Below are positions 1 through 54,331 of a DNA stretch of 54,331 nt, in pieces. The translations under genes were made by a program, and so were the position numbers. The notes beneath the pieces were generated by a model. The model did no database searches. It was given only the letters and a program-made list of their open reading frames with translations, and was not told the origin of the DNA. Position 1 is the stretch's first letter. The number at the start of each line of letters is the position of its first letter. The stretch covers positions 1-54,331 of the forward strand of contig JAHJRE010000186.1 in NCBI GenBank assembly GCA_018831055.1. The letters run 5' to 3'. The stretch is from Bacteroidota bacterium (GTDB taxonomy: Bacteria; Bacteroidota; Bacteroidia; Bacteroidales; B18-G4).

Positions 1-21
1 GGAGATCGGAGATCGGAGATA
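1..21. repeat. short tandem repeat, 7-nt unit GGAGATC
   Basis: Three head-to-tail copies of GGAGATC (the last ends in A) fill the first 21 bases and end 19 nt before the first start codon. The array may continue upstream of the window edge. It resembles in layout the other 7-8 nt intergenic arrays in this window, but the word is different. Confidence 0.7.
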
Positions 22-40
22 AATGCAAATTTAAGGAACG

Positions 41-1264
41 ATGACACAATACGTACAAATTGCATGGCGGAATCTATGGAGGAATAAGAGGAGGACACTG
101 ATCACGGTGGCTTCGGTTTTCTTTGCCCTGCTGTTGGCTCTTTTTATGCGCTCGATGCAGGTAGGCACATATGAAATGATGGAGCACGACTCGGTAAAAA
201 ACACTACGGGTTATCTTCAGGTTCAGGCCAAAGGCTATTGGGACGATAAAACCATTAACAATACTTTTGAGAACAGCCAGGGTCTGGTGGATACATTAAT
301 GGAAATTCAAGGGATAACCTGTCTTACACCCCGTCTCGAATCGTTTGCTTTGCTTTCATCGGGCAATATGACCAAAGGAGTCGCCATCATAGGCACAGAT
401 CCCGCGATAGAAGACTCGATGACTGGATTAAAAAACAGGATCATCCGGGGAACTTACTTCTCCTCAGACAGTAACTCCATACTTGTAGGGGAAGTTCTGG
501 CCCGATATCTGAAGGTTGATACCGGAGACACTCTGATACTGCTTAGCCAGGGCTATCATGGGATTACGGCAGCCGGGGAATTCATCATCCAAGGCATATT
601 CCGCTTTCCGGCCCCCATGATGAACAGTGAAGTAGCTTACCTTAAACTTCAGGATGCGCAATATTTCTATGCTGCTCCCAATCGTCTGACATCCCTGTCG
701 GTGATGATCGATGATCCCGACATGCTGGAAGATCTTCGTGAGACAATCACAGATAAAACAAGAGGAAAATATGCTGTGCTAACCTGGAAAGAGATGCTGG
801 TTGCTTTGGTGCAGAGCATTGAAAGCGACAATATCAGCGGGTGGTTCATGCTTGGCATTCTTTACCTGGTGGTTGCTTTTGGGATTTTCGGCACCATGCT
901 GATGATGACCATGGAACGAAAAAGGGAGTTTGCCGTGATGGTTTCAGTAGGGATGCAGCGTTATAAACTAACCCGGATAATCCTCCTGGAAACCTTTTTC
1001 ATAGGTTTACTCGGTATTATTGTAGCATTCCTGATAAGCCTCCCTGTGATCAACTATCTCCACCACCATCCCATTCCGCTCACAGGAGCAGCAGCAGAAG
1101 CCATGCTGGAAATGAATGCTCGTCCCATACTTCCGTTCTCCCTTGATCCGGAATTATTTATAAACCAGATCATCGTCATTGGAATACTCACGCTGCTTGC
1201 TGTTGTTTTTCCTGTGTATTACGTAAACAAATTTAATATCCTGAGGGCATTCCGGGGAAAATAA
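41..1264 (+). CDS. ABC transporter permease, FtsX/LolC-E (MacB-like) family
   Basis: This 407-aa inner-membrane protein has the four-helix FtsX layout. There is an N-terminal helix at about residues 20-42, a large periplasmic domain to about 265, then three helices near 268-290, 310-335 and 375-397. The cytoplasmic 'MERKREFAVMVSVGM' stretch after the second helix is the FtsX-family coupling segment. It starts an apparent five-gene operon; the second permease begins 21 nt downstream and a LolD-like ATPase lies further on. Such permeases act as heterodimers that use ATP hydrolysis to drive a periplasmic step such as lipoprotein release, export or peptide expulsion. The substrate cannot be told from the sequence. 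Confidence 0.88.
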   Translation: MTQYVQIAWRNLWRNKRRTLITVASVFFALLLALFMRSMQVGTYEMMEHDSVKNTTGYLQVQAKGYWDDKTINNTFENSQGLVDTLMEIQGITCLTPRLESFALLSSGNMTKGVAIIGTDPAIEDSMTGLKNRIIRGTYFSSDSNSILVGEVLARYLKVDTGDTLILLSQGYHGITAAGEFIIQGIFRFPAPMMNSEVAYLKLQDAQYFYAAPNRLTSLSVMIDDPDMLEDLRETITDKTRGKYAVLTWKEMLVALVQSIESDNISGWFMLGILYLVVAFGIFGTMLMMTMERKREFAVMVSVGMQRYKLTRIILLETFFIGLLGIIVAFLISLPVINYLHHHPIPLTGAAAEAMLEMNARPILPFSLDPELFINQIIVIGILTLLAVVFPVYYVNKFNILRAFRGK

Positions 1265-1285
1265 ACAATTAAAAAATTCAGAAAA

Positions 1286-2512
1286 ATGATCGTATCTGTA
1301 TCCTGGAAAAATATTTGGAGAAATAAAACCCGAAGCATGGTGGTTATCCTGGCCGTCGCTCTTGGGTTATTCGGAACGGTATTCATGATAGCCCTTATGA
1401 ATGGTCTGATTGACCAAAAAGTGGATGCTTCCATCAGTAATGAACTGTCGAACATTCAGATACATACCCCTGGTTTCCTGGAAGATAAATCCATACAACA
1501 TATGATGGATAATGCCGGGTTGCTTGTTGAAAAAGTAAAGAAAACCGAAGGGGTTAAGGCTGTTTGCCGGCGAACAAAATCAATGGGCATGGTCAGCACA
1601 GCAAGTTCCGGCAGCGGTGTAATGGTAAACGGTATCATTCCGCAGGAAGAAAAGATGGTGACAGACATACACAAACATACAGTGGATGGATCCTATTTTG
1701 AACAAAACTTTAAAGTAACCCCATCAATCTTTATCGGAAAAAAACTTGCAGAAAAACTGAATGCCGGAGTCGGCTCTAAAATTGTGATGACTATTCAAAG
1801 CACATCCGGAGATATCACCTACGGGCTATACCGCGTAGTAGGCATATACAAAACAGACAACGCAATGTATGACGAAGCCAATGTTTTTGTAGAAAACACA
1901 AGTCTCGTCGATTTAATTGCAGTGGATCCTGACAAATCATCTGAAATTGCCATATTACTTGAAAACAATGATCTTACCGATAAGGTAACAAGCAACCTGA
2001 AAGATTCTTTCCCGAAGCTAAGCGTTTTATCCTGGAAAGAATCCGATCCTGCTGTCTTCGCCATGATCAGCCTTATGGATCAGTTTTCCTGGTTTATGGT
2101 AGCCATAATAATGATTGCACTGGTATTTGTGATAGTTAATGCAATGTTAATGGCCATCCTGGAACGTACCAGAGAAATTGGGATGCTGATGGCCATAGGA
2201 ATGAACAAAAGGAGGGTCTTTCTGATGATAATGATGGAAACCATTTTTCTTTCGATCACCGGGGCCATTGCAGGGATATTATTGACTGTTATCACCGTTG
2301 CTTTAACTTACCAACAGGGTATCAATTTTGCCGCTTTCGCAGAAGGATTTGAATCGATTGGATACAGTGCTCTGGTTTTCCCTACTGTTAAAACGACATT
2401 TTACATTAGTATCGGAGTTATCGTGATAATAACAGCTGCTATCGCTTCGGTCTGGCCTGCCAGAAAAGCTTTGAAACTGCAACCGGCAGCGGCTGTTCGC
2501 GAAGATGCCTGA
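1286..2512 (+). CDS. ABC transporter permease, FtsX/LolC-E family (second subunit)
   Basis: This 408-aa paralogue of the preceding permease has the same topology: an N-terminal helix at about 15-37, a periplasmic domain to about 265 and three C-terminal helices. It carries the family segment 'LERTREIGMLMAIGM'. It ends in 'PARKALKLQPAAAVREDA', close to the 'P...A.r..P..ALR' ending common in FtsX-like permeases. The pair of different permeases with a single ATPase gene downstream fits a LolCDE/MacB-type complex with a heterodimeric membrane part. The exported substrate is unknown. Confidence 0.88.
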   Translation: MIVSVSWKNIWRNKTRSMVVILAVALGLFGTVFMIALMNGLIDQKVDASISNELSNIQIHTPGFLEDKSIQHMMDNAGLLVEKVKKTEGVKAVCRRTKSMGMVSTASSGSGVMVNGIIPQEEKMVTDIHKHTVDGSYFEQNFKVTPSIFIGKKLAEKLNAGVGSKIVMTIQSTSGDITYGLYRVVGIYKTDNAMYDEANVFVENTSLVDLIAVDPDKSSEIAILLENNDLTDKVTSNLKDSFPKLSVLSWKESDPAVFAMISLMDQFSWFMVAIIMIALVFVIVNAMLMAILERTREIGMLMAIGMNKRRVFLMIMMETIFLSITGAIAGILLTVITVALTYQQGINFAAFAEGFESIGYSALVFPTVKTTFYISIGVIVIITAAIASVWPARKALKLQPAAAVREDA

Positions 2513-2524
2513 TAAAATTATTAT

Positions 2525-4177
2525 ATGAATAAAAACATAAACATATTGGTCTTTATCTTTTTTGCCATGACCTGTATCACTTTTTCACTTCAGGGGCAAC
2601 CTTCTCCGGAAGAAAAGTATCAGGTTTACCGGGATCGTTTGAGAATGGAATTTATGGCAGGAATAGGCCCTGAGACAGGTTTCAGCTTACCTGCTCTGGC
2701 ACGGGATACTGTGACCGGTACCATTTTATGGTCGGATTGCACCATTGATCTGGGGCAATACATTGGCGTTCTGGGAACAGAATATCATATTCTTTCGCAG
2801 GAAGGTAAAGAGACAGGGCAAACGGTAAAGGAGCTTTATTATGCCCTGTATGCTCTTAACCGTCTGGATATTAGCGCCGAGATATATTTCGGTGGTGAAC
2901 CCAGCCTTAACGGTTTCTTTATTCGTGATGATGTAAGTACCGACTCCCTGAATATGGATTCGGTACTTTCTCGATTAAACCAGGGTTTACCGGTACCATT
3001 GATCGATTCCCTGAGGTCAGACCTGATGTCGTCAAATACGCGTGACAAAGAAGAAAGCCTTGATCAGGCCATTTTGCTGATCACAGGGCTGGGACTGGTC
3101 AGAAAGTGTGTTCCTGAAGATGTTGTTTATTCTGAAAACAATACCATTTTACCATTCCAGGATTTCGAAACCTCCCTGAGCAAAGAGGCATCCAACCAAA
3201 TCGCAAGAATCGTGAATTATATGAAAGAAGGCGATTCGGTTATTGTCAGGAGGGACACTACCGATCCAAATTTATACGGGATAATGGGTGAAAACTGGGA
3301 TTTCATTATTAAAAATCCTGTAACCTATGAAAATGTGATGCGGGGAGAAAATGCATTTCTCTTATCGGCCGGATTTGCAGGAGCGAAATACCATCTCACC
3401 GGCCAGGATTCCCCAACCACCGACACTATCCGGGAAACCACGGCAAACGAGATCTTTCAGTATCTTGAGAACTACATGATCCCGAACCAGGAAGATTTTA
3501 AAGTGATAAACCTTGATGCAATGTCAAATATATGGCCGGAAGGATTGCAGGCAGATACAACATTTACAGACTATAACGCACGGGTGTTAGGTCCCCGTTC
3601 CCGGCAGCAGGATTACGGATGGATACCTATGTTACATCAAATGGTATTCGGTGGTAAAAATTACCTGATGAGTTACCTGCCACCGGATACAATCTTTTAC
3701 AATGATCCCGAGGCGTATTATGAATACCTGTTGGAACTTGCACCTTCTGAAGGTCCATACAATTACAACGATTCTATTTATCCCAATTTCGAGTGGTCAT
3801 CAACATCAAGGACCATACACCCGGAACGGAGAGGAGAAACGGGTACTGCATTTCCGGGAAACTATAACGGACTGGATTATATGCTTTATTATAATCTTTA
3901 TCGTATTTTGTTCGAGTATCCGGTTATTATAGAGGAGATTACACCAGAAGACTTCCTTGTTTTTCCAAATCCGGCAAAAGATTATATTATGGTGTCTTAC
4001 CCGCAACCCTTCCGTCTCAAATTGACAGATACATATGGCCGTCTTCTTCAGGAGAAGCAATGCTCCCATGCGGGTGTTTACAAAATGTCACTGAATTCAT
4101 TTTCATCCGGCACCTATATTTTGATCATTTTTCCTGAGAAAGAAAAACCCATAGCAAAAAAAATAATAATACTGTAA
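2525..4177 (+). CDS. secreted protein with type IX secretion sorting domain
   Basis: The 550-aa product begins with a Sec signal peptide (residues 1-24, ending SLQGQ). Its last ~75 residues are a type A T9SS C-terminal domain: 'VFPNPAKDYIMV', then 'DTYGRLLQ', 'GVYKMSL' and 'SGTYILII'. It should therefore be exported to the periplasm by Sec and across the outer membrane by the type IX machinery, ending on the surface or released. The body (about 25-465) matches no family I recognise; it is rich in acidic and aromatic residues and has no visible catalytic motif. It sits 12 nt after the permeases and 13 nt before the ATPase, so it is probably co-transcribed with the transporter, which is an unusual place for T9SS cargo. 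Confidence 0.8.
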   Translation: MNKNINILVFIFFAMTCITFSLQGQPSPEEKYQVYRDRLRMEFMAGIGPETGFSLPALARDTVTGTILWSDCTIDLGQYIGVLGTEYHILSQEGKETGQTVKELYYALYALNRLDISAEIYFGGEPSLNGFFIRDDVSTDSLNMDSVLSRLNQGLPVPLIDSLRSDLMSSNTRDKEESLDQAILLITGLGLVRKCVPEDVVYSENNTILPFQDFETSLSKEASNQIARIVNYMKEGDSVIVRRDTTDPNLYGIMGENWDFIIKNPVTYENVMRGENAFLLSAGFAGAKYHLTGQDSPTTDTIRETTANEIFQYLENYMIPNQEDFKVINLDAMSNIWPEGLQADTTFTDYNARVLGPRSRQQDYGWIPMLHQMVFGGKNYLMSYLPPDTIFYNDPEAYYEYLLELAPSEGPYNYNDSIYPNFEWSSTSRTIHPERRGETGTAFPGNYNGLDYMLYYNLYRILFEYPVIIEEITPEDFLVFPNPAKDYIMVSYPQPFRLKLTDTYGRLLQEKQCSHAGVYKMSLNSFSSGTYILIIFPEKEKPIAKKIIIL

Positions 4178-4190
4178 ACAACTTATAATC

Positions 4191-4883
4191 ATGTCAGTAA
4201 TTGAAGTTATAAACATTGAAAAGACCTACCAGGAAACGAAAGTGCCTGTGCATGCCGTGAACGGTATTAATCTGGAGTTCGATGAAGGCGAATTCACGGC
4301 AATAGTTGGTCCTTCCGGGTCAGGCAAAACAACGCTTCTGAATATGATCGGAGGGCTGGATGCACCCACAAATGGAGAAGTATTGATCAATAACATCAAT
4401 CTGTCAACCTTACGTTCGAGGAAGCTCATCGATTTCCGGTTGAGAAACATCGGTTTTGTTTTCCAGGCATATAATCTTATACCGGTATTAACAGCATTGG
4501 AAAATGTGGCTTTCATATTGCAATTGCAGGGTTGGTCAAAGCAAAAAAGACACGATAGAGCAAAAGAATTGCTCAATGCAGTTGGTATTGATGATGAGCG
4601 TTTTCATCACCGTCCGGGTAACCTTTCGGGAGGTCAGCAGCAGCGTGTTGCCGTAGCCAGGGCGTTGGCACCCCGGCCCAAATTTATTCTGGCCGATGAA
4701 CCGACGGCCAACCTCGATTCCAGGTCCACATCCGAATTGCTTGACATCATGCAAAAGATGAATGAAGAATCAAAGATCACATTTATCTTTTCCACGCACG
4801 ACCAGCGTGTTATGGACAAGGCAAAAAGGATTATCACCATTGAAGACGGGAAAGTAAAAGAAGATCTGTCTGTCAGAAACTAA
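4191..4883 (+). CDS. ABC transporter ATP-binding protein, LolD/MacB-like
   Basis: This 230-aa nucleotide-binding subunit shows Walker A GPSGSGKT at residues 40-47, a Q-loop in 'GFVFQAYNLIPVLTALENV', the signature LSGGQQQR, Walker B 'FILADEPTANLD' and the switch histidine in 'FSTHD'. The sequence type (ETKVPVHAVNGI..., 'NLIPVLTALENV') is that of the LolD/MacB/FtsE-like group that partners FtsX-type permeases. Its partners are the two permease genes at the start of the operon, even though the T9SS gene separates them. The barrel gene follows after 5 nt. Confidence 0.93.
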   Translation: MSVIEVINIEKTYQETKVPVHAVNGINLEFDEGEFTAIVGPSGSGKTTLLNMIGGLDAPTNGEVLINNINLSTLRSRKLIDFRLRNIGFVFQAYNLIPVLTALENVAFILQLQGWSKQKRHDRAKELLNAVGIDDERFHHRPGNLSGGQQQRVAVARALAPRPKFILADEPTANLDSRSTSELLDIMQKMNEESKITFIFSTHDQRVMDKAKRIITIEDGKVKEDLSVRN

Positions 4884-4888
4884 AGAGG

Positions 4889-6085
4889 ATGAGAACAAAA
4901 ACAATTTTGCTTTTTTTCGCACTCTTCCAGGTTTCTGCCATTTATGCCGGAAACGACGGAAAGGAAAGAAAGTACTCCTTGAACGGGCATCTGCAGGATT
5001 TACAGATGGAGTGGATAGAAGACTTCAGGGGAAGCTGGCAGGATTTAAACACGATCAGCAACCGTTTCGACTTCCGTTTTTTTCCAAAGCCTTGGTTCAG
5101 CGCCCATATCGGAATGCGAAACATCCTGGAATACGGACAATTGGTTGAATACTCCAATATTTTATCAGATTTTTCAAAAGGGGAAGTATCAAGTTTACAC
5201 GACCTGATGACCAAAGATCCCGGCTATTTACAATTGACATATAGTTTAGCCGATGAGAGGTCATTTTTTGCCTATACAAGTTTTGACAGGGCAAATATTC
5301 AAATCACACAAAAAAAATTGTCCTTTACCCTGGGGCGGCAACGAATTAACTGGTCTTCCAATCTTGTATGGACACCAAACGACATTTTCAACACCTTTAA
5401 TTACTACGATTTCGATTACGTGGAGCGACCGGGTTGTGATGCGGCTCTTGTGCAGTATTACACAGGAAGCACTTCATCGCTGCAGGCAGCGGTAAAAATC
5501 GATCACGAAGAGGAGATCACCCTGGGAGCCATGTATAAATTTCTATTGAGAAACTATGATTTTCAGTTTATGGCAGGAAAAATGGATGGTGATGCCGTTG
5601 TGGGTGCGGGGTGGTCGGGTCAGGCCTGGGGTGCAGGTTTCAACGGAGAGTTATCCTATTTTCGTGATTTGGACAATTTCAGTGATACATCAGGCCAATT
5701 GGTAGCTTCGGCGGGGCTCAACTACACTTTAAACCGCTGGTATTTTCATATGGCAGGACTTCTTAACACCGATGGAACAACCGGGCCTGCCAGTATGGGT
5801 AATTTCATTGATTTCAACCGGAACATCAGTGCCAAGACCCTCACCCTGGCCAGATATTCTGTTTTTGGGGAGATCTCATACCAGGTCAGTCCTCTCATCC
5901 TGGCTGATGCCTCGGCAATATATAATCCTAACGATAAATCCTTATATCTGGGGCCCTCAGTTGATTTTTCCCTGACTGATAACATTGGTTTGCTTGTAAG
6001 CGGTCAAATTTTCCTGGGAAACGAAGGCACCGAGTTCGGGGATTATGGAACAATGCTATATTTGCGGCTTAAATGGTCATTTTAA
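4889..6085 (+). CDS. outer-membrane beta-barrel protein, DUF1302-like porin
   Basis: The 398-aa protein has a signal peptide (about 1-21, ending IYAG) followed by alternating amphipathic strands and a C-terminal 'LRLKWSF', the aromatic end expected of a BAM-assembled barrel. The stretch 'LGRQRINWSSNLVWTPNDIF' followed by 'DFDYVERPGCDA' resembles the conserved core of DUF1302/alginate-export-like barrels (R-x-NWG...P.D...RPG.DA). It starts 5 nt after the ATPase stop, so it is the last gene of the ABC operon. A natural inference is that it provides the outer-membrane step for whatever the ABC complex handles. No terminator hairpin follows it before the rpsO promoter. Confidence 0.7.
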   Translation: MRTKTILLFFALFQVSAIYAGNDGKERKYSLNGHLQDLQMEWIEDFRGSWQDLNTISNRFDFRFFPKPWFSAHIGMRNILEYGQLVEYSNILSDFSKGEVSSLHDLMTKDPGYLQLTYSLADERSFFAYTSFDRANIQITQKKLSFTLGRQRINWSSNLVWTPNDIFNTFNYYDFDYVERPGCDAALVQYYTGSTSSLQAAVKIDHEEEITLGAMYKFLLRNYDFQFMAGKMDGDAVVGAGWSGQAWGAGFNGELSYFRDLDNFSDTSGQLVASAGLNYTLNRWYFHMAGLLNTDGTTGPASMGNFIDFNRNISAKTLTLARYSVFGEISYQVSPLILADASAIYNPNDKSLYLGPSVDFSLTDNIGLLVSGQIFLGNEGTEFGDYGTMLYLRLKWSF

Positions 6086-6104
6086 AAAAATTACCGATAA
6101 TTGA

Positions 6105-6136
6105 TTGACTATATTAAAAAGAATCATTACTTTTGC
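6105..6136 (+). promoter_or_regulatory. Bacteroidota promoter of rpsO (-33 TTG, -7 TACTTTTGC)
   Basis: TTG at 6105-6107, a 20-nt spacer and TACTTTTGC at 6128-6136 match the Bacteroidota sigma consensus TTG-N19/20-TAnnTTTGC. Transcription should begin near 6142, 27 nt before the rpsO ATG. This rules out the in-frame TTG at 6133 as the start codon, since it lies within the -7 box. Confidence 0.8.
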
Positions 6137-6168
6137 AGGCCAATTTTGAATACAGATATTTCAAGAAT

Positions 6169-6438
6169 ATGTACTTAACAACTGAAATCAAGCAGAATTT
6201 TTTCAAAGATCACGGTAAGTCGGAATTTGACACCGGTTCAGCTGAAGGGCAGATTGCGCTTTTTACATACAGGATCAAACATCTTACAGAGCATCTGAAA
6301 GAAAACAAGAAAGACACTGCAACCCGCAGGTCGTTGGTATTGTTGGTCGGCAAAAGAAGGAAGTTGCTTGATTATCTAAAGAACACGGAAATTGCACGGT
6401 ACCGCTCCATCATCAAGGAATTGGGTATCCGTAAGTAA
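6169..6438 (+). CDS. rpsO: 30S ribosomal protein S15
   Basis: The product is 89 aa, the standard S15 length, beginning MYLTTEIKQNFFKDHG. It has the family core 'DTGSAEGQIALFTYRIKHLTEHL', 'RRSLVLLVGKRRKLLDYL' and 'RYRSIIKELGIRK'. It binds 16S rRNA helices in the small-subunit platform. The ATG at 6169 was chosen because the longer in-frame start lies inside the promoter and family members start here. It is followed by an intrinsic terminator and then pnp, the common bacterial rpsO-pnp order. Confidence 0.97.
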   Translation: MYLTTEIKQNFFKDHGKSEFDTGSAEGQIALFTYRIKHLTEHLKENKKDTATRRSLVLLVGKRRKLLDYLKNTEIARYRSIIKELGIRK

Positions 6439-6457
6439 GATATATTTTGCACCGGAC

Positions 6458-6488
6458 AAAAAAGGCAATTTAGGAATTGCCTTTTTTT
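6458..6488 (+). terminator. intrinsic terminator between rpsO and pnp
   Basis: AAAAAAGGCAATT, loop TAGG, AATTGCCTTTTTTT forms a stem of at least eight base pairs running into a T-tract. It lies 20 nt after the rpsO stop and 35 nt before the pnp ATG, so pnp may depend on read-through or on its own start within the short gap. Confidence 0.88.
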
Positions 6489-6522
6489 GTATTTTTCTAT
6501 TAGGCATTTACAAATTATTCAA

Positions 6523-8664
6523 ATGACAGTAAAAGGTATTACGAAATCGTTCGACCTTGGAGGGAAAACGGTTTCAATTGAAACCGGCCGACTGGCGAAG
6601 CAGGCCGACGGTTCAGCTGTGGTAAAGATGGGCAACACCATGTTGCTTGCCACGGTGGTAGCCAAGAAAGACCCCCTGGAGGGAGCAGATTTTCTACCCC
6701 TTACGGTAGAGTATAAAGAAAAATATGCCGCAACCGGCAAATTCCCGGGTGGCTTTTTCAAGCGTGAGGCTCGGCCCTCGGAGTATGAAATCCTCATTGC
6801 CCGTTTGGTCGACAGGGCCTTACGTCCCATATTCCCTGATAATTACCATTGCGATACACAGGTACTCATCACCTTGATATCCGGAGATAAGGATGTTGCT
6901 CCCGATGCACTTGCTGCCCTTGCCGCTTCATCGGCACTGGCGGTATCCGATATTCCGTTCAATGGACCGATCTCTGAAGTAAGGGTTGCAAAGATACAGA
7001 ACGAATACATTATCAATCCTACCATTTCATCATTGGAGCATGCCACATTGGACCTGATGGTGGCAGCTACAATTGACAATATCGTCATGGTAGAAGGAGA
7101 AATGAAGGAAGTTTCCGAACAGGAAATGCTGGAAGCTCTTAAAATCGCTCACGAAGCCATTCGCATTCAATGCAACGCGCAACTTGAACTTGCCGAAATG
7201 GCAGGAAAAGCCGGGGCAAAAAGAGAAATTGAACCGGAAAAGGAAGATGAAGAGCTTCGTCAGCGACTCATTGAAGCCACAGGTGACAAGGTCTATGACC
7301 TGGCCAAATCCTTCATTAACAACAAAAAAATAAGGAATGAAAAATTCAGCGAAGTTGAAAAAGAATTCCTGAGCACCTTCTCCGAAGAAGAGCTGGAAGA
7401 AAAAGAGGCTCTGATAAAAAAATATTTCCACGATCTTCAGAAAGAGATCATCCGCAAGATGGTACTTTACGAAAAGGTAAGGTTGGATGGACGAAAAACA
7501 GATGAAATACGCGATATCTGGTGTGAAGTGGATTATTTGCCTTCAGCGCATGGCTCTGCCGTATTCACACGCGGCGAAACACAGTCTCTGGTAACAGTAA
7601 CTCTTGGCACCAAGCTTGATGAACAGGTCATTGATGGAGCCATTATCGAAGGCACCAGTAATTTCATCCTGCATTATAACTTCCCGGGTTTTTCAACCGG
7701 AGAGGTAAAGCCCATACGGAGCACATCCCGTCGGGAGATTGGCCATGGAAACCTTGCCATGAGGGCGCTTAAACAAGTTATTCCCAATGGGGAAGAAAAC
7801 CCATACACCATAAGGATAGTTTCAGATATACTCGAATCCAACGGTTCGTCATCCATGGCAACGGTTTGCGGTGGCACCCTCGCACTGATGGATGCCGGTG
7901 TCAGGATTACCCGCCCGGTTTCAGGAATTGCCATGGGTATGATCAGTGATGCTGAAACAGGAAAGTATGCTATCCTGTCAGACATCCTTGGCGATGAAGA
8001 CCACCTTGGTGACATGGACTTCAAAGTTACCGGAACACGAAATGGAATCACCGCCTGCCAGATGGACATAAAAGTTGAAGGCTTATCCTATGAAGTATTG
8101 GAAGAAGCTCTGGAACAAGCAAAAAAAGGAAGGATACATATTCTCGACATCATGGAGAAGACCATTTCCGAACCCAGGGCCGATTATAAAGATCATGTTC
8201 CCAGGATAGAAAAGATGATCGTTAACCGTGAATTCATCGGAGCCATCATAGGACCTTCAGGTAAGGTGATCCAGGAAATTCAGCGCGAAACCAACACAAC
8301 CATTGTAATTGAGGAAGAAGGAGAATATGGAATAGTGGATATAGTTTCAAGTGACAAGGAATCTATAGAAAAGGCCAAGCTGAGGATACGCCGGATCGTG
8401 GCTGTACCGGAAGTTGGGGAAGTATACCTTGGAACTGTAAAAAACATCACAACTTTTGGTGCTTTTGTGGAGATTTTACCGGGTAAAGACGGGCTTCTTC
8501 ACATATCGGAAATCGACTGGAAAAGGCTGAAGGATGTAGAAAGCGTGTTAAAGGTGGGAGATCAGATTGAGGTAAAGCTGATTGGCGTGGATGCTAAAAC
8601 GGGAAAGCTGAAGCTTTCACGTAAGGTATTGCTTCCTCAGCCACCAAGGCAAAATCAGGATTGA
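6523..8664 (+). CDS. pnp: polyribonucleotide nucleotidyltransferase (PNPase)
   Basis: The 713-aa enzyme degrades RNA 3' to 5' by phosphorolysis and can add tails. Domains in order: first RNase PH domain (about 1-140, '[27 protein letters not shown]'), the helical linker (about 240-310), second RNase PH domain (about 320-550, with '[16 protein letters not shown]' metal/active-site residues), KH domain (about 564-620, '[17 protein letters not shown]') and S1 domain (about 627-700, '[21 protein letters not shown]'). The length is normal. The ATG at 6523 was preferred over an upstream in-frame ATG at 6487 that overlaps the terminator T-tract. Confidence 0.97.
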
Positions 8665-8709
8665 AACAAAAACATAGCTTGATTCGTACAATTGCAGCAT
8701 AATCCTTAT

Positions 8710-8717
8710 TATTTTTG
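8710..8717 (+). promoter_or_regulatory. putative -7 box (TATTTTTG) for rpoD
   Basis: TATTTTTG fits TAnnTTTG and lies about 100 nt upstream of the rpoD start in a 153-nt gap. The nearest TTG (8692-8694) gives only a 15-nt spacer, so the -33 part is weak. Confidence 0.45.
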
Positions 8718-8817
8718 TGACCGAAAATTTTTAAACTTTCAATAATAGGATAGAAATTGAGCCAGATGTTTATGTGGAATCAATTATCACAAAACATTTC
8801 ATAACCAAAATCATTCT

Positions 8818-9681
8818 ATGAGGCAACTAAAGATCACCAAGCAGGTAACCAACCGTGAAACCGCGTCTCTCGACAAGTATTTGCAAGAGATAGGCAAGGT
8901 TGAGTTGCTAACGGCTGAGGAAGAAGTAACGCTCGCCCAGCGTATTAAACAAGGTGACAGGCTGGCTCTTGAAAAACTGACCAAAGCGAACCTGCGGTTT
9001 GTGGTGTCGGTATCCAAGCAATATCAGAATCAGGGTTTGAGCCTCCCCGACCTTATCAATGAAGGTAATCTGGGGTTGATCAAGGCCGCCCAGCGTTTCG
9101 ATGAAACGAGGGGTTTTAAATTCATCTCTTATGCCGTTTGGTGGATCCGCCAATCGATACTCCAGGCTTTGGCAGAACAATCAAGGATCGTAAGGCTGCC
9201 GTTAAACAAAATCGGCTCCATCAACAAGATCAACAAAGCTTACGCCAAGCTGGAGCAGGATAATGAAAGGGAACCCAAGGCAGAAGAGATAGCTGAAATG
9301 CTCGACATACCCGAAACCGAGGTGAAGGAATCATTAAGGAATTCCGGAAGACATGTTTCAATGGATGCTCCTCTTATCCAGGATGAAGAAAACACAATGT
9401 ATGATGTGTTGAAATCGGATGAAGGACCTACACCTGAAACAGAACTGATGTATGAATCCCTTCGCAAGGAAATTGACCGTGCCATCTCCACCCTGACACC
9501 CAGGGAGGCAGATGTGATCCGGCTCTACTTTGGTCTGAACAGCAAGCATCCCATGACACTGGAAGAGATCGGAGAAAAATTCGATCTGACCAGAGAAAGG
9601 GTGCGGCAAATCAAAGAGAAGGCCATTCGTCGTTTAAAACACACTTCCCGAAGCAAAATTTTAAAGACATATCTGGGATAG
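8818..9681 (+). CDS. rpoD: RNA polymerase primary sigma factor, Bacteroidota type
   Basis: The 287-aa protein begins [21 protein letters not shown] and goes straight into region 1.2 (about 15-45). Regions 2.1-2.4 follow ('[21 protein letters not shown]', '[21 protein letters not shown]'), then region 3 and region 4 with the helix-turn-helix '[22 protein letters not shown]'. It lacks the N-terminal region 1.1 of E. coli sigma-70, as usual in Bacteroidota, whose primary sigma reads -33/-7 promoters of the kind found throughout this window. A strong terminator follows immediately. Confidence 0.96.
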
Positions 9682-9683
9682 GA

Positions 9684-9709
9684 AGCGGACAAAGTCCGCT
9701 TTTTTTTTT
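9684..9709 (+). terminator. intrinsic terminator after rpoD
   Basis: AGCGGAC, loop AAA, GTCCGCT is a perfect 7-bp stem followed by nine T residues. It lies 3 nt after the rpoD stop codon. Confidence 0.92.
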
Positions 9710-9716
9710 ACTTTTG
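9709..9716 (+). promoter_or_regulatory. putative -7 box (TACTTTTG) for rpe
   Basis: TACTTTTG fits TAnnTTTG and begins in the last base of the rpoD terminator T-tract. The transcription start would fall about 8 nt before the rpe ATG at 9731, giving a very short leader. No TTG is seen at the -33 position, which lies inside the terminator stem. Confidence 0.45.
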
Positions 9717-9730
9717 GTCAAAACCTTTAC

Positions 9731-10384
9731 ATGAAACATCTGATAGCACCTTCACTCCTTTCCGCTGATTTCGGTAAACTCAGGGAAGAAATTGAAATGG
9801 TGAACAATAGTGAGGCCGACTGGTTTCATATCGACATCATGGATGGCGTTTTTGTCCCCAATATATCATTTGGTTTTCCTGTATTAAAAAGCATCCGGAA
9901 ATATGCAGCCAAACCGCTTGATGTGCATCTTATGATCATTGATCCCGACCGCTATCTTGAACGCTTTCGCGAGGCGGGAGCCGATTTGATTAGTGTACAT
10001 TACGAAGCCTGCACACATTTGCATCGCACGGTTCAGGCAATTAAAAACACCGGTTGCAAAGCCGGAGTGGTGTTAAATCCCCATACACCGGTTGCATTGC
10101 TAGACGATATCATTGCCGACCTTAACCTTGTCCTGATCATGGCAGTTAATCCGGGTTATGGGGGTCAAAAATTCATTCAACGCACCTATGAGAAAGTCAA
10201 ACAATTAAAAAAGATGATCTCACAACGAAACAGCGATGCACTTATTGAAATTGACGGGGGGGTAACTCTTGATAATGCCGGGCCTCTCATTCAGGCCGGC
10301 GCTGACGTGCTCGTTGCCGGAAACACGGTTTTTGCATCAGACAACCCGGTGGAGACGATAAGAAGATTGAAAAATATGGATTAG
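9731..10384 (+). CDS. rpe: ribulose-phosphate 3-epimerase
   Basis: The 217-aa TIM-barrel enzyme interconverts ribulose-5-phosphate and xylulose-5-phosphate in the pentose phosphate pathway. Family landmarks are 'SADFGKLREEI', 'WFHIDIMDGVFVPN' (metal and catalytic Asp), 'DVHLMI', 'LVLIMAVNPGYGGQKFI' and the phosphate-binding 'EIDGGV' and 'VAGNTVF'. The length is normal. A GC-rich palindrome without a T-tract follows within a few nt. Confidence 0.96.
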   Translation: MKHLIAPSLLSADFGKLREEIEMVNNSEADWFHIDIMDGVFVPNISFGFPVLKSIRKYAAKPLDVHLMIIDPDRYLERFREAGADLISVHYEACTHLHRTVQAIKNTGCKAGVVLNPHTPVALLDDIIADLNLVLIMAVNPGYGGQKFIQRTYEKVKQLKKMISQRNSDALIEIDGGVTLDNAGPLIQAGADVLVAGNTVFASDNPVETIRRLKNMD

Positions 10385-10385
10385 A

Positions 10386-10455
10386 TTCCCGGCTTTCGCC
10401 CCAGCCTGCCCCGCTTGCCCCGACGAAAGTCAGGGGCAAGCGGGACAGGCAGGAT
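10386..10455. repeat. GC-rich palindromic intergenic element
   Basis: The left arm CCTGCCCCGCTTGCCCC and the right arm GGGGCAAGCGGGACAGG pair over about 17 bp with one mismatch, around a loop containing GACGAAAGTCA. The element also contains CCCGGCTTTCGCC, a word that recurs in the GC-rich hairpin at 53321-53338. It is much more GC-rich than its surroundings, has no T-tract, and is followed directly by an 8-nt tandem repeat. It may be a dispersed, REP-like element of this genome. Confidence 0.65.
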
Positions 10456-10479
10456 AGCAATATAACAATATAACAATAT
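10456..10479. repeat. short tandem repeat, 8-nt unit AACAATAT
   Basis: Three head-to-tail 8-nt units (AGCAATAT, AACAATAT, AACAATAT) end 4 nt before the pepD start codon and directly follow the GC-rich palindrome. Confidence 0.6.
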
Positions 10480-10483
10480 ACCC

Positions 10484-11947
10484 ATGAACAACGAATTATT
10501 AAACCTTCAGCCTTCCAAAGTCTGGTATTATTTTTCGGAAATCCTGAAGATTCCAAGACCTTCGAAAAAAGAAGAGAAAATTGCGGCTTATATTAAAGAT
10601 TTTGGCAAAAAACATAATCTGGAAACCTTAGAGGATGAGGTTGGAAATATTTTAATCCGCAAACAAGCCAGTAAAGGCAGGGGAAACATGGTCCCAGTCA
10701 TCCTGCAAAGCCATATTGATATGGTTTGTGAGAAAAATGAAGATACGGTCCATGATTTTAACCAAGATCCAATACAGGCATATATTGACAATGGATGGGT
10801 TAAGGCACGCGGAACGACCTTAGGAGCCGATGATGGTATTGGCATCGCAACCCAGCTAGCTATTCTGGCTTCCGAAGATATTGAGCATGGCCCGATGGAA
10901 TGTTTGTTCACTGTTGACGAAGAGACTGGATTAACAGGCGCTTTCGGTCTTAAAGCAGGCTTCTTAAATGGAAAGATCCTGCTGAATCTCGATTCTGAAG
11001 ACGAAGGACAGCTTTTTATCGGATGTGCCGGCGGAAGAGATACGGTTGCCGAGATACAAACAGGATGGCTCACCACACCGGAGAATCATCAGGCATTCAG
11101 GATTAAGGTCTCAGGTTTACTTGGTGGACATAGCGGGGATGATATCAATAAAGGACGGGGCAATGCGAATAAAATACTCAACCGCGTACTTTGGGACGCA
11201 TCAAACACCTTAGGTGCACTTGTCGCAACGTTCGAAGGCGGTAACTTACGGAATGCAATTGCCAGAGAAGCTTCGGCTACTGTTATGGTTCCCGATAAGC
11301 AGGCAGCCAATCTGAAAAAGTTGACAGAGAATTACGACCAGGCCATAAAAAAAGAATTGCATATCTCCGATCCCGGAGTGAAAATTCAGATTGAAGAAAC
11401 AAATCAACCTGAACGTGTACTTGACACCATAACACAAGCAGCCCTGATCAACAGCGTATATGCCTGTCCCCACGGTGTCATTGCCATGTCGCAGGATATT
11501 AAAGACTTTGTGGAAACCTCTACAAACCTGGCATCCGTGAAAACCGGTTCCGATGCAATTATTATTACCACAAGCCAGCGTAGTTCTGTTGATTCAGCAA
11601 AAACGGATATCTGTAATATGGTTGCCAGTGTCTTCCGGTTGGTCAACGCACGGATTACTCATAGTGATGGTTATCCGGGCTGGACACCCGATCCCAACTC
11701 CAGGATTGTTGAGATCACACGGCAGGCCTACACAGACCTTTTCGGAGAAGAGCCGAAGGTTCTTGCTATCCATGCAGGACTGGAATGCGGGCTCATCGGC
11801 GATAAATATCCCGGTATGGATATGATCTCATACGGACCTACACTGCGGGGAGTGCATTCACCCGACGAAAGACTTGAAATATCAACGGTTACAAAATTCT
11901 GGGATCTTACCCTGGAGGTATTAAAAAGAATTCCTGAAGAGAAATAA
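10484..11947 (+). CDS. pepD: aminoacyl-histidine dipeptidase (peptidase D, M20C family)
   Basis: The 487-aa metallopeptidase hydrolyses dipeptides such as carnosine-type Xaa-His in the cytoplasm. The dinuclear zinc site is visible as 'LQSHIDMVCEK' (His), 'LGADDGIG' (bridging Asp), 'VDEETGLTGA' (catalytic Glu and Glu ligand), 'NLDSEDEG' (Asp) and 'HAGLECG' (C-terminal His). The lid/dimerisation part includes 'GLLGGHSGDDI'. The full family length is present and there is no signal peptide. It ends 5 nt before the convergent gene on the minus strand. Confidence 0.94.
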   Translation: MNNELLNLQPSKVWYYFSEILKIPRPSKKEEKIAAYIKDFGKKHNLETLEDEVGNILIRKQASKGRGNMVPVILQSHIDMVCEKNEDTVHDFNQDPIQAYIDNGWVKARGTTLGADDGIGIATQLAILASEDIEHGPMECLFTVDEETGLTGAFGLKAGFLNGKILLNLDSEDEGQLFIGCAGGRDTVAEIQTGWLTTPENHQAFRIKVSGLLGGHSGDDINKGRGNANKILNRVLWDASNTLGALVATFEGGNLRNAIAREASATVMVPDKQAANLKKLTENYDQAIKKELHISDPGVKIQIEETNQPERVLDTITQAALINSVYACPHGVIAMSQDIKDFVETSTNLASVKTGSDAIIITTSQRSSVDSAKTDICNMVASVFRLVNARITHSDGYPGWTPDPNSRIVEITRQAYTDLFGEEPKVLAIHAGLECGLIGDKYPGMDMISYGPTLRGVHSPDERLEISTVTKFWDLTLEVLKRIPEEK

Positions 11948-11952
11948 CAAGC

Positions 11953-12531
11953 CTATAACCCCACTCCAAATCCGATACGGATAATTGGATTATTGGGTGC
12001 ATACTCGGTTTCGTTAAGATTGAACAGCACAAGCAGGCTCACAAAAGCATTCTGGCTTATCCATTGCCGGTAACCGGCCCCTACATAAATATTATGCAAT
12101 GGAACTCGTTTCATCGTGAAGGTATATATATCCGGAGGTGTGAAATAGATATTCGTCGGTTCTTCATGGCTCAGGAATTCATATTCGGCATGAATGAATA
12201 GATCCTGGAAAAAGAAAAGATAATACCTGCCGAAAACACCACCGCCATAATCGTTCTCATCAAACTTCAATCCGCTGTAATTATACCAGTAATATGAATA
12301 GGAAAGCCTTACCCCCACATCAAAGCTGGGACTGATATGATAGCCCAGCAGTGGACTTACATAAACATAGCCTTCTCGTGGCCATATCCAGAATCCAATG
12401 CCCCCTCCCATAAAAAACCTCTTTTGTAACTGCGGTTGTTTTTCTTCCTGAAAATCCTTGCCAAACTGAGCTTTTACATTGAACAAACCGGTGAAAACCA
12501 GCAGTACTATCAAGATAAGTTTTAGTTTCAT
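11953..12531 (-). CDS. small outer-membrane beta-barrel protein, hypothetical
   Basis: The 192-aa product has a signal peptide (about 1-21, ending NVKAQ). Amphipathic, Tyr/Phe-rich strands follow with glycine-rich turns ('GGGIGFWIWPREGYVYVSPLLGYHI', 'FDVGVRLSYSYYWYNYSG', 'IYVGAGYRQWI'). This is the pattern of a small 8-stranded outer-membrane barrel. The final residues, IRIGFGVGL, are compatible with a last strand. No specific family is recognised. It is a single-gene unit with its own promoter upstream and converges on pepD. Confidence 0.7.
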   Translation of the reverse strand: MKLKLILIVLLVFTGLFNVKAQFGKDFQEEKQPQLQKRFFMGGGIGFWIWPREGYVYVSPLLGYHISPSFDVGVRLSYSYYWYNYSGLKFDENDYGGGVFGRYYLFFFQDLFIHAEYEFLSHEEPTNIYFTPPDIYTFTMKRVPLHNIYVGAGYRQWISQNAFVSLLVLFNLNETEYAPNNPIIRIGFGVGL

Positions 12532-12563
12532 GAGGGGTATGATCTTTTACAGTTATGAATATT

Positions 12564-12597
12564 CAAATATACGCATATTTGCTTTCCCATCCCGCAA
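12564..12597 (-). promoter_or_regulatory. putative promoter of the small outer-membrane barrel gene
   Basis: On the minus strand, TATATTTG (12571-12564) matches TAnnTTTG and a TTG lies at 12597-12595, a 23-nt spacer. The predicted start near 12557 leaves about 25 nt before the ATG at 12531. Confidence 0.5.
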
Positions 12598-12730
12598 TGA
12601 AGAACAAATCTTCAGCGAATCAACAGGCATAATTAATCAGGATAAAATACTGTTCGTCAATTACCTTGATTTTCTCCTGATTGCGTCAGACAATAAATAC
12701 TATTTTTAAACGTATGACTCGAGGATTGAT

Positions 12731-12738
12731 TATCTTTG
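12731..12738 (+). promoter_or_regulatory. putative -7 box (TATCTTTG) of the beta-helix lipoprotein gene
   Basis: TATCTTTG fits TAnnTTTG and lies 15 nt upstream of the ATG at 12754. It overlaps an in-frame TTG at 12736, so translation cannot begin there. No clear TTG is seen at the -33 position. Confidence 0.5.
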
Positions 12739-12753
12739 ACCTGCTTTTTAACT

Positions 12754-14247
12754 ATGGCACTTTACAAAAATCAAAGTAAACTAACGGCATCGCTCATTTC
12801 TATTCTCCTCATCCTGATTTTTTTTTCGTGCAGGAAGGAAGATGACATTGACGGAGATCCATCGGTTAAGCTATCTTTTTCAACCGATTCAATTGTCTTT
12901 GATACGATTTTCACAACCGTAGGATCTGTCACGCAGTATCTCAAAGTATATAATAATCATGATAAAAGAATAAAGATATCATCTATATTCCTGGGTACAG
13001 GTCCATCATCTTTTTATCGCATCAACGTTGACGGAACACCCTCTACGCAACTGAGTAATGTAGAAATTGCCGCTGACGACAGTTTGTTTGTTTTCATCCG
13101 TGTCACTCTGGATCCTAATTCGGATCTCACTCCCTTTGTAGTCACTGATCAGATAATATTTGAAACCAATACAAACATCCAGGATATAGATCTTTTAGCC
13201 TGGGGACAGAACGCATACTATCATATTGCAGACACAAAGGTGCCCGGCCTCCCAAAATACAAGATTGTGGCACGCACTGACAGTACCGTTACATGGAACA
13301 ACGACAAACCTCACCTTGTATATGGTTATGCAGTGGTTGATTCATTGGGATCACTCACCATACAGGAAGGAACTTCTATACACTTTCATAATGCATCCGG
13401 GTTGTGGATTTACCGATACGGGCATTTGAATGTAGACGGAACCAGGCAAAACCCCGTTACGTTTCAGGGCGACCGTCTTGAAAGCTATTTCAGGGATATC
13501 CCGGGCCAGTGGGACAGGATATGGATCAATGAAGGTAATACCGATAACCGCATTAACTACGCAGTGATCCGCAATGGATTCATTGGCCTTCAAACGGAAA
13601 CACTGAATCTGAACAATCCTGTCGACGGGCATGTTCTCCTGACCAACACCAAAATTGAAAACATGACAGGGGTAGGTATCCTGTCGAGGTTTTACAGGAT
13701 AACCGGGATCAATAACCTGGTAGACCAGTGCGGACAGTATGGATTGGCTTTGACCTGGGGAGGGCAATATGATTTCCGGCAGTGTACTTTCGCCAATTAC
13801 TGGACCGAATCTATACGGCAAACGGAAAACCTGGCCCTAACCAATTACTTTGAAGATGCAGGAGGTAACGTCATTGTCTTTGAAATGGACGCCTACTTTG
13901 GAAATTGCATTAATTACGGGGCCTTGCAGGAGGAAATGATATTCGATAAAAACAACTCAGCCCCTTTCCTGTATCAATTTGAGAACTGCCTGTTACGTAC
14001 TCAACAGGATATATCCGACCCAAGCCTTTATCCCGGAAGTTTCAGGAATCAGGATCCCCGGTTTGTCAACACCCAGAAATTTGATTTTCACCCCGATACT
14101 TTATCCCCTGTTATCGGTGCCGGGAGCCAGAATGTGATCAATTCCTCGGCTTATCCGTTTATTATATCCATTGATTTAGACGGCAATTCGCGTGTTATTC
14201 CCGACATTGGAGCCTATCAGTACACCGGAATTGCTACCAGAAAATAA
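12754..14247 (+). CDS. lipoprotein with parallel beta-helix domain, hypothetical
   Basis: The 497-aa product carries a lipoprotein signal peptide ending in the lipobox 'LIFFSC' (about residues 20-26). An Ig-like segment follows ('FSTDSIVFDTIFTTVGSVTQYLKVYNNHDKRI', about 40-130). Next comes a long region with the short repeating strands of a right-handed beta helix ('GSLTIQEGTSIHFHNASGLWIYRYGHLNVDGTRQNPVTFQGDR' and later turns). The end, 'PDIGAYQYTG', is the usual close of such Bacteroidota proteins. It is probably anchored at the outer membrane. Similar folds bind or cleave polysaccharides, but no active-site residues can be assigned. Its last 14 nt overlap the end of the convergent symporter gene. 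Confidence 0.72.
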   Translation: MALYKNQSKLTASLISILLILIFFSCRKEDDIDGDPSVKLSFSTDSIVFDTIFTTVGSVTQYLKVYNNHDKRIKISSIFLGTGPSSFYRINVDGTPSTQLSNVEIAADDSLFVFIRVTLDPNSDLTPFVVTDQIIFETNTNIQDIDLLAWGQNAYYHIADTKVPGLPKYKIVARTDSTVTWNNDKPHLVYGYAVVDSLGSLTIQEGTSIHFHNASGLWIYRYGHLNVDGTRQNPVTFQGDRLESYFRDIPGQWDRIWINEGNTDNRINYAVIRNGFIGLQTETLNLNNPVDGHVLLTNTKIENMTGVGILSRFYRITGINNLVDQCGQYGLALTWGGQYDFRQCTFANYWTESIRQTENLALTNYFEDAGGNVIVFEMDAYFGNCINYGALQEEMIFDKNNSAPFLYQFENCLLRTQQDISDPSLYPGSFRNQDPRFVNTQKFDFHPDTLSPVIGAGSQNVINSSAYPFIISIDLDGNSRVIPDIGAYQYTGIATRK

Positions 14248-15859
14248 TATACAGGGCAGCGACAATAGCGGAGAGGATGATCGCACCGACATTAAATACC
14301 GGTCCGGTGTGAAATAACCCCTTGTGAAGGTCAATACCCTTTGTAACTTTTGATTTTGGTTCCAGGAGGCTGATAAGTATCCCAATTCCGGCAAGCACCA
14401 GGAAAACCACGCCCATCCTGTCGAGGAAAGGCTGTGAAGGCAGGATTACCTTAAACAGGAAAGAAAGCGGAATTGTCAGGATCGCCACCAGCAAAGCAGC
14501 ATTGGGAGTCATTCGTTTCCAGAACAGCCCGAAACAGAATATCACCACCACACCCGGAGTCACAAATCCTGTGAATTCCTGAATATACTGGAATGCCTGA
14601 TCAAGGCTTCCCAGTAGCGGGCGTGCCGTAATGATGGCGATAATGAGTGCGATAAGGCTTACCATCCTTCCAACCGGAACCATTTGAGTATCGGAAACAT
14701 TTTTACGGATATAGTTTTTGTAAATATCCATGGTAAAAATGGTTGAGGTTGAGTTAAGCATCGACGCGAGAGAAGATACGATGGCAGCTATCAATGCGGC
14801 AAAGGCAAGACCTTTCAACCCGGCCGGCACAAAAGTATGTAACAGCCATGGATAGGCCTTATCGCTGGGTTCAATTACTACTGAAGGATCATCCGCGGTA
14901 AGAACGAAGGCGGCAATACCCGGAACTACCACAATCACCGGGATTAAAATTTTCAGGAATCCGGCAAAAATCACTCCCCTTTGGGCCTCACGGATATTTT
15001 TAGCAGCAAGTCCACGCTGAATAATATATTGGTTGAATCCCCAGTACGAAATATTGGCAATCCACATACCCCCTATCAACACGCCAAGTCCGGGAAGATC
15101 CAGATAAGCATCTTTTACCCCGCCTTTCCCATCCGGTATCATATGCTGTCCTTTTTCCAGGATCATATTAAAATGTTTGGGAGCTTTCTCAAGCATCTCA
15201 CTAAATCCTGCAACAATACCCTCACCACCGGAAACAGCATCCAATGCAAGGAAAGTTGTAAGCAAACCACCCCCTATCAGGAAAATAACCTGGATAACGT
15301 CAGTCCAGGCAACTGCCGAAAGCCCTCCATAAATCGAATAAATGGCAGCAAAAGCAGCAAGGCCGATGATACCCCAGGTAAGAGGAATATCCATAATGGT
15401 ATGTAAAGCCAGAGCTCCCAGGTACAGCACCGATGTGAGGTTGACAAAAACATATACCAGGAGCCAGAAGGAGGCCATGGCCGTCCTTACCCTGTTATCA
15501 TACCTCATTTCAAGGAACTGAGGCATAGTATAAATCTTTTTTTCCAGGAAAACCGGAAGAAAAAACTTCCCCACAATGATCAATGTTATGGCAGCCATCC
15601 ACTCATAGGATGCAATGCCCAATCCGATTGCGAAACCTGATCCGGACATACCTATGTATTGCTCGGCAGAAATATTGGAGGCAATCAGGGAAGCTCCAAT
15701 AGCCCACCAGGGCAAGGCTTTGCTGGCCAGAAAATAATCCTGCGCAGTCTTCTTGGTACCTTTCTTGGTTCTTGAAACCCATAAACCTACGCCAATAATC
15801 AGTAATCCGTAAGCTATGAAAACCAGGTAATCAATAGTAAGGAATCCGGAAGTATTCAT
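14234..15859 (-). CDS. sodium:solute symporter, SGLT-like (SSS family)
   Basis: The 541-aa inner-membrane protein has about 14 hydrophobic helices. It resembles bacterial sodium/galactose-glucose symporters: 'DYFLASKALPWWAIGASLIASNISAEQYIGMSGSGF' near the N-terminus, 'YSIYGGLSAVAWTDVIQV' around residues 180-200 and 'ALIAAIVSSLASMLNSTSTIFTMDIY' around 365. It is expected to import a sugar with Na+. The ATG at 15859 was preferred over an in-frame TTG at 15877 because the -7 box lies at 15880-15887. It is divergent from an aldose 1-epimerase gene, supporting a sugar substrate. The exact sugar is not deducible. Confidence 0.9.
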   Translation of the reverse strand: MNTSGFLTIDYLVFIAYGLLIIGVGLWVSRTKKGTKKTAQDYFLASKALPWWAIGASLIASNISAEQYIGMSGSGFAIGLGIASYEWMAAITLIIVGKFFLPVFLEKKIYTMPQFLEMRYDNRVRTAMASFWLLVYVFVNLTSVLYLGALALHTIMDIPLTWGIIGLAAFAAIYSIYGGLSAVAWTDVIQVIFLIGGGLLTTFLALDAVSGGEGIVAGFSEMLEKAPKHFNMILEKGQHMIPDGKGGVKDAYLDLPGLGVLIGGMWIANISYWGFNQYIIQRGLAAKNIREAQRGVIFAGFLKILIPVIVVVPGIAAFVLTADDPSVVIEPSDKAYPWLLHTFVPAGLKGLAFAALIAAIVSSLASMLNSTSTIFTMDIYKNYIRKNVSDTQMVPVGRMVSLIALIIAIITARPLLGSLDQAFQYIQEFTGFVTPGVVVIFCFGLFWKRMTPNAALLVAILTIPLSFLFKVILPSQPFLDRMGVVFLVLAGIGILISLLEPKSKVTKGIDLHKGLFHTGPVFNVGAIILSAIVAALYIIFW

Positions 15860-15879
15860 GGTTTTTGATTTGCTCAAAT

Positions 15880-15909
15880 CAAAATTAAAAAACTCTTTTT
15901 AATTTCCAA
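15880..15909 (-). promoter_or_regulatory. promoter of the SGLT-like symporter gene
   Basis: On the minus strand a TTG at 15909-15907, a 19-nt spacer and TAATTTTG at 15887-15880 match the Bacteroidota consensus very well. The expected start near 15873 leaves about 14 nt before the ATG at 15859. Confidence 0.75.
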
Positions 15910-15926
15910 CATGGGAGCATATATTG

Positions 15927-15934
15927 TATATTTG
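15927..15934 (+). promoter_or_regulatory. putative -7 box (TATATTTG) of galM
   Basis: TATATTTG fits TAnnTTTG and lies 22 nt upstream of the galM ATG at 15957. Its presumed -33 region overlaps the -33 of the divergent symporter promoter, so the two genes may be controlled together. Confidence 0.5.
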
Positions 15935-15956
15935 AATTATCAAACCTTATGAAATT

Positions 15957-17102
15957 ATGAATAGATCAATCCCCGGCCGGTTGCTTTTTACCGCACTGAT
16001 CCTGAACTTCTTTTCCTGTAATGGACCACAGCAGGAACCCGGTGAATCTGCAAATCATCAAATCATGCAAATAGAAAGAGAAAACTTCGGTGTTGTAGAC
16101 AGTACAACAGTTTACCTGTACACACTTCGCAATGAAAAAGGTATGGAGGTGAGCATCACCAATTTCGGAGGAATAGTTACCTCCATAAAAGTACCTGATA
16201 AAAATGGTGAATTCGCAGATATTGTCCTTGGTTTCGACAGCCTGACACCATACACCGGAGAGCATCCATATTTCGGATGCATAGTAGGACGCTACGCAAA
16301 CAGGATTGCCAGAGGAAGCTTTGTCCTGGAAGGAAAAACATACACTTTAGCTACAAACAATGGCCCTAATCACCTTCACGGAGGATTAGCGGGATTTGAC
16401 AAGAAGATCTGGAAGGCAACAGATCAGGTAAAAAATGATACGGCTTCATTAATCCTCGAATATACCAGCCCTGACGGGGAGGAAGGCTATCCCGGAAATC
16501 TCAGTGTTGTGGTAAAATACAGCCTGAACAACCAAAATGAGCTTATTGTCAGTTATCGCGCAACCACTGACGCACCCACACCTGTCAATCTCACCCAGCA
16601 CAGCTATTTCAACCTGGCAGGTGCCGGTAACGGAGATATACTTGGGCATATCATGATGATTGATGCCGACCGTTATACAGAGGTCGACGAAACGCTGATC
16701 CCAACCGGAAATCTTCCCCTTGTGGAAGGTACCCCTATGGATTTCAGAAAACCAGAACCGATTGGTTCAAGGATAGATCAGGTGACGGGAGGATATGACC
16801 ATAATTATGTTTTGAATAACGAGGGAGAAATGAGGGTAGTGGCCCGTGTAATGGAACCGGAAAGTGGCAGAACGCTTGAAGTGCTAACAACAGAACCCGG
16901 CATACAGTTTTACTCAGGAAACTTCCTTGATGGCAGCATAACAGGAAAACAAGGAAAGACATATTTCAAGCACTATGGATTTTGCCTGGAAACGCAACAT
17001 TTCCCCGATTCTCCAAATCAACCCGGGTTTCCGGATGCAATCCTGGAACCGGGTGAGGATTATAAATACACGGCAATATTCCGGTTTTCCGTACAACCCT
17101 GA
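15957..17102 (+). CDS. galM: aldose 1-epimerase (mutarotase), lipoprotein form
   Basis: The 381-aa enzyme interconverts alpha and beta anomers of aldohexoses. Catalytic landmarks are 'NHLHGGLAGFDKKIW' (His near 139), 'LTQHSYFNLAG' (catalytic His near 214), 'GYDHNYVL' and the base Glu in 'LETQHFPDSPNQ' (near 343). Unlike cytosolic GalM it starts with a lipoprotein signal peptide whose lipobox 'LNFFSC' gives Cys21, so it should sit in the periplasm or at the outer membrane. It is divergent from the SGLT-like symporter; together they would equilibrate and import a sugar. A membrane TPR gene follows after 2 nt. Confidence 0.92.
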   Translation: MNRSIPGRLLFTALILNFFSCNGPQQEPGESANHQIMQIERENFGVVDSTTVYLYTLRNEKGMEVSITNFGGIVTSIKVPDKNGEFADIVLGFDSLTPYTGEHPYFGCIVGRYANRIARGSFVLEGKTYTLATNNGPNHLHGGLAGFDKKIWKATDQVKNDTASLILEYTSPDGEEGYPGNLSVVVKYSLNNQNELIVSYRATTDAPTPVNLTQHSYFNLAGAGNGDILGHIMMIDADRYTEVDETLIPTGNLPLVEGTPMDFRKPEPIGSRIDQVTGGYDHNYVLNNEGEMRVVARVMEPESGRTLEVLTTEPGIQFYSGNFLDGSITGKQGKTYFKHYGFCLETQHFPDSPNQPGFPDAILEPGEDYKYTAIFRFSVQP

Positions 17103-17104
17103 CG

Positions 17105-18706
17105 ATGAAAAAAGAAAGCAAAAAAACCGATCAAACCAAATTTTCCTGGATAATCCTGGGATTGATCCTGGTAATGACCGTTATACTATATGGGCGTTCA
17201 ACCCGGTATGGATTCATGGAAGGATGGGATGATCTGGAATACATTGAAAATAAAGAAGTTCAGAAAGCAGATATAAGCCGAATATTTTCCGGATTTCAAC
17301 TGGGCATGTACCAACCGTTAAGCGTTTTGAGCCTTTCGCTTAACTACAGCACGGCAGGAACCAATGCTGCTCCTTATCACACTGCTAACCTATTTCTGCA
17401 TCTGATAAATATAATCCTGGTTTTTGTCTTTATTAATCATCTAAGCCGGAATAAATCGCTTGGTGTGATATGTGCATTGCTATTTGCTATACACCCCATG
17501 AATGTGGAAGCTGTAGCCTGGATATCAGCAAGAAGCACATTGCTTTTTACCGGTTTATCGCTGGGGTCCTTGATTTGCTATTTAAAATATAAAGAACACA
17601 ACAGAAAGTGGGTATGGGCAAGCATTGCCGTTTTACTATTCATCCTGGCACTCCTGGCCAAATCTCTGGCGATTACACTTCCCCTTGTATTTCTGCTTAA
17701 CGATTGGTACAGAAAAGGTAAAATAAAATTATGGGATGGATTGGAGAAAATTCCACTTTTGGCCATTTCTGTTATCTTTGGAATTATAACCATCAGGGCA
17801 TCAGAAAGTTTTGGACATATAACCCCGATTGAGACCCAGTTTACATTAACAGAGCGGGTCATACTGAATGTGCATACCATAATTCTATATTTGTTTAAAG
17901 CGTTATTTCCTGTCAATCTTTCGGCTATTTACGCTTTCCCACTAAAAACAACGGGTCATCTGGGATCCCTGTATTATCTGTCCTTAATCCCGGCAGCAGG
18001 CCTAATCTTCCTTTTCTTCTGGAAAAACCGTTTTCGGAAAGAGATAATCTATGGTATATTATTCTTTCTGTTGAGCATATCCATTGTTCTGCCTCTATTC
18101 TGGTCAAGAAAGTTTATGGCAGGTGAAAGATATGCTTACTTTTCCTTTATCGGTATATTCTTTATTATTGCCCATTTATATAATTATTTGGTTTCAGGAA
18201 AGTTAAGCATACCTGATAATGTAAAAAGAGTTATATGGTCGGGAGCGGCAGTTTATATCATTTTTTTAGCGGCAACAACTTTTCAACGGATAACCGTGTG
18301 GTCAGGGACTGAGAAGCTAATGCAGGATGTTATCCGTAAAGAAAGGACAGGCCCGGCTTCCGCCCAGGCACATTACTACAAGGGAAGTTTTGATTTTGAC
18401 CGGCAGAACTATCGAAGTGCCCTGGAAAGCTTCAGCAAAGCGATCGAATTACATCCTGGATTTGCGGAGGCTTATAACGACCGGGGCATTTTGAAAGGCA
18501 TGGCCGGCAAATACCAGGAAGCCCTGAACGATTTCAACCAGGCGGTAAACAACGACCCGGAAAACCCCGAATCGTACTATAACCGTGGCTTCGCTCTCTA
18601 TCAGCTCGGCATGAAAACCGAAGCATGCAACGATTGGCACCATGCACAAAAATTAAATTTTAAACCGGCAATAAACGCTCTCATTAAATATTGTGAACAG
18701 CAGTAA
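17105..18706 (+). CDS. polytopic membrane protein with C-terminal TPR repeats (GT-C/TMTC-like)
   Basis: This 533-aa protein has about ten hydrophobic helices in residues 15-410 and roughly three tetratricopeptide repeats from about residue 420 to the end ('AHYYKGSFDFDRQNYRSALE', 'AEAYNDRGILKGMAGKYQEA', 'PESYYNRGFALYQLGMKTEA'). The 'EGWDDLEYIENKEV' loop between the first two helices contains an acidic pair, as in GT-C lipid-linked glycosyltransferases and TMTC/PMT-type mannosyltransferases, followed by 'MYQPLSVLSLSLNY' and 'PYHTANLFLHLIN'. A role in protein or glycan glycosylation is likely by family resemblance, but the donor and acceptor are unknown. It starts 2 nt after galM and is probably co-transcribed. 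Confidence 0.72.
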   Translation: MKKESKKTDQTKFSWIILGLILVMTVILYGRSTRYGFMEGWDDLEYIENKEVQKADISRIFSGFQLGMYQPLSVLSLSLNYSTAGTNAAPYHTANLFLHLINIILVFVFINHLSRNKSLGVICALLFAIHPMNVEAVAWISARSTLLFTGLSLGSLICYLKYKEHNRKWVWASIAVLLFILALLAKSLAITLPLVFLLNDWYRKGKIKLWDGLEKIPLLAISVIFGIITIRASESFGHITPIETQFTLTERVILNVHTIILYLFKALFPVNLSAIYAFPLKTTGHLGSLYYLSLIPAAGLIFLFFWKNRFRKEIIYGILFFLLSISIVLPLFWSRKFMAGERYAYFSFIGIFFIIAHLYNYLVSGKLSIPDNVKRVIWSGAAVYIIFLAATTFQRITVWSGTEKLMQDVIRKERTGPASAQAHYYKGSFDFDRQNYRSALESFSKAIELHPGFAEAYNDRGILKGMAGKYQEALNDFNQAVNNDPENPESYYNRGFALYQLGMKTEACNDWHHAQKLNFKPAINALIKYCEQQ

Positions 18707-18743
18707 ATTGAAAAAGAATATTTAAAAATTACAAATTCACCAA

Positions 18744-18834
18744 TTAACCCATAATCCATAACCCATAACCCATAACCCAAAACTCATAACTCATCACTCA
18801 TAACTCATCACTCATAACCCATAACCCATAAAAA
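18744..18834. repeat. tandem array, 7-nt unit ATAACCC
   Basis: About 12 head-to-tail 7-nt units run up to 12 nt before the next start codon. Most are ATAACCC or ATAACTC, with ATAATCC, ATCACTC and AAAACTC variants. Differences are mainly C/T transitions at fixed unit positions. The phase is kept for the whole array. There are no spacers of the CRISPR kind and no coding potential. Confidence 0.9.
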
Positions 18835-18846
18835 CACAACAACGCC

Positions 18847-19956
18847 ATGAAACAAATTACCATTACAATTTTATTTTCCCTCTACCTTGGTGTGGTAGCA
18901 GGCCAGATGCACTGCAATTATGCACATTATGAAGGCAGTCTTGAAAACGGGACTACTTATATCGCTGATCTTACCTTTAGTAACGGTAAAGTTACCGGAT
19001 ATTATTATTACGAGCTTCATCAGCAAACCGGGAATGCCGATGTGGTCATTTATGGTGACTGGAATTATCTGGAGGGAAAAGTGGATGGGAACAACATCAT
19101 CCTTTACGAAATGAACAATGGGGATACAAGTGCTGTTATTCGCGGAAGTATTAGCGGAAACCTGGAAATAAAGGGTGATTGGGAGTCTGGAATGCGGGGT
19201 CTGAGTTCGGAATTCAATATAAAACCTGTCTTTCCGGAGGGAACGGTAGAATTCCGGTCTTACTGCCATTTGGCTGATACTGCATTGACGAAGAAGACGG
19301 ATTCACCGAAAGCTGAGATAAATCTTAGCTTACTCCTTCCGGCATCCAGTGTAAAACCGGGACTTGCAAGCCTGATGAATAAATATATCCTTCAGGAATA
19401 CGCCCAAAAGGACGAAGGCAGGGATGGAACCGGCATCCTGAAAAATATTCGTTTTACATTTTTCAAACAGTATGTTGAGAAGAATAAAGACCTCTATGAA
19501 AGCGGGTTTTCCTTCAACTGGGTGAAATATCTGAATTCTGTCATTTATTACAACGAGGACGGATATACTGTATACCGGATCAATAACTATGGTTTCACCG
19601 GGGGAGCTCATGGCATTACCAGAATCAATTATATTGTCTTCGACACGGAAAATGGTGTTAAACTAAATAAAGAAGATATTTTCATTGAAGGATATGAAGA
19701 CCAACTTTCCGGGCTGATCGACAAAAAACTTAGAGAGTTATTTGAAATCCCCGCAGATAAATCACTTCAGGACGGGGGATTTTTTGAGAGCAAGGTTCAA
19801 GCCAATGATAACATCTTAATGAATATGAAAGGATTGGGATTTTTATATAACCAATATGAGATCGCTCCTTATTCCTATGGGCAGATAGAAGTGTTTTTTT
19901 CATTCGCAGAATTGGAGTCTATTTTTATTCCGGGATTCAGGAAACTGATATATTAA
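18847..19956 (+). CDS. secreted DUF3298-domain protein
   Basis: The 369-aa product has a signal peptide (about 1-20, ending GVVAGQ). The N-terminal half is beta-rich ('NGTTYIADLTFSNGKVTGYYYYEL'). The C-terminal DUF3298/RsiV-type domain, about 165-365, has 'SVIYYNEDGYTVYRINNYGFTGGAHGITRINYIVFDTENG' and 'YEIAPYSYGQIEVFFSFAEL'. In RsiV-like proteins this fold binds lysozyme or peptidoglycan-related ligands, but in Bacteroidota it is usually of unknown function. Its start codon is reached directly from a 7-nt repeat array, so the 5' leader is repetitive. An MscS gene begins 12 nt downstream. Confidence 0.75.
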   Translation: MKQITITILFSLYLGVVAGQMHCNYAHYEGSLENGTTYIADLTFSNGKVTGYYYYELHQQTGNADVVIYGDWNYLEGKVDGNNIILYEMNNGDTSAVIRGSISGNLEIKGDWESGMRGLSSEFNIKPVFPEGTVEFRSYCHLADTALTKKTDSPKAEINLSLLLPASSVKPGLASLMNKYILQEYAQKDEGRDGTGILKNIRFTFFKQYVEKNKDLYESGFSFNWVKYLNSVIYYNEDGYTVYRINNYGFTGGAHGITRINYIVFDTENGVKLNKEDIFIEGYEDQLSGLIDKKLRELFEIPADKSLQDGGFFESKVQANDNILMNMKGLGFLYNQYEIAPYSYGQIEVFFSFAELESIFIPGFRKLIY

Positions 19957-19968
19957 TAATTCACGAAA

Positions 19969-20805
19969 ATGAATAATATCAGGGACTTATTCAATTTAAA
20001 ACTGATCGATACCCAGCATTTTGAGATTTCCATCTATAGTGTGTTGCTTATCCTGGCCTGGATCATCGGTTTGAGGATTGCGCTTTTCCTTATCAGAAAA
20101 ATCCTGAATAAAACGGAAAGCAGGAAAAAGCTGAATCAGAATCAAACATTTGTGATTTACCAGATCATAAAATATTTTGTGATTGTTATCGCAGTTGTGG
20201 TGATCCTGCAGAGTCTCGGTTTAAATCTGACCATATTGACTGCCAGTTCTGCTGCTTTATTTGTTGGTATTGGCCTTGGGTTGCAGCAGGTTTTTAAAGA
20301 TATGTTTGCCGGATTGATTCTTTTATTTACCGGAACGATTCGAATAGGTGATATCATTGAAATAGAAAATATTGTGGCCAAGGTAACGGGTATTGGATTC
20401 CGGACTTCAACCGTAGTGACAAGGGATGATATTGATATGATCATACCCAATTCGCTAATTATTTCCGAGAAAGTAATCAACTGGTCGTATAATAATGACA
20501 CGACAAGGTTCACACTAGAGATAGGGGTTGCTTATGGTTCTGATGTGGATCTGGTAAAGAATCTCTTAATGGAAGCTGCCGGAGAGCATCCGGAAGTATC
20601 CAAGGAACCCGAGCCCTTTGTCAGGTTTACTGATTTTGGGGAATCATCTCTTGATTTTCAGTTGTTGTTTTGGAGCAAAAACATGTACCGTATCGAAAAT
20701 GTATTAAGCGACCTTCGATTCAGCATTGATAAAAAATTCAGGAATCATGGTGTAAGTATTCCATTCCCGCAAAGAGACGTTCATATTCGGACTAACAAAC
20801 TCTGA
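19969..20805 (+). CDS. mechanosensitive ion channel, MscS family
   Basis: The 278-aa protein has three N-terminal hydrophobic helices. The third is the Ala/Gly-rich pore-lining helix ('LTASSAALFVGIGLGLQQVFKDMFAGLILL', about 85-115). A cytoplasmic beta/alpha-beta vestibule domain follows ('GTIRIGDIIEIENIVAKVTGIGFRTSTVVTRDD', 'IPNSLIISEKVINWSY'). Such channels release solutes on hypo-osmotic shock. It lies 12 nt downstream of the DUF3298 gene and the two may form one transcript. Confidence 0.92.
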   Translation: MNNIRDLFNLKLIDTQHFEISIYSVLLILAWIIGLRIALFLIRKILNKTESRKKLNQNQTFVIYQIIKYFVIVIAVVVILQSLGLNLTILTASSAALFVGIGLGLQQVFKDMFAGLILLFTGTIRIGDIIEIENIVAKVTGIGFRTSTVVTRDDIDMIIPNSLIISEKVINWSYNNDTTRFTLEIGVAYGSDVDLVKNLLMEAAGEHPEVSKEPEPFVRFTDFGESSLDFQLLFWSKNMYRIENVLSDLRFSIDKKFRNHGVSIPFPQRDVHIRTNKL

Positions 20806-20851
20806 CTCTATTTATTAACTGATACGTTTGGGGTGATGGGTAAACAAAGCT

Positions 20852-20955
20852 ACAAGTTGCAAGCTACAAGCTACAAGCTACAAGCTACAAGTTACAAGCT
20901 ACAAGCTACAAGTTACAAGTTGTAACTGTAACTTGTAACCTGCAACCTGTAACTC
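20852..20955. repeat. tandem array, 7-nt unit ACAAGYT with inverted half
   Basis: Ten 7-nt units in one orientation (ACAAGCT or ACAAGTT, one GCAAGCT) are followed by five shorter-phase units in the opposite orientation (GTAACTT, GTAACCT, GCAACCT). The junction makes a hairpin with stem GTTACAAGTT (20912-20921) and AACTTGTAAC (20930-20939). The array fills most of the gap between mscS and the Na/Pi cotransporter gene. The same word recurs, reversed, at 37312-37395. Confidence 0.9.
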
Positions 20956-20988
20956 TCCATCAACTTTCCTTTTTACCCATTTTATTAA

Positions 20989-21008
20989 TTTAACATTAAG
21001 TTTTTCAT
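20989..21008 (+). promoter_or_regulatory. possible degenerate Pho-box-like site upstream of the Na/Pi cotransporter
   Basis: TTTAACAT at 20989-20996 is followed by TTTTCAT at 21002-21008. The first half equals the half-site of the stronger direct repeat at 25286-25303, while the second matches five of seven bases with a 12-nt period. A -7 box (TATTTTTGC) follows at 21048. This is only suggestive on its own. Confidence 0.3.
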
Positions 21009-21047
21009 CAACAGGCGATCTGGCCATTAAAGGTTTGATATTATCCC

Positions 21048-21056
21048 TATTTTTGC
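21048..21056 (+). promoter_or_regulatory. putative -7 box (TATTTTTGC) of the Na/Pi cotransporter gene
   Basis: TATTTTTGC matches TAnnTTTGC fully and lies 19 nt before the GTG start at 21076. No TTG is present at the expected -33 distance, compatible with an activator-dependent promoter. Confidence 0.5.
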
Positions 21057-21075
21057 AGGATATTTTGTCCAAACA

Positions 21076-22776
21076 GTGAATATTTTTAACCTGATACTGG
21101 ATATTCTTACCATTGCCGGTTCTCTGGGGGTATTCCTCTATGGGATGATCCTGATGAGTGAATCTCTTCAGAAAGTTGCCGGCAGGAAAATCAGGAAAAC
21201 ATTTTCCGCAATCACTTCTAACAAGGTAAAAGGAATTCTATCCGGAACCTTAATAACTTCTGCCATACAATCGTCATCGGCAACAACAGTGATGACAATC
21301 GGTTTTGTAAATGCAGGACTTTTGTCGTTATCGGAGGCAATGGGTGTAATAATGGGAGCCAATATCGGAACGACTGCAACACCCTGGTTGGTATCCATTC
21401 TGGGATTTGGGAAGACATTCAATATCAATGTAATTCTCCTGCCTTTGATAGCTCTTAGTCTCCCTTTATTATTTTCCGGCAAGAATACCAGCAAATCCTG
21501 GGCTGAGTTCATCATAGGGTTTGCCATACTTTTTCTTGGATTGGGATTTTTAAAGGATTCTATACCCGCTTTGGATGAAAGTTCCGCTTTGGTCCAGTAT
21601 ATCCGACATTTTGAAAATTTCAGTTTTACAAGCGTGTTATTGTTTGTTGGGATCGGTTTCATCTTTACGATCTTTTTCCAATCTTCAAGTGCGGTGATGG
21701 CCTTCACTTTTGTTATTGCCAGTGATGGCTGGATATCATACGAAATGGCGGCTGCCATGGTATTGGGAGAAAACATAGGCACCACAATTACTGCGAATAT
21801 TGCTGCATTTGTTGCTAATTACCGGGCGAAGCGGGCAGCCTTATTTCATCTGTTTTTCAATGTCTTTGGAGTCATCTGGTTTTTGCTCCTGTACTTTCCC
21901 CTTCTGAATTTGATTGCAGGTATCACCGAGAAACTCCAGGGTTCCGACCCATTTGTTAATGCCGGTGCCATCCCGCTTGCACTTGCCATTTTCCATTCCG
22001 GGTTCAATATAAGTAATACACTGATACTACTTCCATTTACAAGATTGATCGAAAGATATCTGAATCATATTTTCATGAGGAAGGATGAACTTCAGGAAAC
22101 CCATAAGCTGGTTCACATTAACTCCTCCTATCTTAGCACATCTGAGATCTCCATCGTATTGGTAAAGAAGGAGATATCCGCCTATGCCTCGCTGGTAAAA
22201 AAAATGTATGATCTCGTTCCTGAATTTCTTATGGAGAAACGACCAAAGAAATACGACAAACTATATCACAAGATCAAGAAGTACGAGGATAATGTTGATG
22301 AGATCGAAGTAGAGATAGCAAACTACCTCACCAGAATATCGGAAGGAAAACTCAGTATCAAAGGAACCAAACAGGTCAGATCTATGCTGAATATGATCAA
22401 TGAGATAGAAAGCATGGGTGATGCCTGCAATAATATGGCCAACAGTATCCGGCAAAAGAATAAGCAAAACTTGTATTTTATCCAGGAACAACGTGACAGA
22501 CTTAATGATATGTTTTCATTGATCGACGAAGCCCTTAATCTTTTAATCCAGCACCTGAACCTGGAATACGATCAGGTAAACGAAAAGGAAGCCATATCAT
22601 TGGAGGAGAAAATCAATGAGTTACGGGACAGGATCAAGGAAGAACATATAATCAACCTCAAGGAAGAAAAGTACACGTATCAGACGGGTATTTATTACAT
22701 AGACCTTGTTTCCCAGCTCGAAAAAATGGGAGATTATATCATTAATGTTACGCAATCCGTTGTACAATCCAAATAG
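21076..22776 (+). CDS. Na+/phosphate cotransporter family protein with PhoU-like C-terminus
   Basis: The 566-aa protein belongs to the NptA/NaPi-II (PF02690) family. The inverted-repeat core carries the diagnostic 'AIQSSSATTVMTIGFVNAG' (about 55-75) and 'FFQSSSAVMAFTFVIAS' (about 200-217) motifs with 'GANIGTT' and 'GENIGTT' after them. Residues about 355-560 form helical, charged PhoU-like bundles ('KYEDNVDEIEVEIANYLTRIS'). It should import phosphate with Na+ across the inner membrane. GTG at 21076 is the start because no ATG lies near the conserved N-terminus. It opens a phosphate uptake region and converges, with a 9-nt gap, on the porin-lipoprotein operon. Confidence 0.9.
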   Translation: MNIFNLILDILTIAGSLGVFLYGMILMSESLQKVAGRKIRKTFSAITSNKVKGILSGTLITSAIQSSSATTVMTIGFVNAGLLSLSEAMGVIMGANIGTTATPWLVSILGFGKTFNINVILLPLIALSLPLLFSGKNTSKSWAEFIIGFAILFLGLGFLKDSIPALDESSALVQYIRHFENFSFTSVLLFVGIGFIFTIFFQSSSAVMAFTFVIASDGWISYEMAAAMVLGENIGTTITANIAAFVANYRAKRAALFHLFFNVFGVIWFLLLYFPLLNLIAGITEKLQGSDPFVNAGAIPLALAIFHSGFNISNTLILLPFTRLIERYLNHIFMRKDELQETHKLVHINSSYLSTSEISIVLVKKEISAYASLVKKMYDLVPEFLMEKRPKKYDKLYHKIKKYEDNVDEIEVEIANYLTRISEGKLSIKGTKQVRSMLNMINEIESMGDACNNMANSIRQKNKQNLYFIQEQRDRLNDMFSLIDEALNLLIQHLNLEYDQVNEKEAISLEEKINELRDRIKEEHIINLKEEKYTYQTGIYYIDLVSQLEKMGDYIINVTQSVVQSK

Positions 22777-22785
22777 AGCAGATGA

Positions 22786-24162
22786 TTAGTCCTTGAGGAA
22801 CCCTGCCTGGCTTATCAATGTCCAGCCTGAAGCCCAGTTAAACAAGTAGAAGGCCCCCTTGAAATTTGTTTCTTCAAACCAAACATCCGGAACAGGTTCC
22901 AGGCTGCCGTATACATCACCTCCAGGAACGGGTTTGCAGTAATTGGCTGTCACTTCGATGCCCGGATCGGCTATTCTGTTTCCCGCTGAAATAAAACTAT
23001 TCCTGAATGTTTCATTCTGAAAAGTCACATCAACTCCTGCAGAAGCATAAACATGGAAAATACCTGCAGGAGTGTTGTCGTTCACCTGGTTAAAAATATT
23101 ATTTGCAATCCTGAGATTACCACGTTCAAACTGGCGATAGCTGTCATCGCTATCCTGAACATATTCGATAAAAACACCTTCCGATTGCCGGATAATAACG
23201 GAATTAGCAAGAGTACCCGCAGCATTGGAAAAGAACTCCATTACCTTCATATCTGCCGACATGTCTCTTCCAATAAGAGTGGCATTGAAAATATAAGGAT
23301 TTGAATATGGCAATCCTGTGACCGGATCGATTCCACCACCTGCTTCGATCAGCTTATCGCCGGATGATGGAGATTGAATGGCCAACCAGAACTGACCGTA
23401 TCCCCTGAAACCAAGATCAAAATCAATAGCATCGTCATCACAGAAAGCCACAACCATATGCCTGCAATTGACAGTCCCCCCGAAAAACTCTATCCCATCG
23501 TCAGCGTTTGAAACCACTTCAACATAATCTACCACGGTACCATCTCCGACACCTGCAAGAGTCAGACCATTAATCTCATTACCTTCGCCAATATTTGTTC
23601 CTCCGTGCCGCACAGAAACATAGCGTAAAACCCCGGAATTATCATTATCATCAAAACCACCGTAAATTCCGCGGGGCTCAGTTAATGGGATTCCTTCAAT
23701 ATGAGATTCATGTGAAGAAAGATTCAACTTTGCATTACCAAGAATAATCAGACCTCCCCATAAACCTTTCGTTTCCAGGGGTACAGAACCTTGCAAATCA
23801 TCTCCTTCCACGGTAAAAATGATGGGGTTTTCAGCCGTCCCCTCTGCATAAATCTTCCCTCCCCTTGCAACAATAAGCGCACTGGCAGCACTTCCCTGTC
23901 CGGTCTGAGCACGGATTACCGTTCCAGGTTCAATAGTAAGAACCTGGCCATCGTTTACAAAAATCAACCCACTAAGCAGATAGGATTTTGAATTCTTCCA
24001 GGTCACTGTTCCTGTCCCTCCCCCTTTATCGGTGATCACTTCCACTCCCTGAGGGATTTCATAATCACCTTTCCTGCAGGAAGATAGAAGAGCAATCATC
24101 AATAGCAATCCAATTGCATTTCCTTTTGAAAAGAGTAAAAACCGCCAATGATTCTTAAACAT
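22786..24162 (-). CDS. beta-helix lipoprotein of the phosphate uptake region
   Basis: The 458-aa product has a lipoprotein signal peptide with lipobox 'ALLSSC' (Cys near 29). A right-handed beta-helix-like body follows: 'YLLSGLIFVNDGQVLTIEPGTVIRAQ', 'ALIVARGGKIYAEGTAENPIIFT', 'GLWGGLIILGNAKLN', 'GVGDGTVVDYVEVVSNADDGIEFFGGTVN'. This is a common Bacteroidota family often found beside porins, without an established biochemical role. It lies 42 nt downstream of an OprP-like porin gene and is very probably in the same transcript. An inferred role is a surface partner of the porin for binding phosphate or a phosphorylated compound. Confidence 0.72.
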   Translation of the reverse strand: MFKNHWRFLLFSKGNAIGLLLMIALLSSCRKGDYEIPQGVEVITDKGGGTGTVTWKNSKSYLLSGLIFVNDGQVLTIEPGTVIRAQTGQGSAASALIVARGGKIYAEGTAENPIIFTVEGDDLQGSVPLETKGLWGGLIILGNAKLNLSSHESHIEGIPLTEPRGIYGGFDDNDNSGVLRYVSVRHGGTNIGEGNEINGLTLAGVGDGTVVDYVEVVSNADDGIEFFGGTVNCRHMVVAFCDDDAIDFDLGFRGYGQFWLAIQSPSSGDKLIEAGGGIDPVTGLPYSNPYIFNATLIGRDMSADMKVMEFFSNAAGTLANSVIIRQSEGVFIEYVQDSDDSYRQFERGNLRIANNIFNQVNDNTPAGIFHVYASAGVDVTFQNETFRNSFISAGNRIADPGIEVTANYCKPVPGGDVYGSLEPVPDVWFEETNFKGAFYLFNWASGWTLISQAGFLKD

Positions 24163-24204
24163 ATTTAGTGGATTTAATACAACCTGTTTAATTTGCAGTC
24201 TATC

Positions 24205-25215
24205 TCAAAGACTACACTCTAAATTAAGATATATATAAGCTTCATTTTCTGCATTTTTTGCATAAGGATACCAATCCTGATAATTCAATGCAAACCTGAC
24301 TTTGGGTAAAGGAGAATATTGTACACCGCCTATAAGAGTACTTCCGTCTCTGGCGAGATTCCATGGATAATCATCCCCTGCCAGCATATTTGATTTCACC
24401 ATATCATAACGGCCAAAGATCTGTAATCTCGGCAGGATATTCCACAATCCATATACGGAATAGCCATAACGGTCATATTCCTTCATATAATTCTCATTCC
24501 ATTTGTAATTATATTCACAGGCAATCCTGAATCTTGTTTTATATTCATATCCCAGGAACAATGACATGGTCGATTGTTTGACATCTTTGGCCGCCAGGTC
24601 ATAGTATATTCTTAAGGACAATCCTTTTAAAGGTTTTAAGGTAGTACCCCACCCCCCTTTATAAGTATAGTCATTCTGAAGCTGAGTATACCCTTCTCCG
24701 TTCATAATGGTCATATCAGCAAGTATCCAATCCGAGATCTCATAAACGATATTCCAGCCGAGGTCTGCGGAAGAGCCAAAACGGTATTCATCCTGGAATG
24801 ATTTGAATACATACCGGTGATCCCAGTATTTTTCCTGATACTTGAACTGCAACAAATCAATAATTCCGAAGCTACTTTTGATTTTCCCTTTGGTATATGT
24901 AATGCATGCGTTTTTAAAATAAGCATAGCGTCTGAGAAGGGAGTATTCGGAAACATCATCCGGACTTCCAATATCCAGTTTGGCTGTGAGTGTAAATTCG
25001 GGAGACAGGTAATATTCATAACCAAAATAAGCCCTTTTCACCTCGAAGGCCGATTGCGAATTTCCTGGTGAAATGCCCGCATAAAAATCACTGTACAAGG
25101 TAAGCAAGGGTTTCCCAAAAGATAAAAACTCTTCTTTTTCAGAAGGCTGGCTCATTCCTGAAAAAATATTCACAATAAAAATGAGCAGTGTAAGCGAATT
25201 TTTTATTATTTTCAT
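24205..25215 (-). CDS. phosphate-selective porin, OprO/OprP-like
   Basis: The 336-aa product has a signal peptide (about 1-22, ending SGMSQ) and a 16-18-strand-like barrel pattern. Typical features are 'FEVKRAYFGYEYYLSPEFTLTAKLDIG' near the N-terminus, 'YFKNACITYTKGKIKSSFGIID', 'GWGTTLKPLKGLSLRIYYD' and 'FALNYQDWYPYA', ending in 'YIYLNLECSL'. The R-A-Y-F-G-Y...KLDIG stretch is like phosphate-selective porins O and P, though this protein is shorter than Pseudomonas OprP. It is divergent from the PiT phosphate permease gene, with a Pho-box-like repeat between them, which supports a phosphate role. Confidence 0.75.
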   Translation of the reverse strand: MKIIKNSLTLLIFIVNIFSGMSQPSEKEEFLSFGKPLLTLYSDFYAGISPGNSQSAFEVKRAYFGYEYYLSPEFTLTAKLDIGSPDDVSEYSLLRRYAYFKNACITYTKGKIKSSFGIIDLLQFKYQEKYWDHRYVFKSFQDEYRFGSSADLGWNIVYEISDWILADMTIMNGEGYTQLQNDYTYKGGWGTTLKPLKGLSLRIYYDLAAKDVKQSTMSLFLGYEYKTRFRIACEYNYKWNENYMKEYDRYGYSVYGLWNILPRLQIFGRYDMVKSNMLAGDDYPWNLARDGSTLIGGVQYSPLPKVRFALNYQDWYPYAKNAENEAYIYLNLECSL

Positions 25216-25285
25216 CAGGCCAATATTATGTACTGCAAATCAAACATGAATCCAATTATCAGAGAGCAGCAAAGTAATAAAAAAT

Positions 25286-25303
25286 TTAACATTTTCTTAA
25301 CAT
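25286..25303. promoter_or_regulatory. Pho-box-like direct repeat between porin and PiT genes
   Basis: Two exact copies of TTAACAT (25286-25292 and 25297-25303) are separated by TTTC, an 11-nt period. This is the architecture of PhoB/PhoP sites, which have 7-nt direct repeats with 4-nt spacers; the B. subtilis half-site is TT(A/C/T)ACA-like. It lies in the 148-nt gap between a divergent porin and PiT permease, just upstream of the presumed -33 position of PiT and over that of the porin. Confidence 0.55.
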
Positions 25304-25363
25304 ACGGAAACAAAGCCATAGAGTCGGAATACCTATTTTCGTTCCCTGCTAAATGACCTGTTA

Positions 25364-27634
25364 ATGGAAATTTTTTATCTTATTGTAGTCATTGTTTTGT
25401 TCGGTCTGGCAATATCCGACTTAATAGTGGGAGTGAGCAACGATGCCGTAAATTTTCTAAACTCGGCCATAGGATCCAAAGCTGCCCCATTTAAAATCAT
25501 CATGTTGATTGCGTCGGTAGGAGTTGTAGTGGGTGCAACATTTAGCAGCGGACTGATGGAGGTAGCGCGTAAAGGTATATTTCACCCGGATCAGTTCACT
25601 TTTGCCGAGATCATGGTAATTTTTCTGGCTGTAATGATCACGGATGTTCTCCTCCTCGATACCTTTAACACTTATGGTTTACCAACATCTACAACGGTTT
25701 CCATTGTATTCGAGCTATTAGGTGCTGCCGTAGCTGTGTCTATCATTAAGATCATCACCATTGATGGAGTTCCGGAAAATCTGGGTAACTATATAAATTC
25801 AGCAAAGGCCCTGGCCATTATTTCAGGGATTTTAGTATCCATTGCAATTGCCTTCAGCGTTGGAGCGATCGTGCAGTATTTTGCACGAATGTTATTTACC
25901 TTTAAATACCAAACCAACCTGAAATATTTTGGATCAATATGGGGAGGACTTGCCACAACAGCCATTACCTATTTTATACTGATCAAAGGAGCAAAGGGGT
26001 CTTCGTTCATCAGTGAAGCGTCACTGCAGGTCATTGAAGAAAACACAGGATATATCATATTGTTGAGTTTTGTAGGCTGGACTTTCATTTTCCAGTTGAT
26101 CTCATGGTTTACCAGGATTAATATCCTTAAAATCATTGTAATGATTGGCACTTTCGCGCTAGCGATGGCATTTGCCGGTAACGACCTGGTAAATTTCATC
26201 GGGGTGCCCCTGGCGGGATATGAATCCTTCAGAGCATTCCTCGCCAGCCCTGAAATCAACCCCAACAGCCTTAACATGGTTGCACTTACCAAATCCATAC
26301 AAACACCAACATACATGCTGCTCCTGGCAGGACTAGTGATGGTTTTTACCTTATGGACCTCAAAAAAGGCACGATCGGTCACTGCCACTGAAGTTAACCT
26401 GGGCAGGCAGGGTGAAGGATCCGAAAGATTTGATTCTACCTTGCTTTCCAGAACGATAGTCAGACAAGTCAGAAAACTGAACGAGACAATATCAGCCATT
26501 ATTCCGGAAAACCTCAAGCAAAAAATAGACAAACGTTTTGAGCAACCCAAAAAGACAAGCAAGAAAAAAACAGGAGAAACAAAAGGAAATTTCGACCTTA
26601 TCAGGGCATCGGTAAATCTCGTGGTTGCCAGTATTCTGATCGCATTCGGAACATCATTAAAACTGCCACTCTCCACGACATATGTCACTTTCATGGTAGC
26701 GATGGGTACTTCTCTGTCAGACCGCGCCTGGGGAAGAGAAAGCGCCGTTTACAGAATTACGGGCGTGCTTTCGGTTGTAGGAGGGTGGTTTCTAACAGCT
26801 TTTTCTGCTTTCGTCGTTTCATTCCTGATTGCATTGGCCATTTTCTATGGCGGTATCATCACCATCCTGATTTTCATTGTGATAGCCATTTTCTTCATCA
26901 TAAAAACTCATGCCATACATAAAAAGCGCGAAAAGAACAATAACGATATGGAAATGTTTGCAGATACGGCTAAAGAGATCAATGAGGCTAACGTCGTTTC
27001 TGAAAGCGCAAGCACAATTACGAATATCCTTAGAACTGTTCCTGAAATGCTGAAAAACACCTTTACGGGTTTAGCATCAGAAGATCTAAGGGGACTGAAA
27101 AAGAACTTCAGGGATGCATCGGAAATCATCAAAAAGACTAAGTATCTCAAGGACAGCATTCACAAAACCATTGCCAGGATTGAAGAAGATATTGATGATA
27201 CCGGTCCGTTCTATGTCCAGGTTGTTGATTACCTGAAAGAAATATCCAACTGCATCTATCATATATCCAGGGAATCATACAAGCATGTGGATAATAACCA
27301 CAAAGGATTGCTGAAAATTCAGGTTGACGAGACCCAGAAACTGATGGAGCAAATCCAGAAGTATTTTGATCTGATCATCCTCCGGATTGAAAAGAACAGC
27401 TTTGAAAAAATGGCATCGATAGGTCAACTTCAGGATGAAATCCTGGATAACCTGGAGACGTACCGAAAAAATCAGATAAAAAGGATTAAAACGCAGGAAG
27501 CCGGAACCAAGAACAGCTTGCTCTACATGAACATCCTGGCCGAAATCAAATACATGATGCTATATTTAAATCAGTTGGTAAAATCGATGCAGGAATTCAT
27601 TCAGGATCACGATAATGATAACCAGGAGAAGTAA
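25364..27634 (+). CDS. inorganic phosphate transporter, PiT family, with PhoU-like C-terminal domain
   Basis: The 756-aa protein has two PiT signature halves, 'GVSNDAVNFLNSAIGSKAAP' (about 22-42) and 'TSLKLPLSTTYVTFMVAMGTSLSDRAWG' (about 428-456), among about 12 hydrophobic helices. A charged cytoplasmic loop lies near 340-405. Residues about 520-750 are a soluble helical PhoU-like extension. This makes it far longer than the usual 400-500 aa PiT protein. It should move phosphate by H+ or Na+ symport. It is the divergent neighbour of the porin-lipoprotein operon. A near-consensus -7 box (TATTTTCG, 25334-25341) lies 22 nt before the ATG. Confidence 0.92.
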   Translation: MEIFYLIVVIVLFGLAISDLIVGVSNDAVNFLNSAIGSKAAPFKIIMLIASVGVVVGATFSSGLMEVARKGIFHPDQFTFAEIMVIFLAVMITDVLLLDTFNTYGLPTSTTVSIVFELLGAAVAVSIIKIITIDGVPENLGNYINSAKALAIISGILVSIAIAFSVGAIVQYFARMLFTFKYQTNLKYFGSIWGGLATTAITYFILIKGAKGSSFISEASLQVIEENTGYIILLSFVGWTFIFQLISWFTRINILKIIVMIGTFALAMAFAGNDLVNFIGVPLAGYESFRAFLASPEINPNSLNMVALTKSIQTPTYMLLLAGLVMVFTLWTSKKARSVTATEVNLGRQGEGSERFDSTLLSRTIVRQVRKLNETISAIIPENLKQKIDKRFEQPKKTSKKKTGETKGNFDLIRASVNLVVASILIAFGTSLKLPLSTTYVTFMVAMGTSLSDRAWGRESAVYRITGVLSVVGGWFLTAFSAFVVSFLIALAIFYGGIITILIFIVIAIFFIIKTHAIHKKREKNNNDMEMFADTAKEINEANVVSESASTITNILRTVPEMLKNTFTGLASEDLRGLKKNFRDASEIIKKTKYLKDSIHKTIARIEEDIDDTGPFYVQVVDYLKEISNCIYHISRESYKHVDNNHKGLLKIQVDETQKLMEQIQKYFDLIILRIEKNSFEKMASIGQLQDEILDNLETYRKNQIKRIKTQEAGTKNSLLYMNILAEIKYMMLYLNQLVKSMQEFIQDHDNDNQEK

Positions 27635-27637
27635 AAA

Positions 27638-28519
27638 TTAGCTTTTGCGTATTCTTGCCATTCTATCCTTCCCATGAATATCTTTACGAATTTCCTCAAG
27701 GATAAGACCTTGCTTCTGAGTTAATTCAATCATTTCAGAAACCATGGCTTCATTGAATTCCAGGTAAATCTTCCCCTGAGGTGCAAGATGAAAACCGGCA
27801 AAATTCAGGATATGTCTGTAAAAAACAAGGGGATCATCATCGGGAACAAACAATGCTTCGTGCGGTTCAAAGTCCAGCACATTTCTTTTCATATGCTGTT
27901 TTTCGCTCCTTCTCACGTATGGAGGATTGCTCACTATGATATCAAATAAACCACAATCCTTCCAGGAAGAGGGTTTCAGGATGTCGGCATGAAGAAAAAC
28001 TACATCCACATCATTAGCATATGCATTTTTTCTGGCAGTATCAAGAGCATTAAGAGAAACATCCAGGGCATACACTTTCATATGATTTGATCGACCGGAT
28101 AAAGTAATGGCAATACAGCCCGAACCGGTTCCAATATCTATGACACTTAATTCTTTTTTAACATCAGAATAACTCTCAACTATCCATTCCACCATTTCAC
28201 CAGTTTCAGGCCTTGGGATCAGTACACCCTCGGAAACCATGAATGATCTCCCACAAAACATGGTTTTACCAATTATATACTGAACGGGGCGGGCGTTAAT
28301 AAGGTCATTCAAGGCCCGTTCAAACAATCCGGATACAGGAGGCCGCAAATCCTGATCCAGGGAAAGGATCATCAAGGCCCTGGATAAACCAAGGTACTCT
28401 TCAACAAGCAAATTGAAGATGTTATTGATCTCCTCCGTTTCATAAAGTGATACCAGGGAACGGCGATAATGTTCTCTCATTTGACGAAGACTGACCGAGG
28501 AAACATGCATGGATTTCAT
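27638..28519 (-). CDS. prmC: peptide chain release factor N5-glutamine methyltransferase
   Basis: The 293-aa enzyme methylates the Gln of the GGQ motif of release factors. The SAM-binding motif 'VIDIGTGSGCIAITLS' and the catalytic NPPY in 'IIVSNPPYVR' are present. The substrate-contacting 'RPVQYIIGKTMFCGRSFMV' and 'VLIPRPETGEMVEW' also fit PrmC. The ATG at 28519 is preferred to an in-frame TTG at 28546, which is almost on top of the predicted transcription start. It is divergent from the kinase gene and converges with the PiT gene, leaving 3 nt between stop codons. Confidence 0.94.
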   Translation of the reverse strand: MKSMHVSSVSLRQMREHYRRSLVSLYETEEINNIFNLLVEEYLGLSRALMILSLDQDLRPPVSGLFERALNDLINARPVQYIIGKTMFCGRSFMVSEGVLIPRPETGEMVEWIVESYSDVKKELSVIDIGTGSGCIAITLSGRSNHMKVYALDVSLNALDTARKNAYANDVDVVFLHADILKPSSWKDCGLFDIIVSNPPYVRRSEKQHMKRNVLDFEPHEALFVPDDDPLVFYRHILNFAGFHLAPQGKIYLEFNEAMVSEMIELTQKQGLILEEIRKDIHGKDRMARIRKS

Positions 28520-28530
28520 CCTAAAAGTTG

Positions 28531-28538
28531 TATATTTG
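28531..28538 (+). promoter_or_regulatory. putative -7 box (TATATTTG) of the kinase-glycosyltransferase operon
   Basis: TATATTTG fits TAnnTTTG. The predicted start near 28544 would give a 64-nt leader holding two mini-ORFs before the kinase ATG. It lies inside the presumed prmC leader, so the two divergent promoters face each other. Confidence 0.5.
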
Positions 28539-28553
28539 GAATTCAAGAGTGTA

Positions 28554-28561
28554 CAAAGGTA
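28554..28561 (-). promoter_or_regulatory. putative -7 box (TACCTTTG) of prmC
   Basis: On the minus strand TACCTTTG fits TAnnTTTG; transcription would begin about 28547, leaving a 28-nt leader before the ATG at 28519. It overlaps the leader of the divergent kinase operon. Confidence 0.45.
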
Positions 28562-28564
28562 ATC

Positions 28565-28611
28565 ATGAAAAATAAGTCATGAATACCAGCATGAAAAATA
28601 GAATATCATGA
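28565..28611 (+). other. two overlapping leader mini-ORFs (MKNKS and MNTSMKNRIS)
   Basis: ATG at 28565 opens a 5-codon frame ending with TGA at 28580-28582. That stop overlaps the ATG at 28579 of a 10-codon frame, whose TGA at 28609-28611 overlaps the kinase ATG at 28608. Each junction is an ATGA overlap. CATGAA occurs four times in this stretch and CATGAAAAATA twice. Ribosomes could be handed along, giving translational coupling or attenuation; this is inference from the sequence alone. Confidence 0.4.
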
Positions 28612-29255
28612 AGGGAGACATCCTGATTATAAAAGAGCATCATGAAAATGCCGCGCATGAAGTCGCCAACATTGCTTTGCCATTGATCAGGAAGGCAAAG
28701 GAGGCATACATTATAACTATTGCTGGGGAATCCGGGGCCGGGAAGTCGGAAATTGCGGAAGCACTGAAAATCATACTGGAGAAAGATGGCATACATACAT
28801 ACATATTTCAGCAGGACGATTTTTTTATTTTCCCACCATTGACCAATGCCAAAAAGCGTAGAGAGGATTTAAGCTGGGTCGGCATGCAGGAGGTTAAACT
28901 GGAATTGCTCGATCAGATCCTTGAAGCCTTAAAGAACGGCATAACAGAAATTGAAAAACCACTGGTAGTTTTCGGGGAAGACAGGATAACGGAAGAAACA
29001 CTGGATATGACCGGAATAAAAGTTATCCTTGCCGAAGGCACCTATACAACAGTCCTGAAAAATGCTGACTTTCATATTTTTATCGATAGGGATATGAATG
29101 ACACCCGCGCATCAAGGATAGAAAGGGGAAGGGAAGTTCAGGATGAGTTCCTGGAAAAAGTATTAAGAATAGAGCATGAGATTATTTCCCGACACAAGGA
29201 AAAAGCAAACATCATCATCCGGAAAGACTTTTCGGTTCAAAATCAATCAGGATGA
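28608..29255 (+). CDS. P-loop kinase, uridine kinase/phosphoribulokinase-like
   Basis: This 215-aa cytosolic protein has the Walker A motif GESGAGKS at residues 40-47. A 'YIFQQDDFFIFPP' segment follows, as in uridine kinase/PRK-type enzymes (D-D-F after a beta strand), then 'VILAEGTYTTVL' and 'FHIFIDRDMNDTRASRIERGRE' with the lid arginines. The substrate is not evident. The final TGA overlaps the ATG of the following sucrose-phosphate-synthase-like glycosyltransferase (ATGA), so the two are translationally linked and probably act in one pathway, for example phosphorylating a sugar acceptor. Confidence 0.75.
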   Translation: MKGDILIIKEHHENAAHEVANIALPLIRKAKEAYIITIAGESGAGKSEIAEALKIILEKDGIHTYIFQQDDFFIFPPLTNAKKRREDLSWVGMQEVKLELLDQILEALKNGITEIEKPLVVFGEDRITEETLDMTGIKVILAEGTYTTVLKNADFHIFIDRDMNDTRASRIERGREVQDEFLEKVLRIEHEIISRHKEKANIIIRKDFSVQNQSG

Positions 29256-30505
29256 AGAAAGAGATACAATCCATAGCCATGCTCAGCACGCACGGCTATT
29301 TCGATCCGGTACCCAAGCTGGGCAGGGTTGACACCGGCGGACAGGTTGTTTATGTATTACAGCTCGCCAAAGCAATTGCGGCAAGCGGAATTAAAGTGGA
29401 CATTTTTACCCGTTGGTTTGATCAAGGTCAGCAACAGATCGATCCTGTTCCAGGTCATCCCGGAGTCAGGGTGATACGAATCCCTGCAGGGCCCTGGAAA
29501 TTCCTGACAAAAGAAGTAATTTACGATGTACTTCCTGAGCTGGCAACAAATATGATCGCCTTCATAAATCATAACAAAGAATACGATTTATACCATGGCC
29601 ATTATGTGGATGCCGGTGTGGTTACGCTGGATGTGGCATCTGCACTAAAGAAACCTGCATTCTTTACAGCCCATTCGCTGGGTGCCTGGAAAAGAGAACA
29701 AATGGGTGGCGATCCGGAAAAAATGGAAATGAAGTTTAACTTTAATTACCGTATTGCTCAGGAACAAAGAATTTTCGATGAGGTACGAGGCCAGACCGTA
29801 ACTTCCATACTTCAAAAGGAAAAGCTCTTCGAACTTTATAATATTCATCGGGAGAACATCGAAGTTATTCCTCCGGGAGTAGACCTAAAGCGTTTTCATC
29901 CGGCAAATGATACAGACAGGAAGTTGTTTGCACAGATTCCCGACAATTATATATTTTGCCTTAGCAGGATCGACACCAATAAGGGGCATGATTTGCTGCT
30001 GAATGCATTCGACCTTATCCGAAAAAAATTCCCCGGCTTATTACTTGTCATCGGTGGCGGATCTCCCGAGCCCAACGACAGGGAATTGGAAGTTTTCGAA
30101 ACCATGGATACCATCATACGCGAAAAGGGAATGGAAAAACAGGTCATGCTCATCGGCTATGTTCCGGATGAATTATTGGTGGCATATTACCAGAAATGCC
30201 GTTTTTTTGTGTTGCCATCCATCTTCGAACCGTTTGGCATGACTTCCCAGGAGGCCATGGCATGTGCCAAGACTGTGGTTGCAAGCAAATACGGAGGTAT
30301 TCGCAATGTTATCCGGCACAGAGAAAATGGTATGCTAATTGATCCCAGGGACGCGAACGAATTTGCGGACGTGATGACAGAACTTATCAGAAATGAACAA
30401 TTAGCCATGGATATGGGCCAAACCGCCAACCTTATGATCCAGGAAGAATTCGGATGGGAAGCCATCGGAGGAAGATTCCTTGATTTTTATCGAAAATGCT
30501 GTTAA
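29252..30505 (+). CDS. GT4 glycosyltransferase, sucrose-phosphate-synthase-like
   Basis: The 417-aa GT-B enzyme opens with 'STHGYFDPVPKLGRVDTGGQVVYVLQLAKAIA'. This is the donor/acceptor loop typical of sucrose synthase, sucrose-phosphate synthase and mannosylfructose-phosphate synthase. 'LYHGHYVDAG' and 'TAHSLGAWKREQM' follow, and the C-terminal E-x7-E motif is 'FEPFGMTSQEAMAC' (near residue 325). It should transfer a hexose from a nucleotide sugar to a (phospho)sugar acceptor. No phosphatase domain is attached. Coupling to the upstream kinase suggests a dedicated disaccharide, possibly a compatible solute, but the product is unknown. Confidence 0.8.
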   Translation: MKKEIQSIAMLSTHGYFDPVPKLGRVDTGGQVVYVLQLAKAIAASGIKVDIFTRWFDQGQQQIDPVPGHPGVRVIRIPAGPWKFLTKEVIYDVLPELATNMIAFINHNKEYDLYHGHYVDAGVVTLDVASALKKPAFFTAHSLGAWKREQMGGDPEKMEMKFNFNYRIAQEQRIFDEVRGQTVTSILQKEKLFELYNIHRENIEVIPPGVDLKRFHPANDTDRKLFAQIPDNYIFCLSRIDTNKGHDLLLNAFDLIRKKFPGLLLVIGGGSPEPNDRELEVFETMDTIIREKGMEKQVMLIGYVPDELLVAYYQKCRFFVLPSIFEPFGMTSQEAMACAKTVVASKYGGIRNVIRHRENGMLIDPRDANEFADVMTELIRNEQLAMDMGQTANLMIQEEFGWEAIGGRFLDFYRKCC

Positions 30506-30532
30506 CCCAAACCAGGAAAAGTAATTGCAACT

Positions 30533-31135
30533 ATGCAGGAAATCCGGGATGAATACTTGACAGTGGCTGATAAATCAGAAGGCCTGTATAAAGAAAAGGG
30601 AAGTAAGTTCATTGCTTTGTGTTTTCCGGTAAGTAACGAAGAAGAAATTCACAGTATCCTGGATAAACTCCGCAAAGAATACCATGACGCCAGACATCAT
30701 TGTTATGCTTACCGGCTGGGAGTCAACGACGACAGGTACCGGATGAACGATGACGGCGAACCGGGAGGATCAGCGGGCAGACCAATTTTCGGTCAAATCC
30801 TCTCCAACGATCTAACGGATGTTCTTATCGTGGTGATACGATATTTCGGAGGAATAAAGCTCGGAATGGGAGGTTTAGCAGCAGCCTACAAAGCTGCATC
30901 CAAAGAATCTATAGAGAATGCCAATATAATAAAAAAAATAATCACAAAAAAAATCACAATTTGCTTTGAATACCCTCTAATGAACGAAGTGATGAGAACC
31001 ATAAAAGAACACGGTTTACGTATTGTTAATCAAGCATTTACTACTGATTGCCGGGTAACACTGGAAGCCAGGGTAAAGCAATACAACTTACTCGTTTCAA
31101 TTTTCGGGAAGATTCATGGTGTCAAGATAGAATAA
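30533..31135 (+). CDS. YigZ/IMPACT family protein
   Basis: The 200-aa protein shows the UPF0029 N-terminal domain: 'EGLYKEKGSKFIALCFPVSNEEEI', 'DARHHCYAYRLG', 'NDDGEPGGSAGRPI' and 'IVVIRYFGGIKLGMGGLAAAYKAAS'. A short ferredoxin-like C-terminal domain (DUF1949) follows at about 130-200. Members are linked to translation control (IMPACT in eukaryotes), but the bacterial function is not settled. It follows the glycosyltransferase after 27 nt and may be on the same transcript. The gap to dnaA beyond it (31136-31374) is AT-rich with several poly-T runs and no recognised RNA or repeat. Confidence 0.88.
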   Translation: MQEIRDEYLTVADKSEGLYKEKGSKFIALCFPVSNEEEIHSILDKLRKEYHDARHHCYAYRLGVNDDRYRMNDDGEPGGSAGRPIFGQILSNDLTDVLIVVIRYFGGIKLGMGGLAAAYKAASKESIENANIIKKIITKKITICFEYPLMNEVMRTIKEHGLRIVNQAFTTDCRVTLEARVKQYNLLVSIFGKIHGVKIE

Positions 31136-31374
31136 GTCAAAATATGTAAATGGATTATAAATATCTTTTGTAGAACGCAATAAGTGATTTTGGAATTTTC
31201 TGTATATACAATTTTTTTTTCACTAAGTCAAGCATTGATTTTCTTTTTTTTTAACTTTTTTGTAATGATTTTTGTTCGCTAAACATACTACTCCAGTCCA
31301 GGAAACTTCGTACGTTATACAGTACAACACCCTTAATAACGAGCTGATTATTAATATTTTGATTGAAATTGCAT

Positions 31375-32811
31375 ATGAAAAATAATGCAGTTGAGGTTTG
31401 GGAAAACTGCCTAAAAATTATTAAGGATAACATTCATTATCAAAGTTTTAAGACTTGGTTTACGCCCATTAAACCCTTAAAACTGGAGGATTCTGTATTG
31501 ACGATACAGGTACCGAGCCAGTTTTTCTATGAGTGGCTGGAAGAGCACTACATCAATTTGTTAAAGAAAACCATCAAGAAAGAACTGGGTCCGGAGGGAC
31601 GCTTGGAGTACAGCATCATCATGGACAACTCCCTCGACCGCAATAACCCTTATTCTATTAAAGTACCCACATCCAACAAAAAGGCCATCAACAATCCTTC
31701 GGTACAGATGCCTATTGACATCAACCGGGGCTCATCCCATGATATACCCAATCCTTTTGTGATTCCTGGCTTAAAAAAGATCAAGGTTAATTCACAGCTT
31801 GTTGACACCTATTCATTTGAAAATTTCATCGAAGGTGACTGCAATCGCCTGGCGCGTTCAGCAGGCTTTGCCGTTGCGGAAAATCCGGGACGTACATCTT
31901 TCAATCCCCTGCTGATATACAGCGATGTCGGCCTCGGGAAGACCCACCTTGCCCATGCCATAGGGGTGCAGTCGAAAAATAATTATCCCGATAAAACAGT
32001 TCTGTACGTTACCACCGAGCAATTTATTGCACAGTACATCGACTCGGTGCGTAACAACAACCAGAATGACTTCGTACATTTTTACCAAATGATCGATGTG
32101 CTGATTGTTGATGACATCCAGTTTTTATCGGGCAAGGAAAAAACCCAGGATGTTTTTTTCCATATTTTCAACCAACTGCATCAGAACAACAAGCAACTGG
32201 TACTAACCTCTGATAAACCTCCTGTCGAACTCAAAGGCATGGAACCAAGGTTGCTTTCGCGTTTTAAATGGGGTCTTGCTGCCGATCTGCAACCTCCCGA
32301 CCTGGAAACCCGGATAGCTATACTTCAGAAAAGACTTTATAACGACGGCATTGAAATGCCACAGGATGTTATTGAATACATCGCCTACAATGTCAATACC
32401 AATGTAAGGGAACTTGAAGGAGCGTTGATATCCATTCTTGCTCAGGCATCACTGAACAAAAAAGCCATTACCCTGGAACTGGCCCGAAAAATGATCGATA
32501 AATTCGTTAAAAGCACTGCCAGGGAAATTTCCATCGACTTCATCCAGAAAATCATTTGCGACTATTTCAATATTTCCATTGATTCCATCAATTCCAAAAC
32601 ACGCAAACGGGAAATAGTACAGGCCAGGCAACTTGCCATGTATTTTTCCAAAAAGCATACTAAAGCCTCCCTGGCTACTATCGGACTGCATTGCGGCAAT
32701 AAAGACCACGCCACTGTACTACACGCATGCCGTACTGTGAACAACCTCGTGGAAACCGACAAACAGTTCCGGATTTATGTGGAGGAAATCGACAAGAAAA
32801 TTAAAATGTAG
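31375..32811 (+). CDS. dnaA: chromosomal replication initiator protein DnaA
   Basis: The 478-aa AAA+ initiator has domain I (about 5-90, 'VWENCLKIIKDNIHYQSFKTWFTPI'), a short linker, the ATPase domain with Walker A 'VGLGKTH' (about 184-191) and Walker B 'VLIVDDIQFLSG', and sensor motifs. The domain IV DNA-binding signature 'CGNKDHATVLHACRTV' is near residues 440-455. The ATG at 31375 was chosen over an in-frame TTG at 31363 because the former gives the usual N-terminus. No cluster of TTATCCACA-type DnaA boxes is visible in the upstream gap, so the origin is probably not immediately here. Confidence 0.97.
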   Translation: MKNNAVEVWENCLKIIKDNIHYQSFKTWFTPIKPLKLEDSVLTIQVPSQFFYEWLEEHYINLLKKTIKKELGPEGRLEYSIIMDNSLDRNNPYSIKVPTSNKKAINNPSVQMPIDINRGSSHDIPNPFVIPGLKKIKVNSQLVDTYSFENFIEGDCNRLARSAGFAVAENPGRTSFNPLLIYSDVGLGKTHLAHAIGVQSKNNYPDKTVLYVTTEQFIAQYIDSVRNNNQNDFVHFYQMIDVLIVDDIQFLSGKEKTQDVFFHIFNQLHQNNKQLVLTSDKPPVELKGMEPRLLSRFKWGLAADLQPPDLETRIAILQKRLYNDGIEMPQDVIEYIAYNVNTNVRELEGALISILAQASLNKKAITLELARKMIDKFVKSTAREISIDFIQKIICDYFNISIDSINSKTRKREIVQARQLAMYFSKKHTKASLATIGLHCGNKDHATVLHACRTVNNLVETDKQFRIYVEEIDKKIKM

Positions 32812-32831
32812 CGTTGTTCCATTCATTTATT

Positions 32832-32840
32832 TATTTTTGC
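32832..32840 (+). promoter_or_regulatory. putative -7 box (TATTTTTGC) of the phosphatase operon
   Basis: TATTTTTGC matches TAnnTTTGC and lies about 65 nt upstream of the ATG at 32904, just after the dnaA stop. The closest TTG (32814-32816) gives a 15-nt spacer, so -33 is weak. Confidence 0.45.
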
Positions 32841-32903
32841 ATACATATGTGTTTAACGGGATTCAGTGCCGGATTTTTAAGGCGTTGATTTAAGAAATGA
32901 AGT

Positions 32904-33380
32904 ATGAAGATATTGATGGTTTGCCTGGGTAATATTTGCAGATCCCCAATGGCTGAAGGCATTTTACGGCATAAACTAAAATTGAACAGGATTTCTGCGG
33001 AGGTGGATTCTGCAGGTTTTGAACCATTTCACGAAGGAGACCCACCCGATCGCAGAGCTATAGCCACACTCAGAAAGAAAGCTATCGAAATTTCACACTT
33101 ACGCGCCAGGCTTTTTCAGCATGCGGATTTCGATAAGTTCGACAGGATATTTGTGATGGACCGTATCAACCACGCCGATGTTTTATCGATGGCCAGGGAT
33201 CAGAAGGATAGGGAAAAAGTCGATTTTATCCTGAACAAATCCTTCCCGGGAGAGAACAGGGAAGTGCCTGATCCCTATTATGGACATAATAATGGATTCG
33301 AACATGTTTTCGAACTTCTGGACAATGCCTGCGACATTATTATCCAGGAAGTAAAAAACGATTTAGATAAAAACAAGTGA
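32904..33380 (+). CDS. low molecular weight protein-tyrosine phosphatase
   Basis: The 158-aa enzyme has the P-loop C-x5-R at Cys7-Arg13 (CLGNICRS) and the general-acid loop 'VPDPYYG' (Asp near 122), the complete LMW-PTP active site. Length is normal. In bacteria such enzymes dephosphorylate tyrosine kinases of capsule export or arginine-phosphorylated proteins; no partner kinase lies nearby. It overlaps the following dehydratase gene by 4 nt (GTGA), indicating translational coupling. Confidence 0.94.
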   Translation: MKILMVCLGNICRSPMAEGILRHKLKLNRISAEVDSAGFEPFHEGDPPDRRAIATLRKKAIEISHLRARLFQHADFDKFDRIFVMDRINHADVLSMARDQKDREKVDFILNKSFPGENREVPDPYYGHNNGFEHVFELLDNACDIIIQEVKNDLDKNK

Positions 33381-34327
33381 GTCTTCCCGACCTTCGTTTA
33401 ATCCAGGAGGCTTCGCGCCGGATCAAGCCTTTTATTCACAGAACACCACTGCTGAGCAGCACAAGTATCAGGGAAATCACCGGGTGTGAGCTTTATTTCA
33501 AATGTGAGAATCTGCAGAAAGCAGGAGCATTCAAATCACGGGGAGCCTGCAATGCCGTATTTTCTTTGAATGAAGGCGCCATCGACAAAGGAGTATGCAC
33601 CCATTCTTCAGGAAATCATGCCCAGGCTTTGGCCAGGGCGGCAGGCCTTCGAAAAATGCCGGCCTATATAGTCATGCCGGAAACAGCACCCAGGGTAAAA
33701 ATAAATGCCGTAAAAGGGTATGGTGGTATTATCACGTTTTGTAAACCAACTTTAGCTGCCAGAGAATCGACACTGATGGAAGTGGCAGCAAAGACCGGTG
33801 CTACTGAAATTCACCCTTACAATGACTACAGGGTGATCACAGGTCAGGCAACCTGTTGTCTGGAGATATTGGAAGACATACCTGCGCCCGATATTATCAT
33901 TACCCCGGTTGGGGGCGGTGGTCTGCTCAGCGGGACAGCACTCACAGCCGCTTATGTATCCTCTCAAACTAAAATATTTGCTGCTGAACCCAAGGGTGCC
34001 GACGACGCTTACCGCTCCTTTTACAGCAAGACCTTCTTTCCTTCTGAAAACCCCAGAACCATTGCCGATGGATTACTCACATCACTCGGAAGCCTCACAT
34101 TCCCGATCATTTTGGAACATGTCGACCACATCCTGACGGTAGAGGAAAATACCATCATCCAAGCCATGCGGCTAATATGGGAGAGAATGAAAATCATTAT
34201 TGAACCCTCTGCCGCCGTTACTCTGGGTACGGTACTCGAAAACCCGGAGCTATTTGCCGGCAAAAGGACAGTTATCATCCTTTCGGGTGGAAATACAGAC
34301 CTTGATCATATACCATGGTACTCCTGA
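33377..34327 (+). CDS. PLP-dependent serine/threonine dehydratase or serine racemase
   Basis: The 316-aa fold-type II PLP enzyme has the Schiff-base lysine in 'KAGAFKSRGAC' (Lys53). It also has the 'HSSGNHAQA' cofactor/substrate loop (76-84) and a tetraglycine phosphate-binding loop in 'TPVGGGGLLSG' (near 180). There is no C-terminal ACT domain, so it is the short catabolic form and not the feedback-regulated biosynthetic IlvA. 'AAEPKGADDAYRSF' and 'WERMKIIIEPSAA' also resemble eukaryotic serine racemase, so racemisation of serine is possible. It starts with GTG overlapping the phosphatase stop and overlaps the next gene by 13 nt. Confidence 0.87.
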   Translation: MSLPDLRLIQEASRRIKPFIHRTPLLSSTSIREITGCELYFKCENLQKAGAFKSRGACNAVFSLNEGAIDKGVCTHSSGNHAQALARAAGLRKMPAYIVMPETAPRVKINAVKGYGGIITFCKPTLAARESTLMEVAAKTGATEIHPYNDYRVITGQATCCLEILEDIPAPDIIITPVGGGGLLSGTALTAAYVSSQTKIFAAEPKGADDAYRSFYSKTFFPSENPRTIADGLLTSLGSLTFPIILEHVDHILTVEENTIIQAMRLIWERMKIIIEPSAAVTLGTVLENPELFAGKRTVIILSGGNTDLDHIPWYS

Positions 34328-35055
34328 AAACAAAATCTTCCGGCATTCTTTACCTGATACCGAATGTTATTGCTAATGAAGATTCGAACCAGGTAAACAC
34401 CGGGATAATCCTGCCGGTATTGCAAAAGATCAGTGTGCTTTTCGCGGAAGACCTCCGCAATGCCAGACGATTTATCCGCAGCCTGGACCCCGGTTTTAAT
34501 CTCGAACGGCTGGTCATGCATTCCATTGGGAAGCACGCAGATATGATTGAAATATCCGGAGTATTGTCATCCCTTCCTGAAGGATCAGAATGCGGATTGA
34601 TCTCCGAGGCCGGAATGCCCTGTATCGCAGATCCCGGAAATATTATTGTCATGGAAGCTCACAGGATAGGCATGCGGGTGATTCCTATCCAGGGCCCCAA
34701 CTCCATCATCCTGGCTCTGGCTGCCAGCGGGTTTTCCGGTCAGAAATTTGCGTTTCACGGGTATTTGCCGGTCAACCGTAACGAACGCATCCAAAGCATA
34801 CGTGAAATAGAAAGCAATGCATACAAACTGCATCAAACACAAATTTTCATGGAAACACCTTTCAGAAACAATACTCTACTGGATGATATCCTGAAAACAT
34901 GCCGTAATGAAACAATTCTATGCATAGCCGCCAACATCACAGCAAGCAATGAATATATTCAAACGGCTCCGGTCAGGGAATGGAAAAACAAACGTCCCGA
35001 TCTGCACAAACAACCGGCTATTTTCCTGATATATAAAAATGATGATTTTTTTTAA
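34315..35055 (+). CDS. tetrapyrrole-methylase-fold SAM-dependent methyltransferase, RsmI-like
   Basis: The 246-aa protein has the tetrapyrrole methylase fold: 'GILYLIPNVIAN' near the start, 'FAEDLRNARRFI', 'GLISEAGMPCIADPG' (SAM-binding loop, near 105) and 'VIPIQGPNSIILALAASGFSGQKFAFHGYLP'. This is the RsmI relatives' pattern, but it is shorter and lacks the typical C-terminal extension. Bacteroidota usually carry this second RsmI-like paralogue, so 2'-O methylation of 16S rRNA C1402 is uncertain here. It overlaps the preceding dehydratase gene by 13 nt. Confidence 0.82.
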   Translation: MVLLKTKSSGILYLIPNVIANEDSNQVNTGIILPVLQKISVLFAEDLRNARRFIRSLDPGFNLERLVMHSIGKHADMIEISGVLSSLPEGSECGLISEAGMPCIADPGNIIVMEAHRIGMRVIPIQGPNSIILALAASGFSGQKFAFHGYLPVNRNERIQSIREIESNAYKLHQTQIFMETPFRNNTLLDDILKTCRNETILCIAANITASNEYIQTAPVREWKNKRPDLHKQPAIFLIYKNDDFF

Positions 35056-35121
35056 CCACAATTGTAATAAAACCTATTCTTTCAGCGTCTAAAGTATAAT
35101 TTACATCTAATACCACCCACT

Positions 35122-36036
35122 TTGACAGAAACCATACTTTCGATCGAAAACCTGTCGAAAAGTTACGGCAGGATAAGAGCAGTCGACAAACTGAATCTTG
35201 AGGTCAACCGGGGCAATATTTTCGGAATTCTTGGGCCTAACGGGAGCGGTAAGACAACAACATTGGGTATTATCCTTTCGGTGCTGAACCCCAACAGCGG
35301 CCGTTTCACCTGGTTTGGAAAACCTAATAGCAAGTACGACCGGTTCCAGATCGGAGCCATCCTGGAATCGCCTGTTTTTTACCCATACCTCTCCGCGGTT
35401 CAAAATTTAAAGATTTATGCTGATATCCGGAATGTTTCTTATGATGAAATAGACCGCGTGCTGGAGATAGTGGAATTATCGCAAAGAAAAAACAGCCGGT
35501 TCCACACGTATTCGCTGGGAATGAAACAAAGGCTTGCTATTGCTGCCGCCCTGCTGGGAAATCCCAGGGTACTGATCCTGGATGAACCCACCAACGGACT
35601 TGATCCGCAGGGTATCGCCGAGATCAGAAACCTGATCCTTCGTATTGCGAACCAAGGGATTACTATAATTCTGGCAAGCCACCTCCTGGATGAAGTGCAA
35701 AAGATCTGCACCCACGTTGCGGTACTAGACAAAGGCAAAAATATTTTTACCGGAAAAGTTGAGGATGTGATGAACGCATCTTCCCAGGTTGAGATCCGAA
35801 GTTCGGATATGGAACAGTTGGGGAATATCCTTGCAGATATCAATGAAATAAGCACTTTTCAGCGCGAAGGCATCAGCTATATTGTACGCATGAAAGATGG
35901 ATTCGACAGTGGGGCTTTGAACCTTGTACTTTTTCAGAAAGGATTAACCCTTACCCACCTGGCACAGCAAAAGAAATCTCTTGAAAACCATTTCCTTGAA
36001 CTCCTTAAGAACAATGATAAAACTGATAAAAATTGA
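35122..36036 (+). CDS. ABC transporter ATP-binding protein (ABC-2 type)
   Basis: This 304-aa protein has Walker A GPNGSGKT (about 38-45), signature 'YSLGMKQRLAIAAALLG', Walker B 'VLILDEPTNGLD' and a C-terminal ~80-residue extension ('MEQLGNILADINEI...') as in bacitracin/lantibiotic-type exporters. TTG at 35122 is the only start consistent with the conserved N-terminus 'TILSIENLSKSYGRIRAVD'. The permease start lies inside its 3' end (23-nt overlap). The transported substrate is unknown. Confidence 0.9.
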   Translation: MTETILSIENLSKSYGRIRAVDKLNLEVNRGNIFGILGPNGSGKTTTLGIILSVLNPNSGRFTWFGKPNSKYDRFQIGAILESPVFYPYLSAVQNLKIYADIRNVSYDEIDRVLEIVELSQRKNSRFHTYSLGMKQRLAIAAALLGNPRVLILDEPTNGLDPQGIAEIRNLILRIANQGITIILASHLLDEVQKICTHVAVLDKGKNIFTGKVEDVMNASSQVEIRSSDMEQLGNILADINEISTFQREGISYIVRMKDGFDSGALNLVLFQKGLTLTHLAQQKKSLENHFLELLKNNDKTDKN

Positions 36037-36817
36037 GCTGAAAAAAGCGTTTCCAAGCAGGACATTTTGGATACTTGCAGGATTGTACCTTCTGGTTGTT
36101 GGGACTGTATTGCTCGGAGTTCAGAGTTTTCTTGATAATGTTCTCTCTAAAGCCGGAAGTAAAAGCCCTATTCCCATTCCGGAAATAGGAGTCTACGAAT
36201 TCCCGGTCATTTGGCATAATCTTACCTTTCTGGCAGGTTTTTTCAAGATCGTATTGGGAGTAATTGTGATCATCATGATTACCAATGAGTTTTCTTACAA
36301 AACCATACGACAAAACATTATAGCAGGATTCAGCCGGTTGGATTTTCTGAAATCCAAGGTAGGTCTTATTCTGGTTTTATCACTGTATGCAGCCCTGGTG
36401 GTTTTCCTGACAGGTACTATACTGGGGTTCATATACACCCAGGAACTTACGATCAGCTCGTTTTTCAATAAATCCGTTTTCATTGCTGCTTTTGCGCTGG
36501 AAGTTTTCAGCTATTTATGTTTTGCGTTTATGATCGGTTTCCTGGTAAAAAGATCCGGTATTGCCATCGGATTGCTTTTGTTATATAGCTTTGTGATTGA
36601 GCCCATTATCAATTACAAACTCCCGACGGAAGTGGCCGATTTCATGCCCCTGCGCTCCATCAACAATCTTATCGACATACCGAATACAGCCCTCATGAGG
36701 CTTTTTGGCGTAGAATTTCAGGATTATATTTCCGTTTATGATGTGTTACTGGTTATTGCTTATACCATTATTTTCCTGGGAATAACTTATTATGTGCTCA
36801 GAAGAAGAGACCTCTGA
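36014..36817 (+). CDS. ABC-2 type transporter permease
   Basis: The 267-aa membrane protein shows about six hydrophobic helices in the ABC-2 arrangement, with an N-terminal helix, a periplasmic loop and helices clustered from about residue 60 to 265. Typical is 'FLAGFFKIVLGVIVIIMITNEFSYKTIRQNIIAGFSR' (about 70-107), where the coupling 'R.NI..G.SR' is characteristic. The ATG at 36014 gives M-I-K-L-I-K and overlaps the ATPase gene by 23 nt; an in-frame ATG at 35981 would add an unlikely extension. It pairs with the preceding ATPase. Confidence 0.88.
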   Translation: MIKLIKIELKKAFPSRTFWILAGLYLLVVGTVLLGVQSFLDNVLSKAGSKSPIPIPEIGVYEFPVIWHNLTFLAGFFKIVLGVIVIIMITNEFSYKTIRQNIIAGFSRLDFLKSKVGLILVLSLYAALVVFLTGTILGFIYTQELTISSFFNKSVFIAAFALEVFSYLCFAFMIGFLVKRSGIAIGLLLLYSFVIEPIINYKLPTEVADFMPLRSINNLIDIPNTALMRLFGVEFQDYISVYDVLLVIAYTIIFLGITYYVLRRRDL

Positions 36818-36826
36818 TTATATTCC

Positions 36827-36835
36827 TAAATTTGC
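36827..36835 (+). promoter_or_regulatory. putative -7 box (TAAATTTGC) of the small secreted protein gene
   Basis: TAAATTTGC matches TAnnTTTGC 10 nt after the permease stop and 46 nt before the ATG at 36882. No -33 TTG is seen. Confidence 0.45.
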
Positions 36836-36881
36836 ACATGACCGGATCCCGGTCGAAAATTAGCACTTAAACCTTTACATT

Positions 36882-37244
36882 ATGAAAACAAAAAAACGGA
36901 TCACCCTGCCGGCAATATTTATGCTAACAGCCTTAGCCTTAATCCTTATGTCCTTCCAGGAACCAGAAGGAAAAAAAGGTTATGCCACTATGAATATCTA
37001 TGAAAATTTCTCGATTGTGAATTCCATGATCGTAATTACTTATCCGAACGATTCCAGTGAGGTAATCGATCTCGGGCCATTCAAGTACAATGCAGAATAT
37101 TTAAAGGAAAACGGAATAACCATTACCCGAACGCTCAACATGATGTATGACAATGGTTACAGAATTGTCAGCACAACTGCCAGCGGCAAGATCAACTCAA
37201 ATAAGGCAATGAGGATAACAACGATCATATGGGAGAAGGAATAA
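36882..37244 (+). CDS. small secreted protein of unknown function
   Basis: The 120-aa product has an N-terminal signal peptide or anchor (about 6-24, 'LPAIFMLTALALILMSF'). The mature part is about 95 residues of alternating polar/apolar strands: 'GYATMNIYENFSIVNSMIVITYPNDSSEVIDLG', 'GYRIVSTTASGKIN', 'MRITTIIWEKE'. No catalytic motif or known family is recognised. It has its own -7 box and is followed by a 7-nt tandem repeat array between it and the convergent protease gene. Confidence 0.6.
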   Translation: MKTKKRITLPAIFMLTALALILMSFQEPEGKKGYATMNIYENFSIVNSMIVITYPNDSSEVIDLGPFKYNAEYLKENGITITRTLNMMYDNGYRIVSTTASGKINSNKAMRITTIIWEKE

Positions 37245-37260
37245 ACGAAGGCAGCAGGCT

Positions 37261-37395
37261 ACAAGTTACAGGTTGCATGAAGTGAACTCATCCTCAATCC
37301 TCTTACTCTCTGCCACTTGTCGCTTGTAACTTGTAGCTTGTAGCTTGTAACCTGTAACTTGTAACTTGTAACCTGTAACTTGCTACCTGCATCCT
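37261..37395. repeat. tandem array, 7-nt unit GTAACYT, with inverted copies at one end
   Basis: Two units in one orientation (ACAAGTT, ACAGGTT at 37261-37274) and twelve in the opposite orientation (GTAACTT, GTAACCT, GTAGCTT and variants, 37312-37395) bracket a 37-nt stretch. The arms can pair. The word is the reverse complement of the array at 20852-20955, 16 kb away. It fills the gap between two convergent genes. Confidence 0.9.
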
Positions 37396-37415
37396 GTTTC
37401 CCAATCCCATTATGT

Positions 37416-38648
37416 TTAAGCTTCCCGTAGCGCCTTAAGCCTCTTCAGCAAGGGAGGATGGGAATAATAAAAGAAAACATAAGCCGGATGGGGTCTAAGA
37501 TTGCTCAGGTTGTCGACGCTGAGTTTTTTCAGTGCCAGAGCCAGTGAGTCAGCGTTGTAAGTCACAGCAGCATAATTATCAGCCTGATATTCATGCTTCC
37601 TGGAAATAACATTTGACACCAGGCCAATGATAAGGGAAAGAGGACTGTATAACAATCCGAAAACAAGCAAGGACATGTGAAAACCAGGATGTTCAGAGCC
37701 AAGCGCCTGAGAGAGTTCAGGATGTTTCAGGAAGAGGGATAAAATAAAAAGCATAAATCCTGTTTGCAATACCGACATCACTATTCCCTTGAGGGTGTGT
37801 TTCTTTTTATAATGGCCAACCTCATGAGCCAGAACAGCCACCAGTTCTTCTTTCGTATGTTTTTCAATAAGAGTATCATACAATACGATCCGCTTTTTAG
37901 GACCCAACCCGGTGAAATAAGCATTCCCTTTACTTGAACGGCGTGATCCATCAATGACATAAATATTTTTCAAGCGGAAACTGACAGAGGATGCATATCT
38001 TTCGATAGCATTTCGCAAATCTCCCTGTTCGAGGGGAGTCTGGCGATTAAACCAGGGAACAATAAAATTCGAATAAAACATAGCCATGAAGATCATAAAA
38101 CCACTGATGACGGCCCAGGCGATAAGCCAGAACCATGGCCCACTGATCATGTAAATCCAGACGATCAAAGCCAGTAATCCGCCCCCAATAATTCCTCCAA
38201 GCATCCATCCCTTTAGTTTATCCAGGATAAACGTTTTAGGCGTAGTCTTATTAAACCCGAAACGCTCCTCTATTACAAAGGTGCTGTATGCTGAAAATGG
38301 AATGGAAACCACATCAGCGGCCAAACCCAGAATCCCAAAGAAAAGAAGAGCCATTACTACCGGATTAACAGTCACCTGCCTCACCAGTGAATCCACCCAG
38401 GCAAAACCACCTCCCGCAATTAAAAGAAGCATAAGGACAAGAGAAACACTATCCGTAATGAGAGAAAACCTCTGTTTTACTCTAAGATAGCGTTGAGATT
38501 TCCGGTAGTTATCCGGGTCGTAAATCCCGGCCAGTTCTTCCGGAAGATTATCAGACCAGCAGGTAGAGTTCAGATAGTCGAGAATTCTTTCCAGAATGAA
38601 TTCCAGTAGTATAAAACCAAGGATGATATAAAATAAAAGTTGGACCAT
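37416..38648 (-). CDS. M48 family metallopeptidase, CAAX prenyl protease 1-like (Ste24)
   Basis: The 410-aa integral membrane zinc peptidase has 'VAVLAHEVGHYKKKHT' (HExxH near residue 275) and the third ligand Glu in 'SRKHEYQADNYA'. Several N-terminal helices precede 'GIYDPDNYRKSQRYLRVKQRF', a Ste24 hallmark. It likely cleaves membrane proteins or peptides at the inner membrane. The ATG at 38648 was preferred because relatives begin just before 'LLFYIILGFILLEF' and it avoids overlap with the upstream gene. An ATG at 38693 would add 15 residues and overlap that gene by 34 nt. Confidence 0.9.
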   Translation of the reverse strand: MVQLLFYIILGFILLEFILERILDYLNSTCWSDNLPEELAGIYDPDNYRKSQRYLRVKQRFSLITDSVSLVLMLLLIAGGGFAWVDSLVRQVTVNPVVMALLFFGILGLAADVVSIPFSAYSTFVIEERFGFNKTTPKTFILDKLKGWMLGGIIGGGLLALIVWIYMISGPWFWLIAWAVISGFMIFMAMFYSNFIVPWFNRQTPLEQGDLRNAIERYASSVSFRLKNIYVIDGSRRSSKGNAYFTGLGPKKRIVLYDTLIEKHTKEELVAVLAHEVGHYKKKHTLKGIVMSVLQTGFMLFILSLFLKHPELSQALGSEHPGFHMSLLVFGLLYSPLSLIIGLVSNVISRKHEYQADNYAAVTYNADSLALALKKLSVDNLSNLRPHPAYVFFYYSHPPLLKRLKALREA

Positions 38649-38659
38649 AAGAAAAGTGG

Positions 38660-40756
38660 TTAATAACTCCCTCCCCATTTCCTGCCAAGCCATTCAAGGG
38701 AAAGGATGAAAAGTAAAAGAAAGAAAATCCAGGGAAGGCTGATCATATCAGTATACTTTTCACGGGTATAAATCAAAGGTTTGATATCAGAACGTTGCTC
38801 AACAGAATCTTTAAGTGATAATAACTGTTCAGGAAGCACCATACTACCGCCGGATGCCTTGGATATCCTGAAAAGCAGGTTGTGGTTGGCGGTCTGGGAG
38901 ATACTTTCAAGGCTGACATCCAAAACAGGAAACTCCCCGGTTTCTTCCAAAATCTCATTTCCAATATAGGCTTTGGCATGATACCTGTATATTCCGGGTT
39001 GAAGATGCCCTGCGTCTAAAATGTATGTCTCATCAAGGCTATTGAAAGTAAAATCATAAACTTGTCCGGATTCGTTTATTATTTTAATGGTGATTTCCTT
39101 TCCTGAAAGGAAGTTAAAATTCTCATCATACAATTCAGCATGCAAAACAACATCCTGGTTTTCAAAATACTGCCTGGCCACTTCCACACGGAACCTTTTA
39201 CGATCTTCATCAAGAGACAGGTAACGTATGAAATGTGAAATCAGGGTGTTAAATCTTTCGTGATTCCCATTCGAAGAATAATCGCTCAGCCTCCAGCGCC
39301 ACAAGCCTTCGCCTGCTATTATTCCGGTTTTGGTGTCTGCATTCCGGCCCATTATCGCTAACGGTCGTTGTGTTTCGGCAGAATAAATTTTCTGGTAAAG
39401 CATTACCTGCATTGAGGGGGCGAAACGATAATCACCGCTTCGACAAAGCAAAGGAGGCATGGAAGGGAACATCTGTCTGATGTCATCAGGGATCTGGAAA
39501 AGGGAAAAATCGGGATTAAGCCATGCTTGTGCTTCATCCTTTGCATCGGAATAATTATCTACCAAAACCCCGGAACCCGATCCATTAAAAATATTTATAT
39601 CACTAAGAGAGCCAAGAATATACAAAACCGGCACATCTCCATCCCTGATTTCTTCCATGACGCGTAAGGAGGCCGTGCTGGAAGATGGCAGCTGGTGCAA
39701 AATTACGAGCTGATACTCCCCGATACTTCCTGTAAAATCATTGATCAGAAAATCCTCAGCTTCATAAAAATAGGTACTTCGAATGGCCTCTTTGAGGGCA
39801 GAAACATCAGGATGGGCTGCCTGATAAAGAATAAGAATTTTCTGTTTGGCATCCAGGACATCAATAAAAAACCTGCTTTCATTATTAGCAATAATGTTTT
39901 CGCCCTCCAGGATCCGAACCCTCGCGGTATAGGAATTTATGCCGGGTTCACTTGCCGTCAATGATGCGCGGATAATGCGGGAAAACCTGTCACTGTTAAT
40001 ATTGACAGGTTCGGAATATACAACACGGGCATTCTTTATGATCTCAAGCATACTTTGTTTGCCCTGACAACCAAATGCCTGTAAAACTACCTCCACGGGA
40101 AATTCGTTCCCCATGTATGCAATTTTATTGTAGTTAACAGTTCGCACCAGCAAATCCATCTGCCGGGTTGTATCACCAAGGGCAACAGTAAAAACCGGAT
40201 AGTTCCCCCACTCCAGAGTGTAAAAGGGATTTTGCCCCCTGTTATAAATCCCGTCACTGGCAAGGATCACAGCTCCAAGGTTAAGATTCTCATATCTTGC
40301 ATCTACATCCTCCAATGCACTGGCAATATCCGTTGATTTGTCAGTAAAAACCATATTCAACAGATCACTTTCCTGTTCTCTGATTTTTTCACCGAAAGCA
40401 TAAACATCAACCTGGTAGTTTTCCGATAATTCTGCCAGTAGTTTCCGGCTATCTGAAAGGTAAGCGGACCATAGAAGAGAGTCCTGCGGGACAAATACGG
40501 AAGACGACTCATCCTGTAAAAAAACGATTACAGGTTTATCAACCCATTCAGTTACAGATCTGACCAATGGAGAAAGCAAAAGAAACGCCAGAAGGGTCAC
40601 CCCCACTCCCCTCAAAACCGCAAGCACCCTTTTCAGATTCACATTAAGCTCATCCGATTTATTCCTGTAATACAAGATAAGAGCATAAACGGTTCCGGTG
40701 ACCATGCAAAGCAAAACAAACCAGAACGGATAGGATGTAATTATGTCGAATTTCAA
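38660..40756 (-). CDS. membrane protein with VWA-like domain, hypothetical
   Basis: The 698-aa protein starts with two hydrophobic helices (about 10-29 and 44-66). A large non-cytoplasmic part follows, and it ends with one helix ('LPWIFFLLLFILSLEWLG') before a short tail. A segment beginning 'PVIVFLQDESSSVF' (Asp82-x-Ser84-x-Ser86) resembles the MIDAS D-x-S-x-S of von Willebrand A domains, followed by 'AVILASDGIYNRGQNP', matching the conserved 'DG..n' strand of VWA. The architecture resembles Bacteroidota BatA-neighbour/glutamine-amidotransferase-like membrane proteins. The function is not known. It lies 13 nt after fabG and just before the M48 gene. Confidence 0.7.
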   Translation of the reverse strand: MKFDIITSYPFWFVLLCMVTGTVYALILYYRNKSDELNVNLKRVLAVLRGVGVTLLAFLLLSPLVRSVTEWVDKPVIVFLQDESSSVFVPQDSLLWSAYLSDSRKLLAELSENYQVDVYAFGEKIREQESDLLNMVFTDKSTDIASALEDVDARYENLNLGAVILASDGIYNRGQNPFYTLEWGNYPVFTVALGDTTRQMDLLVRTVNYNKIAYMGNEFPVEVVLQAFGCQGKQSMLEIIKNARVVYSEPVNINSDRFSRIIRASLTASEPGINSYTARVRILEGENIIANNESRFFIDVLDAKQKILILYQAAHPDVSALKEAIRSTYFYEAEDFLINDFTGSIGEYQLVILHQLPSSSTASLRVMEEIRDGDVPVLYILGSLSDINIFNGSGSGVLVDNYSDAKDEAQAWLNPDFSLFQIPDDIRQMFPSMPPLLCRSGDYRFAPSMQVMLYQKIYSAETQRPLAIMGRNADTKTGIIAGEGLWRWRLSDYSSNGNHERFNTLISHFIRYLSLDEDRKRFRVEVARQYFENQDVVLHAELYDENFNFLSGKEITIKIINESGQVYDFTFNSLDETYILDAGHLQPGIYRYHAKAYIGNEILEETGEFPVLDVSLESISQTANHNLLFRISKASGGSMVLPEQLLSLKDSVEQRSDIKPLIYTREKYTDMISLPWIFFLLLFILSLEWLGRKWGGSY

Positions 40757-40769
40757 TGCAGAAAATAAT

Positions 40770-41516
40770 TTAACGGTTCATTCCTCCGCAAACGCTGACA
40801 ACCTGTCCGGTAACATAGGATGAAAGGTCGCTTGCAAGGAATAATGCAGTATTCGCAACATCATCCGGAGTGCCTCCACGTTGCAGCGGAATTTCACTGA
40901 TCCATTTTACTCTTACATCTTCAGGAAGCTTGTGGGTCATTTCTGTTTCGATGAATCCGGGTGCGATAGCGTTACAACGTATATTCCTGGATCCCAATTC
41001 ATGAGCAATTGATTTTGTAAATCCAATAATACCGGCTTTACTGGCCGAATAGTTTGATTGCCCTGCATTTCCATTCACGCCCACCACAGAACTCATATTA
41101 ATGATAGAGCCGGAACGTTGTTTGATCATAGCCCTCTGAACGGCCTTGGTAAGATTGAAAACGGATTTCAGGTTTACCTTCATGATCAGATCCCAGTCGT
41201 TTTCAGTCATTCTCATTAACAGGTTGTCGCGGGTAATGCCGGCATTGTTTACCAGGATATCGATTTTACCAAAATCCTGTAACACCTGTTGAACCAACTC
41301 CTCGCTCTTCTCAAAGGATCCGGCGTCGGAGGCATAGCCTTTGGCTTTAATGCCCATGGATAGCAATTCGCCTTCGAGTGCTTTCACATTTTCATCCACA
41401 GAAAGGTCGGAGAAAGCAATATCAGCTCCTTCTGTTGCGAAGGCCAGGGCAATGGATTTCCCGATGCCTCTGGCGGCTCCGGTAATCAAAGCAGTTTTTC
41501 CTTGTAATAGTCCCAT
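40770..41516 (-). CDS. fabG: 3-oxoacyl-[acyl-carrier-protein] reductase
   Basis: The 248-aa SDR enzyme reduces beta-ketoacyl-ACP with NADPH in fatty-acid elongation. The cofactor loop 'ITGAARGIG' (11-19), 'NNAGITRDNLLMRM' (90-102), the catalytic Ser142/143-Tyr156-Lys160 ('NMSSVVGVNGNAGQSNYSASK') and 'APGFIETEMT' all fit FabG. Length is exact for the family. A -7 box (TATCTTTG on the minus strand, 41552-41545) precedes it. Confidence 0.93.
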   Translation of the reverse strand: MGLLQGKTALITGAARGIGKSIALAFATEGADIAFSDLSVDENVKALEGELLSMGIKAKGYASDAGSFEKSEELVQQVLQDFGKIDILVNNAGITRDNLLMRMTENDWDLIMKVNLKSVFNLTKAVQRAMIKQRSGSIINMSSVVGVNGNAGQSNYSASKAGIIGFTKSIAHELGSRNIRCNAIAPGFIETEMTHKLPEDVRVKWISEIPLQRGGTPDDVANTALFLASDLSSYVTGQVVSVCGGMNR

Positions 41517-41544
41517 AATGATCCGATTAATTCATAAACTGGTT

Positions 41545-41552
41545 CAAAGATA
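41545..41552 (-). promoter_or_regulatory. putative -7 box (TATCTTTG) of fabG
   Basis: On the minus strand TATCTTTG fits TAnnTTTG, with a predicted start near 41538 and a leader of about 22 nt. It would separate fabG from the glycogen gene upstream. Confidence 0.45.
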
Positions 41553-41579
41553 AATAAAGCCATTGTAATAAAGAAAGAA

Positions 41580-44500
41580 TTAAGCCCAGGTTAACAGCGG
41601 AATTTCCTGCCGGTGAGCCAGTAAGGGATGTGTCGGATAGATCCTGAAGGCATAATCAAGCAATCCGGCATATTCCATTGGAAATGAGCATTCAAAAGTA
41701 GCTTCATGTTTATAGGCGTTGGCAAGTTGCAATTGTTTTACGAACAAAGGCACAGGTATTGCATTGCTTACTCTGTAACCGAAAATAGCGTCAATACCGA
41801 TGTGGCTTGCATTGATCCCGTTGGTTTTGACTTTAATTTCTGCTTTAAACTCATCACCAAGTTTCATATTGTACCGGGATGTGTCGGGAAGTTTAACTGA
41901 CAAGACCTCAAGATAATTCCATTCTCTACGTATATGTTCTTTCCAGGAAGCCAGCTCCACTGCATGCAAACAGTTGTTTTCCTTCATAAGCCTGCTTCTG
42001 GCAATGAGCGGGTTATAGAATTTCTCAAAATACTCATCCAGCATTCGTTTCATCGTGAAGTTCCAGGCTATTTCGGAGATACAGTTTTTTACGCCTGCAA
42101 TCCATTCAGAGGGAAGTCCTTTTGCATCAAGCTTGTAATAAAGGGGTAAAATCTCATCTTCCATGAGATTGTATATGGTTTCGGCATCCAGTTCATCCTG
42201 GAAATGTTGGTTTTCATAGGTTTTATTTTCCTTGATTGCCCAACCTGCTCCGGGTTTATATCCTTCGGCCCACCAGCCATCCAACACACTTAGATTCAGC
42301 ACACCATTCATAACTGCCTTTTCACCACTGGTACCGGATGCCTCCATTGGCCGGGTCGGAGTATTCAACCACACATCAACTCCATGGGTCAGCATCCTGG
42401 CAACATGCATATCATAATTTTCAACAAAGAAAATCTTACCAATGAATTCCGGCATTTTGGTGATCTCAATAATACGTTTTATAAGATCCTGCCCGGCTTT
42501 ATCGTTTGGATGTGCCTTTCCGGCAAATATTATTTGCACTGGCCGGTCGGGATGATTCATAACGGCTGCAAGCCTTCCAAGATTATTAAATAAAAGGTGA
42601 GCTCTTTTATACGTAGCAAATCGCCTGGCAAAACCAAACGTCAGAGCTTTAGGGTTGAGAGCCTCCACAGCCTGAAAGACAATTTTAGGCGGATCCTGAC
42701 GATCGGTCATTTCTTTGGTAATCCTTTCCTTCAGGAATTCTATCATTCTTGTTTTTAATTCCATCCTGATTTTCCAGATAGTCTCGGAAGGAACCTGGTG
42801 TATCTTGCGCCAATAAGCAGGGTTGGACTGATCTTGCATAAATTTGGCCCCGAACTCATTATCGTAAAGCTTTCTGAACTGCCGGGCTGTCCAGGTTGGA
42901 AGGTGAACCCCGTTTGTCACATGAGTAATATGAAGTTCATCCTTATAATATCCAGGAAAAAGGCTGGAAAACATTTCCCTTGATACTGCCCCATGAATTT
43001 TACTGACTCCGTTCACTTCCTGGGAAAGTTTAACAGCCAGAACGCTCATGGAAAACCGTTCATTGCCATTGGAGGGATCGAATCGTCCAAGAGCCATAAA
43101 ATCGTCCCAGGAGATGTTTAAACGCTCTGCATAATGAGGGATATAGGTTCTGAGCAGATCCTCCGAGAAATAATCATGACCTGCAGGAACCGGGGTATGG
43201 GTAGTAAACAAGGTGGAGGAACGTACTACTTCCAATGCTTCCGCAAAAGTCAGTTTTCTTTCCTTAACCAAACGGTGAAGCCTTTCAATGCCAATAAAAG
43301 CGGAATGGCCTTCATTGCTATGATACACATCGGGTTTGAAACCCACCTGATTCAGAAAACGGATTCCACCAACACCCAGGAGCAACTCCTGTTTGAGACG
43401 CATTTCCGTATCGCCTCCATATAATTGATGGGTAATTGTACGGTCCTTTTCCGTATTTTCGGGTATATCAGCATCAAGCAAATACAAAGGGATCCGGCCT
43501 ACGTCAAGTCGCCACACTCTGGCATACAATGTTCTGCCAGGCAAAGCAATGCTTACTTTAACCCATTTTCCCTCATTGTTTTTTACAAGATTCAGAGGCA
43601 ATTTGGAAAAATCCTGTGCAATATATGTGGAAATCTGCTCTCCAAAAGCGGAGAACTCCTGCTGGAAATACCCATACCGGTATAGCAATCCTATTGCAAG
43701 TAGATTTTTATTGGAATCGCTGGCTTGTTTCAGGTAATCTCCGGCAAGGACTCCCAAACCACCGCTGTATATCTTCATTGATTCATGCAATCCATATTCC
43801 ATACTGAAGTATGCAATCAGTCCATCAGGCTTTGTATCAGCCTTTTTCATATAGATCTGGAATCGGTCGTATACTTTCTTCAGTTTCTCAATATATTCCT
43901 GATCTTCAGAAAGCTCCTTCCACCTTTCGTACGATAAAGATTCGAGGAGCATGATGGGATTATGACCGCATTCTTCCCAATAAACCGGATCCAGCGTTTC
44001 GAACAACTCGGTTGCATCACAATTCCACGACCACCAGAGGTTCATCGAAATTGATTGTAAGCCTTCCAATACAGGAGGGATATCCGATTTAACTTCAATT
44101 TTCTTCCAGTGTGGTTCTATTTTTTGTGTTTCCCGGACTTCAAAAAAGTGGTATTGTTGCTGCTTACCCCTGAAAAGGGCTTCTCTCTCAGCAGCCTTAG
44201 CTATGGCAAGATGATAAGCATCCTGGTAATTCTTGATAAAATTCGACCACAAAGCATTTTGAGAAATCCTAAAAGCACTTTCCCTGGCCAAATGCATCTG
44301 CTCACCGGATAATTCCGAAAACTCATGGATAGTACTACGAATGGCTTCGACGGCCGATTCATCCTGGCCGGTGCGGTCAATTATCTTTATCCCTTCATGA
44401 GATCCCTGATCCTGTGTTTGCACCCACAGTCCAAATCCTGCAAGATTAGTAGTTATAGAAGGTATATGGAATGCCGCACTTTCAAGCGGAGTATACCCCC

Positions 44501-45824
44501 AGGGTTCATAATAGGATGGGAAAACACTAAGATCAAAACCCGTCAGGAAATCATAATATTTCAGGTTGATGATGCCATCCATTCCATCGAGATAAGCTGG
44601 AATAAATACAATCTTCACCAGATCGTCAGGGGAATTATTGAGATTGTTGGCCTGTATTCGGTTCAGGATAGGATCGGAGTACTCATCAAAAAGGTGATGT
44701 GTCAGATATTCCCTGGTAACAGGATTGGAATAATCGGGATTCTTCATTCTTTGAAGCAATTCCTTTCGTTTCCCCGAATGATGAGCCGGGACGGAAATGA
44801 CAGCCAGCACCTGGCGGTTCATAGATTTTTCCCGGTTAATACGACCTAAAGCATCGATATAAAGATCTATCCCTTTGTTTTTGAATTCATAGCGTCCGCT
44901 ATTCAACACCAGCAAGCTGTTCTCATCAATATCCTGATTCAGAAGTCCACGGACTACGCTAAATATTTTATGTCTGGCTTCAGCTCTTTTCTCTGAAAGC
45001 CCTTGTTCATCCGGTACAATTGAATCGTCAAACCCGTTTACGGTAATAACATCACAGTCTCTTGCAAGAAAACGCTGGCATTCCCGCGCAGTTATGCTAC
45101 TAACTGTAGTAAAACAGTCAGCCAGGGCAGCAGCTGTTTTCTCAAGAGAAAATTTTGAATATATACCGAAATCCCTTGCCAGCCTGCTAATATCAAACTT
45201 ATCCATATCCCTGTACAACGGGAGGCCGTTACCTGCAATCGACCGGCCCATCACCGTTGCGTGGGTTGTGAAAATAGTCCCTGCCTGGGGAACAGCTTCC
45301 TTAAGATACAAGACTCCGGTACCGGTCATCCATTCATGAAATTGCGCCACTACCCGGTCGCTGGCAGAAATATTATATTCATAGAAACTCTCAATAACCC
45401 TGCCGGCTGCATACCCGAACAAAGCAGGCTCGATATAGTCCCATTGTCCTGAGAGAGAATCGAGTTTATATTTCTCCCAAAACTCAAAAAAAATGGTGTC
45501 TTTTAAAGAGAAATATGGTGTAAAATCCACAAGAATTACAATGGGTTGTCCGGCTACATTCCATCGGCCGATCCTGATGTTAAGCCCTGACTTCCTGGCT
45601 TTTTCTTTCCAGGAAACAAAAATATAAGGATCTTCAATAAAATCAGGATGTTCACGTGTTTCCTTCCAGACATCGGGACCGATAAGAATGTAATTATCTT
45701 TAAGTTCATTGGCAAGTGTCAAAGCTTTAGTAGAAAGAACAGTATAAATTCCGCCTACTTTGTTGCAAATTTCCCAGCTAACTTCAAAAAGAAAATCAGG
45801 CTTTTTGATAGGATGGTTATTCAT
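41580..45824 (-). CDS. glycogen synthase (GT3-like) fused to alpha-glucan phosphorylase (GT35)
   Basis: This 1414-aa protein joins two enzymes. Residues about 1-570 are a eukaryote-like GT3 glycogen synthase ('FEVSWEICNKVGGIYTVLSTKA', 'QFHEWMTGTGVLYL', 'SYYEPWGYTPLESAAF' with E-x7-E). Residues about 575-1414 are a short-type alpha-glucan phosphorylase ('AYFSMEYGLHESMKIYSGGLGVLAGDYLKQASD', 'YHSNEGHSAFIGIERL', and the PLP-lysine region 'EASGTSGEKAVMNGVLNLS'). The first half would build glycogen and the second would release glucose-1-phosphate. The fusion is known in Bacteroidota. A near-consensus -7 box (minus strand TATTTTCG, 45858-45851) lies 27 nt upstream. Confidence 0.92.
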   Translation of the reverse strand: MNNHPIKKPDFLFEVSWEICNKVGGIYTVLSTKALTLANELKDNYILIGPDVWKETREHPDFIEDPYIFVSWKEKARKSGLNIRIGRWNVAGQPIVILVDFTPYFSLKDTIFFEFWEKYKLDSLSGQWDYIEPALFGYAAGRVIESFYEYNISASDRVVAQFHEWMTGTGVLYLKEAVPQAGTIFTTHATVMGRSIAGNGLPLYRDMDKFDISRLARDFGIYSKFSLEKTAAALADCFTTVSSITARECQRFLARDCDVITVNGFDDSIVPDEQGLSEKRAEARHKIFSVVRGLLNQDIDENSLLVLNSGRYEFKNKGIDLYIDALGRINREKSMNRQVLAVISVPAHHSGKRKELLQRMKNPDYSNPVTREYLTHHLFDEYSDPILNRIQANNLNNSPDDLVKIVFIPAYLDGMDGIINLKYYDFLTGFDLSVFPSYYEPWGYTPLESAAFHIPSITTNLAGFGLWVQTQDQGSHEGIKIIDRTGQDESAVEAIRSTIHEFSELSGEQMHLARESAFRISQNALWSNFIKNYQDAYHLAIAKAAEREALFRGKQQQYHFFEVRETQKIEPHWKKIEVKSDIPPVLEGLQSISMNLWWSWNCDATELFETLDPVYWEECGHNPIMLLESLSYERWKELSEDQEYIEKLKKVYDRFQIYMKKADTKPDGLIAYFSMEYGLHESMKIYSGGLGVLAGDYLKQASDSNKNLLAIGLLYRYGYFQQEFSAFGEQISTYIAQDFSKLPLNLVKNNEGKWVKVSIALPGRTLYARVWRLDVGRIPLYLLDADIPENTEKDRTITHQLYGGDTEMRLKQELLLGVGGIRFLNQVGFKPDVYHSNEGHSAFIGIERLHRLVKERKLTFAEALEVVRSSTLFTTHTPVPAGHDYFSEDLLRTYIPHYAERLNISWDDFMALGRFDPSNGNERFSMSVLAVKLSQEVNGVSKIHGAVSREMFSSLFPGYYKDELHITHVTNGVHLPTWTARQFRKLYDNEFGAKFMQDQSNPAYWRKIHQVPSETIWKIRMELKTRMIEFLKERITKEMTDRQDPPKIVFQAVEALNPKALTFGFARRFATYKRAHLLFNNLGRLAAVMNHPDRPVQIIFAGKAHPNDKAGQDLIKRIIEITKMPEFIGKIFFVENYDMHVARMLTHGVDVWLNTPTRPMEASGTSGEKAVMNGVLNLSVLDGWWAEGYKPGAGWAIKENKTYENQHFQDELDAETIYNLMEDEILPLYYKLDAKGLPSEWIAGVKNCISEIAWNFTMKRMLDEYFEKFYNPLIARSRLMKENNCLHAVELASWKEHIRREWNYLEVLSVKLPDTSRYNMKLGDEFKAEIKVKTNGINASHIGIDAIFGYRVSNAIPVPLFVKQLQLANAYKHEATFECSFPMEYAGLLDYAFRIYPTHPLLAHRQEIPLLTWA

Positions 45825-45919
45825 AACAGCAGTTTAGTTTTTCAGAAATGCGAAAATATAAAAGTAATAAGATTGGGCAAAAGAAAATTTCGAGTAAAAA
45901 CAATCACAGAAAAAGAACA

Positions 45920-46681
45920 TTAACCCATTGAATACCTTACAGTTCCGCCATCCACCGACAGAGTTTGTCCTGTAATATAGGCTGACAGCGGCGACAATAA
46001 CCAGAGAGCAAGGATGGCAAACTCGTCCGGATCTCCCAATTTGCCAACATTAATTTCTTTAACAATCTGCTCACGGTAATGCTCAGTGCTCTTGCCGGTT
46101 TGTTGACTCTTTTTCAGGAATAATCTATCAATGGCAGCAGTATCATGATACCCCGGAGCCATGACATTCACTGTGATTCCCTGTGGTGCATATTCCTCTG
46201 AAATTGTTTTGGCAAGGCCTACAACAGCCATACGCAGGGAATTGCTAAGCACCAGGTTTTCCACCGGTTGTTTAACAGAAATGCTTTCGCTGAAAACAAT
46301 CCGACCAAAGCGTCTTCTAATGAAATGCGGTAACAAACCGTGCACGAGTTCCACTTTCCAACGAAACAGTAGTCTGTAAGCCTCATCCCAATCTTCTGTA
46401 GTTGTTTCCAGGAAAGTTCTGGCAGGAGGTCCTCCGGCATTAATAAAAACGCCCCGTATATCCTTTTGGGAAGCAGAATTGAGCAATGAGCCGATAATCT
46501 CCGGATCGCGAACATCACCGGGGATGAGCATCAGTTTTTCATGTTCCGGGAAATCATGAAGATTGCGCGCACAGGCAATAACACATGCATCCTCTGCCAA
46601 CAAGCGTTCTGCCACAGCCCTACCCAACCCCGAACCTGCTCCGGTAACCAGAAACCACTTATCCCTTACCTGAAAATCCAT
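45920..46681 (-). CDS. SDR family oxidoreductase with atypical active site
   Basis: The 253-aa protein has the Rossmann 'FLVTGAGSGLGRAVAERL' (10-27), 'FINAGGPPA' and the 'TVNVMAPGY' and 'GQTLSVDGG' strands of classical SDRs. At the usual YxxxK site it reads 'NLVLSNSLRMAVVGLAKT': Ser146 at the Tyr position and Arg150 at the Lys position. Ser131 of the catalytic Ser is kept ('VFSES'). This is the pattern of a divergent SDR subgroup, so a standard ketoreductase role is doubtful. It starts 14 nt after the GH57 gene and is probably in the glycogen operon. Confidence 0.82.
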   Translation of the reverse strand: MDFQVRDKWFLVTGAGSGLGRAVAERLLAEDACVIACARNLHDFPEHEKLMLIPGDVRDPEIIGSLLNSASQKDIRGVFINAGGPPARTFLETTTEDWDEAYRLLFRWKVELVHGLLPHFIRRRFGRIVFSESISVKQPVENLVLSNSLRMAVVGLAKTISEEYAPQGITVNVMAPGYHDTAAIDRLFLKKSQQTGKSTEHYREQIVKEINVGKLGDPDEFAILALWLLSPLSAYITGQTLSVDGGTVRYSMG

Positions 46682-46695
46682 TTAAAACGAATTAT

Positions 46696-48255
46696 TTACT
46701 TACCATCAAGGATATTAAACAACTTATCGCGGAATTTACGGATATCCGAGCTTTTAACTTTACCCAGTTCATCCCGTAACTGTTCGTATCTAGCTTTAGC
46801 TTTAGCACCAAGGTTCCGGATAATCTTTTCCTGAATTTCATCACCGGCATCCTTAAGGGCCACTGCCAGTTCTTCAAGATCCATTTCCTTAACCATTCCT
46901 TTAATCCTGGTATTTGAAACTTTTAATAGGTCATCCAGATCGGCTTTCTTCTGTTTAGTGCCTGATTTAACCTTTTCGGAAATCTTCCGGGCAGTTTTGC
47001 TTACCAATTCTTTGACATCTTCTACGACTTCAGCCTGCTTTTGGCTAATGGTTTGCCAGTCGGATGAAGATGAACAATTCCTGAGTCGAATAATAAAATC
47101 AGACAACACGTTCATGTAATTAATGAAAGCCTCATATGGAGTTCCGTATGGATTGAAGTATTTATGCACATCTCCATCGGAAAACCATTTGGTGCACATA
47201 TAATAAAAATGATCACTTGTTTGGAGGTACACCCAATCGTTTTGTATATCAGGATAAGGGCAGTTTCTTACACTATCCTCCAGCTCATAGAGTTTGGCAA
47301 AGGCTTCATCCTGCAACTCATTTCCAAGCCATGCAGTAAGATCTCTTTCCTCATCTGCCCAGGATATTGGGTAAGGTACATGTATAGAGCCAACAGGTTG
47401 CATTTTTGCAGCCAATTCTGAGGGAGTGTTAAAGGTGAAGTTTGAGTGAGAGAACACTCTGGCAGGCAGGGCACGCATAAAGTCAAAAATACCGGTCTCT
47501 GGCCACTGGTGTTCGCCAAAAGTTTCATAATCCATAAAAAGGTTCACCACTTCCTCTTTGGGATCAATTTCATTAAGCCAACCCACAAACTTTTCTGTTG
47601 TTAAAGGCCATTCCTGCCAGCTTTGTTGCGAAAACCTGAAGGCAATATCATCACTAAGGCGAAAATTCTTCAGCAGGAGTTTAAGTTTTGGATTGATAGC
47701 ATTACAATACATATAATTAGGACTTTTCCAGCCCAGGATATGCTTGGCGCCTTCCGTAAGCATAGTCTGATAACCCATATCTGCAACCATCTCGCCTATT
47801 GTATCGGAATATATCAACTCCGTATTTCTGAAAGTAACGGGTTTAATCCCGAAATGCTTCATAATTTTCTCGCCATGCCGGTTTACCTGGTTCTCGAATT
47901 CTGTGCGGCTTTTTAAAGCAGCCAGCGAATGACCATGTGTTTCAGCAAGGAATTCAACACAACCGGTGGCGGCAAGGTCTTTGAAACTCTGCAACACGTC
48001 CGGAGCATACATTTCAAACTGATCAAGGGCAGTTCCTGAAATGGAAAAGCTCACTTTAAAAGCGGGACCATATTCTTTAATATGATCCAGCAAAAGGCTG
48101 TTCATAGGCAGGTAACACTTTTCAGCCACCCTTTTTATAATGTATTTATTCTGATATTCATCGTAATAATGATGATCTTCCCCGATATTAAAAAAACGGT
48201 AGGTTTTTAGCCGGAATGGCTGATGAACCTGGAAATAAAAGCAAATTGATCTCAT
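46696..48255 (-). CDS. glycoside hydrolase family 57 (alpha-amylase/4-alpha-glucanotransferase-like)
   Basis: The 519-aa protein begins with the GH57 'ICFYFQVHQPFRL' strand (His-Gln-Pro). 'LAETHGHSLAAL' follows (about 120), then 'TFRNTELIYSDTIGEMVADMG' with a candidate nucleophile Glu, and 'LFMDYETFGEHQ' with the catalytic Asp near 238. Residues about 400-519 are a charged helical extension. It acts on alpha-1,4-glucans in the cytoplasm, probably with the neighbouring GT4 and debranching enzymes. There is no signal peptide. Confidence 0.88.
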   Translation of the reverse strand: MRSICFYFQVHQPFRLKTYRFFNIGEDHHYYDEYQNKYIIKRVAEKCYLPMNSLLLDHIKEYGPAFKVSFSISGTALDQFEMYAPDVLQSFKDLAATGCVEFLAETHGHSLAALKSRTEFENQVNRHGEKIMKHFGIKPVTFRNTELIYSDTIGEMVADMGYQTMLTEGAKHILGWKSPNYMYCNAINPKLKLLLKNFRLSDDIAFRFSQQSWQEWPLTTEKFVGWLNEIDPKEEVVNLFMDYETFGEHQWPETGIFDFMRALPARVFSHSNFTFNTPSELAAKMQPVGSIHVPYPISWADEERDLTAWLGNELQDEAFAKLYELEDSVRNCPYPDIQNDWVYLQTSDHFYYMCTKWFSDGDVHKYFNPYGTPYEAFINYMNVLSDFIIRLRNCSSSSDWQTISQKQAEVVEDVKELVSKTARKISEKVKSGTKQKKADLDDLLKVSNTRIKGMVKEMDLEELAVALKDAGDEIQEKIIRNLGAKAKARYEQLRDELGKVKSSDIRKFRDKLFNILDGK

Positions 48256-48267
48256 ACCAAAATATTG

Positions 48268-49557
48268 TTAAACAGTTTCACCTGATATTCGTTTATAAAC
48301 ATCCTTAACCTGGTTGGCGGCATTATCCCACTTCAGGTTATTCACTTCATCCTTTCCATATCTTATGAACATTTTTGAAAGTCCTTCATAGTGTAAAAGA
48401 CCATAAATAGCATCGGCCATGCTATGGATATCCCAGAAGTCGATTTTTAATGCATGGATCAGCACTTCGGCAACGCCGGATTGCTTTGAAATGACAACCG
48501 GGACATTGGAACGCATTGCTTCCAGGGGAACTATCCCAAAAGGTTCCGATACTGATGGCATCACAAAAACATCGCTAAGGCCAAACATATGATCTACATC
48601 GTCACCTTTCAGGAATCCGGTAAAATGAAATTTGGTGGCGATACCAAGCTGGGCAACCCTTCGGATAATTTTATTCATCATGTCGCCGGTTCCAGCCATC
48701 ACAAACCTTACATCAGGGTCTTTATCGATGACCATTTTGGCGGCTTCAACGAAATAATCCGGGCCTTTCTGGAAAGTAATACGCCCCAGGAAAGTGACGA
48801 CCTTTTCCTTAACATTTCTCCTTACATCTGCCTCTCCCCTATTACTGGGCTCAACGGCATTATAGATTGTAACTACCTTATTTTCATCAATCCCATAGCG
48901 ATTTATCACGATATTTCGTGTAAGGTTGCTCACAGCGATAACCATATCGCTTTCCTCCATCCCTTTACGCTCAATGTCGTATACATTTTGATTGACATTT
49001 TCTCCGGAACGGTCGAATTCGGTTGCATGCATATGGGTAACGAGGGGTTTACCGCTAACGGCTTTAGCGGCAATTCCGGCAGGGTAAGTCAGCCAGTCGT
49101 GGGCGTGAATAACGTCAAAATCATATTTCGCCGCAATAGCAGAAGCTACCAGGGCGAAGCGTTTCACTTCGTTCATCAGGTCTTTACCATATTTCCCTGA
49201 AAACTCAAACCTTTTTGCCAGAACAGAATCATTAGAAAGAGATTTCTCCAGTTCCTTTTCTTCCATGATCCTTCTGAACTCCTCAGGTCCAACGTAAGGG
49301 ATAAGATTGGAACCTATCTGCATATAAGTAATCCGGCGCCAGTAATCCTGGTATTCCTGATCGGAGAAATCGACGGGAATATCGCTGGCATTAATAAGCC
49401 GGACTATATTCTGGTCCTCATCACCATAAGCTTTGGGAACCACAAAAATAACTTCCACGCCTTTTTTCAGTAAGCCTTTGGTCAAACCGAAACAGGCAGT
49501 ACCTAAGCCTCCGGTTATATGAGGTGGAAATTCCCACCCGAACATTAAAACTCTCAT
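48268..49557 (-). CDS. GT4 glycosyltransferase of the glycogen cluster
   Basis: The 429-aa GT-B enzyme shows 'MFGWEFPPHITGGLGTACFGLTKGL' at the N-terminus, 'VIHAHDWLTYPAGIAAK' (near 155), the nucleotide-sugar site 'TFLGRITFQKGPDYFVEAA' and the E-x7-E motif 'SEPFGIVPLEAM' (near 343). The gene lies between debranching enzyme and GH57 genes, a frequent Bacteroidota trio, so it probably elongates an alpha-glucan or makes its primer. The ATG at 49557 was preferred over a TTG at 49563. Confidence 0.87.
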   Translation of the reverse strand: MRVLMFGWEFPPHITGGLGTACFGLTKGLLKKGVEVIFVVPKAYGDEDQNIVRLINASDIPVDFSDQEYQDYWRRITYMQIGSNLIPYVGPEEFRRIMEEKELEKSLSNDSVLAKRFEFSGKYGKDLMNEVKRFALVASAIAAKYDFDVIHAHDWLTYPAGIAAKAVSGKPLVTHMHATEFDRSGENVNQNVYDIERKGMEESDMVIAVSNLTRNIVINRYGIDENKVVTIYNAVEPSNRGEADVRRNVKEKVVTFLGRITFQKGPDYFVEAAKMVIDKDPDVRFVMAGTGDMMNKIIRRVAQLGIATKFHFTGFLKGDDVDHMFGLSDVFVMPSVSEPFGIVPLEAMRSNVPVVISKQSGVAEVLIHALKIDFWDIHSMADAIYGLLHYEGLSKMFIRYGKDEVNNLKWDNAANQVKDVYKRISGETV

Positions 49558-49596
49558 GCTCAAAGAAGTATTTTGCAGCTAAACAACGGTTCAGCT

Positions 49597-51543
49597 TTAC
49601 TGTTCATATTTATCGAGTAAATATTTTATTCTGATCAATTCGGCCACACTCCAGGCCTGCGAAACAGCACCACCCGGTTTATGAGGCGGATCGCCGTCAT
49701 ATACCTCAGAAACAGTTCCGATACCGGCTTCTGTCATCACTTCTTCAAAGCCCTTGTATAGTTTTTTAATGTAATTAGTTCCGGATTTTCCGTGTAGATT
49801 AAGGTAAGCTTCAGCAAAATGACCAAGCAACCATGGGAATACCGTACCCTGGTGATAAGCATCATCACGCTGGCCCTGATTTCCTGAATAAATACCTTTG
49901 TAGTTCTTATCCTGAGGAGATAATGTGCGCAAGCCTCTTGAAGTCAGTAATTCCTTTTCAACAGATTTGATCACCGCCTGCTTTATTTCATCATCAATCA
50001 TGCTGTAAGGAAGAGATGCGGCAAAGATCTGGTTAGGCCGAAGAGAGCGGTCAATTTCATCCCTGTTGATCACATCAGCCAGGTATTGCTTATCCTTAAG
50101 CCAGAAAGTGTTGATGAAAGCTGCAGGGATCATATCTGCTATAGGTTCCCATGATTTGACAAAAGCTTTATCACCGGCAGCTTTAGCCAGTTCAAGGCTG
50201 TACCGGATCGCATTGTACCATAAAGCATTTACTTCAACAGCAAGGCCGGTGCGAGGTGTGACAGGTTTACCGTAGGCAACAGCATCCATCCAGGTAAGAG
50301 CAATGCCGGGTTGGCCAGCATAAAGCAGACCATCCTCCTGCATTCTGATATCATAATCGGTCCCGTCACGGTAGCCTTCAAGCACCTTTTTCATTTTCTT
50401 TCCATAATTTTTCCAGATATCTCCGGATTTACCTGTAATAATCCGGTACTGTTGCAGGGCCCAAAAGAACCAGAGTGGAGCATCCACCGACTGAAAATTG
50501 GAACCATCACCTTTACCAGCATTAGGAAATAGAGGCCCTTTTAACTCCGAAACCATGGTATTGATCACAGCCCAGAAAGCATTCTCATTTCCGGAGGTAA
50601 GCGTAAGTCCAGGAAGGGCAACAAATGTGTCCCTTCCCCACCTTCCAAACCAGGGAAATCCGGCAATTACCTCAGCTTTATTACCTTTTTTAACAACAAA
50701 CTGTTGGGCTGCATTAAAAAGACAATTCTCAAAATTATCGCGTGGAATACGGTTTTTAATCTCCCTTGTATAAGAAGTTTTAAGGGAAGCAGGACTAACC
50801 TCTTCAGTACCGGCAGCAAAAACAATGCTTTCACCTTTTTTTATTGATAATTCGAAAAAGCCGGGAACAAAAAGATCCTCCTGATAATCATAACCACGAA
50901 GCATTTCTTCCTGGTATTCAATATTGTAATACCAGTTTGGGACATGAACATACTCGGGTTTTTTACTGAACTGCATATACAGAGGACTGTATCCTGCATA
51001 AAGTCTCATGCGTATACCGTTCGGCACATTCTCATATTTATCATTGAGAAACATATTTGCACGATGCAGGCTATGCACGTTCCTGAATGCAAGAAAAGGC
51101 CTGAATCGCAGTTTTGTGGGAGAATGAGCTTCCAACAAGGTATAGCGTATCAAAACCCGGTCAAAGTTTTCCATAAGGATCATTTCCTTTTTAAGGACCA
51201 CACCACCAACCCTATAAACAAGATAAGGAATAGGATCCATACTGAAATCCCGGACATACTTGTGGCCCTTAGGTTGGTATACCCCTCCCGGGTATTTATG
51301 GATGCCCAGGTTAAATTCCGCCTCATGTTGGATGATAGTTTCATCCAACGTGGAGAGCAATACATGATTTTCGAAATCTATCCCCGGTTGAGGAGCAACC
51401 AATAATCCATGATACTTACGGGTATTGCAGCAAATAATGGTCATACTGGCATATGCGCCCGCCCGGTTCGAACGTATCAACTCTTTGTTTAACGAATACT
51501 CCAGATTAATCAACTGGCCCTTATCAAACTTAATATAACTCAT
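49597..51543 (-). CDS. glycogen debranching enzyme (amylo-alpha-1,6-glucosidase, GH133-like)
   Basis: The 648-aa protein has an N-terminal GDE_N beta domain ('EYSLNKELIRSNRAGAYASMTIICCNTRKYHGLL', about 12-45) and a C-terminal (alpha/alpha)6 barrel from about 280. The barrel has 'IAGFPWFGRWGRDTFVALPGL', 'PLWFFWALQQY', 'ALWYNAIRYSLELAK' and 'GQRDDAYHQGTVFPWLLG'. It removes alpha-1,6 branch stubs from glycogen. The ATG at 51543 is preferred because the upstream in-frame TTG at 51570 is nearer the -7 box at 51587-51594. It leads the GDE-GT4-GH57-SDR transcript. Confidence 0.93.
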   Translation of the reverse strand: MSYIKFDKGQLINLEYSLNKELIRSNRAGAYASMTIICCNTRKYHGLLVAPQPGIDFENHVLLSTLDETIIQHEAEFNLGIHKYPGGVYQPKGHKYVRDFSMDPIPYLVYRVGGVVLKKEMILMENFDRVLIRYTLLEAHSPTKLRFRPFLAFRNVHSLHRANMFLNDKYENVPNGIRMRLYAGYSPLYMQFSKKPEYVHVPNWYYNIEYQEEMLRGYDYQEDLFVPGFFELSIKKGESIVFAAGTEEVSPASLKTSYTREIKNRIPRDNFENCLFNAAQQFVVKKGNKAEVIAGFPWFGRWGRDTFVALPGLTLTSGNENAFWAVINTMVSELKGPLFPNAGKGDGSNFQSVDAPLWFFWALQQYRIITGKSGDIWKNYGKKMKKVLEGYRDGTDYDIRMQEDGLLYAGQPGIALTWMDAVAYGKPVTPRTGLAVEVNALWYNAIRYSLELAKAAGDKAFVKSWEPIADMIPAAFINTFWLKDKQYLADVINRDEIDRSLRPNQIFAASLPYSMIDDEIKQAVIKSVEKELLTSRGLRTLSPQDKNYKGIYSGNQGQRDDAYHQGTVFPWLLGHFAEAYLNLHGKSGTNYIKKLYKGFEEVMTEAGIGTVSEVYDGDPPHKPGGAVSQAWSVAELIRIKYLLDKYEQ

Positions 51544-51586
51544 ACCTTTGAAAAATTGACCGAATATCAAATCAGAAATGAAGTTG

Positions 51587-51594
51587 CAAAATTA
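51587..51594 (-). promoter_or_regulatory. putative -7 box (TAATTTTG) of the glycogen operon
   Basis: On the minus strand TAATTTTGC matches TAnnTTTGC, about 44 nt before the debranching enzyme ATG. The region upstream of it (51590-51640) is very AT-rich with two AATTAATT copies and no clear TTG at the -33 position. Confidence 0.5.
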
Positions 51595-51642
51595 ATTCAA
51601 ATTAATTAGAATAAATCTAATTTAGAATATTTTAACAAAAAA

Positions 51643-52947
51643 TTAATGTTTTCTGTTGAATCTGTCTTCTATATATTTTAACGCTTCCCGTATTTCCAGG
51701 GCTGCACTTGCAGGTCCCACCCTGATGTAAAATTCCTCACCAAAACCTTTTTGTTGCAGAAAAACCGGGAATGGAGCGGGATTGCATGAAACACGGCATA
51801 CGGTTTTTCCGTCAAATTTTTCCAGGATAGTTTTAACATAAGGTGAAGATTCCTGCCCGAGGGATGATTTAACCAGATTCCAAAAATGGAGGAGGAATTT
51901 GTCATCATTTTCAAAGACATCGATTTCAATGCCGCTGATGGATCCATCGTCACGCACACCTATAAGAAGATCGCCGCCGGAAGAGTTTAAAAAGGCAGCA
52001 ATAGATTTAAGGCTTGCATGTTCTATGGCGGGGTTCTTTTTGTTCTGGTATACATCCCAGCGCAATGATGTTTTGAATTCCAGAGTATCACTTTCACCCT
52101 CCCGGATAAGAGATAACACTCCCATAAAAGAATTCCCATTTTCTTCGAAAAGAGATAAATACTCCTTCACCTGAATTGCTTCTTCGTACAAACGGCGGAA
52201 CATCATTACCGCCGATCCGGCATCCTGCACTAAATCATGACTCTCGGGTTCATATCCTGTAACTCCGGGAAGACTAGCAGCATATTGTTCCGGAAACTTC
52301 AGGTGGGTGGCAACCCATAAGTTTACATATTCTGAAGCAATAATCCTTCCTGAAACAAAAAGTAAAGGAAGCAGAATACCGCTTCGGTGATAATGCAGTA
52401 ACAGACAAACTGCCGATCGCTGCATTGGATTCATAGAAAGATAGGCATCCGAAATACGGTCATGAATAAAACTCTGGCCGGCTACATCCTTTTCTTCAGG
52501 CATAATGCCGGTAAACAGGAAATTGTTAATAGAGGTATTGATCTCCGAAACACCGGTATAGATCAGATTAAGGATATAACTATTGTTTTCAAGTAGCTCC
52601 AGCGTTTTATCATTATCATTTCCGGGAATAACATTTATTTTTCCTGTTTTAATACCAACAAGTATGTCTTCATCCGCCAGTTTCTGCATTCCCAGCGCAA
52701 GGGGATCATTTCCCAGGTCGAGAAAATCCTTTTGAAAGGAGAATAAAGTATAGGGGTTGACAGAACCTGTATCAACATGACCATCAAGGCTCAGCCGGGT
52801 CAGAATGTGTTTGAGCAGTCTTGCTTCAGGGTGAGCTATTTCATAACCTCCGGGAGTAAGCAGGGGATTTCCGTTAAGGTACAATGCCCAATCGTTATCA
52901 CGCATTATCAAGTCGAAACTACTCATGTTACCGGCATTAATTTCCAT
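51643..52947 (-). CDS. AlbA_2 (Schlafen-like) domain protein, putative regulator
   Basis: The 434-aa protein has an AlbA_2 domain in its C-terminal third: 'GESDTLEFKTSLRWDVYQNKKNPAIEHASLKSIAAFLNSSGGDLLIGVRDDGSISGIEID' (about 283-345). The rest is unassigned and rich in acidic and hydrophobic stretches. AlbA_2 domains are usually nucleic-acid binding and occur in many predicted regulators. It lies upstream of, and on the same strand as, the glycogen operon, separated by 72 nt including a -7 box. A regulatory link is only suggested by position. Confidence 0.7.
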   Translation of the reverse strand: MEINAGNMSSFDLIMRDNDWALYLNGNPLLTPGGYEIAHPEARLLKHILTRLSLDGHVDTGSVNPYTLFSFQKDFLDLGNDPLALGMQKLADEDILVGIKTGKINVIPGNDNDKTLELLENNSYILNLIYTGVSEINTSINNFLFTGIMPEEKDVAGQSFIHDRISDAYLSMNPMQRSAVCLLLHYHRSGILLPLLFVSGRIIASEYVNLWVATHLKFPEQYAASLPGVTGYEPESHDLVQDAGSAVMMFRRLYEEAIQVKEYLSLFEENGNSFMGVLSLIREGESDTLEFKTSLRWDVYQNKKNPAIEHASLKSIAAFLNSSGGDLLIGVRDDGSISGIEIDVFENDDKFLLHFWNLVKSSLGQESSPYVKTILEKFDGKTVCRVSCNPAPFPVFLQQKGFGEEFYIRVGPASAALEIREALKYIEDRFNRKH

Positions 52948-53070
52948 ATAAAAGGGCTTATTGATAAAGGGTAAAATTAGTGAATTTCTGGTTTACGCCA
53001 GGATAAAACCCTGCTTATTGAGAATTTCCTAAAAAATGAAACCAGGTGGTTTACCTGAGAGTTTTTTTTC

Positions 53071-53078
53071 TATTTTTG
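53071..53078 (+). promoter_or_regulatory. putative -7 box (TATTTTTG) of tRNA-Ser(UGA)
   Basis: TATTTTTG(C) fits TAnnTTTG and ends 5 nt before the tRNA 5' end, so the transcript would start almost at the mature end. TTT at 53050-53052 lies at the -33 distance. Confidence 0.55.
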
Positions 53079-53082
53079 CCGC

Positions 53083-53169
53083 GGAGGAATGGCAGAGCGG
53101 TCGAATGCGGCGGTCTTGAAAACCGTTGACCGTTTACGCGGTCCGGGGGTTCGAATCCCTCTTCCTCCG
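53083..53169 (+). tRNA. tRNA-Ser (anticodon UGA)
   Basis: The seven-base acceptor stem GGAGGAA/TTCCTCC, the anticodon arm GCGGT-CTTGAAA-ACCGT giving anticodon TGA, a long variable arm and the T-arm GGGGG-TTCGAAT-CCCTC form a complete class II serine tRNA reading UCA. The CCA end is not encoded (GCAA follows). A terminator hairpin lies just downstream. Confidence 0.95.
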
Positions 53170-53183
53170 CAATATTAAACATG

Positions 53184-53209
53184 AAACCCGGCCAAACCGG
53201 GTTTTTTTT
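53184..53209 (+). terminator. intrinsic terminator after tRNA-Ser(UGA)
   Basis: AAACCCGG, loop CCAAA, CCGGGTTT then a T-run make an 8-bp stem, 14 nt after the tRNA. Confidence 0.88.
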
Positions 53210-53212
53210 ATT

Positions 53213-53300
53213 ATATGGCTATATGGTTATATGGTTAGGTGGCTATATGACTATATGGCTATATGGCTATATGGTTAGATGGTTAGATGGTTAGGTGGTT
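53213..53300. repeat. tandem array, 8-nt unit ATATGGYT
   Basis: Eleven head-to-tail 8-nt units run in phase from just after the tRNA terminator. They are mainly ATATGGCT and ATATGGTT, with AGGTGGCT, AGATGGTT and AGGTGGTT variants. No coding frame or spacers are present. A GC-rich hairpin element follows 20 nt later. Confidence 0.9.
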
Positions 53301-53320
53301 AGCTCAGCAAAGGAATATAA

Positions 53321-53358
53321 CCCCGGCTTTCGCCGGGGCAGGCCCTGGCGAAACAGGG
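53321..53358. repeat. GC-rich hairpin element, related to the one at 10386
   Basis: CCCCGGC-TTTC-GCCGGGG (53321-53338) is a perfect 7-bp hairpin; a second, CCCTG-GCGAAA-CAGGG (53344-53358), follows. The word CCCGGCTTTCGCC is shared with the palindromic element at 10386-10455. No T-tract follows in either direction, so a terminator role is not supported. Confidence 0.65.
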
Positions 53359-53373
53359 ATAATTAATTATTGT

Positions 53374-53465
53374 TGGCGGAGAAAGAGGGATTCGAACCCC
53401 CGGTCCCGCTATCGCGGGACAACTGATTTCGAGTCAGCCCCGTTCGACCGCTCCGGCATTTCTCC
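53374..53465 (-). tRNA. tRNA-Ser (anticodon CGA)
   Basis: On the minus strand the acceptor stem GGAGAAA/TTTCTCC with discriminator G and encoded CCA is seen, with anticodon arm GCTGA-CTCGAAA-TCAGT (anticodon CGA, reading UCG). The variable arm has a 7-bp stem (GTCCCGC-GATA-GCGGGAC), and the T-arm is GGGGG-TTCGAAT-CCCTC. It is convergent with tRNA-Ser(UGA). A -7 box TAATTTTG lies upstream on the minus strand at 53478-53471. Confidence 0.95.
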
Positions 53466-53470
53466 GGGGG

Positions 53471-53478
53471 CAAAATTA
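53471..53478 (-). promoter_or_regulatory. putative -7 box (TAATTTTG) of tRNA-Ser(CGA)
   Basis: On the minus strand TAATTTTGC matches TAnnTTTGC and ends 5 nt before the tRNA 5' end, the same spacing as in the other serine tRNA. No -33 TTG is seen. Confidence 0.5.
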
Positions 53479-53544
53479 ATACAATTTTTTTATGATTGGC
53501 CACAGCCTTTAACTTGCCAATAAAAACCGTTAACTTATTAACAC

Positions 53545-53575
53545 TTGACACGGCTGCAATATTTGCTAATTTTGC
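53545..53575 (+). promoter_or_regulatory. Bacteroidota promoter of the final partial gene
   Basis: TTG at 53545-53547, a 19-nt spacer and TAATTTTGC at 53567-53575 are a textbook Bacteroidota promoter. Transcription should begin near 53581, with a 46-nt leader before the ATG at 53627. Confidence 0.85.
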
Positions 53576-53626
53576 TTAAGGTTAGTTAGGATTTCGAAAT
53601 CAGGGAAATAATTTATTAATAAAAAG

Positions 53627-54331
53627 ATGAAACAGTTTTTAATCATTCTGCTTAGCTTCACCCTTTTTCACCAGGCATACTCCCAAAAGGCAGGAAACCT
53701 TCAGGCCTACCTTTATTATACTACTTTTCTCTCCCCCACCGATGGTCCGTATGTTGAAACCTATCTTTCGGTGGTAGGACAAAGCGTAAAATTTGTTCGT
53801 GGGACCAACGGCAAGTATCAGGGAAGTGTATCCGTTACAGTAATATTCCGGCAGGGAGAAGAGATTGTTGATTTTGCAAAATACGAATTGCTTAGTCCTG
53901 AAATTGATGATACCACACAGGTGAATTTCAATTTTCTGGACCAGCATCGCTACCTGCTTTCCAATGGGAAATATGACATGGAAATCATTATTGCCGATCA
54001 AAACCGTAAGGTAAAACCCTATATTACCACAGAACCAATATTAATCGATTTCCCGGGCGATCAGGTAAGTATTTCAGGGATAGAATTGCTGGAATCCTTT
54101 GAAAGATCGGATAAAGCATCGGTGATCAACAAAGGGGGATTCGACCTTATCCCTTATGTTCATAATTTCTATCCACAGGAAATTAATCGTATGATGTTTT
54201 ACGCGGAGATATACAATGCTTCATTAACATTCGGTGATGGTGGGCCCTTTTTATTAACATGGTATATTGAATCATTTGAAACCCGCTCAAAGCTCGAAAA
54301 GTTTGTAAGAAATAAAAGAGAAACCGCAAAA
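53627..54331 (+). CDS. secreted protein, N-terminal part (cut by window end), GWxTD-type candidate
   Basis: The frame opens at ATG 53627 and stays open for 235 codons to the window edge. It starts with a signal peptide (about 1-19, ending QAYSQ). The mature part begins 'AGNLQAYLYYTTFLSPTDGPYVETYLSVVG', which resembles the N-terminal region of Bacteroidota GWxTD-domain proteins. The GWxTD motif itself would lie beyond the window. The strong promoter upstream and the continuous frame support a real gene; the function is unknown. Confidence 0.75.
   Translation, partial: MKQFLIILLSFTLFHQAYSQKAGNLQAYLYYTTFLSPTDGPYVETYLSVVGQSVKFVRGTNGKYQGSVSVTVIFRQGEEIVDFAKYELLSPEIDDTTQVNFNFLDQHRYLLSNGKYDMEIIIADQNRKVKPYITTEPILIDFPGDQVSISGIELLESFERSDKASVINKGGFDLIPYVHNFYPQEINRMMFYAEIYNASLTFGDGGPFLLTWYIESFETRSKLEKFVRNKRETAK

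Follow-up and report, generated by a model that had tools for sequence, protein, structure and literature searches.

Little is known about how apolar molecules travel to the outer membrane of Bacteroidota, and the same goes for lipids other than lipoproteins and LPS. The locus described here combines an ABC pump with an outer-membrane barrel and a surface-exported protein. The window, by which we mean the whole stretch of DNA analysed, is the entire contig C186 (54331 bases), and the genes concerned lie at its beginning (Table 1). We propose, with moderate confidence, that these are five genes of an operon for trans-envelope export that has seven in all, a TetR gene standing first in this genome.

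Table 1. Features at the beginning of the window and the evidence for their assignment.
Feature	Position	Strand	Basis
GGAGATC tandem repeat, contig edge	1..20	.	same repeat ends contig C120
ABC permease 1, FtsX/MacB_PCD-type, LolC/E/F-like	41..1264	+	Pfam, NCBIfam
ABC permease 2, FtsX/MacB_PCD-type, LolC/E/F-like	1286..2512	+	Pfam, NCBIfam, LolF 9w37 match
Lineage-specific secreted protein: core (residues about 30-470) and T9SS type A C-terminal sorting domain (479-549)	2525..4177	+	Pfam, NCBIfam, alignment of family members
ABC ATPase, LolD-like	4191..4883	+	Pfam, NCBIfam
Outer-membrane beta-barrel, DUF1302-related family, porin-like model	4889..6085	+	family profile and model

The gaps between successive open reading frames are 21, 12, 13, and 5 nt, which bears out the tight packing (5-21 nt) noted in a preliminary description of this DNA. 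That description had named the products as two FtsX-type permeases, an ATPase, a T9SS cargo, and a DUF1302-like barrel. The pump was confirmed with Pfam, both permeases matching FtsX and MacB_PCD and the ATPase matching ABC_tran; the ATPase also contains GPSGSGKT, LSGGQQQR, and LADEPT, which we take to be ABC ATPase motifs. The third gene likewise encodes a predicted T9SS cargo, the C-terminal sorting domain being matched by Por_Secre_tail (PF18962; 33.6 bits, cut-off 27) and barely passing NCBIfam TIGR04183 (23.9 against a cut-off of 23), to which six of six alignment members, the window protein included, match at E ≤ 0.01. For the T9SS machinery, represented here by GldM/PorM, profile matches were found in pieces on two contigs, the best at 133.6 and 100.5 bits, both under the cut-off of 180.

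Permease 2 matches structures of LolF, LolC/E, and MacB, its best solved relative being LolF (9w37, E 4.8e-20). With NCBIfam lolCE (TIGR02212), the permeases score 112.3 and 129.6 bits, below the cut-off of 362.45, and the ATPase reaches 232.8 bits with LolD (TIGR02211) for a cut-off of 307.75. Since the other LolC/E-like permease of the genome also falls short, at 170.8 bits, the lolCE cut-off discriminates poorly in this phylum. The pump resembles that of MacAB-TolC in the FtsX/MacB_PCD permease fold and differs from it in having a separate ATPase and two permeases; a family scan found no adaptor or TolC among the seven genes of the operon.

The operon is probably split at the window edge by the assembler, because contig C120 of the same genome, which carries a TetR and a LolA_like gene, ends in the repeat that also stands at this edge of C186 (GGAGATCG). 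These two genes lie beside the repeat, in the arrangement seen in relatives, and match TetR_N (63.7 bits) and PF17131 (188.8 bits), respectively; PF17131 was also found in a relative locus (L061). They had been overlooked in the preliminary description, hidden by the contig edge. The LolA_like protein matches structures 9tp6, 3buu, 4z48, and 3bk5.

Conservation was surveyed only where 5.5 kb or more of sequence precedes the barrel, with mechanical ORF calling (minimum 90 aa), in three sets: named genomes (80 loci, less 20 with a shorter upstream region and L202, whose barrel was not recognised, leaving 59), order-level relatives (43 loci, less 9 short ones, leaving 34), and the phylum (60 loci, less 5 short ones and L288 and L309, whose barrels were not recognised, leaving 53). 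Five genomes are common to the relatives and named sets (L061/L124, L066/L128, L074/L172, L075/L168, and L076/L179). The barrel family is present in 68 of 296 phylum genomes, and the phylum set covers 60 of these, the window's own genome and the seven weakest matches being left out. A LolA_like gene, two permease genes, and an ATPase gene precede the barrel gene on the same strand in 53/59 named-genome loci, 26/34 loci of order-level relatives, and 44/53 phylum loci, so what is conserved is the set LolA_like - two permeases - ATPase - barrel. Operons of this kind are widespread in Bacteroidota and bring pump, carrier, and barrel together. TetR is an inconstant member: a same-strand copy occurs in 43/59, 17/34, and 15/53 loci, respectively, the named-genome figure rises to 46/59 when either strand is counted, TetR is divergent in some other loci, and L253 has a MarR-type gene at this position. 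At twelve of the loci surveyed, no partner gene at all accompanies the barrel (3/59, 5/34, and 4/53), and the barrel family therefore also exists without the pump. In some loci the ATPase ORF overlaps the barrel ORF by a few bases. Neighbours resembling his genes in one family (L256 and similar) were set aside as housekeeping rather than used as a functional clue.

Given permeases near LolC/E/F, an ATPase near LolD, and a carrier of the LolA superfamily, we considered that the operon might be a second Lol system for conditional use, dedicated to some of the lipoproteins and delivering them to the outer membrane or, by way of the barrel, onto the cell surface. The Borrelia genes BBJ23-29, of similar make-up, have been proposed to serve non-polar ligands, possibly lipoproteins; they comprise an Omp85 barrel, which is not DUF1302-like, two TPR proteins, and one permease gene, and no TetR is named among them (PMC13078400). 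We nevertheless regard such a sorting system as unlikely. The sub-cut-off lolCE and LolD scores speak against it, a weak test for the reason given above, and the carrier belongs to PF17131, a relative's copy scoring 19.7 with LolA1_Flavo for a cut-off of 100. Moreover, no lipoprotein gene is constant among the operon genes, as judged from gene labels. The likeness to LolCDE/LolF - LolA sorting thus lies in the ABC architecture and the carrier superfamily, whereas a barrel and a TetR are present here and LolB is absent from the seven genes.

The barrel of the window has no Pfam or NCBIfam match of its own, including PF06980 (gathering score 23.2 bits), and the label DUF1302-like therefore rests on its relatives, which uphold it at the level of the family only: 13 of the 49 members of the family alignment match PF06980 at E ≤ 1 (best 1.5e-6), and a profile comparison of the family with four RND-cassette barrels, all of which pass PF06980, gave a probability of 98.4 and an E value of 6.9e-15. 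The barrel profile, searched against PDB sequences, had no match at E ≤ 10. The cassettes in question, TetR - MMPL - LolA_like - DUF1302, occur in the same order of bacteria (L116 and L117), and the profile comparison identifies their barrel as homologous to that of the operon. They share with it the carrier family, a related barrel, and the TetR in front, and differ in having an RND energiser instead of an ABC pump. The earlier suggestion that an ABC pump here takes the place of an RND exporter thus holds, because sibling cassettes of the same order pair RND with a like carrier and barrel. This suggests that the energiser (ABC or RND) may be swappable while the later steps stay, since both kinds of operon draw on the same carrier and barrel families.

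A characterised system of the RND kind is AmeABCD of Castellaniella defragrans, an efflux cassette for apolar monoterpenes whose deletion lowers monoterpene tolerance (PMC6394551). It, too, co-encodes a DUF1302 outer-membrane protein, a LolA-superfamily periplasmic protein, and an inner-membrane pump, and the differences are that the pump AmeD is an HAE3 RND protein where we find a two-permease ABC pump, that AmeB is DUF1329-type with 451 aa where the carrier here is PF17131 with 255 aa, and that the seven genes include no AmeC-like one (PMC6394551). When the operon was compared with the AmeABCD type, an RND (HAE3) pump was lacking and a LolA-superfamily gene was present, both at L061 and, if C120 and the window are joined as we infer, in the genome itself. 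Our favoured explanation, which we hold to be somewhat more probable than not, is that the operon is an ATP-driven counterpart of such cassettes: the pump would drive an apolar (fatty or other water-repelling) ligand from the inner toward the outer membrane, the LolA_like protein would be its periplasmic carrier, the DUF1302-related barrel would insert it in the outer membrane or let it pass to the outside, and TetR would free the operon on appearance of the ligand or membrane stress. Counting against it are the barrel loci that lack the partner genes, the inconstancy of TetR, and the missing Pfam match of the window's barrel. This proposal is built on gene content, order, conservation, family matches, and the barrel model, and substrate, direction, and complex are putative. 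No paper among the literature matches listed deals with the ABC version of the operon in Bacteroidota, although this is no proof of absence.

The predicted structure of the barrel is porin-like, with about 18 strands, and resembles general Occ/OprD porins (Z 23.9), a likeness that would fit uptake too. Barrel and carrier might then collect a hydrophobic compound, e.g. one linked to haem or iron, in an operon for acquisition. We consider this inward route improbable: the ABC type concerned (MacB/LolCDE/LolF, type VII) is known for extrusion and is not known to serve uptake. PG1178-81 of Porphyromonas gingivalis, which we place with the RND cassettes by likeness, encodes TetR, MMPL, a lipoprotein-sorting protein, and a fourth protein for which the study has no other name than hypothetical (PMC10434189). 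According to that study and a second one, this operon is among the genes most induced by iron/haemin limitation (PMC10434189, PMC10470040), a response that speaks for the inward route but fits chelator export equally well.

Outward transport of an apolar ligand, our preferred reading, leaves the T9SS protein to be placed. The preliminary description had seen in it a possible extracellular component of the transport route and had proposed a survey of the five-gene order in relatives, to be taken as a refutation if most of them lacked the T9SS gene at the locus. Permeases, ATPase, and barrel are indeed conserved, and the T9SS gene was seen in the operon in one small family only. Seven of the nine genomes of this family have it there, with 57-67% identity (in G008, one of the seven, the contig ends within the gene), and in the two others the permease is directly followed by the ATPase. 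No operon locus of the sets examined carries it outside the family of the window, and where the core domain occurs elsewhere it stands apart from the operon (29/29 loci, judged by flanks of 1.5 kb, and 10/10 further loci). Other secreted-looking proteins do occur in the operon elsewhere: CAP-like proteins, assigned by sequence relatedness with the domain confirmed in L148, in 20 of 104 ATPase-barrel intervals (five genomes may count twice), and a leucine-rich T9SS protein in L126. Nearly all relatives do without it, however, which is not to be expected of a machine component, and a working part in the route is thus very improbable for this protein. On its distribution we reject it as a core part and regard it as a lineage-specific, co-encoded surface accessory. 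An AlphaFold2 model from only 3 sequences has a pLDDT of 35, a PDB sequence search with the protein's profile retrieved sorting domains, with the best match to any other chain at E 0.14, and Pfam found no common domain besides Por_Secre_tail in 13 core relatives.

As to the substrate, carotenoids were rejected as the general one on two grounds: idi, crtI, and crtB are absent from the stretch examined in all 60 phylum loci (0/60), and CrtB co-occurs less often than expected, in 12 of 68 barrel genomes against 19.3 expected (Fisher p 0.03, species not being independent, and the query at E ≤ 1e-30 possibly missing diverged phytoene synthases). At the level of lineages, the candidate with most support in some Bacteroidales is an isoprenoid or carotenoid. 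A dedicated ATP-driven route for isoprenoid lipids (e.g. carotenoids) from the inner to the outer membrane in Bacteroidales, with a Lol-type pump, a LolA-like carrier, a DUF1302-like barrel, a TetR gene head to head with idi/carotenoid genes, and in one family its own surface-exported protein, is a speculative and rather doubtful extension of our proposal. In some Bacteroidales, the gene next to the operon is a divergent idi or crtI; this holds for 9 of 69 distinct loci (L311, L316, and L317 being merged with L124, L168, and L179), and at L316 an entire crtI-crtB-x-idi-hydroxylase-lycopene cyclase cluster lies beside it.

The five tightly packed ORFs reported in the preliminary description were borne out by their coordinates, by intergenic gaps of 21, 12, 13 and 5 nt, in order, and by family scans, which recognized the permeases, the ATPase and the sorting domain. 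The window spans the entire contig C186, and the operon is incomplete within it. In the same-genus genome G002, a TetR-type regulator and a 253-aa LolA_like protein (PF17131, 193.9 bits) are encoded upstream of permease 1 (locus L061). When the genome from which the window comes was searched, the LolA_like ortholog turned up on another contig, at C120:22100-22831, with 78% identity. This match stops 52 bases short of the contig end and is immediately preceded by a TetR gene, the Pfam scores being 188.8 bits for PF17131 and 63.7 bits for TetR_N. Contig C120 terminates in GGAGATCG repeats and the window starts with GGAGATC repeats; judging from these sequences, the simplest reading is that the C120 and window genes would be a single operon split by the assembler. 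In this genome, low-complexity tandem repeats also separate idi from tetR (L120:458-832); one frame codes for an SLLPSP run, and they are possibly related to the contig-edge GGAGATC repeat.

Features of the operon within the window
Feature	Position	Strand	Assignment
Permease 1	41-1264	+	FtsX/MacB_PCD, family scan
Permease 2	1286-2512	+	FtsX/MacB_PCD, family scan
T9SS protein	2525-4177	+	C-terminal type IX sorting domain, family scan
ABC ATPase	4191-4883	+	family scan
Barrel	4889-6085	+	no family-scan match of its own

The operon is real and wider than first reported. Among the best 80 of at least 577 loci retrieved by a barrel-profile scan of named genomes, the labels were mostly Bacteroidota or its subgroups; the others were Melioribacteraceae, Ignavibacteriales, Chlorobi, Acidobacteriota and a few more, and some of these non-Bacteroidota labels may reflect mislabelled assemblies. 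Counting only loci with at least 5.5 kb upstream of the barrel, and only partners on its strand, the full set of a LolA_like gene, two permease genes and an ATPase gene lies upstream in 53 of 59 loci from named genomes, 26 of 34 from order-level relatives and 44 of 53 from the phylum sample, where the barrel itself is present in 68 of 296 genomes (E ≤ 1e-20). By the same count, no partner gene lies upstream in 3/59, 5/34 and 4/53 loci, respectively, so the barrel family also exists alone. Several loci contain an additional permease-1-type gene. A same-strand TetR gene was recognized in 43/59, 17/34 and 15/53 loci, is divergent in several phylum loci, and is replaced by a MarR-type gene in L253; the core claim is independent of its constancy.

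The surroundings of the operon were recorded as well. Downstream, window:6169-9681 contains genes resembling those for ribosomal protein S15, PNPase (named via L061) and a primary sigma factor. In 16 of the clustered loci, a PNPase-like gene follows the barrel at a distance of no more than two ORFs. In one family (L256, L261, L266-L269 and similar loci), the operon adjoins or sits inside an apparent histidine biosynthesis operon, judged from the sequence in L256 and from gene sizes in the other loci. A tRNA-Ser pair (TGA, CGA) in opposite orientations occupies window:53083-53465.

The barrel family has invariant residues around GRQR-NW and W-PND-FN stretches. Its AlphaFold2 model (49 sequences, pLDDT 90.3) has 19 predicted strand segments and is closest to Occ/OprD-group porins (best Z 23.9, rmsd 3.2, 304 aligned), followed by chitoporin (Z 23.5, 3.4, 320), MOMP (Z 22.5, 4.8, 308), AlgE (Z 22.2, 3.7, 299) and Wzi (Z 20.4, 3.5, 280), matches less than 1 Z apart counting as ties. 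Both Occ and AlgE form 18-stranded barrels. PF06980 (DUF1302) was matched by 13 of 49 family members at E ≤ 1. Members of this bacterial order, the window's genus among them, also carry a second cassette, TetR - MMPL - LolA_like - DUF1302, whole in L116 and L117 and in partial view in L115, L118 and L119. Four of its barrels exceed the PF06980 cut-off of 23.2 bits (48.5, 47.1, 43 and 52.9 bits), and their profile matched the window's barrel family over its full length (probability 98.4, E 6.9e-15). The proposal that an ABC pump here takes the place of an RND exporter is therefore well supported. As to the pump, the nearest solved structure to permease 2 is LolF, with further FtsX-type permeases, among them YtrF, LolC/E and MacB, coming next. 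The window permeases fall below the lolCE cut-off and the ATPase below that of LolD; another LolC/E-like permease is encoded at C152 in the window's genome, suggesting that lipoproteins are probably released by a separate system.

The T9SS surface protein, put forward as a possible extracellular component of a transfer route, is accessory. Its gene is found in the operon locus of seven of nine genomes of the window's family (the G008 contig ends within it) and, among the loci examined, in none outside that family; in G003 and G007, of the same family, the ATPase gene comes immediately after that of permease 2. An initial tally of 68/99 genomes consisted mostly of sorting-domain matches. The core domain is found elsewhere in the class; operon genes are absent from the flanking 1.5 kb or so of the best 29 loci checked, the window's own excluded, and from the stretches examined of ten further loci (L104-L113). 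This distribution marks the gene as a lineage-specific addition. Of 94 permease-to-ATPase intervals, 80 are direct and 14 occupied, seven by the T9SS gene (from five genomes, of which two appear twice in the list) and seven by ORFs of 123-146 aa.

Other insertions were seen. In 20 of 104 ATPase-to-barrel intervals, a 216-232-aa protein is related by phmmer to that of L151; a CAP domain (SCP/YkwD type) was identified by Pfam in L148 and below cut-off in L151. These CAP-like proteins (L148, L151, L153, L154, L157 and others; L147 also has a related ORF) come largely from records labelled Prolixibacteraceae or genera placed there. The same interval holds a different T9SS-sorted leucine-rich/receptor-L protein at L126:1082-2212, and a membrane protein whose C-terminus looks adenylate-cyclase-like at L171:5169-6263 and L185:6857-7957. 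Short ORFs of 122-144 aa, which look like four-helix bundles, lie between operon genes in L158, L165, L175, L182 and L129. Secreted-looking proteins in other lineages' operons may reflect repeated recruitment of surface proteins or mere tolerance of insertions.

Isoprenoid genes adjoin some operons, which offers a clue to the substrate. In the window's genome, idi lies upstream in opposite orientation (L120; NF002995, 170.3 vs 127 bits), as it does in G006 (L067), L124, L310, L130, L139, L141 and L143, and crtI is similarly placed in L135, L142 and L168/L316 (NF058655, 693, 667 and 735 vs 640 bits). The L316 cluster comprises crtI, crtB, a 181-aa protein, idi, a fatty-acid-hydroxylase-type gene and lycopene cyclase. 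On contig C9 of the window's genome, crtI, crtB, a fatty-acid-hydroxylase-type gene and lycopene cyclase lie together, with idi not adjacent. Adjacent idi or crtI was counted in 9 of 69 distinct loci (the window's genome and L067 not among them); L327, where crtB and a short fragment resembling crtI lie farther upstream, comes in addition to these nine. In some Bacteroidales, whose loci are not independent, the association is genuine; as a general rule it is ruled out by the absence of idi, crtI and crtB near the operon in all 60 phylum loci (in at most about 14.5 kb of upstream sequence, less at contig ends) and by CrtB and the barrel co-occurring in 12 genomes versus 19.3 expected.

By analogy with the Lol and Mac machines, a ligand would be drawn out of the inner membrane by the ABC part, taken over by the LolA_like carrier and delivered to the barrel. 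Without the surface protein, the conserved unit represents a new variant among known pump-carrier-barrel systems. AmeABCD, with DUF1302, LolA-superfamily and RND parts, is reported to confer tolerance to apolar monoterpenes (PMC6394551), and non-polar ligands were proposed for a Borrelia ABC, LolA-like and Omp85 cluster (PMC13078400). A DUF1302-related barrel and a LolA-superfamily carrier are common to AmeABCD and our operon, whereas the pump is RND there and ABC here; ABC and LolA-like parts are shared with the Borrelia cluster, whose barrel is Omp85 rather than DUF1302-related. Flavobacterium LolA2/LolB2, encoded within the flexirubin locus, have been suggested to help move flexirubin, its precursors or locus lipoproteins (PMC11885536). 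Finally, a P. gingivalis operon resembling the RND sibling is reported to be strongly induced under iron or haemin limitation (PMC10434189, PMC10470040), so that, by analogy, a haem- or iron-related ligand stays a candidate.
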